From a virus, in IMG/VR virus record IMGVR_UViG_3300013137_000051, positions 1-37,039 of that record: a stretch of DNA of 37,039 nucleotides. The stretch is one strand, 5' to 3'. Numbering within the stretch: position 1 is the stretch's first letter; every line of letters begins with the position of its first letter. Shown here piece by piece: positions 1 to 37,039 of this stretch. A program made the position numbers and the translations under genes. The notes below the pieces were generated by a model. It made no database searches, was not told the DNA's origin, and worked only from the letters and a program-made list of their open reading frames with translations.

Positions 1-1058
1 CCTGTCGTGGCTCCAAATGCTACGGTCAGCCCGTCAGCAATAGTGATCGCCCCAGCGACGACAGGCACTCCCGTGGTCCAATCGCTCCAAGTGCCCCCGA
101 AATTGCGTTTCCGGTGCTGGATAGTATCGGGAGTGCCGGTCGCCGCGATTCGAACCTCGTACTCCTGGTTCTCGTTTGTGTGCCACCAATTTGCTCGATC
201 CAAACTGAGGTCATTCAGCCCCGAGCCCGTGAATTTTGGCACACCAATTTTCCCGGTCTTCACTGGATCTTGGCTGCCATAGATATTGGTCTGAATGTTG
301 GAGCCGTTCGCATGGGCGAAAAATTCGTGATCGGTGAAGAACCTCAAATATACGGCATTTAGGTCCGCACTGACCTGCTCCCAAGTACGCGAATCACTAA
401 TGACGGCGTTCCATGCGCTAACTGTTGATGTTCCGGTCCCGGACAGCGGATAGATGGTCTCCCAGAGGTCGTTATACCGGTTGTAGAAGAGGCCGTTCGG
501 AAGGGCCACAGCCGGCCGATGGATCGGGCACCAAATGCTGTTCGGATGGACATCGCCCCTCATGAGGCCACTGAAGGGATGCCCTGAAATGGTCCCCACG
601 GATGCGCAGAGGCCATGAAACCCGCCCCGCGCACGGCTGTTCGTCGCGTCCTTACCGGTCGGAAACGTCGCGTTCGCACTGAGGATGTAGTCTGGAGCGA
701 GGCCGCCACTGCCCGGCCATGCGGCGTACACGCGCAGATCCTTCCCTCTGCGATTCTCCTGGACAGCCAGACTGGGATCGTCCCAATTAGCAGCGAGGTT
801 GACATCCAATAACAGAGCCTCACCAAGACGATACCGATGTCCGCCGATATCGAGAATCTCCGGAGGCAGACGTAACACCGTTTGGCTACCGGGCTCCAAA
901 GCGAGCCATTCATATTGCGCCTGGAACTGCGGCAGAAAGGGAGACATGAATTCCAACTCCGCAGCGATTGCCGCAAAATTGGCGTTCATGCGGTCCGCCG
1001 CTGCAGGCAGAGAATCCGGGGGATGCTGATTGCGAATGCGATCAGGTATGTATGTCAT
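1..1058 (-). CDS. Tail fibre / receptor-binding protein, partial (C-terminus off the left edge)
   Basis: An open minus-strand frame starts at the ATG at 1056-1058 and is still open at base 1, giving 352 codons. I translated it by hand. Its N-terminus, MTYIPDRIRNQHPPDSLP then NANFAAI, closely matches the N-terminus of the fibre at 1283-2929 (MPYIPDLLKNTSPPDTLP, NANFVAI), so both probably use the same baseplate-attachment domain. The rest (for example WWHTNENQEYEVRIAATGTP and a GGTWSDWTTG motif near the edge) is rich in Gly, Trp and Asn, as expected of fibre shafts or receptor-binding tips, but I recognise no specific fold. The start overlaps the stop of the upstream 75-residue gene as ATGA, implying translational coupling. 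Fibre function is inferred from position after the baseplate genes and from the shared N-terminus. The receptor is unknown. Confidence 0.8.
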   Translation of the reverse strand, partial: MTYIPDRIRNQHPPDSLPAAADRMNANFAAIAAELEFMSPFLPQFQAQYEWLALEPGSQTVLRLPPEILDIGGHRYRLGEALLLDVNLAANWDDPSLAVQENRRGKDLRVYAAWPGSGGLAPDYILSANATFPTGKDATNSRARGGFHGLCASVGTISGHPFSGLMRGDVHPNSIWCPIHRPAVALPNGLFYNRYNDLWETIYPLSGTGTSTVSAWNAVISDSRTWEQVSADLNAVYLRFFTDHEFFAHANGSNIQTNIYGSQDPVKTGKIGVPKFTGSGLNDLSLDRANWWHTNENQEYEVRIAATGTPDTIQHRKRNFGGTWSDWTTGVPVVAGAITIADGLTVAFGATT

Positions 1059-1282
1059 GATGATTCTCTCTCTTTACTCGGGGTTTCGGACAGAGCTTTC
1101 CGGCTCTCGATTACGGCCGTGGCCATTTCTACGAGCATGTCGCTACAACGAATGGCCGCTTGATATGCGTCCATGTTGGCGTCCACCATGCCCGCACGTT
1201 GGAACAGTTGATATGCCCGCATCTCCGCGGGAAAAATGTTGCGTTCCTCCATCTGTTTCGCCATCTGTCCAAACCTCCCCAT
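1055..1282 (-). CDS. Small protein of unknown function between two fibre genes
   Basis: The product is 75 residues, starting at the ATG directly after the TAA of the large fibre (TAAATG junction) and ending in an ATGA overlap with the next fibre. This tight coupling on both sides argues that it is real. It is mostly helical and charged (MGRFGQMAKQMEERNIFPAE at the start, SKERESS at the end) with no signal peptide or membrane segment. I do not recognise a family. Its position suggests a fibre-associated role such as a fibre assembly chaperone or a small tail component, but that is inference from context only. Confidence 0.6.
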   Translation of the reverse strand: MGRFGQMAKQMEERNIFPAEMRAYQLFQRAGMVDANMDAYQAAIRCSDMLVEMATAVIESRKALSETPSKERESS

Positions 1283-2929
1283 TTATGCGGCCGCATGGAA
1301 GCCGAATGTTTCCAACGTATTCAGAATTGAGTTGATAGCGGATCTCGACTCCGCGTCCACTGTCCACCCACCGGACGGGTCCGCCACGTGAGCCTGTTTC
1401 GCTACGGGAGTCACTCCGTTGACGCCGAATTTCCCCGCCACGGCGAGGTCTGAATTCGCGTAGAGCCGCTGATCAGCAACCGTGGCCGCAAACACACCGT
1501 AGACAAGCGCCTTCACACGGGCGTCGGCTTCGTCCGACCTTGAAACGTTGTCGATAAAGAGTTTACTGGAGCCGGTCTCGTAGTACCCGGCCTGATGACC
1601 GAGAAAGACGCCGCTCGATCCGGATGCCTGTCGGCCGGCCCCTTTCCCCAGGAACGTATTGTTGGAGCCGGTTACCAGCGACGACTGGCCGGCCATATAC
1701 CCAATGATCGTATTCGCGCCGCCTGTCGTGGCCGCGGGCGCGGAATAGGCGCCAAAGAATACGTTGCCCGTTCCCGTGGTGATGGCCATGCCGCTGTTGT
1801 AGCCCACGAACGTGTTGTCGCTGGCCACGCTGTTGAATCCCGCGTTCGCGCCTACGAACACGCACGAAAGACCCGTAACGTTCAGTAGACCGGCCTGATC
1901 GCCCACGAAGACGTTGTGATGTGCGCCGTTGCCCGTATATCCGGCCCGGAAGCCGACATAGGTGTTGGCGCTGTGAGTGCGGTTTTGCGCTCCCGCCTCG
2001 TTGCCCACGAACGTGTTGGGGGCTCCGGTCCGATTTTCCAGACCCGCGTTTGCTCCGACGAATACGTTCCAGTCGCCCGCGGTCTGCCAGTAACCGGCCT
2101 GCAACCCCACGAAGACACAGTTCTGGCCGGTGAGGTTTTGCTGGCCGGCCGAGTCACCCAGGAACACGTTTTGGATGCCGGTCGTGTTGCACATGCCGGC
2201 GCCGAACCCGGCGAACAGGTTACAATTCCCGGTTGTGTTGTCCCGGCCGCACATGTAACCGAGGAACTGATTCCCGAATCCGATTGTGTTCGCGTTGCCC
2301 GCCTTGTAGCCGACGAACACGCACATTTGCGGATTTCCCGCCGCAACCTGCGCGAGGGACCCCACGATGGTGGTATACAGGCTGTCAGGCCCCAGAGCGT
2401 AGCCCGCTTGAGTCCCGATCGCGACCAGGTCGGAGCCCGCGGAATTGCCGTAACCCGCCTGATATCCCACAAACGTGTTGCGCAGCCCCGTATTCTGCCC
2501 GCCTCCAGCCGCGCCCACACCAAGGAAGCAACTCGCGAGCGCCACTTCCGAACTGATGAACGGGAGCTTCAACGAAATTGCCGCAACGTCTTCCTCGACC
2601 GCCGCAATATCTCCTTCAACTGTGGTAACTGCGCTTTCAAGTCCCGCAACGGCGCCGTCGAGTGTCGCCACATTGCCCTGAAGAGCAGTCACGTTGCCCT
2701 GAAGCGCTGTGACATTGCTTTGAACCGCTGTGACGGCCCCTTCAAGTGTCGCAAACTCAGCCTCAATCGTGGCGACGCTTTCAGTGGCCGACTCAACGGT
2801 CACTACCCTGGAAGCGATGGACTCGAACTCGTCCTGTATGGCCACGAAGTTCGCGTTAATCTTGTCCGTAGCCACGGGCAGAGTGTCCGGAGGACTGGTG
2901 TTCTTCAACAAATCTGGGATGTAGGGCAT
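1283..2929 (-). CDS. Tail fibre with trimeric coiled coil and FVGxxAG repeat shaft
   Basis: The product is 548 residues, with GGAGA placed 5 bases before the ATG. Residues 1-35 form the N-terminal attachment domain shared with the next fibre gene. Residues about 36-118 are heptad repeats (NVTALQG twice, then NVATLDG), as in a trimeric coiled coil. Residues about 134-449 hold some 19 imperfect repeats of the form N-x-F-V-G-x-x-A-G-Y, spaced about 14-21 residues apart, resembling the beta-structured head repeats of trimeric adhesins and phage fibres. The C-terminal 90 residues are non-repetitive and may be the tip (ends TLETFGFHAAA). No tail-fibre chaperone or intramolecular peptidase motif was recognised. 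The likely role is host-surface binding by a trimeric fibre. Long open frames on other strands here are by-products of the repeats. Confidence 0.85.
   Translation of the reverse strand: MPYIPDLLKNTSPPDTLPVATDKINANFVAIQDEFESIASRVVTVESATESVATIEAEFATLEGAVTAVQSNVTALQGNVTALQGNVATLDGAVAGLESAVTTVEGDIAAVEEDVAAISLKLPFISSEVALASCFLGVGAAGGGQNTGLRNTFVGYQAGYGNSAGSDLVAIGTQAGYALGPDSLYTTIVGSLAQVAAGNPQMCVFVGYKAGNANTIGFGNQFLGYMCGRDNTTGNCNLFAGFGAGMCNTTGIQNVFLGDSAGQQNLTGQNCVFVGLQAGYWQTAGDWNVFVGANAGLENRTGAPNTFVGNEAGAQNRTHSANTYVGFRAGYTGNGAHHNVFVGDQAGLLNVTGLSCVFVGANAGFNSVASDNTFVGYNSGMAITTGTGNVFFGAYSAPAATTGGANTIIGYMAGQSSLVTGSNNTFLGKGAGRQASGSSGVFLGHQAGYYETGSSKLFIDNVSRSDEADARVKALVYGVFAATVADQRLYANSDLAVAGKFGVNGVTPVAKQAHVADPSGGWTVDAESRSAINSILNTLETFGFHAAA
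1583..2479 (-). repeat. FVGxxAG protein-repeat array inside the fibre gene
   Basis: About 18 degenerate units (19 with one just upstream, at residues 134-140) encode core peptides such as NTFVGYQAGY, NVFVGANAGL, NTFVGNEAGA and NTYVGFRAGY. Spacing between cores is irregular (about 14-21 residues), so this is a protein-level rather than an exact DNA repeat. Confidence 0.8.
2633..2737 (-). repeat. 21-bp tandem repeats encoding coiled-coil heptads
   Basis: Five consecutive imperfect 21-bp units encode seven-residue blocks (AVTAVQS, NVTALQG, NVTALQG, NVATLDG, AVAGLES). One unit equals one heptad, so copy-number change would lengthen or shorten the fibre in frame. Confidence 0.7.
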
Positions 2930-2943
2930 TGGAATCTCCGCAG

Positions 2944-4083
2944 TCAGCCTTCGTAGCGATCGAGCCGTGAAAACATATCGAGCGTGATGTCCGAGCGATT
3001 GAGCCCGATGGTGGAGTTATTCAGCTCAAATTCGCTCACCGTGTCCATTGCGATCCAGCTATCCGTCATGGCGACATGACCGTTCGCGAAATCAAGGGGA
3101 ACGAACATATCCATCGTAATGTCGTCACGGTCCATGAACACGTCGTCATGGCGCATGAACAACACATTGATGAGTCGGGGGCCCTCCTGTTTCAGGGCCT
3201 GCGCTGTCGGGAGCGTCACTGTGTCCAGGAACACATCGGGAGCGTCGAATGTGATGACCCTCGAATCCATCGTGACCAGGCCGCCATGCACCCCGAATTC
3301 CCGCTCCAGCACCTTGAAGTCGACATCGCCCGCGGGCAGAGGCGACAGCCACAGACTCTCGTCCAAGAGCCCTTCGCCCAGGCTATGGTTGTTCGCGTTG
3401 GAACTCACGGTCCGGGCCCGCGCCTTGATCGTGCACACATCCTCGTTTGCGGCCGCGGCCCCCTGGCTCCGAATGCGCAGATACCAACGGGTGGCGCTGG
3501 GAACGATCGTCTTCAATTCCTTGGTGAAGCCATCGAGATCCGGAACTCGGTCAATCGTCAGCAGGAACGCTCCGTCGTGATAGAAGTCCGCGTCAGGGAA
3601 ATGGCAGTTGTCCGTGCTCAGCCCGCCCTGCAAATCCAGCACGATCAATTTGGACGCCATGTCAGTGATCTCAAAATCTTCGATTCCAAATTCCGCGAGA
3701 ATGTCTGAGATCGCTACGGTTGAGCCCTTATAAGACCATCTTCGAATTGCGTATCGAATGCGTCGCCGATTCCAATCATGACTCCTGTCTGTTCGCCAAA
3801 TGTGCCCGACTTTAGACCCCAAAAGAGCAAGCCATTTGTCGGGGATCTGATCTATATTCTGAGTCCAAAGCAATTCTCGAATTTTGTCGTGTAGTCTATC
3901 AATTTCAATATCCCAAAGATTGAGAAAACGCTCCAAAACGCCACGACAAACGCCGTCCATTTGTACGTCTAACCGATCCACACCCACAGACACGTTATCC
4001 ATGGTGTACGGACCATCGTAAGGATGTCCGTCGTAACGTTTCCAAATAGTTGGGAGCCGGTCGAATAGTCGTTTTCTCGGCAT
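2944..4083 (-). CDS. Tail protein I-like baseplate protein with C-terminal repeats
   Basis: The product is 379 residues. The N-terminal 200 residues have the look of P2 gpI-type baseplate/tail proteins: RLPTIWKRYDG near the start, a helical segment DIEIDRLHDKIRELL, then RRRIRYAIRRWSYKGSTVAI and an ILAEFGIEDFEI segment. Position directly after the J-like gene (3 bases apart) and before the fibres is the usual J-I-fibre order. The C-terminal part differs from plain gpI: residues about 312-379 hold three roughly 22-residue units with a pattern such as DDITMDMF, SWIAMDTV and SDITLDMF, and a weaker fourth copy lies at 266-289. This extension may be the surface to which fibres attach. The gpI assignment is good; the role of the repeats is inference. 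Confidence 0.78.
   Translation of the reverse strand: MPRKRLFDRLPTIWKRYDGHPYDGPYTMDNVSVGVDRLDVQMDGVCRGVLERFLNLWDIEIDRLHDKIRELLWTQNIDQIPDKWLALLGSKVGHIWRTDRSHDWNRRRIRYAIRRWSYKGSTVAISDILAEFGIEDFEITDMASKLIVLDLQGGLSTDNCHFPDADFYHDGAFLLTIDRVPDLDGFTKELKTIVPSATRWYLRIRSQGAAAANEDVCTIKARARTVSSNANNHSLGEGLLDESLWLSPLPAGDVDFKVLEREFGVHGGLVTMDSRVITFDAPDVFLDTVTLPTAQALKQEGPRLINVLFMRHDDVFMDRDDITMDMFVPLDFANGHVAMTDSWIAMDTVSEFELNNSTIGLNRSDITLDMFSRLDRYEG
2947..3150 (-). repeat. Three ~22-residue tandem repeats at the end of tail protein I
   Basis: Units HDDVFMDRDDITMDMF, NGHVAMTDSWIAMDTV and NSTIGLNRSDITLDMF are each followed by about six linker residues. Hydrophobic residues alternate with Asp/Asn/Met in a beta-strand-like rhythm. 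Confidence 0.6.
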
Positions 4084-4086
4084 TGA

Positions 4087-5508
4087 TTAACTCTGAGTCG
4101 TAATGTTAATGGACCCGAGGGTCAAAATCTTTCCCGTGGACGTAGAAACATCGGTTGTCGGCGCGTCGAATTCCACCCATGACACACCAACGACGCTGCT
4201 TACCGCTGAATGAAGGTCTGAAAACGTCAGTGTGTCTCCAATCCCGATTTGAGATACATCGAATAGCGCATTGATAGCTGCGGTGACGGCTGCAATGACC
4301 GCCACGCTGTTGTACCCCTCAGCAAAGCCAATTCTGCATGAGACATTGACCGCAACGGTCTGCGCATCCAGTAGAATATATCGTTCCTTCCATTGGCCCA
4401 AATGCCCCCACTGAGCGCATTGTGCATGGATCTGAGACTTCAGGAGGTCCGACAGGGGGCCGCCACCTGCGGGAACCACGTAGAGCGCTACATACCAATG
4501 AGGCCAATATGGGTCGGTGTTGCGGTCAACCGCCTGGCAATGCGCTACACCGGGGATGCTTTCTATCAGGGCTTGATAGTCAGGAATCGTAACGCCCCTG
4601 CGCTGTGTTCGGGTTGCAAGAGGAATACGACGGCGATACGATTTCGTGTCTTCCGCTAGAGCGCCTCCAGTCGCGGACGTCAAATTTGTGCACGTGATTT
4701 GGTCTTGCATCCCGTATGGCGGCTCTGTGATCTTTCCGGCGCCACAATTCCCTTCCGCTCCGTCACAAACCACGAATTGCACGGTTACAGGCTGCAAAGG
4801 AGATCCCCCCCCTTTTACCTCATCGCCGAAGACGAGAAACACGGTGTCTGCGACTCCATTGAACTTGTCGGCTTGTAGCTCGAGTACAAAATGTCGGTCT
4901 GTGGGAAGAGACCGCCAAAAACTTTCAACCTCTGTCCAAGACAGTCCGAGGTCAGAGTTGACTACGCTTACCGACCTAGCGGCTATGTTCTTTCCGAGAT
5001 TGTACTTGGGACGCTTGGATAAATCCCTGACGACAAAATCCTCTGGATGCAACGTGAGCGTCTGAACTATCCCTTGGATCACAGGAACGTCAACATGCGC
5101 AGTCCCCTCCGGAAGGATCACGTCAAAACTCGACAGGTACGACATCCCGTCAATACGAGTAAATTTTGAGTATTTTGGTATCGATAGCACTGCCGCGAAT
5201 CCGTCGACTCTTGCGATCTTGATTGTCGTGCTTGCGGCAGACGCGAGTTTCGGAGGCCAGTCGGTAGAGCTCGCGATATTGATAAGCGACTGCTTCCATT
5301 TCGCTGTGGGGATGAACTGTTCGTTGAACGCACGGTCCAGATAGAAGTTCGCCTTATCGATCTCGTCTTCCAGGAGGCGCACGAGACTGATTCCCGCGTC
5401 AGAATGATTGCGGTCGGTCAATTCGGGAAGAAGCATAGAAAGCAGCGCCAAAGCAGCTTCAAATCGCGCCGTGAAATCCCGTCCCGAAAAATCTTGATAC
5501 TCAGGCAT
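4087..5508 (-). CDS. Baseplate J-like wedge protein
   Basis: The product is 473 residues from the ATG at 5506-5508, placed one base after the stop of the gp25-like gene with a GAGG motif upstream. A longer frame to 5661 would overlap that gene by about 150 bases and lacks family-like residues, so the shorter start is preferred. Features typical of the Baseplate_J (P2 gpJ, T4 gp6) family are the N-terminal FSGRDFTARFEAALALL and a central GGALAEDTKSYRRRIP followed by the RGVTIPDYQALIESIPGVA motif. The C-terminal region (VAAVTAAINALFDVSQIGIG, then a SDLHSAVSSVVGV segment) is the usual J-type end. The protein would build the wedge ring of the contractile-tail baseplate together with the gp25-like protein and tail protein I. 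Confidence 0.88.
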   Translation of the reverse strand: MPEYQDFSGRDFTARFEAALALLSMLLPELTDRNHSDAGISLVRLLEDEIDKANFYLDRAFNEQFIPTAKWKQSLINIASSTDWPPKLASAASTTIKIARVDGFAAVLSIPKYSKFTRIDGMSYLSSFDVILPEGTAHVDVPVIQGIVQTLTLHPEDFVVRDLSKRPKYNLGKNIAARSVSVVNSDLGLSWTEVESFWRSLPTDRHFVLELQADKFNGVADTVFLVFGDEVKGGGSPLQPVTVQFVVCDGAEGNCGAGKITEPPYGMQDQITCTNLTSATGGALAEDTKSYRRRIPLATRTQRRGVTIPDYQALIESIPGVAHCQAVDRNTDPYWPHWYVALYVVPAGGGPLSDLLKSQIHAQCAQWGHLGQWKERYILLDAQTVAVNVSCRIGFAEGYNSVAVIAAVTAAINALFDVSQIGIGDTLTFSDLHSAVSSVVGVSWVEFDAPTTDVSTSTGKILTLGSINITTQS

Positions 5509-5509
5509 C

Positions 5510-6376
5510 CTATACCTCAGCGGGAACTGATAGTTCCATGAGCAACCTCGATCTCGAAGGGATACGAACCATAGTCCCAGCCTCCGGAACGTTCCCGACA
5601 TCGAGAACATCCCTATCAAAATCTTCTTCGTCGAGGTTATCCTGCTCGTACATCTCCGCAACGATTGGCCAATAACGAATATCGTCGTAATTCCGCCACG
5701 AAATCAGATTCCATGTGTCATCAGGAGCGACCTGATAGTATTGATCGTCAACAGCCGGAGGAAATTGCCGTGATCTGGGAAAACGAGTATAGAGAATGTC
5801 GCCCTCCATCGCCTGATCGATTCCATAATATCGACTGCCGTATTCGTGGCCGCTTGCGTCAATTTCTCTGGCTGGATACTCCTGCACTCTCGCCTGTCGG
5901 GAAGTGACGAATGGAGAAACAAGATTGCCCTCGACCTGGCCGGCAATGAATTCGATAAACGCTGCAACTGGAGCCCGTCCTTCATCGGCCAAACGCCCTG
6001 TGAACTGCCATGCGGTTCCGTCCTGGGGAACGCGAGCCCGTTTCTCCCATCGTTCTGTCGAATGTTGCATCCAGAATGCCGCAAGTTGCTCGAATTCTGG
6101 TGTGTTGGGAGAAAACAGGATCTCGAACAGTCGGGATCCAAAATTCGGGAGCGTGTCGTGTTCGGTTAGGTGCGTGAGCAAAATATGTGCGATTGCTTCC
6201 GCGACGTGATTGTGCTCAGGGGCAAGCGGCTCACGAATCGTCCAGCTCTCATTCAAGTACTCGAGCATCACTGAAAGAGAATCCATCCCTCCCTGCGTGA
6301 CTTGCACCCCACCGGTCACCGGATTGATCCGGAACGGGAATGCGATACCTTTGCCGAAGAATGGAGCGGTTTTCAT
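5510..6376 (-). CDS. gp25-like baseplate wedge protein fused to a LysM/gpX-like domain
   Basis: The product is 288 residues. Residues about 10-115 match the gp25/W-like wedge family: FPFRINPVTGGVQVTQG, then a helical AEAIAHILLTHLTEHDTLPNFGSRLFEILF segment with the conserved R-P-x-FG-type turn. After a linker, residues about 211-275 (YYQVAPDDTWNLISWRNY, a WPIVAEMYEQDN segment, then GTMVRIP) have the order of a LysM or P2 gpX-type domain: DTW at the start, an I-A-x-N helix, and a GTxVxIP end. In most contractile-tail phages these are separate proteins, so this looks like a fusion. It precedes the J-like gene by one base. Assembly role: wedge initiation and joining to hub or sheath, by family analogy. 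Confidence 0.82.
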   Translation of the reverse strand: MKTAPFFGKGIAFPFRINPVTGGVQVTQGGMDSLSVMLEYLNESWTIREPLAPEHNHVAEAIAHILLTHLTEHDTLPNFGSRLFEILFSPNTPEFEQLAAFWMQHSTERWEKRARVPQDGTAWQFTGRLADEGRAPVAAFIEFIAGQVEGNLVSPFVTSRQARVQEYPAREIDASGHEYGSRYYGIDQAMEGDILYTRFPRSRQFPPAVDDQYYQVAPDDTWNLISWRNYDDIRYWPIVAEMYEQDNLDEEDFDRDVLDVGNVPEAGTMVRIPSRSRLLMELSVPAEV

Positions 6377-6390
6377 GTGATCTTACTCGC

Positions 6391-7323
6391 TCACCCGAGA
6401 TACTTCTTGAAGTAATCGGAGACTGCTTTCAGCACAGTCTGTATTGATTTCACCACGTCTCGATACGGTTGATTCCAGACAATATGGGAAGTCGTGTACA
6501 CATGACCCATTTCGCCATCCACCACGAGCTGCGTTTCTCCGGCTGAAAGGAGGATCTGATTGCCCTTTGAATCGATCACGATGGAAGGGCCGATGCTCCC
6601 CTTTTCTTTGCAAGCGAACAGGAAAAGCACTCCGTCGCCGTCCTGTGCTACCTGCAATATCCCCTGGCCGTTCAAGTCCAATTGACCGATGATTGCCACA
6701 CCATCTTTGATTGCTTCACTCGGTTTGGGAGAAGACCCGTTGAAAGCACTCGCTCCTCCTCGCATTGCGCCTTTTCTCATTCTGCTGGCTGTGCAAGGAG
6801 AGCTTGACTTCTCGTCTTCCTTTTTCCCTGGGGATCGGGAGAACCATCCGGCGCCAGTCCAATCACAGAGAAACATGCCCTCCTGAGTCCCGTTGTCATC
6901 GAATAGCAACGTGTGGCCAGCTTCTGATTTCAGCATCCGTATGTGAATCGATTTTTTCTTCTGGACCCTTGCGTCCAGCGGAAGAAACGGCTCTCCGTTA
7001 TCTGCCCAGGCGCCGGCAGGGAAACAGTACGGCTTTTTGGGATTCCCCCCCTCAAAACCGACAATCACAAGCAATCCCGGGACCGGTGGCCACCAAATCC
7101 CCATGTCACCCTTGAAGCTCTGGCATCCCGTGGGGGCCCCAAAGAAGTCACACCATCCTGTCCAGTTCTCCGGCCCTGTATCGAATACCGCAGGGCATTC
7201 CGCGAGCACGCGTCCTCGCAACGCAGGATCGTCCACGCTCTTCACAATCCCGAAATGAAGGTTTCCGGATTGGAAGAAGTGGATCGGGTCTTTTGGAATG
7301 GGGAGTATGCTGTGCTCAATCAC
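6391..7323 (-). CDS. Baseplate spike protein (gpV/gp5-like OB fold)
   Basis: The product is 310 residues. The start appears to be GTG at 7321-7323 with AAGGGAT upstream; no better ATG precedes the conserved region. Residues about 22-110 form the OB-fold domain of the gpV/gp5/VgrG family: HFGIVKSVDDPALRGRVLAE, then a WWPPVPGLLVIVGFEGG strand pair and a YCFPAGAW end. The middle (HTLLFDDNGTQEGMF) and the C-terminal third (IVIDSKGNQILLSAG, then ETQLVVDGEMGHVYTT) have the short beta repeats expected of a trimeric beta-helix spike. The C-terminal helix ends DYFKKYLG. No metal-binding HxH tip is obvious. It follows the hub gene, the usual order for spike and hub. Confidence 0.82.
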   Translation of the reverse strand: MIEHSILPIPKDPIHFFQSGNLHFGIVKSVDDPALRGRVLAECPAVFDTGPENWTGWCDFFGAPTGCQSFKGDMGIWWPPVPGLLVIVGFEGGNPKKPYCFPAGAWADNGEPFLPLDARVQKKKSIHIRMLKSEAGHTLLFDDNGTQEGMFLCDWTGAGWFSRSPGKKEDEKSSSPCTASRMRKGAMRGGASAFNGSSPKPSEAIKDGVAIIGQLDLNGQGILQVAQDGDGVLFLFACKEKGSIGPSIVIDSKGNQILLSAGETQLVVDGEMGHVYTTSHIVWNQPYRDVVKSIQTVLKAVSDYFKKYLG

Positions 7324-7340
7324 TGGACTATCCCTTAACC

Positions 7341-8564
7341 TTAGATCGCTCCTGCGTTAGGACTTGTGGGAGGCGTTCCATATTCGATCTGCGGCGGTTG
7401 ATCTCCCTCTTCTTTCTTGTCTCCAGAATCCGATTTGACTTCTTCAACCGGATCTGACGCTTTGTTTGGATTCACCGTTTTTCCTTGCGTCTGCTTTCCC
7501 GCTCCTTGGCCGGTTTGCGCATCCTGTTTTGGGTCAAATGATTGAACGTGGCCGCCGTCACCGAATGTAAATGTGGCTTGCGATTCTCCGTCTGATTGCC
7601 TGGGTCCTGCGTACACGGAATTCTGCTTGTAGATGTTCGCGTGGTAGATCATAGGCTGAGCGCAGCATGCTTCGCTGGCGCCGTTACCCTTCCCAAGCGC
7701 TCCTTTCATCAAGTCGACATGCGTCATCCATGCGCCGTTTTTCGACCATGTGTGCGTGCATCCCTCTACGTACCACTTTCCCGAGTATTCATCGACGCCT
7801 TCCACGCTAAGCGTCTTTTTGGCCTTCAGGATCGGATAGTTCACGAGGGTCAGGCTTGCTTTGATTCCTGACGACTTCGCACGGTTTGACGCGTTGTTCA
7901 TGCGGTTCTTTTCGGCGTCATCTCCCGGCTTGAGCCCTGGCGCTGATTCATAATTCCCTGTGAGACCACTCCCACCGCCTTTGCCATTGTCAGCGAAAGT
8001 ATCCCCACCGCTGTTATCCTGTTTCTTTTCTCCTTCGGCCTGGTCGAGAAGTTGTTGAACCTGATCGCTGCATCGAGTTCCGCCGGGCATGGGAAAACGA
8101 AAACATTCACTGTCGCCGCCTTTTTTTCCCGTGTCTTTGATTTTCGATGTGTCAATGTCCACGCCAGCTTCCTTCCCAATCCCTTCGAGGTTCTTCTTGA
8201 CCTGTGTTCCCTCTTGATGTCCTCGGCCGGTCTTATCTGAAAGTTTGTGTGAGGCGTCCAGCCCAATCACTGTGACCGTAAAGCCATGGATCCCATAGCG
8301 GGGGTGAATCTTCCTGATTCCCATCTCCACTTTTTCAGACAGGTCTCCTCGATACCCGAAACGAATGCAAAGCTTGTCGCCAAGCTTGATTTTCTTGTTG
8401 GTGTACTTTCGTTCCCGATTGTCCAGTGTAACGTCGATATGGCCCTGGCTCTCAAGGTCTGCAATTGTGAGCTTCTGGCAGTCAGCGGTCACATCGCGAT
8501 CGTTTATCGTCACGAGAAAGTCGGGCTCTTTTGTCACAAATTTTGCCATGAGAGCTAAATCCAT
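7341..8564 (-). CDS. Baseplate hub protein (gpD/gp27-like)
   Basis: The product is 407 residues. The N-terminal 110 residues (DFLVTINDRDVTADCQKLTI, ESQGHIDVTLDN, a GDKLCIRFGYRGD strand) match the first barrel domain of late control protein D/gp27-type hubs. The segment after residue 220 (KASLTLVNYPILKAKKTLSV, VEGCTHTWSKNGAWMTHVDL) is the closing domain that normally ends such proteins. A Gly/Ser/Lys-rich stretch at about 175-215 and a long polar tail from about 330 (QTGQGAGKQTQGKTVNPNK and similar) look disordered. It overlaps the preceding gene by 10 bases. It would cap the tube and carry the spike encoded immediately downstream. Confidence 0.8.
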   Translation of the reverse strand: MDLALMAKFVTKEPDFLVTINDRDVTADCQKLTIADLESQGHIDVTLDNRERKYTNKKIKLGDKLCIRFGYRGDLSEKVEMGIRKIHPRYGIHGFTVTVIGLDASHKLSDKTGRGHQEGTQVKKNLEGIGKEAGVDIDTSKIKDTGKKGGDSECFRFPMPGGTRCSDQVQQLLDQAEGEKKQDNSGGDTFADNGKGGGSGLTGNYESAPGLKPGDDAEKNRMNNASNRAKSSGIKASLTLVNYPILKAKKTLSVEGVDEYSGKWYVEGCTHTWSKNGAWMTHVDLMKGALGKGNGASEACCAQPMIYHANIYKQNSVYAGPRQSDGESQATFTFGDGGHVQSFDPKQDAQTGQGAGKQTQGKTVNPNKASDPVEEVKSDSGDKKEEGDQPPQIEYGTPPTSPNAGAI

Positions 8565-9025
8565 TCAAATAAGTGAATCGTGATATGGCCGTCTCTTGGA
8601 AGCAACGTTAATGGGGCAGCCATGTATGTCATGTGATGCGTCATTCCCCGATGAGCGCCATAACGAACCTTCGCGTCTTCCACGACACAGGTCATGTTGA
8701 GATGCGCCCCCAGGATCGCTTGAACCCGTGTCGGCCGATGAAGGCCCGCCCCGCGAACGAGAGGTTTAGTCAGGCGCCGGATCGAGTCAGAAAATGTCTT
8801 GACCCAGTTGTCTCCTCGATCATTCCTGCTGATTTCCAGGCTAAACGACACCCGATGCACGCGGCCGCAACCAAAATGGAGATACGGCGCTTCCCGTCCC
8901 GCGACAGCGAGCTGTTGCCAATCCGCAATGCTGTCTTCGTGGATCTCGTACGGGTTGTATTGAAACACCACTGGCATCATGAGAATATCAAGCGGAACAA
9001 GCATTCCTTGTGTGTACGGCGACAT
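8555..9025 (-). CDS. Tube-initiator/LysM-type tail protein (CIS tube-like)
   Basis: The product is 156 residues from the ATG at 9023-9025, which lies 4 bases after the tape-measure stop with GGAG upstream. A longer frame to 9121 would run into the tape-measure gene and is not needed. The segments MMPVVFQYNPYEIHEDSIAD and RVHRVSFSLEISRND resemble the conserved start of the contractile-injection tube/LysM-associated proteins (Pvc7/Afp7-like) that sit between tube and hub. No clear LysM domain is visible at the C-terminus (DGHITIHLFEWI). Gene order of tape measure, this gene, hub, spike supports the role. Assignment is from motif resemblance and position. Confidence 0.6.
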   Translation of the reverse strand: MSPYTQGMLVPLDILMMPVVFQYNPYEIHEDSIADWQQLAVAGREAPYLHFGCGRVHRVSFSLEISRNDRGDNWVKTFSDSIRRLTKPLVRGAGLHRPTRVQAILGAHLNMTCVVEDAKVRYGAHRGMTHHMTYMAAPLTLLPRDGHITIHLFEWI

Positions 9026-9029
9026 GCTC

Positions 9030-11258
9030 TCAGCTCCAGGTGTTCCCGAACCGGTTGCGGTTCTCCAAAGATTGTTCCGCGACAACTTGCTTGACCATGT
9101 TGCGGATCGGTTCGTCGCCAAGGGTTATGTGGACATCGACCTTAGGTTGAGCGGAAGCGCCGCCTTCGTAGGACATGGGCGCACCCACAGCTTTTTGTTG
9201 AGTTTCGTCATTTAGCGGATCGGATGGACGAGGTATTGAATTTCGGATAGATCTAATGGCTTCCCGGACTGCGCTTCCAAATTTCACCACAGCCTCTCCT
9301 GCGCTTCGGTACGCCTGGGTGTCTCCTCCTCCCGCTATCCACGATGGTTGATTTTTTCCCTCGGTCAAAGCATCAAGGCCGGCCGCCTTGTCGTATGCCG
9401 TACGTCCAGTCCGCATTATCTGGTCATAAACTTCACGTTCTTTCTGTTTCCATTCCTCCTTTGTGAATTCTGAGGCGTCTTTTCCAGGTTTGGGGAATTC
9501 GGACATGCGGACCTTGTATTCTTCCTTCATCCACGCATTGATTTCCCTTAGAGTTTGAGGCAAGTCTTTTACTTTGCCGATATCAGTTACAAAACCGCTC
9601 TCTTCTTTCCCTCTGGACTGAAACTTCTTCACCATATTGTTGAGCCGGTTCTGCGTGTTTTCTTTTTCGTAATATGCGGAAACTTTGTTCGCCGCTGCGG
9701 CCAAGACACCAGTGAACTTCGATAGGATTCCTTCTGAGGCAACGATAGAGTCGGTTAGGCGCTTAGATGCGTTCCCTAATTGCTTCCAGCCATGCCCAAC
9801 GGTGTTGACGGCCTCATCCATCTTGTTCTTTAATTCGGAGAAGTCGGCGCCACGAATGTCACGCGTTTGCTGCTTCAACCGTTCAACAGTCCCGCCTTGC
9901 GCTAATGCAAGGATTTGAGGCAAAAAGTCTTTTGAGAATCCGAGATCCTTCACCATACTCAACCCATATCGCGGATCCTGACTCAGTTTATTTGCGTATG
10001 CCATAGCCGGAACCACGGCTTTTTCGAGGAACTGAGCAAACTTATCCGGGTCTGACATAACCTTGCTGATTCCGGCCGCTCTGCGGCGCACTTCATCTTC
10101 CTGCTCTTGTTTGGCTCTACCTCTGGCGCCAATTTTCAACAACCCCTCGTTTGCCATCATGAGCCGCGCATAGTCTTCGGGCGCACTCACCATAATATCT
10201 TTCATGGCACGGCCCGACTTGGCGCCTTTGAATCCAACATCAACCATCGTGCCGGCGTAAGCCAGCATAGCCGCGGGGTCCCAACCCTTTTGAGCCATGA
10301 CCGGCGCCACATATTGCATGAACTCAGTGATCCCTTTGCCCCAGATATTTGAAATCTCGATAGACTTGGTGACCATCGCCATCATCTTTTCGGACATTTG
10401 GCCAAGGTTCACATTCCCAAAACCCCGGACATTTGCGGATCCACCAGATTGAAGGGCGCTGTATACGTTTTTAGGTTGCGCAGTGAGGTACTGGTTCAAA
10501 AGCTTTGACTGCATTTCGGCTGCGGCTTCCGGCGACATTTTTGACATTTTGGCCGTCATCATGGCCGATTCGTTCATTTGCTTCAGGATTCCGACGCCCA
10601 GCTTGTCCACCGAAAAAGCAGACGCAGTTTGAGACATTCCCTTGATGTACTCTTCAGCCGAGATGTTCGGATATCGCGTTGCAAATTTGTGAGCGGAGAC
10701 TTCCGTTTGATACTTCTGCATCTTGTCAAAATTGACTGCCGACAATTCCGCAAGCGCTTCATCCGTTCCCACACGTTCTTTGCCCATGCCCAAACCAATC
10801 CCATACCTCCCGGCCTTTATCGCTTCGTGGAACAACAAGAACCGTCCCATAAAGCCAAAAGCGCCCATGTCACCAAAAATACCTTGCGCTCCGGACCGCC
10901 CTTGTCCCATTGCTCCTGCGGCGGCAGCCCCGGATGCAGTCCCTATTCCTCCGGGCGCCACAGTGGGCATAACCAATTTGGGGAGCTTGATCCCCTGAAG
11001 CTGACGCAATGTGGCGACAAAAGCTCCAGTCTCAATTTTTGCAGTTCGAGCGGTCCCCGTGATATAGCCAAATTGTCTCCCAATTTCCCGGGCAGCGGAT
11101 AGCCCCTTAGTCGCGTGGAGGGATAACTCAGACCAGACGGCATTCAACGCGGCCAGACTCTTCTGCATACCAAGAGCGCCTTGTTCCATCTTCTGGAACG
11201 CTGCGACAACCTGATCTGAGCCTGTGACCGCGTACGCTATGCCGATGTTCTGGTTCAT
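9030..11258 (-). CDS. Tail tape measure protein
   Basis: The product is 742 residues. It overlaps the end of the chaperone frameshift product by 4 bases (ATGA). The protein is long, helical and rich in Ala, Gly, Lys and Met (GIGTASGAAAAGAMGQGRSG at about 105-125, repeated KMSKMSPEAAAEMQSKLL-type helices), with a coiled N-terminal portion (VVAAFQKMEQGALGMQKSLA). A Gly-rich hydrophobic segment near residue 125-160 could be the membrane-inserting part. Length would set tail length at very roughly 110 nm if 1.5 angstrom per residue applies. No lysozyme or peptidase motif was seen. Placement just after the frameshifted chaperones and before the hub genes is diagnostic. Confidence 0.88.
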   Translation of the reverse strand: MNQNIGIAYAVTGSDQVVAAFQKMEQGALGMQKSLAALNAVWSELSLHATKGLSAAREIGRQFGYITGTARTAKIETGAFVATLRQLQGIKLPKLVMPTVAPGGIGTASGAAAAGAMGQGRSGAQGIFGDMGAFGFMGRFLLFHEAIKAGRYGIGLGMGKERVGTDEALAELSAVNFDKMQKYQTEVSAHKFATRYPNISAEEYIKGMSQTASAFSVDKLGVGILKQMNESAMMTAKMSKMSPEAAAEMQSKLLNQYLTAQPKNVYSALQSGGSANVRGFGNVNLGQMSEKMMAMVTKSIEISNIWGKGITEFMQYVAPVMAQKGWDPAAMLAYAGTMVDVGFKGAKSGRAMKDIMVSAPEDYARLMMANEGLLKIGARGRAKQEQEDEVRRRAAGISKVMSDPDKFAQFLEKAVVPAMAYANKLSQDPRYGLSMVKDLGFSKDFLPQILALAQGGTVERLKQQTRDIRGADFSELKNKMDEAVNTVGHGWKQLGNASKRLTDSIVASEGILSKFTGVLAAAANKVSAYYEKENTQNRLNNMVKKFQSRGKEESGFVTDIGKVKDLPQTLREINAWMKEEYKVRMSEFPKPGKDASEFTKEEWKQKEREVYDQIMRTGRTAYDKAAGLDALTEGKNQPSWIAGGGDTQAYRSAGEAVVKFGSAVREAIRSIRNSIPRPSDPLNDETQQKAVGAPMSYEGGASAQPKVDVHITLGDEPIRNMVKQVVAEQSLENRNRFGNTWS

Positions 11259-12213
11259 GCTCGCTCCGGCTCATTCTCCAATTCAAGCTGATGAAGATGC
11301 TTCGTCCAAACCGTCTGTTGAACAGACCACGGCCAGGACAAAACCTCGCTGCGTTGTTGCTTCAGATGAAACATCATGTTGTAGACAGCCTGCTCAAAGT
11401 TATCGAGGGTCATCGCCAAGATTGGCGCCAGCCTCGTGTAATCCTTGTATCCCCATTGGGTAAGGTCGGAACCTGTCCTCACCCAGCCGGTGCGAAAAAA
11501 TGGGGATGTTGAAGGATGTTCGTGTTCGTCTTTCTGCCGCATTCCGGGCAAGGGACAGCGACCACGGTGTTGTATCCGCATGTCAGCTTTCTTCTAGCGC
11601 CGGAAATGGCCGCATGGTCCGCGGCAAGAAGGTGAATCACATCCTCGTAGGAAAAATCCTTTTTCCCGTCGAGGGAACGGAGCGCATGAAAGTGAACCAG
11701 GTTTAGATCAACAGCGCCCGTGGATTCCTCTTGTCGGTTGATCTCCAGCTCTTTGCGGCCGGTCAACATCCCAATTTCCGCGACCATGTTTGACCTGGGC
11801 AACGTGACGCGAACCAATGGGTCCGGCGCCCCCGTGGATTCCTTGGGGATTGGTCGCGCTTCGAGGGTGTTCAACGGGAGACTCTGTTGTGAGTCGGACC
11901 CACAAAACGGGCATATGTGGGTGAACAAGAAGTTCTCGCCGTTGTGCAGCTTGTAGTAGTTGAGCTTGTACTGCTCAATCGCCAGGAATTCCTGATCGGG
12001 AAGGAGAAGATCGAGAATGTCGCTACGCCCGATCTTCTCCTTTGCTCCGATACTGTCAGTCAACGCTGCGAGGTAATCGTACATTGATTCGCTCATGCGT
12101 TTTCGCAAGAGCGCCTTTATAGCGTAGCCGTCAGCCTCATGGACAACGGCTACATCGCCAGAAATCGGAAGGGTGACCTCCCGTCGTTCAATTTCAGGAT
12201 TCTCTCTAATCAT
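11255..12213 (-). CDS. Tail assembly chaperone, predicted -1 frameshift fusion
   Basis: This is the predicted long form of the chaperone. Ribosomes reading the 11479-12213 frame reach codons CAT TTT TTC (H238, F239, F240), slip back one base on T-TTT-TTC, and continue in the overlapping frame to 11255. The result would be 319 residues: 240 shared residues plus a 79-residue helical C-terminal part beginning RTGWVRTGSDLTQWGYKD and ending LELENEPERA. The downstream frame has no convincing independent start and its useful part begins exactly at the slip. Known lambda G/GT and P2 E/E+E' systems occupy the same position before the tape measure gene, and there the long form links the tape measure to tube subunits. 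Confidence 0.75.
11479..12213 (-). CDS. Tail assembly chaperone, zero-frame product with zinc ribbon
   Basis: The product is 244 residues. The start overlaps the tail tube stop (ATGA, 12210-12213). It contains two paired-cysteine motifs, CPFCG at 101-105 and CPECG at 222-226, which together look like a split zinc ribbon. Between them lies DLNLVHFHALRSLDG and a helical FSYEDVIHLLAADH. The gene lies between tail tube and tape measure, the standard position for tail-assembly chaperones. It also resembles T4 gp26-type baseplate-hub assembly proteins in having a Cys-rich helical make-up, so a hub-assembly role is the alternative. The last codons are the slippery site described separately, and the zero-frame stop TGA follows four codons later. 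Confidence 0.72.
   Translation of the reverse strand: MIRENPEIERREVTLPISGDVAVVHEADGYAIKALLRKRMSESMYDYLAALTDSIGAKEKIGRSDILDLLLPDQEFLAIEQYKLNYYKLHNGENFLFTHICPFCGSDSQQSLPLNTLEARPIPKESTGAPDPLVRVTLPRSNMVAEIGMLTGRKELEINRQEESTGAVDLNLVHFHALRSLDGKKDFSYEDVIHLLAADHAAISGARRKLTCGYNTVVAVPCPECGRKTNTNILQHPHFFAPAG
11494..11500 (-). promoter_or_regulatory. Slippery heptamer T-TTT-TTC for -1 ribosomal frameshifting
   Basis: The minus strand reads CAT TTT TTC GCA in the chaperone frame. T-TTT-TTC fits the X-XXY-YYZ rule, and the frame that continues downstream is exactly the -1 frame. The zero-frame stop at 11479-11481 is 12 bases further on. Confidence 0.72.
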
Positions 12214-12698
12214 GCAGCCTCAAGCTCCCTTTCTTCCCTGTATTCGTACTCAACATGGATTTCGATGATAAGATCCTTGTCCTTTTGCATGCTGTGTCGG
12301 TTGCCAGGCCTGTACGCCGATGGCCATGCCCGGTAGAATTCCCATACCTTCACCGCATTGCCGTCGTTTCCCAGCTCATACAGGGAGAAGTTTCGCCGAT
12401 ACTGCGATGCGGGCTTGCCGTTCCCGGTTTTGGGATCCTGGATGTCGTTCATCCACTTTTCCCAGAAAAGTTTCCCGTCGCCAGAGATCGGCACAATCAT
12501 CTTCAGAATCGCCGGGTGATATTCCATAAACCCGGCTTCCTTAGAGGCGTAGTTTTGTCCCCCCCCTGCGTGTTTGGTGACGCCAATGTTGCGTTCCCCG
12601 GAATCGAACTCTTGAACCAAGAAATATGGCAGGCCATTGAACTCCACCCGGTATTTGAACTCTTGCAGTCTGGGAATTGAGCTACTTTCAGCAGGCAT
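12210..12698 (-). CDS. Tail tube protein
   Basis: The product is 162 residues. It has a strong GGAGGT site five bases before the ATG. The sequence (QEFKYRVEFNGLPYFLVQEF, then RNFSLYELGNDGNAVKVWEF and IIEIHVEYEYREERELEA) matches the T4 gp19/CIS tube family: two-strand N-terminus, a mid-region describing the GGGQ loop (KHAGGGQNYASKEA), and a final beta strand rich in Glu and Tyr. The usual size is 140-170. The gene follows the sheath by 22 bases and both genes share the sequence GGAGGTGCAA in front of the start, which would support equal high expression. It polymerises as the inner tube through which DNA passes. Confidence 0.88.
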   Translation of the reverse strand: MPAESSSIPRLQEFKYRVEFNGLPYFLVQEFDSGERNIGVTKHAGGGQNYASKEAGFMEYHPAILKMIVPISGDGKLFWEKWMNDIQDPKTGNGKPASQYRRNFSLYELGNDGNAVKVWEFYRAWPSAYRPGNRHSMQKDKDLIIEIHVEYEYREERELEAA

Positions 12699-12720
12699 CT
12701 TGCACCTCCCATATTATCGA

Positions 12721-14988
12721 TCAGGCCCGGACCCAGCCGGGGAGAGTCTTCATTTCCATGTAATCGGCAAACGCTTCGCCGGTCCTCATCACCCCCAGCG
12801 TGATTTCCAGGTAGTAGATCGTCCGTGTCGGCTGAATGAGCGCACGGCAATGGTAAATGCCGCGATCTATGTCGAGTCCGCTGTTAAGGACTGCATTCCT
12901 CAACACGCCTCCGTCGAAATACGCGTCACGGTCTGTCTGGAGAGCGAAATCGTAAATCGCGTACCGGTCTTTCCAGTCCTGGAACGCCGGCTGCAAGACC
13001 CTATGAATCTCCCGCCACGTCACCGGATGGTTGGGGTCATCGAGGAACATACGAAGGACAGGAAGGAGGGCCCGATTCATCATGGTGATGAATCTGACTA
13101 CATTCAATTCACGCAACGCGGAGGCCGCTCGCTGAGTAGTGCGTTGCTCCCAAAACATCGCCCCTTCAATACCGGGGATATGGCTAATGAACAGGTAGTT
13201 GACGCCGTTCTCAGCGAACAGGTCGGCATATCCGGTCGATCGATACGACTGAATGTTGAAGTCGATGTCCTCGACCAACGTCACAACGCCCCGTTTCGGT
13301 CCTACCGGCGCATACCACTGGCCGTAGTTGTTGTCCGTCTTGCAAAGACACGATGCAAGATGCCCCAGGTTCGGAATGAACTTCCGGGTATCGTCCATGT
13401 CGTCATAGACCTTCGGATAGCCGAACCACAGACAGAATCGATGCGAATTAAACGCCGGATGTGACCAAGGAAGGTTCCCCAGGCGCCAGTCCACTACCTC
13501 TTCCGGGGTCATGCCGAATGGCACCTGGCCGTGAGCGATCATGTCCTGGCGGGATTCCACGTACGTAATCATGGCCTGATATACGGTCGGGCTTGTAGTC
13601 CCCGGGATCATGAGATCCATTGCAAGGTTCCAGTTCTTGTCCGCCGCATACATGCCGGTTTGTAAAGTGGGATCGCCGATGTAGTCGTGTTCGACCAAGG
13701 CGCCTCCGTCATCACCGCCAGCAAGCGGAACACCGTTCAGATTCACGGCTGGCCGATTCGACGGAGCCAAGTTTGGCGACTCCAAATCCTCAACAGAGAT
13801 AAGGAGAGACCGCTCCTTGATGTAGTTCACCACGTAGCGTGCATGGGATGGGTCCATGCTGACATCCACGTAGTTTTCCTGAAGCTCTCCCTGGAGTCCG
13901 TAGACAATCTTCACATTGAAGAGTTGATCGGGATTCAAGGCGGAATCGGAAATCTGAACGATCAGGTAATTGCCCCATTCCCCCGGATTGTCGGCCCAAA
14001 ATTTCAATGTCGGCTGCGCAGAACCCGACGCTCCGGCGTGTTCGGTGGTATTGAGTCCTATTGCGGCCGCTGCCGTGGATGTAGCTTTAACCTGGATATA
14101 CGCGGTGGGGCCGGTTGCGACCGTAGTGAGCCGCAAAGCCCCATTGACAACCGAAGCTGAGGCGCTAGCGAGGGCTGCAAGCTGCAGGACAACTTGCGCC
14201 GCAGTAAGCATGAAGCTGGCGGCCTCTCCGTTCACCGGCTGAAGAGTAAATGTTTGATCAGCTCCACGGTTTACCGCGACAATAAGTTTGTTCGTCCCGG
14301 AGTCCGCTGCGTATACCGCCTCAACAAAACCTAGAACCGAATATGCGTCATTTGCTACGGTCTGAATCTCAATCAAATCAGCCGCGTTGTTTGCGCGAAC
14401 CCGGGGGCGCCCGTCAACTATTTCTGCGGTCAAGTCGTTAGTAGCCGCGTTAATTTGGTCACAGACCTGTTGAGCGGTTTGCATAGAGCCAGAGAGCGTA
14501 AACTGTTGAGACGTTCCCGCAGTTCCCACTTTCACCTTGAAGGCGTTGCTAGTTCCCGCGCCGAATGTGTATGGCGCCACTTCAGTAGCGGTTATGCGCC
14601 CCGATACGGCTGGACGGAACGTGTATGGACCTACCGCTCCGGTCACTATGGCCGGCAGGGGAGAAGCCCCGCGATCGTTGACCGTGACGAATGCTTTCAA
14701 CGCCGCCAGTGTCGCCGCATCGTGGATGTCGGTGTAATGGCCCAACCTGGAAAGGATAAATCGTGCCCCCTGCCTGAGCCCCATCTCGACCACAAGCGGA
14801 TCCGTAGATCGAGTATGCTTCAAACCGCAAACTCGCCGGTATTCCTCCATGCTAGAAATAACCACAGGCTCGTGCATCCGGCCGCGCTGCATTTCGACGC
14901 ACATAAACACGTAACCACGAACGATCTCGTCCACGAACATCGAGAGATCGTTGATTGTCCAAATTACCCGTGTAGCTCCCAGGGTCAT
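12721..14988 (-). CDS. Contractile tail sheath protein with inserted repeat domains
   Basis: The product is 755 residues, longer than common 390-500-residue sheaths. The C-terminal half has sheath hallmarks: WADNPGEWGNYLIVQI, RSLLISVEDL, the NGVPLAGGDDG strand (insertion in the protease-resistant domain), IPGIEGAMFWEQRTT and RFITMMNRALLPVLRMFLDDP with the final TIYYLEITLGVMRTGEAF. The N-terminal half is unusual: residues about 148-221 and 232-312 form two related beta-rich units (FKVKVGTAGTSQQFTLSG, TAQQVCDQINAATNDLTAEI, and VAVNRGADQTFTL with LTAAQVVLQLAAL), similar in pattern to flagellar hook/flagellin IN-type motifs. They would project from the tail surface. The start overlaps the upstream gene as ATGA, with GGAGGT before it. 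Confidence 0.9.
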   Translation of the reverse strand: MTLGATRVIWTINDLSMFVDEIVRGYVFMCVEMQRGRMHEPVVISSMEEYRRVCGLKHTRSTDPLVVEMGLRQGARFILSRLGHYTDIHDAATLAALKAFVTVNDRGASPLPAIVTGAVGPYTFRPAVSGRITATEVAPYTFGAGTSNAFKVKVGTAGTSQQFTLSGSMQTAQQVCDQINAATNDLTAEIVDGRPRVRANNAADLIEIQTVANDAYSVLGFVEAVYAADSGTNKLIVAVNRGADQTFTLQPVNGEAASFMLTAAQVVLQLAALASASASVVNGALRLTTVATGPTAYIQVKATSTAAAAIGLNTTEHAGASGSAQPTLKFWADNPGEWGNYLIVQISDSALNPDQLFNVKIVYGLQGELQENYVDVSMDPSHARYVVNYIKERSLLISVEDLESPNLAPSNRPAVNLNGVPLAGGDDGGALVEHDYIGDPTLQTGMYAADKNWNLAMDLMIPGTTSPTVYQAMITYVESRQDMIAHGQVPFGMTPEEVVDWRLGNLPWSHPAFNSHRFCLWFGYPKVYDDMDDTRKFIPNLGHLASCLCKTDNNYGQWYAPVGPKRGVVTLVEDIDFNIQSYRSTGYADLFAENGVNYLFISHIPGIEGAMFWEQRTTQRAASALRELNVVRFITMMNRALLPVLRMFLDDPNHPVTWREIHRVLQPAFQDWKDRYAIYDFALQTDRDAYFDGGVLRNAVLNSGLDIDRGIYHCRALIQPTRTIYYLEITLGVMRTGEAFADYMEMKTLPGWVRA

Positions 14989-15290
14989 TTTGCACCTCCA
15001 CTCACCGCGTCAACGATGTCGATATGGCCCTCTCGTTCGAGCCTGCGTGCATTGGGAGGCAGCAATTTCTTGGCAAAGACTCGGGAGAGATTGTGGCCGC
15101 TGGCTTTCGGACCCATCTCGATGTGCGTGCCGTCCGCAAGCGTCATGCCGATTTTTGTGGCCGTGCGATTGCGGACAAAGATGGTCCCGGGAATTGGGGC
15201 GTCCGCCTGAACTTCCGCTTGAACCTCCAACGGCGCTTCTTCAGACGAATTCTGTGAGTTGTTCTGCTCTTCGCTTGCTTTCCTTGCCAT
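14985..15290 (-). CDS. Small tail-region protein of unknown function
   Basis: The product is 101 residues. The first 30 are low-complexity and polar (KASEEQNNSQNSSEEAPLEV), followed by a short beta-rich domain: FVRNRTATKIGMTLADGT, then HIEMGPKASGHNLSRVFAKK. It overlaps the sheath start as ATGA, so it is coupled to it. I do not recognise a named family. Similar-sized proteins sit between the tail terminator and sheath genes of many contractile-tail phages; a structural or assembly role is inferred from that position. Confidence 0.6.
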   Translation of the reverse strand: MARKASEEQNNSQNSSEEAPLEVQAEVQADAPIPGTIFVRNRTATKIGMTLADGTHIEMGPKASGHNLSRVFAKKLLPPNARRLEREGHIDIVDAVSGGAK

Positions 15291-15317
15291 TGCAAACCCC
15301 CGAAGGTAGTAAAAAGG

Positions 15318-15860
15318 TCAGTCTCTCCAGTTGATCTCGTGACCGAAATTGACTCCAGTCACAGGATCGACCAAGTATTCCTCAAGGCGTTCGATCCATA
15401 CTCCGTAAAACCAGAGCATGAAAATCATGTCGTATAGAGGCTTTGACGTATCGTCGTCGTTATGTGGATCCTCTCCAAGCATGACAAGCGGACATTGATC
15501 GCCAATGATAGATGTTTGAGCCGCAGGAAACGCTTGTATGAGTTTCAATCCCAGTTGGTCACAATGAGGTTTTGATGTGGCCCGAGCGTGAAGCTGGTAG
15601 ACGACAGTTATTGGTATGGGATGCGGTTTCACTGACCATGAAACTGTGTCCCCATTCGCGTCAACATTTCGCTTGAATACTTCGCAATCGCGCGCACGTT
15701 TGTAATCAATTTTCCACCAAAGCCGCTTGAACGCATAGGCAGGATATTTCGCGTCCTCTTTATCCCGATCCGGAACATACGTGTAGACCGGAATCGGGGC
15801 GCCATTGAAGAGGACCCTTTTCAGGCGATTCTCAATAAAATCGTCGATAAGTTGAAACAT
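15318..15860 (-). CDS. Probable tail terminator / tail completion protein
   Basis: The product is 180 residues, without transmembrane segments. The N-terminal half (VPDRDKEDAKYPAYAFKRLW) and the later strands (KPLYDMIFMLWFYGVWIERL) fit a mixed alpha/beta fold of the kind seen in lambda gpU or gp37-like terminators, which have similar length. The gene lies between the HK97-gp10/virion-morphogenesis-like gene and the sheath block, where the tail terminator is generally found. The assignment rests on gene order and rough pattern, not on a diagnostic motif. Its AGGG ribosome-binding site is weak. Confidence 0.5.
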   Translation of the reverse strand: MFQLIDDFIENRLKRVLFNGAPIPVYTYVPDRDKEDAKYPAYAFKRLWWKIDYKRARDCEVFKRNVDANGDTVSWSVKPHPIPITVVYQLHARATSKPHCDQLGLKLIQAFPAAQTSIIGDQCPLVMLGEDPHNDDDTSKPLYDMIFMLWFYGVWIERLEEYLVDPVTGVNFGHEINWRD

Positions 15861-15916
15861 GATCTAGCCCTGCAAAATGCAAACAAAACGCAAATATAAA
15901 ACAGACCGAATAGCCG

Positions 15917-16513
15917 CTAAAACGGCGCTTCCTGTAAACCACTAATCGGAAGCGCATTGTGTAGTGCGCTCCTGAAATACGCGACAACGGAAGGCGCCGC
16001 TTCCTCATACGCCGTCTTCACGAACGGCCGGGCATGACTGCGGGCGCCTTCTTCGTTCCATCGTGCGACGTCTGCGAGGAAGTTCGTGTCAAACATGGAT
16101 TTCTTTCCACCCTGTGGCTTCCCCAGGTAGCGTCGGCGATTCTTCGGAACTCGTCCCTTATAAGTATCCCTGTGGAGAAGCCCTCCATATCGAGCTCCAC
16201 TCCACCAACCGACTTGCCCACTGATCATTGACGGTCCGAACGACACACGCTTTCTGGCGATGGAGTTGTACAGGAGATGCGTGCGAAACAACGGATTCGA
16301 TGAATAACCCTGCCGCTCCTTCCATTTCCTGTATTCCTCCTCATTCGGGGGCCATCCACCATGTTCCATGACAGTGCGCATGGTCCTGACTATGAGCTGC
16401 TCAACGCCCGTCGCCGCCCTATTGAGTTCCGACATAAACTTGCGATCAAATCCCGCGACCGCTCGCAAGAAATTGGGAAGTCCAGGGGCGTCTATTTTCT
16501 GTGTTACCTGCAT
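15917..16513 (-). CDS. Virion morphogenesis / tail completion protein (HK97 gp10-like)
   Basis: The product is 198 residues. The N-terminal helix (LPNFLRAVAGFDRKFMSELN, then EQLIVRTMRTVMEHGG) followed by a WPPNEEEYRKWKERQGYSSN region, a central FRTHLLYNSIARKRVSFG strand pair and the C-terminal RPFVKTAYEEAAPSVVAYFR helix is the order of Mu gpG/HK97 gp10-type completion proteins. The 'R-T-L-L-x-N-S-I' segment is typical of that family. It lies 3' of the 247-residue gene and upstream of the probable terminator. It would act at the head-tail joint. Confidence 0.68.
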   Translation of the reverse strand: MQVTQKIDAPGLPNFLRAVAGFDRKFMSELNRAATGVEQLIVRTMRTVMEHGGWPPNEEEYRKWKERQGYSSNPLFRTHLLYNSIARKRVSFGPSMISGQVGWWSGARYGGLLHRDTYKGRVPKNRRRYLGKPQGGKKSMFDTNFLADVARWNEEGARSHARPFVKTAYEEAAPSVVAYFRSALHNALPISGLQEAPF

Positions 16514-16517
16514 TGCT

Positions 16518-17261
16518 TCAGCTCATGTCGTAGGAAAATTCGGATCCGGGTAGCGTATGCTCTCGTTCAACGGCTTTTCTCACCACAACGTTGATCGTCG
16601 GATTTGTCGCCATATTCGGCCCGGTATCCACGATGATCGCATGTTCGATGTCGAGGTCCCATCGCTCGCCCAAAAACTCGAAGCTCATCGTCGGCTCGAT
16701 CTTCGGGATTCCGTCTTCAAGGAGGTAGGGGCGGAAGAAGAGCAAATGACGTTCTTCATGCTCCTCGATTCCTCCGGCGCCGACAACAAGTCCCTCGGCG
16801 TTTGACCTCACGTTCGCCCAATGGACCGTGCGCACAGATACGGGAGCACGTTTGCATATCCCACCGCTGACGTAGCTCCTATATGAACCATCACAATAGA
16901 CAGCCAGACTGTCCATAACGATTTGATCGTCACTCATGACAATGGGGTAAGTGATCTGTCCATCTGTACCGGATATTGGTTCACCAGTTTCCGGATCAAA
17001 AATTAAAAAAGCATCTTGCGTAACGCTTTTAGCCCTAAACGTTCCATTCGCCGCGGGATTGCCGACAACCCCCTCAATAGTTATTAGGGCATTCTCGGCT
17101 CGTCTATGATTAGGACTCACAACCAAAACAGGTGTATCGTTTGAGGCGCCAACGACAGCCCTGGGATCTTCCCGGAGAACGAGAATCCAGAAATCATAAG
17201 CCGAGAAGTCGTAACCCTTCTTGGCGATCGCGATTGCGCTATTTCTGGTAATCTCGTTCAT
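16518..17261 (-). CDS. Structural-region protein of unknown function
   Basis: The product is 247 residues. It lies in the capsid-to-tail block, between the 135-residue gene (10 bases away) and the gp10-like gene. The sequence is soluble and mainly beta (QDAFLIFDPETGEPISGTDG, VMSDDQIVMDSLAVYCDGSY, EEHEERHLLFFRPYLLEDG). No known motif is recognised. Position suggests a neck or head-completion component, or a protein that aids tail joining. An uncommon feature is the central DGSYRSYVSGG strand with one Cys. Ribosome-binding context is poor. Confidence 0.6.
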   Translation of the reverse strand: MNEITRNSAIAIAKKGYDFSAYDFWILVLREDPRAVVGASNDTPVLVVSPNHRRAENALITIEGVVGNPAANGTFRAKSVTQDAFLIFDPETGEPISGTDGQITYPIVMSDDQIVMDSLAVYCDGSYRSYVSGGICKRAPVSVRTVHWANVRSNAEGLVVGAGGIEEHEERHLLFFRPYLLEDGIPKIEPTMSFEFLGERWDLDIEHAIIVDTGPNMATNPTINVVVRKAVEREHTLPGSEFSYDMS

Positions 17262-17271
17262 TACTACTCAT

Positions 17272-17679
17272 TCACCATCGAGCCACGCCACAACCCGGCC
17301 ACGGGTTCGTCAGTTGCGCCGTCTCTACATCCGGATTGGACTCGATTACTCCAGCGCCCTGTGCTGCGCTTGCCTTCAGTGTGGCGATCACATTGCGAAG
17401 CGCCTTGAAGAACTCCGCTCGATTGGGCAGTCGCGTTGTCTCAACTCCCGCCCTGCGTTCCTGCACCTCGTCCTGATAGATCTGAGCAAGACGAGGCATC
17501 AACGCTTCAAGGGTTAACGCGGCGATGTAGGTCGCCTGCGGGTCCGTCAATGGCTCCGCCCATCCTTGTTGCGCCGTCTGCACAGAAATCAGCATGGGCA
17601 GATCTCCCTCAAGGAGCGGATCCTTGGAGAGAGTCGGTTGCACATGAAATTTGACGAGAGCCAGGATGTCTACGGCCAT
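17272..17679 (-). CDS. Head-tail connector-region protein, function unknown
   Basis: The product is 135 residues. The start overlaps the stop of the upstream gene as TGATG. The protein is mainly helical (ATYIAALTLEALMPRLAQIY, FFKALRNVIATLKASAA) with a Pro/Gly-rich C-terminus. Size and place, directly behind the capsid and 109-residue genes, match the helical adaptor or completion proteins (gp6/gpFII-like) found in many phages. No diagnostic motif was seen, so adaptor function is inference. Confidence 0.5.
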   Translation of the reverse strand: MAVDILALVKFHVQPTLSKDPLLEGDLPMLISVQTAQQGWAEPLTDPQATYIAALTLEALMPRLAQIYQDEVQERRAGVETTRLPNRAEFFKALRNVIATLKASAAQGAGVIESNPDVETAQLTNPWPGCGVARW

Positions 17680-18008
17680 CAGAGATCTACGTCCTCACTC
17701 GCAACCTTGGGCGGCCGCCCGCGTCTGCGTTTCTCAGGCTGTGAAACGTCTTCCTGAGTTTCGGGTTGATCCACAAATTGGGCGGGAGACTCGGCTGAGG
17801 AGGAAGGGCCATCAATTGAGTCTCCGCCCTCAGAGGCGACGGGCTCCTGTGGGCTGCCAATCAGAATGAGCCCGCCTGCACGAATCCAATCCTGCGTAAG
17901 ACGGCCGAACGGTTCAGCCGCGTCCACGACGCTATCCCGAACGACAACCAGGCCGGTCTCCGAATCGCGGAACATACCGTCAGTGTTTTTGAGTCGTACT
18001 CGCTTCAA
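17679..18008 (-). CDS. Small head-region protein with AT-hook-like C-terminus
   Basis: The product is 109 residues. The frame starts at TTG (18006-18008) with AGGGGG upstream; a first ATG lies 11 codons later. Residues 1-50 form a compact domain (DSETGLVVVRDSVVDAAEPF), then a Glu/Gln/Ser-rich linker, then KRRRGRPPK near residue 94-102, an AT-hook-like GRP core with basic flanks. The gene follows the major capsid gene by 13 bases and is coupled to the next gene by TGATG. An AT-hook would bind AT-rich DNA minor grooves, so a role in head DNA contact is possible but inferred. Confidence 0.55.
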   Translation of the reverse strand: MKRVRLKNTDGMFRDSETGLVVVRDSVVDAAEPFGRLTQDWIRAGGLILIGSPQEPVASEGGDSIDGPSSSAESPAQFVDQPETQEDVSQPEKRRRGRPPKVASEDVDL

Positions 18009-18021
18009 AACGAGCCCCCTA

Positions 18022-19152
18022 TCAGGTAAGCGGAGTCATGGACGCCGGAAAACCATGCGTGCTGAATGCCAAGGTCTCGTCCATGATGATCCGGGAAAGC
18101 AGGTCGATGGTGGCGAAGTCGGAAATGATCGACGCCTTGGTCCCGTTGATCTCCCTCATGATGATCCGTTCGGATTCCACAAGGAGTCCCCGGAAAATCA
18201 TGTAAAGGAGAGCGCCCCTCGGATCCATTCCCATTGCATGAGAGTCCGACATCTGCTGACTCACGAAATGCGGCACACGGTCCGGGATGATGAGGTTCCT
18301 GCTCTGGATCTCCACTTCGCGGCCGCCGACACCCTGCTGTTTTTTGAATTCGTCGATCTTCAGAATCGCCCGGGCCTTGATCTCAGACGTAATGAGGGTG
18401 CCCCAGTTCCTAGCGATCGCACGTGCGCGAGCCCACATGGTCACGAAATCCTCAAACTGAAGTTTGTTGGTTGTCGACGCGACGCCAATCACGGGACAAG
18501 CGTCGGAACCGTCCGCTTGATCACCGTTGATGAGGACGGTCACCGCACGGTTGTAGAGCTTGGCGCCAAGCTGGATTCCTACCCGATTGAGCCATGGAGC
18601 CAAGAGTGGAATCGGGCAGGACAACACCAATTCATCGGTCAACTTAATGGCGATGGCTTGTTTCCCTACGCCTACAGTCTTGTGAGACCACTCCATGCCG
18701 CCTTCAGGGATCGTTTCGCCCTCACGAACTGTCTGCGTATCCGCATTCGTATATTTGATATGCGGCGTCGTGACCACCATGGACGAAACGTTTTCTGACC
18801 TGGCGCACAGGTCCAAATGATTTGCGCTGGAAGTCAAACCGTCATAAATGAAATCTCGGATCAACTCCGGCGCCAGATATTCCAAGCCGGTCCCGGAAAG
18901 GGACAACAGATTGCCAATCGTCGTCGAAGCCGGGTCCATGCCGAGGTCGCACCAAATGTCTTCCCATGAGATAGGGGCCGTTCCCGCTGCATTGGTCAAT
19001 CCGAGTCCGCCCTTTTCGTTGACGACTTTCTTCTGCATGAAATCGATGATCCGACATTCTCTGCCAGACTGCCCATCGTTGCCGCGGTACTTTGCCATCG
19101 GCATATAGATCTTCTCTTTGAACGTGTGCTTGAGTCCGAGTTCTCCGCTCAT
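18022..19152 (-). CDS. Major capsid protein (HK97 fold)
   Basis: The product is 376 residues. GAGGG stands before the ATG. The gene follows the decoration gene, and its sequence fits HK97-fold capsids: N-arm LKHTFKEKIYMPMAKY, E-loop-like ADTQTVREGETIPEGGMEW followed by KTVGVGKQAIAIKLTDELV, spine-helix WLNRVGIQLGAKLYNRAVTV, the NGDQADGSDACPVIG glycine-rich loop, and the P-domain end LLVESERIIMREINGTKASI. The absence of a long N-terminal delta domain agrees with a separately made scaffold. It is expected to be the most abundant virion protein. Confidence 0.88.
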   Translation of the reverse strand: MSGELGLKHTFKEKIYMPMAKYRGNDGQSGRECRIIDFMQKKVVNEKGGLGLTNAAGTAPISWEDIWCDLGMDPASTTIGNLLSLSGTGLEYLAPELIRDFIYDGLTSSANHLDLCARSENVSSMVVTTPHIKYTNADTQTVREGETIPEGGMEWSHKTVGVGKQAIAIKLTDELVLSCPIPLLAPWLNRVGIQLGAKLYNRAVTVLINGDQADGSDACPVIGVASTTNKLQFEDFVTMWARARAIARNWGTLITSEIKARAILKIDEFKKQQGVGGREVEIQSRNLIIPDRVPHFVSQQMSDSHAMGMDPRGALLYMIFRGLLVESERIIMREINGTKASIISDFATIDLLSRIIMDETLAFSTHGFPASMTPLT

Positions 19153-19200
19153 TTTGCTACCCTCATTTCACCAAAGCGTACCCGCTAGTCTGCGGGACAA

Positions 19201-19578
19201 TTACAGTTCGAGTGTTTCGACCGTCTGGTCTGCCGCTGTGGCCGTGGTGATCACAAGGCCGGCAATGGCCGCAGCGTCGTGAGTGGTGGAATTGTAGGCA
19301 ATGACTTTGCCGGCCGCGTCGTACACAAACGGCCCCGGCGCTGTAATAGCGGCCCCGGAAACACGGTCATCTCTACGCTCACGGAAGCGGGTCTCGACCG
19401 TGCAGAATAGATCCGTGCCTTTGTGAACGGCCACAGTACCCACTATTGCCACGGAACCCGCCGCATCTACCTGCTTCACAGTCTTGGCCGTGGAATCGAG
19501 GACAACCACATCGCCCACAGCTATGGTGGAGGGGCAGGCAAAACTTACGGCAAGGACATCACTGAGACGTTGTTTCAT
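19201..19578 (-). CDS. Head decoration protein-like
   Basis: The product is 125 residues. It is mostly beta, with Gly, Ala, Thr and Val-rich strands (FACPSTIAVGDVVVLDSTAK, VAIVGTVAVHKGTD, GPFVYDAAGKVIAYNSTTHD). The IAVGDVVVL and AGLVI segments resemble the small DUF2190/lambda gpD-like trimer decoration proteins that often sit between scaffold and capsid genes. AAGGGGA precedes the ATG. It probably stabilises the expanded capsid. Family assignment is from pattern and position. Confidence 0.65.
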   Translation of the reverse strand: MKQRLSDVLAVSFACPSTIAVGDVVVLDSTAKTVKQVDAAGSVAIVGTVAVHKGTDLFCTVETRFRERRDDRVSGAAITAPGPFVYDAAGKVIAYNSTTHDAAAIAGLVITTATAADQTVETLEL

Positions 19579-19607
19579 ATTGTTGTTCCCCTTTCGTGGA
19601 CGATTTC

Positions 19608-20186
19608 TTATTTGTTCGCGTGAAGCTTCTGTGCGCTTTCACGAATTTCTGCTTCATCGAGACTGGTGGGGCCAACTTCCCCATCCGCCCTTTTCAAATC
19701 TTCAGCCTCGCTGGAGCGATTGAGCCCGAAGCGCTCTTTTGCTTCTTCCTGGTAGCGCTCAAGCTCCTCGGCAAGGAAATCCAGGTCACCCGAATTCTCG
19801 ATGCGGGCACGAAGCTTCTTGTCCAAAGAACTCAATTCGGGTTTAGCCGGATCGACCCGGGCCGCGTCAAACGCCTTCAACGCCTCAGAGCGCTGGTGTT
19901 CCACGAACCGATCACCGTTTTTCGCTTTTTCCAGACGTGCGGGGATGCGATTCAGGACCTCGGCCGCCTTTGGCGCCAGGCCGTTATCGTCCTTGAAGAA
20001 CTGTTCACCGATGGCCTGAAGCCCTAAAACGAGACTATTTCGCTCTTCGCTGGCCGCATGTAGGATCTTGATGCGGTCGATAACCTTTTCCTCGAATCCC
20101 GCGGGGATCTCGCTGTTGTCGACCATGGGGTCAAGCTTCAGAAGGCCCGCGGCCTTGTTGATGAGATCCAACAGCTTCTTGAGCAT
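19608..20186 (-). CDS. Internal-start scaffold protein nested in the protease gene
   Basis: An in-frame ATG at 20184-20186 (protein MLKKLLDLINKAAGLLKLDP...) would yield a 192-residue scaffold from the same frame and stop as the protease. It has a perfect AGGAGG at 20194-20199 with a 7-base spacer, stronger than that of the full-length start. Its product is nearly all helical and charged, as scaffolds are. Nested scaffolds are known in lambda (C/Nu3) and Mu (I/Z). The start-site quality is seen directly; production of the short form is inferred. Confidence 0.72.
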   Translation of the reverse strand: MLKKLLDLINKAAGLLKLDPMVDNSEIPAGFEEKVIDRIKILHAASEERNSLVLGLQAIGEQFFKDDNGLAPKAAEVLNRIPARLEKAKNGDRFVEHQRSEALKAFDAARVDPAKPELSSLDKKLRARIENSGDLDFLAEELERYQEEAKERFGLNRSSEAEDLKRADGEVGPTSLDEAEIRESAQKLHANK

Positions 20187-20972
20187 GTCGCGTCCTCCTG
20201 TGACGTTGGGTGTGTTGTAAGATTGATGATTCGCGGTATTCCCCGCGGCTCGCGTTCCTGCGTTAGCGTCAGCCCCGGCTCCCCCGGGAACAATCGCCAT
20301 GTGGCGAACAGACGTAATTTTGACAGGTAGGAAACGAACGATCTCGCCTTTGACCTTTTTCCCCTGCTTCACCATGAACTCGTAGTCGTCCATGTCTTCG
20401 TGAGACTTTTTGAATTGACCGGTGATGCCAATGGAGCCGGAACGAAAGATCCCCTTTTGGAGCGCAATAGCGGCTTTTTGATCGAATTCCGGATCAATAA
20501 CCAATACGCCATTCGCCCCGGGAGGAATATCCGAGGAATCCTCCCATTCAGCCTGCTCAATGTGACCAACGATGTTATTCACGTCGTCGCTGTGATTCTT
20601 CATCAAGTCAGGCTTGCTCGTGTTCACCAGACGAGGTATCGCTTTGATGGCCTTGCCGCCTTCATGTGAATAATCGACCAACACGGGATACCACCCCATT
20701 GATGGCCACGCTTGCACACAGGACAACAGTCGCCATTTCTGACGGACAAGACCGTCATCATTCGCTTCGGAATTGGCGTCTGCATCATCGGAGTTATCGG
20801 CGCCGGAATCGTTGTTCTGTTGGTTATTGGGGTCAACGCCTTCCTGCGCAGATGGCATAATCGGCGGCGTCTCTCTTCTCTCTGTAGACACGTAATGATC
20901 GAGAAAAAACAACTTCTCGCCATTGTCGGCTATGACATGATTGGGAACCTTGATTCTCGTTTTGTCCAACAT
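19608..20972 (-). CDS. Prohead protease with C-terminal scaffold domain
   Basis: The product is 454 residues. The first 230 residues look like a capsid-maturation protease: DPEFDQKAAIALQKGIFRSG leads into SIGITGQF, the place of the catalytic Ser in HK97/S78- and U35-type enzymes. A strand REIV-like FLPVKITSVRHMAIVPGG then follows. An acidic N-terminal region (NNQQNNDSGADNSDDADANS) is low-complexity. A long helical C-terminus from residue about 263 (LLKKLLDLINKAAGLLKLDP-like and EELERYQEEAKERFG) is scaffold-like. Gene order of portal, this gene, decoration, capsid is standard. The catalytic His and Ser positions cannot be fixed without alignment. GGAGCGG precedes the ATG. Confidence 0.76.
   Translation of the reverse strand: MLDKTRIKVPNHVIADNGEKLFFLDHYVSTERRETPPIMPSAQEGVDPNNQQNNDSGADNSDDADANSEANDDGLVRQKWRLLSCVQAWPSMGWYPVLVDYSHEGGKAIKAIPRLVNTSKPDLMKNHSDDVNNIVGHIEQAEWEDSSDIPPGANGVLVIDPEFDQKAAIALQKGIFRSGSIGITGQFKKSHEDMDDYEFMVKQGKKVKGEIVRFLPVKITSVRHMAIVPGGAGADANAGTRAAGNTANHQSYNTPNVTGGRDMLKKLLDLINKAAGLLKLDPMVDNSEIPAGFEEKVIDRIKILHAASEERNSLVLGLQAIGEQFFKDDNGLAPKAAEVLNRIPARLEKAKNGDRFVEHQRSEALKAFDAARVDPAKPELSSLDKKLRARIENSGDLDFLAEELERYQEEAKERFGLNRSSEAEDLKRADGEVGPTSLDEAEIRESAQKLHANK
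20194..20199 (-). promoter_or_regulatory. Internal Shine-Dalgarno AGGAGG for scaffold
   Basis: AGGAGG sits 7 bases ahead of the ATG at 20186 and inside the protease coding sequence. Its quality exceeds that of most starts in the operon, which supports a separate translation event. Confidence 0.75.
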
Positions 20973-20983
20973 GATCCGCTCCG

Positions 20984-22348
20984 CTACGCTGCCTTCTGCA
21001 AGGCGTACTGATTCGTTTCTTTGTTGAGCGCGGCCACATAAGCCCCGGATTCAATGTCAAGATCCTCGTAACCAAGAAGCTTTCGAGCTTCAGGCTTGTC
21101 GATAATGCCTCCCTCAAGCTGGGCGGCAATGGCCTGAGACTTCATCATTTGGGCCTCAGCCTCTTTGAAGAGGTCCACCATGATGTCATCCCGCATTCGA
21201 ACTGACAGGCCGATGTCTCCCATGCCATTGAGCGCAAGGTTTAGTCGGAACCCGTGCTCCAACACCTTGATGGGGCCTTGCTGATACAGCTTGAGTCCCT
21301 GGAGAAGCTCCTGGAAAATCACTCGTGCGAATGTCTCGGTCGCTCCAAAGTTCCAGCCGAACCAAATAGGATCACGCTGTAATGCGGCAAACATTCCTTG
21401 GAGCGCAACCTGTAAAATCTCCTTTGCGCCCTGAGCCCCAGACTGGAGATTGTGAAAGGTGAAGCCGATGTTGTCGTAACCTACGCCCAGTCCCTCAACG
21501 AGATTTTCTCGGAGGGTTGCGGCGATATCCTGCAAGAACTTCTGGGCCTTCGCATCGTATTGCTCCTGTGATTCCCCACCCTCACGCGGAGGCGCTTTCA
21601 CAGAAGCAAGAAGAATTCCCAAGCTGCTTGCCTTCTCCACCCACGTCCGGATCTGGCGCATGATGTCACGGTGCATCTTGCAGGACTCAAGCGCTGACAG
21701 AATCGGTGGAATCGCGTACGGATTACTGTCTCGAAGCATGAGCCCGTGATAAACTGTCTGAACGGGTTGAAGCGGAACCCACATCCCTTTGTCGGTGGGA
21801 TTCAACACGCCACTCCGCTCCTGCATAAGTTGCAGCGTCCCCTGTTCATCCACATAGCGCCATCGAAGAGTTTTAATCGGAACAACAAAGGCTCGCTCGA
21901 TGCGAGAAAAGGCTTTATCGGGAACCCATTCAACGCAACATGCGCCTGTTCGCGCAAGTTGCTCGAGAGAACTATTCACCACGCCGTCCGCCCCACCGGC
22001 ATACGGGAAACATCGACCAGCCAACTCGTTGCAAACTGAGACCGCCTCTCTCGCTCGGGATTCGGAAGCGGCGCGAATCAACAGCTTATGGCCAGGATTT
22101 CCCAGAGCAACCGTCGTGTGGATGAACTTCTTTACGTACGGATCGAAGATCGCGACTGAATCGCAAACGTCATAAAGAGAAAACGGAAAATTCGCCGGAA
22201 TGACGCTGAGCCCGCTTTGCATCGCCGCCAGGGAAGACGCTGTAGCTTCAGTGTCCCGACTTACGCGGGCCGTAACCATGGGATAACCGGCCGCGGGCTT
22301 GGTTCTTGGCCTGCCAAGTTTCGCTTTGACTCCGCGGAGGTTCCTCAT
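20984..22348 (-). CDS. Portal protein
   Basis: The product is 454 residues. GGAGGT lies 5 bases before the ATG, which overlaps the terminase stop (22345-22348). Expected portal traits are visible: an N-terminal clip/wing entrance (FPFSLYDVCDSVAIFDPYVK), a mid-protein segment VVPIKTLRWRYVDEQGTLQL, the YHGLMLRDSNPYAIPPILSA motif that in this type precedes the stem helices, and the C-terminal helices AEAQMMKSQAIAAQLEGGII and KPEARKLLGYEDLD, where the recurring 'GIID..EAR..LG' segment is characteristic. Size fits the shorter portal group (450-500). It forms the dodecameric vertex that binds TerL and passes DNA. Confidence 0.85.
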   Translation of the reverse strand: MRNLRGVKAKLGRPRTKPAAGYPMVTARVSRDTEATASSLAAMQSGLSVIPANFPFSLYDVCDSVAIFDPYVKKFIHTTVALGNPGHKLLIRAASESRAREAVSVCNELAGRCFPYAGGADGVVNSSLEQLARTGACCVEWVPDKAFSRIERAFVVPIKTLRWRYVDEQGTLQLMQERSGVLNPTDKGMWVPLQPVQTVYHGLMLRDSNPYAIPPILSALESCKMHRDIMRQIRTWVEKASSLGILLASVKAPPREGGESQEQYDAKAQKFLQDIAATLRENLVEGLGVGYDNIGFTFHNLQSGAQGAKEILQVALQGMFAALQRDPIWFGWNFGATETFARVIFQELLQGLKLYQQGPIKVLEHGFRLNLALNGMGDIGLSVRMRDDIMVDLFKEAEAQMMKSQAIAAQLEGGIIDKPEARKLLGYEDLDIESGAYVAALNKETNQYALQKAA

Positions 22349-24012
22349 GCGCGACCTCCTGCCTTTATGAAGACAGGCATCACCATCGGAGTCGCTTGGC
22401 CGCCAAAACGATACGCCGCAGTCATGCAGTTATTACAGGCCATACCATAGTGGTTCTCGATGTTCGGACCGGCCGCATAAGCCCGGGTCACATTCCCCCG
22501 TTTGTCCGTTTCAAATTTCACAGTGAGCTTTTTCAGGTGCCGGCGCACATCGACCAATCGTGCAAGGGGAAGATCGGAACATTTCTGTCGCGCTGGGAAA
22601 TAAAGCAAATGAGCTTCGAGGTTATCAATAAATCCGTCAAGCGCTTCCGTCCGGTCCTGTTTGACGCATTTGACCATTATGGCCCGGCCGCCATCTACAT
22701 GCGGTTCTTCATCTTCCTTGTAGGCGTTTCCGGAAAAATACTGAATTGAGACGCGGCCATTGTGTCTGTATGCGAAGTCCTTTGCTGGTTTTTTGTTTGG
22801 CTGCGCGTCGATCACACAGTAATGGATACCGAATTGCTCCATAAGCTGATCGAGACGCCCCCAATTCTCGGTCTCCTCGAAATAGGTGTACAGAAGGAAG
22901 GGGCCGCTCCGGATCCCAATGGCTATAGTGAGGAGGTCACCCTGGTCGACACCCATATAAGCGCCAACTTCGGAATAGCTCCAACCGTGAGACCCCTCGC
23001 ATTCGTCGAGCACTTGATCGGTCACACGAGCTGCGCCCCCGCCAAAGGGGAAACCAAGAATCGAGATCGTGAACCTTGACATCTTGGATTGAGCTCGGCG
23101 GCTCTCGTAATACTCGTTCATGATGTGCGAGGCGTAATTCGGGAAGTCAGGAGGAACGATCCAGGTGTAGAGCTGAGACAGGTGGTATCCGCGGCGATCT
23201 TTCGACTGATGCGGGACCCAAACGCCATCGTCCATGTTCAACTTGGCGCCGCATTTCGCACAGCCGCGATAGTGGGTCTGCTTCGGATGAAGAGTCTTGC
23301 GCTCTTTCGAGGAATACTCCCGGAAATTGTTGTTGTCCGGGAAATCCAATTCAAGCACGTTGTCCTTGTAACCGCATGACGGACAGATCAAATGCCAGTA
23401 GTGCTGGTCGGTCGATGAGAATTCGGCGTCGATATCCGAACCTGGAATTTCCGGCTGCGATAGCGCATGGATCCACTGAAGCGAGGAGTGCATGACGCGG
23501 TCGCGGGCAAGTTGCCGGTTCCGCTCATTCATCTCGGCCACTTCGTCGAAGATCACGAAATCGCCATCAACGGATTTGGCTTTGCCTTTGGAGAAGAGGC
23601 CCCTGAAATACAGAGCCCCCGGACCGATCTTCTTCAGGCCGACGTTATTGATGCCCCGGACACGCTCAGTCAAATAGGGAGATTCCTGGAGAATCGAAAG
23701 ACACCGGTCATTCGAGAAGTCAGAAACGGCTGCGTCATCCTGGAAGAAATATAAGGCCTTCTTCCCTAGATGCTCCGCAACGTAGATCCCTTTTAGAAGC
23801 GTGACCGTTGAGATAGCGACCTGTGCCGCCTTCATGAACGTCTGGTCTGGAGATGGGTCATTGACGATCTGCCGCAAATATTCATGGCCGACAAACGAAT
23901 ACGGCCGTGCTCGAATCATGATTTGAGCGTGCCGAAGCCACTCGGCAAACGTCATCTTCGCCGATGTGGGCAAGTGTTTGGTATTTGGCGTTAGTCGAGA
24001 CAGCACGCTCAA
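22345..24012 (-). CDS. Terminase large subunit (GpA-like)
   Basis: The product is 555 residues from TTG at 24010-24012, overlapping the small-subunit stop as TTGA. A later ATG at residue 20 has no good ribosome-binding site. Motifs: variant Walker A KAAQVAIST near residues 61-69 and Walker B FVIFDEVAE at 152-160 form the packaging ATPase. Two zinc pairs (CPSCG at 210-214 and CAKCG at 251-255) resemble the GpA-type zinc ribbon. The nuclease domain starts with YMGVDQGDL, with Asp356 a probable metal ligand, and has a later VIDAQPNKKPAKDFA segment. It translocates DNA into proheads and cuts the concatemer. Confidence 0.9.
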   Translation of the reverse strand: MSVLSRLTPNTKHLPTSAKMTFAEWLRHAQIMIRARPYSFVGHEYLRQIVNDPSPDQTFMKAAQVAISTVTLLKGIYVAEHLGKKALYFFQDDAAVSDFSNDRCLSILQESPYLTERVRGINNVGLKKIGPGALYFRGLFSKGKAKSVDGDFVIFDEVAEMNERNRQLARDRVMHSSLQWIHALSQPEIPGSDIDAEFSSTDQHYWHLICPSCGYKDNVLELDFPDNNNFREYSSKERKTLHPKQTHYRGCAKCGAKLNMDDGVWVPHQSKDRRGYHLSQLYTWIVPPDFPNYASHIMNEYYESRRAQSKMSRFTISILGFPFGGGAARVTDQVLDECEGSHGWSYSEVGAYMGVDQGDLLTIAIGIRSGPFLLYTYFEETENWGRLDQLMEQFGIHYCVIDAQPNKKPAKDFAYRHNGRVSIQYFSGNAYKEDEEPHVDGGRAIMVKCVKQDRTEALDGFIDNLEAHLLYFPARQKCSDLPLARLVDVRRHLKKLTVKFETDKRGNVTRAYAAGPNIENHYGMACNNCMTAAYRFGGQATPMVMPVFIKAGGRA

Positions 24013-24587
24013 TTGATCGCAACTCCAGTGGCGCTCTCCGCCGTTTCCAGCTTCGCCGTCGATTCATCCACGAGGGTCAAAACCTGCTCAAGCAGCTCAG
24101 GCTGCCCGGCCATATTCTTCCGAACTTCCGCTTCGATGTCTCCTTGGGCTTTTCTCAACAGCCGTTCATAGGTGCGCTTCGCTTGATCTTCCAATTGCAG
24201 AGAACGCGCTAGCGATAGCCGTGTAGTCGCGACTTTCTGAATCGCGCTACAAAGAGCGACAATCTTGGTCACGGCATTCTTTGAGGTGATGTCAATGCCG
24301 CGAGCAAGGAGAAGAATCTTTCGCATCAGGAGAATGAGCGCCTTGTGCTCGTCAGGCAGGGCCTTCAATTCGCGTTCATCAACAATGTCGCCGCGGCCGG
24401 CTTCCGGAAACATTTTCTCGCACCAACGCGGGATCTGCGTCGGATACGCGGTAAGGCCATGAGCCTTGAGAATCTCCATGGCGTTCTTGATCGGCAGACA
24501 CCGGCGCCACCAATCCTCAAGCTCGACGACTACCCTGTCGGGAAGCTGGGAAAGGTCCGTAATCCGAGTCGGTGAATACTTGGACAT
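24009..24587 (-). CDS. Terminase small subunit-like protein
   Basis: The product is 192 residues. The N-terminal half has a helical DNA-binding look (ITDLSQLPDRVVVELEDWWR, then AMEILKAHGLTAYPTQIPRW), and the C-terminal half is a long charged helix (RSLQLEDQAKRTYERLLRKA) for oligomerisation. It overlaps the holin-like gene as TGATG and the large terminase as TTGA, which is the usual small-then-large order. It could equally belong to the Mu gp27/DUF3486 type, which has the same role and place. DNA target unknown. Confidence 0.68.
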   Translation of the reverse strand: MSKYSPTRITDLSQLPDRVVVELEDWWRRCLPIKNAMEILKAHGLTAYPTQIPRWCEKMFPEAGRGDIVDERELKALPDEHKALILLMRKILLLARGIDITSKNAVTKIVALCSAIQKVATTRLSLARSLQLEDQAKRTYERLLRKAQGDIEAEVRKNMAGQPELLEQVLTLVDESTAKLETAESATGVAIN

Positions 24588-24865
24588 CAGCTCTTACCCA
24601 CGCTCCAATCAAGAGGCTCTTTGGTTACGAGACGCAGAACGATATTCACGAGCGCCAGGCCAACGGTTCCGCCAAACGCGACATACTCCGGAGCGACGTT
24701 CAAACCAAAATAGGCCGCCACAGAAACCGCGATGGTTCCCGCGTTTACCCAAATCGTTTTCGAAGTGAGCGGGTTCTTGCCCGCGACAAGCTGAGTCCCA
24801 ATCTCATTGACGACTCCGAGTCCGTCTTCGATCAATCTTTTCTTCTGATTTTCGGTCATAGCCAT
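24587..24865 (-). CDS. Holin-like small membrane protein
   Basis: The product is 92 residues starting at the ATG at 24863-24865, with CGAGGATC upstream. The longer frame to 25051 adds a segment without a good start. Residues 1-35 are polar, then two hydrophobic segments (WVNAGTIAVSVAAYFGLNVA and AFGGTVGLALVNIVLRLV) flank a short turn, and the end is TKEPLDWSVGKS. Phage membrane proteins with 'SKT.WVN...NIVLR..TK.PI' are common and often annotated as holins. It is the first gene of the late minus-strand block. No endolysin is visible next to it within this window, so the lysis role is unproven. Confidence 0.65.
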   Translation of the reverse strand: MAMTENQKKRLIEDGLGVVNEIGTQLVAGKNPLTSKTIWVNAGTIAVSVAAYFGLNVAPEYVAFGGTVGLALVNIVLRLVTKEPLDWSVGKS

Positions 24866-25327
24866 GATGATCCTCGACTTTCTCAATGGCGGCGTTTCGA
24901 CCCGGGGTGCAGGACAGAAAGGGAAGACCGATGCGCCAACCAGGAAGCAAAAGCAGATTTGATTGAAGGGCCGATCAACGGGGCGCGGAGAGAAAATCCG
25001 TTGATAGTTCCGCCACTGCGTATTCGATTGTTGCGTCCTATGCTCATTCATTGCTCATGTCATGTTCAGTTTCTCCGAAAAAGGTGTCGTGACGGTGCGT
25101 CGATTGCGGTTCCATGTTTGATTATAGTTGAGCAATCACGTCATTACGTCCTGACCGTCATAGTTGAAAAATCGGATCGCGCAATAAAGACATGATGTCA
25201 AGAATAAATGTGAGATGAAGGGTTAAATAAGAAAGGTAATGTGGCGGGAATATGGTGGCATGGTGCGGGATTGTGAGGGTAGAGTTTTTTTTCACGGGGA
25301 GAAGGATGTGAAGGAAAATCAGAACAA
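24866..25327. other. Gene-free regulatory stretch before the late operon
   Basis: About 460 bases contain no credible gene. Six-frame inspection gives only short frames lacking ribosome-binding sites. It lies between the first late gene and the terminator of the operon upstream, and its right part (25080-25270) is AT-richer than its surroundings. It is the natural site of a promoter for the packaging-structural block. A TATAAT and a repeated 8-mer are described separately. Confidence 0.6.
25121..25167 (-). promoter_or_regulatory. Candidate late promoter: TATAAT plus direct repeats
   Basis: On the minus strand a perfect TATAAT lies at 25121-25126. TCAACTAT occurs twice on the same strand (25124-25131 and 25160-25167, 36 bases apart), the first overlapping the TATAAT. 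There is no good -35 hexamer at 15-19 bases, which would suit an activator-dependent phage late promoter. The prediction is weak. Confidence 0.3.
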
Positions 25328-25362
25328 GAAAAAGGACTCCGAATATTCTTGAGTCCTTTTTC
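25328..25362 (-). terminator. Intrinsic terminator of the minus-strand operon
   Basis: A perfect 12-bp inverted repeat, GAAAAAGGACTC at 25328-25339 and GAGTCCTTTTTC at 25351-25362, is separated by 11 bases. It begins 22 bases after the stop of the exported-protein gene. The T-run at the 3' side gives a U-tract, and the symmetric arms could act in both directions. Confidence 0.85.
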
Positions 25363-25383
25363 TCAACTCTTTGGGCTCTGTCC

Positions 25384-25731
25384 TCAATCCGATTTGAGCC
25401 ATTCTTGCAAAGTCCAGAGCCTAATTTCCGTCCCGGGGACTCGAACGAAGGCGTCACCGGAAAACGTTGTATCCATAATAAGCAGCTTCCTGCCCGCAGG
25501 AAGACAAATCGCCTCACCCATCTTAATAAGATCCTTTACACGCTTGTCCTTGGCTTCCCCGGGCTTCATCAAACTCCAATTGTCAAGGACTTCACGAGCA
25601 AGGAACGCTGGCGCACACGCTCCCTCGCTCACAACGGCTAGAGAGCCCTTCGCCAAGTACTGCGCATGTCCGTTAAAGGGGAAAACTACAGCGAAAGCCA
25701 CTATAACCAATAAAGCAATCAACGACTTCAT
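25384..25731 (-). CDS. Small exported protein of unknown function
   Basis: The product is 115 residues from the ATG at 25729-25731, with GGGAGGGATC in front. Residues 1-24 are a Sec signal peptide (MKSLIALLVIVAFAVVFPFN, then GHAQ before a likely cleavage). The mature part has two cysteines (C39 and C76) that could form a disulphide in the periplasm, and ends LWTLQEWLKSD. It is the last gene of the operon before the terminator. I do not recognise a family. Possible roles are superinfection exclusion, lysis support or host-envelope change; none is supported by a motif. Confidence 0.7.
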   Translation of the reverse strand: MKSLIALLVIVAFAVVFPFNGHAQYLAKGSLAVVSEGACAPAFLAREVLDNWSLMKPGEAKDKRVKDLIKMGEAICLPAGRKLLIMDTTFSGDAFVRVPGTEIRLWTLQEWLKSD

Positions 25732-25790
25732 GATCCCTCCCACTTTGCGCACACTCATGACACTGGGGACAGTGAAAAAATGGCCGTGAC

Positions 25791-26264
25791 TCAACGATCA
25801 CTCGGGCGATCAGGGGCTGGCGCCACGGGGTTATATTTGATCTCAAAAACTTTGGAACCATCAAATCGTCTGCCGTCCGGATATTCTACCATTAGGTCTT
25901 CTGGACTGATTTTCCATGAATAAATGGAGACGGCGTGCACATCCATCAACGATATCTCTCCGATATAAGAATCGCCTGGACGCACATTTTTTCTCATTCC
26001 AGCAAGTCGATCTCTGCCCATGTACTTGTCTTCCGCGTCAAACGCAGCTACATCAAACTGAAGAGACGAGAGAAAATGCTGTGATTCGTTCTTAACTTCA
26101 ATGATGACTTTCGTGTGCCTTCCTCTTTGCTCCATTCTGAGCACTTTGATAGAGATCGTCGGCTTAACCGATTGAACGTCAGAAGCCTCCGTTCTCGCTG
26201 CTCCAGGCAAAAGGACAGCCAGGCAAAGCAAGAACACAAGAAACGCCCTCAGACAAAACCTCAT
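25791..26264 (-). CDS. Exported protein with FxLYD-like beta domain
   Basis: The product is 157 residues from the ATG at 26262-26264, where GGGGGAGGTT gives a strong ribosome-binding site. Residues 1-27 are a signal peptide (RFCLRAFLVFLLCLAVLLPG). The mature protein (KVIIEVKNESQHFLSSLQFD, then DRLAGMRKNVRPGDSYIGEI) has the order of the FxLYD-type beta-sandwich found in bacterial secreted proteins. It contains no lipobox and no catalytic motif. It follows a 38-residue membrane-protein gene by 10 bases and sits upstream of the other exported-protein gene. Function unknown. Confidence 0.7.
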   Translation of the reverse strand: MRFCLRAFLVFLLCLAVLLPGAARTEASDVQSVKPTISIKVLRMEQRGRHTKVIIEVKNESQHFLSSLQFDVAAFDAEDKYMGRDRLAGMRKNVRPGDSYIGEISLMDVHAVSIYSWKISPEDLMVEYPDGRRFDGSKVFEIKYNPVAPAPDRPSDR

Positions 26265-26274
26265 AACCTCCCCC

Positions 26275-26391
26275 TCATCCTCGAATCCAGGAAAACGCCC
26301 AAAAGACGATGGTTGCAAGCAGACTCACGAGTACGCGCACTATCCATCGGTCACGACAAAACTGGGATGCAAAAATAGAAGCGCCTCTCAT
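26275..26391 (-). CDS. 38-residue single-span membrane protein
   Basis: The product begins MRGASIFASQFCRDRW and continues with the hydrophobic segment IVRVLVSLLATIVFWAFSWI before a final RG and TGA. I translated it codon by codon from the minus strand. AGGTGAG lies about 7 bases before the ATG. It fills the gap between the regulator gene (stop at 26404) and the exported-protein gene (start at 26264) with 12 and 10 spare bases, which is strong tiling evidence. One transmembrane helix with a positively charged N-terminal side is visible. It may be a toxin-like, holin-like or exclusion protein; only the membrane nature is supported. Confidence 0.62.
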   Translation of the reverse strand: MRGASIFASQFCRDRWIVRVLVSLLATIVFWAFSWIRG

Positions 26392-26403
26392 GGTGTGTCT
26401 CAC

Positions 26404-27111
26404 CTAAATCGTTTGAGTGCGGGGCCTGCGATAAATGCGTGAACTCCAAATACACTCCCCGACGACACGAATAGCGCCTTTCACAATGTCGAAACTCGAA
26501 TACGTTGGATTCTCGGGCCGGATCACGAACCTGTCTTCTCCTATCGCCCTCATATGGCTTACCTGAAGAAGGCCGCCGAGAGCGAACGCGTACACCGCCT
26601 CATCCTGGACAACATTCCTCCCCAAGTCCACCATGATCAGATCACCCATTTGCATCAGAGGATACATGAAATCGTCCTGCAATTCCACAATGCGCACCGC
26701 ATTCACGTCACTGGCGATACCCGCAAGCATGTCGTATGGATAGCCGTACCATTGGGTCTTTTCCATAGGCAACAGACCATTTTGCATGCGCGCCAGCACA
26801 TCGACACGAATCTTGGGAACAAACACTGTGTCTTCGGTTCGAGCCGGATCGAATCTTCTGGAAGATGAAAAATCATCACGACAGAGGTCCGCAAGGAATA
26901 TCGGAGGAACTCCGTACAAAAGCCAGTTGGCCGAGATCCCCCGTCTCTCTCTTATCGTTGAGAGCGTGCTCCCGCTCATAGTGTCGTTCTTGGCTGCGCT
27001 CTTTAGGGTAGCTTTGGGAACCCCAGTGAATTTTTCAAGATCGGAAAGCCAGGTCTTTTCGTTTCCCCCAAGCAGGACCGCCAGCTCAATTAGCCGTTCA
27101 CTCAAAGACAT
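26404..27111 (-). CDS. LexA/S24-like regulator lacking the catalytic Ser-Lys
   Basis: The product is 235 residues. AGGAAAGG lies six bases before the ATG. The N-terminus (GGNEKTWLSDLEKFTGVPKA and GSTLSTIRERRGISANWLL) is an HTH DNA-binding domain. The C-terminal half follows the S24/LexA fold (NAVRIVELQDDFMYPLMQMG, then LIMVDLGRNVVQDEAVYAFA and DRFVIRPENPTYSSFDI). Where LexA has the catalytic Ser (GMSM) this protein has DDFM, and the Lys position (VKRL) reads VSHM, so self-cleavage should be lost. It could act as a non-inducible or Cro-like repressor or a dominant partner to the CI-type protein upstream. It leads the operon of membrane and exported genes. Confidence 0.8.
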   Translation of the reverse strand: MSLSERLIELAVLLGGNEKTWLSDLEKFTGVPKATLKSAAKNDTMSGSTLSTIRERRGISANWLLYGVPPIFLADLCRDDFSSSRRFDPARTEDTVFVPKIRVDVLARMQNGLLPMEKTQWYGYPYDMLAGIASDVNAVRIVELQDDFMYPLMQMGDLIMVDLGRNVVQDEAVYAFALGGLLQVSHMRAIGEDRFVIRPENPTYSSFDIVKGAIRVVGECIWSSRIYRRPRTQTI

Positions 27112-27247
27112 GGAAAACCTTTCCTAAAGGCAAGAAGAAAACAGCCCGATGAAAAAACATCCCACCAAGACCGTTTTCTCTTGACAAAATTGATGCCGAG
27201 ATGAAAAAATAGCTCAGCTCAAAAACACCAATCAATAAACACTCGAA

Positions 27248-28000
27248 TCAGCGGGCGGAACGGCCGGATCGACCTACGTGGATCTTCAGGTGGGCGGCGA
27301 TCACTTTGCCCACAATGATCTTTGACAACTCGCGTGACCACGCCTTCAGGGGAGGATATCTCTTGTTCGCGGACACGAACCAGAGATCCTTTCCCTTTTT
27401 TTCAACAATTTTTACGGCAATTCCATGTACATCATCGTCCATTACTACCGCGTAGATTGCACCATTCTGAAAGGACAGCAGGTCCCGTCCTTTCGCGCAA
27501 TCAACAAAGCAGACAGCCCCCCGGGGGATCTCCGGCTCCATAGAATCCGCGGTGTTAAGGAGGCGAATCGCCACAACGCGGTCCGACGCGTGTGCATCGC
27601 GTAACTCTTTCTCTCCGATGGAGACAAATTCAATAGGCTCTCCGACAATCCGGCCATTGGGGCCCGCCGACGCATGTTCATAAAGGGGGACGTTACGCGC
27701 AGGTGCGTGGTCGGGGAGAGAGGAAGGGGGCGAAGGGGCAACCGAAATTGCATCCTCTCCCATGGGGAGGCCGAAAGCAACTCTTCTCAGCCTATCCTTT
27801 TCTATTTCTGGCAATTTAAGATTTTCCACAACTTTATCAATCGTTTCCGGTAAAATATTTACGAAGCCTTTTTCCCATTTAGTAAGCATGCTTGCATCAA
27901 TTCCAAGCAACTTAGCAAAACTCCTATTAGATTCAGGCTTCCCTTTATTGTTATGCCTTCGATACTTATTAATCTCATTGTAAAAATCAATAGTTTTCAC
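27248..28000 (-). CDS. CI/LexA-type phage repressor (HTH + S24)
   Basis: The product is 250 residues from GTG at 27998-28000, with GAGGT and a short spacer; an upstream ATG at 28033 has no such site. An XRE-like HTH lies at residues about 25-60 (SFAKLLGIDASMLTKWEKGF). The S24 half has the catalytic Ser (TADSMEP, Ser153), the Lys (GIAVKIVEKKG, Lys197), and an Ala-Gly cleavage-like site in HASAGP at 112-113, all of which are needed for RecA-stimulated autocleavage. It is divergent from the Cro-like gene and is the probable lysogeny-maintenance repressor, lifted by the host SOS response. The cognate operators are not defined. Confidence 0.85.
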   Translation of the reverse strand: MKTIDFYNEINKYRRHNNKGKPESNRSFAKLLGIDASMLTKWEKGFVNILPETIDKVVENLKLPEIEKDRLRRVAFGLPMGEDAISVAPSPPSSLPDHAPARNVPLYEHASAGPNGRIVGEPIEFVSIGEKELRDAHASDRVVAIRLLNTADSMEPEIPRGAVCFVDCAKGRDLLSFQNGAIYAVVMDDDVHGIAVKIVEKKGKDLWFVSANKRYPPLKAWSRELSKIIVGKVIAAHLKIHVGRSGRSAR

Positions 28001-28150
28001 AATTACCTCAAAAACTAAAAATTGAATTGACAAAGTGCTGGATGCGATCTACAACCTTCACCACACCGCAAACCAATCTTATCACGGTTCACTGAGGCGG
28101 ATCATTACCGGAATGGTAGTGGTTTGTCAAGAAAAAAAGAGGGGATACGT
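28001..28150. promoter_or_regulatory. Divergent repressor/Cro control region
   Basis: This intergenic stretch separates repressor and Cro-like starts. Plus strand: TTGACA at 28027-28032, 17 bases, then TACAAC at 28050-28055. Minus strand: TTGACA at 28125-28130 with AATGAT at 28101-28106 (18-base spacer). If both are used the promoters face each other. TACCGGAATGGTA, with TACC/GGTA arms at 28106-28118, is a candidate operator between them. All are visual matches. Confidence 0.4.
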
Positions 28151-28465
28151 ATGCCCGCACCGTCAAAAATCGGAATAGCCTTCCTGGAACGGCTCGAAAC
28201 CTTTCGTTTGCCAAACGAGAAGGACGCGTATTTTGCCCGACGCATCGGGATTGCCCTCCAAACCCTACGGAATTGGCATCTCTGCCGAGAGGCGAACAAA
28301 GACTTCAATCCCCAGTTGGGCGCTGTAGCGGAAATCGCCAGGAGCCTGGATATATCGTTTGAATGGCTGGCATTGGGGCCAAGGAAAAAGTCGGAAGCAA
28401 CCTTCATTGTCCCTGTGACCAATAGCGAGGAAGCCGAGTGTCCAATCCAGACGCAAACAAACTGA
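28151..28465 (+). CDS. Cro-like HTH regulator
   Basis: The product is 104 residues from the ATG at 28151, with GAGGGG six bases upstream; the longer frame from 28124 lacks such a site. The sequence has an HTH-like region (DAYFARRIGIALQTLRNWHL) followed by EIARSLDISFEWLALGP, as in XRE-type phage regulators. It is the first gene of the plus-strand operon and divergent to the CI-type repressor, the usual place of Cro. Its end overlaps the start of the HU-like gene by 28 bases. Binding sites unknown. Confidence 0.72.
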   Translation: MPAPSKIGIAFLERLETFRLPNEKDAYFARRIGIALQTLRNWHLCREANKDFNPQLGAVAEIARSLDISFEWLALGPRKKSEATFIVPVTNSEEAECPIQTQTN

Positions 28466-28713
28466 CGTGGAGAACCCTTATCGCGGAGACATCCAGGCTC
28501 TCAGGGCATCCGACATCCCGGTGCGCAAAAATTCTCCGGATTGCGTTCACCACGATCCGGACGTCGATCGAAGAGCGACAAGTGGTTCATATGCAGTCAT
28601 TCGGAAAATGGTTTTGGCGACGGCCTCTGCAAACGCGACGCACACGGCCAAGGGAAAACGAACGACAACGAATTGCGTTCCGACTCTACCGAGAGAGGAA
28701 GCGCAAACATTGA
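28438..28713 (+). CDS. HU/IHF-like DNA-binding protein
   Basis: The product is 91 residues, starting at GTG (28438) with GAGGAAG before it, inside the end of the Cro-like gene. It has helical residues about 10-45 (LTWRTLIAETSRLSGH, then RCAKILRIAFTTIRTSIEER) followed by VVHMQSFGKWFWRRPLQTRR, the HU-type turn (xFGxF) and a basic arm. The arm is shorter and more Arg-rich than in host HU. It may bend phage DNA for replication or packaging. Assignment is from the order helix-helix-xFGxF-arm only. Confidence 0.58.
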   Translation: MSNPDANKLTWRTLIAETSRLSGHPTSRCAKILRIAFTTIRTSIEERQVVHMQSFGKWFWRRPLQTRRTRPRENERQRIAFRLYRERKRKH

Positions 28714-28777
28714 GGCTCTGTCATTCCGGGCGATGCAGGGCTGGCAGGTGTTCAGAGTCTCAGGAAACAGAGCCTCA
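28711..28777 (+). repeat. 10-bp inverted repeat between two early genes
   Basis: TGAGGCTCTG at 28711-28720 is matched perfectly by CAGAGCCTCA at 28768-28777, with a 47-base loop that contains no gene. There is no T-run after it, so it is not a classic terminator. It overlaps the HU-like stop. Confidence 0.5.
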
Positions 28778-28805
28778 ACAATTTCAATGAAGAGGAGGAG
28801 AAGGA

Positions 28806-29150
28806 TTGCCAACAACAGCGGAAAGAGACGCGGCAGTCGCTAGAGCAGTAGCGGCATGGCAGGCGAACCAGCCCGATCTGGTCACCTGCCCGCTTGGCAC
28901 GATCACGCTCCGTGACTGCGATCGCTACCAGGAAGAACGAGCGCATGACGACAGCGTTGTGGTTCACAGCAACAACCGAGTCAGGTTCAAGGCGCCTCGA
29001 TTCGCAAGATGCCGAGGCGCAAATTGCCCTCGCTACCAATTCAAGGACAGCGATCCGGACAGAGACAATTTTGAAAAAGGAAGAGGAAAACGCAAGAGGG
29101 GGCCGCGGAAACCAAGCAGCGATCCTCGACCTGCGGGAGGGACAGCATGA
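28806..29150 (+). CDS. Small four-cysteine protein, unknown function
   Basis: The product is 114 residues from TTG at 28806, preceded by GAGGAGGAGAAGGA. Cysteines occur as VTCPLGTITLRDCDRYQ and, later, ARCRGANCPRYQ, giving four positions suited to a metal site. The C-terminus is very basic (KGRGKRKRGPRKPSSDPRPA), suggesting nucleic-acid binding. Its stop overlaps the nuclease start as ATGA. No family is recognised. It may help the adjacent nuclease, which has its own N-terminal Cys cluster. Confidence 0.6.
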   Translation: MPTTAERDAAVARAVAAWQANQPDLVTCPLGTITLRDCDRYQEERAHDDSVVVHSNNRVRFKAPRFARCRGANCPRYQFKDSDPDRDNFEKGRGKRKRGPRKPSSDPRPAGGTA

Positions 29151-31216
29151 CGGAAACAGCAACACAGTCGAAAAATGCTCCATGCGCCACATGCGCAAAT
29201 CAGAAACTCGACTCCGAAGGACAGGAGTACTGCGACGAATTCGGGGAAGCCGTAGGCGTCATTGCAAGTTGCGGGTGTTGGGCTCCAAGAAACGCAGAGA
29301 ACAAAGAAGAAAGAGGGCAGCAAGACGGCCCCGAAGAAGAGGAAAATGAGGCGGCGCCTGAAACAGAAGAACCTGCCGAGACTATTGATTCGGAGCCCAC
29401 AGAAGAAGGAATAGGTTCGGAAGACGAGGCTAGCCCTGAAGATAAGGTGTCCTCCACAACAGTAACAATCGACGGCGCAACATTTCCGATGAATGAAGAC
29501 GGAACGTTCCCGGACGAGACGAAGACTGCGATTCAAGCCGTCGTCGCCGATAAAATCAACGAACGCCGTTCCCTCTCCGACCGCTCCATCTCCGAAGAAA
29601 CGCCCGAAGCCAAGACCACAACGGAGTTCGATCTCAACGAACTTCCGGGCGTGCGCGACACGCTGGAGATGCACCGAGCGCAGATTTACCGCTATTTTCA
29701 TGAAGGTGGTGACGAAACGCCGGTCATGAACCTGAAGCTTGCATTCGGACGAGGATCTGTAAAGGGACAGATTGTCACGACGATTCCGCATAAGATCAAG
29801 AGCGATATCGTCGCAACCGATCTTGTCCACGAAAACGGCGACATTCGGTTATTGAGAGCTGTGCGGCAGGTCGATATGTTCGGAGCGGGCGTCAATCCCG
29901 AAACGCCGGTCACTGTTGAAATAGCGCCTGAGTCCGATGAATCTCCGGCCGACGTATCTGTGCCCGACTTCTTCGAGATCTTCACTCAAACGCGACTGAA
30001 ACTCCTACAGCTCTGCCCAAAGAAGCAATGGTTCCGATACGAACGGGGCCTAGTTCCTCAATCCAGCAAGGAAGAGGCGCTATGGTTTGGGACCGTGATC
30101 CATATGTGTCTCGACGTGTGGCATGACCCAAGCGAACGGACCCGACAAGAGCGAATCGAAGCCATCAAAGAAATCATTGCGACTAACTTCCAGAATCGCG
30201 ATCAGGACGAGAAGGAAAGGAAGCTGTGGCACTACGCCCGAGCGATGGTCCGAGCCTACATGCTCAAATTCCCCCTCGGATCGGAGAGCTGGACATCCAG
30301 CGCCACTGAAAAGTTCTTTCATGGCCCCATCGTGAACCCCGAAACAGGAGAAGCGATCTCCTGGGCGATCTATGCAGGGAAGCTAGACCTTGCTGGATTG
30401 TGGGGAGACCAGACGAAATTCATTGGCGAGCACAAGACCGCGACCACAATCGATTCCAGCTACCTCGAAGCCTTGCAAAACGATCTGCAAATCATCGGGT
30501 ATGCGCTGTATGCCGGTGAACAGGAAGGCTGCACATACAATCGCATCCTCTACAATGTGCTTGCGAAACCGATGCTGAAGCAGAGCAAGGGAGAAACTCA
30601 AGAGGAATATCTAACACGGTACGCGGAAGCCTGTACCAAAGCCAAGTCAGGGAAAAGCTCGGCAAAGCGCAATATGCCCGAAACTGACGACGAGTTTCAA
30701 AAACGTCTCGCGGACTGGTACGAGAAACCCGAAAAACTGCATCGCGAAGAAATCCTGATCGATCAACGGCAATACGACGAAGTACGTCGCGAACTATGGA
30801 ATCTATGCCAACTCTACTTGCACATGCGTACATCAGGCAATTGGCCAAGGAACCGCAAGGCTTGTTACGGCATGAGTGGCAAATGCGGCTACTACGACGC
30901 CTGCATGGCCCGGCCCGAAGAAGAAGAGCAGATGATTGAGTTGTACCTCCGACCGGAACCTCCACATGCGGAGCTGCAAGAGTTTCTGGGTGAAGTGTTG
31001 AGAACGAAGGGAAAAGAGACGGAAACCGCCGAAGACGGTGGTGAACCTGTAGATCTCGCGCCTCCGGTAGACAGCGACGGTGTGGCCACTGAAAACGATG
31101 AGCCTGATGGAAACGAATCTGTCAGCCAAGACGGACCGGAGGCGACGACGCAGGATGCGCCCGACGACAACGCTGGCGCCAACGACAACAGCGAAACACC
31201 CAACGAAGATTTCTAA
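29147..31216 (+). CDS. RecB/Cas4-type PD-(D/E)XK nuclease with Fe-S signature
   Basis: The product is 689 residues. Residues about 275-590 hold a nuclease of the Cas4/RecB/PD-(D/E)XK family: LLQLCPKKQWFRYERG (Cys290), FGTVIHMCLD with His319, YAGKLDLAGLWG with Asp414, FIGEHKTATTID with Glu428 and Lys430, then ALQNDLQIIGYALYAGE and the final CYGMSGKCGYYDAC (Cys573, 580, 586). The four cysteines fit the [4Fe-4S] arrangement of Cas4 and AddB. Unusual parts are an N-terminal Cys cluster (C13, C16, C29, C42, C44), an acidic linker (about 52-100), and a region at 100-250 of unknown type. A long acidic C-terminal tail follows. GGAGGG precedes the ATG. It probably makes ssDNA for recombination. Confidence 0.82.
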   Translation: MTETATQSKNAPCATCANQKLDSEGQEYCDEFGEAVGVIASCGCWAPRNAENKEERGQQDGPEEEENEAAPETEEPAETIDSEPTEEGIGSEDEASPEDKVSSTTVTIDGATFPMNEDGTFPDETKTAIQAVVADKINERRSLSDRSISEETPEAKTTTEFDLNELPGVRDTLEMHRAQIYRYFHEGGDETPVMNLKLAFGRGSVKGQIVTTIPHKIKSDIVATDLVHENGDIRLLRAVRQVDMFGAGVNPETPVTVEIAPESDESPADVSVPDFFEIFTQTRLKLLQLCPKKQWFRYERGLVPQSSKEEALWFGTVIHMCLDVWHDPSERTRQERIEAIKEIIATNFQNRDQDEKERKLWHYARAMVRAYMLKFPLGSESWTSSATEKFFHGPIVNPETGEAISWAIYAGKLDLAGLWGDQTKFIGEHKTATTIDSSYLEALQNDLQIIGYALYAGEQEGCTYNRILYNVLAKPMLKQSKGETQEEYLTRYAEACTKAKSGKSSAKRNMPETDDEFQKRLADWYEKPEKLHREEILIDQRQYDEVRRELWNLCQLYLHMRTSGNWPRNRKACYGMSGKCGYYDACMARPEEEEQMIELYLRPEPPHAELQEFLGEVLRTKGKETETAEDGGEPVDLAPPVDSDGVATENDEPDGNESVSQDGPEATTQDAPDDNAGANDNSETPNEDF

Positions 31217-31259
31217 TCGATTCCACCACGAATCGTTCAACGAGGAGGAATACTCACCA

Positions 31260-32126
31260 ATGCCATTACCCACAGCCCAATCGGAACCTGAAATCGATCC
31301 CTCCCGACTATGTGTGACCATTTACACAGAAAGCGGCTTAGGGAAATCCACATTCTGTTCGCAGGTGAAAGACATCCTGCTTGTCCCCAACGTCCAGGCT
31401 GGTCTACGCAACATCAAGGGATACAAGTACGACATTATCACGCACTGGGATGGATATAAGACTGTCCTGCAAGAACTGAAGAACGAGAAGCATTCATACC
31501 GGGCGGTATGCCTCGACACCATCACCGAGATGCGTAAAATGGCGGCTGACGCCATCTGCCGCAAGTACAATGTTCCCCACGAAACTGACCTTCCGGGGGA
31601 CAATAACAAGGGATACACACTCATCAACAACGAGTTCTTCCGCCTGATCAAAGAATTCTATGGCCTGGGCCTGGGGCTATACATGACCGCTCACGTCCGA
31701 GAAGAGAAACAGAAGACCAAGACTCAAGAATGGTTGAAAGCGGTCCCGGACCTGCCGGGCAAGAGCCGGGCCGACATTATCGCGATTAGCGACATTGTGC
31801 TCTATGGCGACAGCGAAGAATATGAAGACGACAAAGACGACAACAAGAAAAAAACGCGGAGAATTTTGCATACTAGACCCAACACCTATTGGGTCGCAAA
31901 AGACCGTTTCTCCGTCCTCCCGGAACCGATCCCACTCAGCTACAACCGTTTCATGCAGTCCTTCATTGAGGGGATGAAGCAGAAGAAGCTGGCCGTTGAA
32001 CACACCGGAAACGCGGGGACCTCTAACGCCCGGACAAATGACAAAACCGAAAACAAACTCGATAACAAAGCCGAAAACAAGAACGCAACCCCTGGGGCCG
32101 CAACCACTGCGTCTCCCAAGAAATAA
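31260..32126 (+). CDS. Sak4-like RecA-fold ATPase
   Basis: The product is 288 residues from ATG at 31260, preceded by AGGAGG 11 bases away. Walker A is ESGLGKST at 24-31 and a Walker B-like AVCLDTITEM is at 82-91. LGLYMTAHVREEKQKTKT and DIIAISDIVLYGD follow, as in phage AAA_24/Sak4 single-strand annealing ATPases. The C-terminus (SNARTNDKTENKLDNKAEN) is disordered and polar. It sits between the Cas4-like nuclease and a DUF669-like gene, a frequent trio in phages. Likely it works with that nuclease and a ssDNA-binding protein for homologous recombination. Confidence 0.78.
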   Translation: MPLPTAQSEPEIDPSRLCVTIYTESGLGKSTFCSQVKDILLVPNVQAGLRNIKGYKYDIITHWDGYKTVLQELKNEKHSYRAVCLDTITEMRKMAADAICRKYNVPHETDLPGDNNKGYTLINNEFFRLIKEFYGLGLGLYMTAHVREEKQKTKTQEWLKAVPDLPGKSRADIIAISDIVLYGDSEEYEDDKDDNKKKTRRILHTRPNTYWVAKDRFSVLPEPIPLSYNRFMQSFIEGMKQKKLAVEHTGNAGTSNARTNDKTENKLDNKAENKNATPGAATTASPKK

Positions 32127-32165
32127 CCATAACGGATACCCGCAACACCGAAAGGAGCGCACACC

Positions 32166-32651
32166 ATGCCCGTAGATCTCGCAAAGATGAACGAAGAATA
32201 TGAAAAAGCAAAACCCGCAACCGATGGCCTTCCTCCCGGAACCTACCAGGCCAGAATCGATGAAGCGATCCTTGGCACAACGAATGACGACAAGTACTGG
32301 ATGATCAAATTCAAATTGAAAGTGGTGTCTGGCCAGCACGAAGGCGCTACAGCCTTCTTCAACATCACCATTACGGGCGAAAAGGACAACTACACCTATG
32401 TAAAAAGGGACCTCCACAAGCTGGGATACAGCGGCCCCCTGGGAGAAGACCAGATACGTGCCGCCTGCGAAGAGTGGATTGGGCAATACATCGAGATCAA
32501 GGTGGGCACCAGGAAAGACAAGAGAACCGGAGAAGAACGGTCGCAAACATACATGAACAAGCGCATCGAGCCGTCAAACATCACACCCGGATACGACGGC
32601 CCCAGTGAACCGACTGACTACGCTCCACCGGATTGGGACGATAACATTTGA
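32166..32651 (+). CDS. DUF669-like ssDNA-binding candidate
   Basis: The product is 161 residues. AAAGGAG lies before the ATG. Beta-rich segments (LPPGTYQARIDEAILGTT, KYWMIKFKLKVVSGQHEG, YIEIKVGTRKDKRTGEERSQ) and an acidic aromatic C-terminus (PTDYAPPDWDDNI) fit phage DUF669/OB-fold ssDNA-binding proteins, whose acidic tail recruits partners. It directly follows the Sak4-like gene in the recombination series. Family is inferred from pattern and order. Confidence 0.68.
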   Translation: MPVDLAKMNEEYEKAKPATDGLPPGTYQARIDEAILGTTNDDKYWMIKFKLKVVSGQHEGATAFFNITITGEKDNYTYVKRDLHKLGYSGPLGEDQIRAACEEWIGQYIEIKVGTRKDKRTGEERSQTYMNKRIEPSNITPGYDGPSEPTDYAPPDWDDNI

Positions 32652-32685
32652 TTTTCTTCTTTTGGCGAATTGCAGGGCTAGTTCC

Positions 32686-33210
32686 ATGAGCAAAGACAAA
32701 TTTCAACACATCATCGTGATCGATACCCGCGAACAAACTCCCTGGGCGTTCGGGGAGGGCTTTCAGACCGTCAATTGCGCCCTCCCCGCGGGGGACTATT
32801 CGGTAATGGGGTATGAACACGAAATCGCAATCGAGCGCAAGAATATTAACGATCTGGCTCAAACGGTCATCAAAGATCGAAGGCGATTTCACAAGGAATT
32901 GTCAAAACTGGCCGGCTACCGTCACAAGGCCGTCGTAGTCGAAGCCAAGATCGAAGACATCCTTTTGCGGAAGTACTCGAGCAACGCCCATCCGTTTAGC
33001 GTACTCGGGGCCTGCTCCTCGTTTCACGCGATCTATGGGGTCCCGTTCCTTTGGTGGGACAGCCGACAAACGGCTGAACTCATGGCGAAGATGTGGCTGC
33101 AGTGGGCTGCGAGAATTGAAGACCAAAGGAAAGAGGCGGAAAAGAACGGGATGAAAGACCAGGAAGTGGAAGACAGAAAAATGGAAAACAAGGACGGAAA
33201 CAATGGCTAA
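32686..33210 (+). CDS. ERCC4-type nuclease
   Basis: The product is 174 residues from the ATG at 32686. The ERCC4/XPF-Mus81 nuclease pattern is complete: IVIDTREQTPW with Asp13, LPAGDYSVMG at 34-42, then EIAIERKNINDLAQTV with the ERK triad at 50-52, DRRRFHKELSKLAGYRH, and AVVVEAKIED. It lacks the HhH and helicase parts of eukaryotic relatives, so it is a stand-alone catalytic domain. The C-terminus is highly charged (KEAEKNGMKDQEVEDRKMEN). Its stop overlaps the helicase start by eight bases (33203-33210). It would cut branched or flapped DNA, probably with that helicase. Confidence 0.82.
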   Translation: MSKDKFQHIIVIDTREQTPWAFGEGFQTVNCALPAGDYSVMGYEHEIAIERKNINDLAQTVIKDRRRFHKELSKLAGYRHKAVVVEAKIEDILLRKYSSNAHPFSVLGACSSFHAIYGVPFLWWDSRQTAELMAKMWLQWAARIEDQRKEAEKNGMKDQEVEDRKMENKDGNNG

Positions 33211-35530
33211 ATCCGCAGCCCAAAAACTTGACGACTCCCTATTCCGTGAAACGCTTCGAGGAACTGTCGCCAAGCTCTATACCTCAAACCCGAAATTCTC
33301 GGCTGGACTGTTCGATACCGGGCAACGGCAGTCGGGCTCGATCCGTTTCACTGCCGCGACACAGCTTGTCGAGGGCGTGCGACTCGTGCTTTCTGGCCAA
33401 TGGGTAAAAGACCCAAAATTTGGAGCGCAATTCGCGGCGGAAACAGTTGAATACGATATGTCCATCGACCCGGAGGGCCTTGCGTTATGGCTCGCCAAGA
33501 ATCCCGCATTGAAAGGCATCGGTCGCGCCAAAGCCGAGCGGATCGCAGAAGTCTTTGGCGCCGACTTCGACAACATTGTCACGAACGAACCCGAGAAAAT
33601 TCAAAAGCTGGCACATCTCTCAAACGAAAGCATGACGTTGCTGACTGCGCTCTGGAAAGACTACCGGGACTATCACAAACTCATCACGTGGCTCGCGCAG
33701 TTTGGCTTATCCATAAAGGAAATTGACGCAATCAAAGAGAAATACGGTAACGACGCAATCGTTATTCTGCAGGCGGACCCTTATACGATCTGTGGAGAGA
33801 TCCCACGATTCGGATTCAAGACCGTTGACACGATCGCTCTGAAAATGGGGGTTTCGAAGGAGCTTGATTCAAGAATTGGTCACGGAGTCCTGTGGAGTCT
33901 CAACGAGAACCTCAACGAGGGATCCACGTACATGCGACGTGACGACCTGGTCAACGCAGCCAATAGTCTGCTGAACCTGGATACATTGAATAGCAAACAG
34001 ATCATTTCGGACAAAATTACAGAACTGACAAAGCAGGGACACCTGCAGCAACACATTGTAGACAAGACTCGAATCGTCATTCACCCTGATGTTGCGGAAA
34101 AAGAAGAATTTCTCTGTGAGATATTCCGCAACACCAAAGACCGTAAACATCCTCATGCTCACGCAATCCCGGCCGACATCACGGCGTGGCTCCCCTCTGG
34201 CGACAGGGAATTGAACGAGCAGCAGCGTCAGGCCGTAGACCAGGCGACGAGGAAGAGCGTCAGCCTGATCAGTGGCGGCGCCGGAACCGGCAAGACGTTC
34301 ACAATCAAAACAATTGTGGACTGCTACGAACAACACGCCGAAAAGACCATCTTCATTCCCGAGCTTGATGGAAGTGAGACCGCAGACAAGATCCACTTCC
34401 GCGTCGAGTTGTGCGCTCCCACAGGCAAGGCTGCCCGACGAATGGAGGAATCAACCGGCCACTATGCGCAGACCATTCACCGATTGCTCGAGTACCATCC
34501 TGCGTTCGGGTTCCAGCGAGACAAATACAATCCGATCAACGCAGACGTGGTGATTATCGACGAATTCTCAATGGTAGATTCGATCTTGGGCTACCATCTG
34601 TTTCAGGCCATAGACCTGCGAAACACGTCCGTGGTTATCGTCGGGGACCATAACCAGCTTCCCCCTGTGGGGCCTGGAAACATCCTGCGGGATCTTATCC
34701 AATCGGGCTGCGTCCCAACGACAATGTTGACACATGTTGTTCGGCAGGCCGGAACGCTCAAAAGGAATTGCACGGCCATTCTCGATGGCTATGTTGAACC
34801 AACATGCAAACCCAAAGAAAAAGGAGCCATCCCTTGGCAGGTCGTGAGGAGCTTGACTGAAACTCTGACCTGCAAGAGACACCTGGTCGACGGATTCAAA
34901 CAAATTTTAGAGAGCCGGCCGACAGCCGACATCATCCATGGAATCCAAATCTTGAGCCCCCAGAAAAAGGGTGACCTGGGCTGCGATGCCTTGAATGTGG
35001 AGCTTCAAAGGGTAGTCCAAAAGGTGAAGTGGGGCGTCGATGTCGAGCCCGTTAGTCACGGCAAGGGAAAACGGCCAGCCTTCTACGTAAACGATAAAGT
35101 GATCCAGACCAAAAACGACTACAACCTGGACGTGATGAACGGCACGTTAGGCCAAATCGTTGGCATCGGCCCCTTCTTCGACCCTGAAACGAGAGAAGAA
35201 ATCGCCAACACCAAGGACGCTTTGAAGATCCAGTTTGAGGGACGGAATCGTCCGGTAATCGTCGAGAAGGATAAAAGAATCAACGTGAGCTTGGCATACG
35301 CTCTCACGATCCACAAGTGTCAGGGAAGCGAATTCCCAATGGTGTTGCTGGTAATCCACAAAGCGCACAACTTCATGCACACAAGAAACCTGCTCTACAC
35401 GGGCGCAACCAGGGCGAAGAAAAAACTCATTGTGATGGGTGACAAATGGGGGATCTCGAACTGCGCAAGCAAGGTGGCTGTGGATTTGAGAAAGACATGG
35501 CTGAGTGAGTTGTTGAAGAGGTGTGCATGA
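33203..35530 (+). CDS. RecD2-like DNA helicase
   Basis: The product is 775 residues. The N-terminus has an OB-like strand region and two helix-hairpin-helix-type segments (KGIGRAKAERIAEVFG at 104-119, GEIPRFGFKTVDTIALKMGV near 198-217). SF1 helicase motifs follow: Walker A GGAGTGKT at 358-365, APTGKAARRM near 405, DEFSMVD at 453-459, GDHNQLPPVGPGNILRD near 482, VTQ-like NDKVIQTKNDYN, and ALTIHKCQGSEFPMVLL (motif VI). This is the RecD2 layout. Its stop overlaps a 38-residue gene as ATGA. It would unwind 5'-3' and act in replication restart or recombination with the nuclease cassette. Confidence 0.88.
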   Translation: MAKSAAQKLDDSLFRETLRGTVAKLYTSNPKFSAGLFDTGQRQSGSIRFTAATQLVEGVRLVLSGQWVKDPKFGAQFAAETVEYDMSIDPEGLALWLAKNPALKGIGRAKAERIAEVFGADFDNIVTNEPEKIQKLAHLSNESMTLLTALWKDYRDYHKLITWLAQFGLSIKEIDAIKEKYGNDAIVILQADPYTICGEIPRFGFKTVDTIALKMGVSKELDSRIGHGVLWSLNENLNEGSTYMRRDDLVNAANSLLNLDTLNSKQIISDKITELTKQGHLQQHIVDKTRIVIHPDVAEKEEFLCEIFRNTKDRKHPHAHAIPADITAWLPSGDRELNEQQRQAVDQATRKSVSLISGGAGTGKTFTIKTIVDCYEQHAEKTIFIPELDGSETADKIHFRVELCAPTGKAARRMEESTGHYAQTIHRLLEYHPAFGFQRDKYNPINADVVIIDEFSMVDSILGYHLFQAIDLRNTSVVIVGDHNQLPPVGPGNILRDLIQSGCVPTTMLTHVVRQAGTLKRNCTAILDGYVEPTCKPKEKGAIPWQVVRSLTETLTCKRHLVDGFKQILESRPTADIIHGIQILSPQKKGDLGCDALNVELQRVVQKVKWGVDVEPVSHGKGKRPAFYVNDKVIQTKNDYNLDVMNGTLGQIVGIGPFFDPETREEIANTKDALKIQFEGRNRPVIVEKDKRINVSLAYALTIHKCQGSEFPMVLLVIHKAHNFMHTRNLLYTGATRAKKKLIVMGDKWGISNCASKVAVDLRKTWLSELLKRCA

Positions 35531-35643
35531 GTCTTCCATCCCTATTCACAAGACTGCGAGGCTACAGGGTCAATAACTACGTGGTCCTTTTGATCATTCA
35601 GGGGATAACGCCGGTCTGTCAGAATTGCGGAGCTGAGTCATGA
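35527..35643 (+). CDS. 38-residue CxxC protein
   Basis: ATG at 35527 overlaps the helicase stop, and its own stop overlaps the next start (35640), both as ATGA. I translated MSLPSLFTRLRGYRVNN, then YVVLLIIQGITPVCQNCGAES. One CxxC pair near the end and a short hydrophobic segment (YVVLLIIQGI) are visible. Double coupling is good evidence that it is expressed. It may be a partial zinc ribbon that pairs with another copy. Function unknown. Confidence 0.6.
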   Translation: MSLPSLFTRLRGYRVNNYVVLLIIQGITPVCQNCGAES

Positions 35644-36200
35644 GTTTCCTCTACGTCTCCACCTCGCTCTCTCATTTCGAGATCCCACGATCCCTGGATC
35701 CACCGCGGTCCTTCGGATGGAACGGCCAAATGTATCGCCGGCTCGACTCCCAATTCTACGCGTGGTTGCGTCGGCGAATCGATGCTCTTGCTCGGATGGA
35801 AGTAGGCGCTTTTGAGAAAGCCGGCGTCACGGTGAACGACTACACAGAGACTCTCGATCGTTTCTCTGAGATCCACGAATGGGCGAAGGTCCGGATGGGC
35901 GCCGAGAAATTGGAAGAGATCACGAAGAAAACAAATCTGAAGGGCTTTGAGTTGAGACCCTATAGTCCGACGCTTTGGGATGCGACCGATAAAGTAGTCA
36001 TCAGTTGCATCCCTGGTGAATCGGATGATTCAGCGATTTGGGCGCAAATCTCCGCCAATGAGCGGTTAGCCACTCCTGCCGCGACGGCCGAGACGACGCC
36101 CCAATGTCTTGGGACTGCTCCACCAAAACCAAGGATGATTCATACCCATCCTCCGAAGGTGAATGTCTCGAAAAGCACGGAGCAGTCCCAACTGTTTTGA
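35640..36200 (+). CDS. Protein of unknown function downstream of the helicase
   Basis: The product is 186 residues, ATGA-coupled to the 38-residue gene. The N-terminal half is helical (SQFYAWLRRRIDALARMEVG) with aromatic residues, and the C-terminal 60 residues are Pro/Thr-rich (PAATAETTPQCLGTAPPKPR) and likely unstructured. No motif is recognised. Its position places it in the early plus-strand operon. Confidence 0.58.
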   Translation: MSFLYVSTSLSHFEIPRSLDPPRSFGWNGQMYRRLDSQFYAWLRRRIDALARMEVGAFEKAGVTVNDYTETLDRFSEIHEWAKVRMGAEKLEEITKKTNLKGFELRPYSPTLWDATDKVVISCIPGESDDSAIWAQISANERLATPAATAETTPQCLGTAPPKPRMIHTHPPKVNVSKSTEQSQLF

Positions 36201-36210
36201 GGGTGGGAAA

Positions 36211-36240
36211 GACGCAAAGGGACACGAAGGGACGAAAAAG
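36211..36240 (+). repeat. Three imperfect 10-bp tandem repeats
   Basis: GACGCAAAGG, GACACGAAGG and GACGAAAAAG are contiguous within a gene-free gap. The stretch is purine-rich on the plus strand. It might be a short intergenic repeat or a protein-binding site. No known repeat family is claimed. Confidence 0.5.
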
Positions 36241-36408
36241 AATAACCGGTTTGGCTTGGACTCTCTCCCTGTAGCATGGATATCCGAACGTAGATGTTCA
36301 ATCAGAGCCTGAGCCAATGTTTTCGATAAGGGACTGCGAAAAAATGACGTGTATCCGAAACTTCCAGCTCGGAATATGAACGCAGCCCCTAATTTAAGAG
36401 ATCGATCG

Positions 36409-36810
36409 ATGATAGAAGATTGGCGACCGATACCGAATTTCCCGCACTATGCTGTATCAACGCACGGAAGAGTATTTTCGTGGCGGTCGGGCGCCTATCT
36501 AGCAATAAGTGGGCTGGGCCATCGTGCGATTGTGCATCTCCGGGCGCCGGATGGATCAAAGAAAACCCCTGAACTCGCTCGTTTGATCCTAAAGGTCTTT
36601 GTCAGGCCGCCAAAGCCTGGTGAAACCGTCAAATTCATCGATCCCAATAGCTGGAAATGTTCACTGGAAAACCTGTCTTGGGCGTCAAGAAGCGAACACC
36701 GAAAGGCAAACTATCGTGCCTTGCGTCGCGCTCAACGATGCGCTCGGAAGAGACGACTACTTGTCGCTACAGACCCCACACGAAAAAACGAAGAATGGAA
36801 ACGATTCTAA
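36409..36810 (+). CDS. NUMOD4/HNH-like protein lacking the first His
   Basis: The product is 133 residues from ATG at 36409; in-frame starts also exist at 36349 (GTG) and 36376 (ATG). DWRPIPNFPHYAVSTHGRVF is a clear NUMOD4 motif, which begins right after this start. The following RLILKVFVRP and FIDPNSWKCSLENLSWASRS align with HNH enzymes, which normally read 'NHIDG..NN...NLEW'. The first His position is Phe here and the Gly is Pro, so DNA cleavage is doubtful. The basic C-terminus (RALRRAQRCARKRRLL) suits DNA binding. It may be a decayed homing endonuclease or a binding protein derived from one. Confidence 0.72.
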   Translation: MIEDWRPIPNFPHYAVSTHGRVFSWRSGAYLAISGLGHRAIVHLRAPDGSKKTPELARLILKVFVRPPKPGETVKFIDPNSWKCSLENLSWASRSEHRKANYRALRRAQRCARKRRLLVATDPTRKNEEWKRF

Positions 36811-36833
36811 GAAAGAGGGAAAGGAGGAGAGCC

Positions 36834-37039
36834 ATGCGTCTCTGTGTGTATGTGGCTGGCGCTTATTCGTCCAATCATATCCTTGGTGTCGCGGCGAACA
36901 TCCGTAGGGGGCGCCGCTTTGCAACCGAAATAAAGAAAGCTGGCTTCGCTGATTATTGCCCGTGGAATGACTGGGAGCAAGCCGTCCTTGATGACATTCC
37001 CATGAAGGACTTCAAAGAGACAGGTCTTGCATGGTTGCG
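36834..37039 (+). CDS. Nucleoside deoxyribosyltransferase-like (DUF1937/DUF4406) protein, partial
   Basis: ATG at 36834 has a perfect AGGAGG six bases upstream, and the frame is open to the window's end (68 codons plus two bases). Translation gives MRLCVYVAGAYSSNHILG, then NIRRGRRFATEIKKAGFADY, and CPWNDWEQAVLDD. The YVAGAYSS start and the AN-R-G-x-x-A-x-E-I-x-x-A-G-F helix fit the nucleoside 2-deoxyribosyltransferase-like/DUF4406 fold, common in phages and tied to nucleotide metabolism. The C-terminal catalytic region is not in the window. Confidence 0.68.
   Translation, partial: MRLCVYVAGAYSSNHILGVAANIRRGRRFATEIKKAGFADYCPWNDWEQAVLDDIPMKDFKETGLAWL

Follow-up and report, generated by a model that had tools for sequence, protein, structure and literature searches.

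A predicted programmed -1 ribosomal frameshift in the tail-assembly chaperone gene of an uncultured contractile-tailed phage

The tail-assembly chaperone gene of a contractile-tailed phage, present on a 37-kb IMG/VR viral contig (IMGVR_UViG_3300013137_000051, 37,039 nucleotides; hereafter the window), very probably contains a programmed -1 ribosomal frameshift. The anatomy of the site, the conservation of site and frame, the codon constraint, the lack of a conserved alternative start and the similarity to chaperones in family and predicted fold are observed; the slippage itself, its efficiency, the role of a hairpin and the function in assembly are inferred. Most ribosomes would terminate at position 11479 and release a chaperone of 244 amino acids, and at CA T_TTT_TTC a minority would move back by one base, the two Phe tRNAs pairing anew with TTT TTT. 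A downstream RNA hairpin probably assists the slippage. The shifted ribosomes would add 79 residues, for a total length of 319 aa. If lambda G/GT is a guide, the short form would serve as a coat for the tape-measure protein, and the extension would recruit tail-tube subunits.

Anatomy of the junction and its conservation in relatives

All genes of this locus lie on the minus strand, in the order tail sheath (12721..14988; PHROG 23 tail sheath, 4e-36), tail tube (gp19-like, 12210..12698; Pfam Phage_T4_gp19, 2.8e-11), ORF1 (11479..12213), the extension frame (11255..11494) and tape measure (9030..11258; Pfam PhageMin_Tail, 1.3e-8). ORF1, the short chaperone (TAC-N) of 244 aa, is assigned from its sequence, from PF12322 matches of its relatives and from an AlphaFold2 model, and its location between the tail tube and sheath genes and the tape-measure gene is the one expected of a G/GT-type gene. 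Residues 101/104 and 222/225 of the protein form CxxC pairs.

The 3' end of ORF1 reads CAT TTT TTC GCA CCG GCT GGG TGA, with the protein ending in HPHFFAPAG*. The slippery heptamer T_TTT_TTC (11500-11494, minus strand) is in phase as CA[T TTT TTC] and is separated by 12 nt (GCA CCG GCT GGG) from the frame-0 stop TGA (11481-11479). Reading across the junction, the -1 frame continues as ...TTT TTT CGC ACC GGC TGG GTG AGG... and stays open until the TGA at 11257-11255, which overlaps the ATG of the tape-measure gene (11258-11256) as ATGA. Tandem slippage would join 240 residues to 79, giving the predicted 319-aa product (TAC-NC). A preliminary description of this DNA had proposed the ORF1 end CAT TTT TTC GCA with a stop 12 bases later, the fit of T-TTT-TTC to the X-XXY-YYZ slippery rule, an exactly -1 continuing frame up to the ATGA overlap and products of 244 and 319 residues; on recomputation all of these hold, on the minus strand. 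Of 7,459 codon positions in the structural genes of the window, only two have T_TTT_TTN in phase, a rarity that speaks against a chance occurrence at the end of ORF1. The other site (TTTTTTA), in the gene at 16518-17261 (minus strand), is located about 490 nt before the gene end and probably arose by chance. No Shine-Dalgarno-like stimulator upstream of the heptamer was evident by eye.

Elsewhere in the window, a candidate S24-peptidase (LexA/cI-like) repressor (26404-27111, minus strand) and a block encoding a divergent PD-(D/E)XK nuclease, an AAA_24 protein and a RecD2-type helicase (29147-36200, plus strand) are present, and the phage is possibly temperate.

Relatives were obtained by two motif scans on conserved sheath peptides followed by protein searches in the records found. 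Scans of large viral and genome contig collections with the single ORF1 protein gave no relatives, a rescan of the viral collection with a three-sequence ORF1 alignment gave no additional ones, and neither a search of the genome contig collection with the sheath nor a plasmid search gave a match. The sheath is better conserved than ORF1, and the sheath search did yield relatives. Altogether 16 loci were collected, among which 12, including the window, are distinct at the junction; because of their close similarity, L041 and L044 are not independent, and L040 is a near copy of L042.

The position of the junction is identical in all 12 distinct loci and the extension is always in the -1 frame. 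Frame 0 ends in the pattern [D/H/G]-F-[L/F]-x-P-x-G-stop, with three extra codons in L038. The preliminary description had expected the slippery bases to be conserved in related phages and had named a broken T-run as evidence to the contrary. T_TTT_TTA or T_TTT_TTC is present in 11 of the 12 distinct loci, in agreement with the expectation, but the remaining one, L042 (together with its near copy L040), has C_TTT_TTG with the T-run reduced to TTTTT. This heptamer offers poorer P-site re-pairing and counts against a frameshift. In L042 and L040 the extension is also shorter at its start, and the downstream RNA shows no excess of structure.

Several features indicate that the extension is a conserved coding frame. 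Its -1 frame is free of stops in all 12 loci, compared with 2-10 stops in each of the other two frames. Divergence at the three codon positions (0.56/0.45/0.65) is lowest at position 2 and highest at position 3, as in coding sequence, and the product is conserved at the protein level across the 12 loci with a near-invariant WP pair. Four loci (L021, L017, L041 and L044) have a -1 stop just 5' of the heptamer, their -1 frame being open from only 22-25 nt ahead of the frame-0 stop, and the start of the extension in these loci can therefore be translated only after a shift. The window being a single metagenomic contig, a sequencing error or a decayed gene could be suspected as the source of the frame break, but its occurrence in identical form in 12 distinct loci from separate contigs, together with the coding constraint on the extension, refutes this reading, to which we assign a negligible probability. 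DUF6760 (PF20546) gives a sub-threshold match in two of the 12 extensions (best E 0.035). T4 gp28 was considered as a counterpart of the extension and rejected, as the comparison gave no support.

Codon constraint, alternative starts and downstream RNA structure

ORF1 of the window is only about 42-54% identical to its aligned relatives, and therefore synonymous sites should be largely randomised. Codon-aligned, the ORF1 sequences contain 27 columns that are two-fold degenerate and keep their residue in at least 10 of the 12 loci. The only monomorphic columns among them are the two belonging to the slippery site, Asp238 (GAT in 10/10) and Phe239 (TTT in 12/12), whereas the other 25 are all mixed with a mean top-codon share of 0.62. 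The residue following Phe239 is encoded by TTA in nine sequences, TTG in one and TTC in two, and by CTN in none. Based on the codon usage of each genome and ignoring shared ancestry, the joint chance of TTT together with GAT or CAT is about 1e-5. The restriction of wobble bases that the preliminary description had proposed to look for is thus seen at the slippery codons.

Alternatively, the extension could form a gene of its own, its translation starting by coupled re-initiation at a -1-frame GTG (11480..11482, minus strand), which overlaps the frame-0 stop by four bases (GTGA, 11482-11479). Such a stop/start overlap is a common coupling arrangement, and the window, alone among the loci compared at that position, has a start codon exactly at the overlap. 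A well-placed independent start in the downstream frame of relatives had been named beforehand as a finding that would speak against frameshifting; this GTG of the window, a possible start of that kind, had not been mentioned in the preliminary description. However, it is not conserved: L003 has ATA and L007 has GTA in its place, and in L016, where the extension is likewise conserved, the stretch between -61 and +155 of the stop contains no start codon. Moreover, the sequence upstream of the GTG shows no evident Shine-Dalgarno motif, and re-initiation leaves the invariant TTT and GAT codons unexplained. We therefore consider re-initiation very improbable compared with the frameshift.

The RNA downstream of the heptamer was folded over 50 nt starting 3 nt after it and compared with dinucleotide shuffles. 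The 12 sequences, which are partly related, fold better than their shuffles, with a mean z of -1.46 (Stouffer -5.1). The analysed DNA itself is predicted to form a 9-bp stem, UGGGUGAGG / CCUUACCCA (11457..11485, minus strand), starting 8 nt after the heptamer with -17.7 kcal/mol and a z of -1.6, which is modest against shuffles; this hairpin is a putative stimulator. Stronger hairpins are predicted in L010 (z -2.4) and L007 (z -4.4), and little structure is seen within the 50 nt in L017, L037 and L042. Downstream folding is thus supportive of the frameshift without being decisive.

The enrichment of RNA structure also counts against transcriptional slippage, in which RNA polymerase would slip on the run of six T and generate mRNAs of altered length. 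A homopolymeric T run is indeed conserved across the loci, but the phase of the heptamer is the ribosomal one in every locus, and a stop follows closely. Efficient transcriptional slippage would be expected to need a run longer than six T, or than the five of L042. This explanation appears even less probable than re-initiation, and ribosomal frameshifting remains the reading that we prefer.

Protein family and fold

The ORF1 protein of the window alone has no match to PF12322 in Pfam at E<=0.1. Its relative L012 matches PF12322 (T4_baseplate) with 28.8 bits against a cut-off of 24.5, and L007 (23.9 bits) and L016 fall just below this cut-off. Profile-profile comparison with a distant PF12322-containing group gives 99.1% (E 6e-19), and both T4 gp26 and gp51 match PF12322. 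On the basis of these sequence comparisons, we place the ORF1 protein in the T4 gp26/gp51 (PF12322) branch of tail chaperones.

An AlphaFold2 model of the 244-aa protein (pLDDT 87, pTM 0.83) matches predicted SP-15 and T4-type hub proteins in BFVD. Among solved structures, residues 1-87 of the model are closest to YqbN (3KLU, Z 7.8) and HK97 gp13 (2OB9, Z 7.0), both below Z 8, with the next best structure at Z 2.5; Foldseek on solved structures gave a probability of 0.92 and an E of 0.42. The remainder of the model beyond the N-terminal domain is unmatched among solved structures, and sequence comparison identified no solved structure that is clearly related to ORF1, to the extension or to T4 gp51. 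YqbN and HK97 gp13 are both described as tail-assembly chaperones (PMC9603447). Two independent chaperones leading the matches fits the position of the gene and, at the level of a predicted model, is suggestive of a chaperone fold, in line with the label given in the preliminary description.

Relation to known chaperone systems

Frameshifted tail chaperones are textbook knowledge. The -1 frameshifted chaperones of the lambda G/GT type (Xu, Hendrix and Duda 2004, as cited in PMC5009743) resemble the present locus in the location of the gene before the tape measure, in a short protein with a -1 extension and in a slippery heptamer near the stop, and the predicted N-terminal fold of ORF1 may resemble that of HK97 gp13. 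ORF1 differs from that type in its greater length (244 aa), in an additional portion with two CxxC pairs, in its membership of the T4_baseplate branch and in its T_TTT_TT[A/C] heptamer. In the Vandenendeviridae and Andersonviridae (phage Adele), which have contractile tails, a conserved poly-T slip site GTTTTT is described and the -1 extension is usually annotated as a separate gene (PMC12846349); the likeness of that locus to ours is one of description, and its slip motif differs in length.

By family the comparison is with T4 (L057 7803-9229), where gp26 (208 aa) and gp51 (249 aa) also form a short and an extended version, gp51 being longer by about 46 residues at the end. The match of the gp51 tail to extension profiles is weak, 60% with the distant group and 0.4% with the clade of the window. 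As cited in PMC10885494 and PMC12846349, some T4-like phages are reported to encode separate paralogs, one short and the other long and fused, a solution published in 2022 (Vladimirov, Gautam and Davidson). In contrast to the paralogous genes as presented in those citations, one gene here would make both forms by frameshifting. In Xanthomonas phage XacN1 (L056 2941-3986), a PF12322 gene that is a distant homolog has T_TTT_TTT close to its end, and the -1 frame continues for 68 codons; the locus is annotated as two genes and has a longer frame-0 tail.

Other arrangements are seen in distant PF12322-type loci. In several isolate and uncultured phages, namely LIS04 (L051 7421-7652), SP-15 (L055), GXN1 (L002), Mel-JY01 (L048), QdP_Psa3 (L049), L047 and L005, the open frame following ORF1 is +1 (or -2) at the equivalent protein position (F-F-x-P). 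A CCC_TAA in QdP_Psa3 looks like a classic +1 site, and the extension of LIS04 falls in an unannotated gap. In Pseudomonas phage Lu11 (L054 8372-10135), two adjacent paralogs downstream of the tube genes are 24% identical over 237 aa (E 1.5e-16), and the second is about 65 aa longer at its C-terminus. Neither matches PF12322, and the pair looks like a short and long chaperone made without frameshifting.

In the literature searched, a tail-chaperone frameshift in the uncultured clade of the window seems to be undescribed, and a mixed -1, +1 and paralog pattern across the PF12322 family seems to be unreported. The present locus adds a well-supported frameshift site for an uncultured clade of contractile-tailed phages, and the extension belongs in annotation as part of a frameshifted CDS and not as a separate gene. 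According to PMC5009743, G/GT-type frameshifting is conserved among long-tailed phages, with the exception of T4. The clade of the window would therefore indicate that frameshifting is possible for a T4-type chaperone, a point of relevance to the origin of the two T4 paralogs. We give about even chances to the wider proposal that the T4_baseplate family as a whole either frameshifts or duplicates, by -1 in the clade of the window and XacN1, by +1 or -2 in SP-15, LIS04, GXN1, Mel-JY01 and similar phages, and by short and fused paralogs in T4. If this is true, one assembly requirement would be met by three interchangeable decoding solutions.
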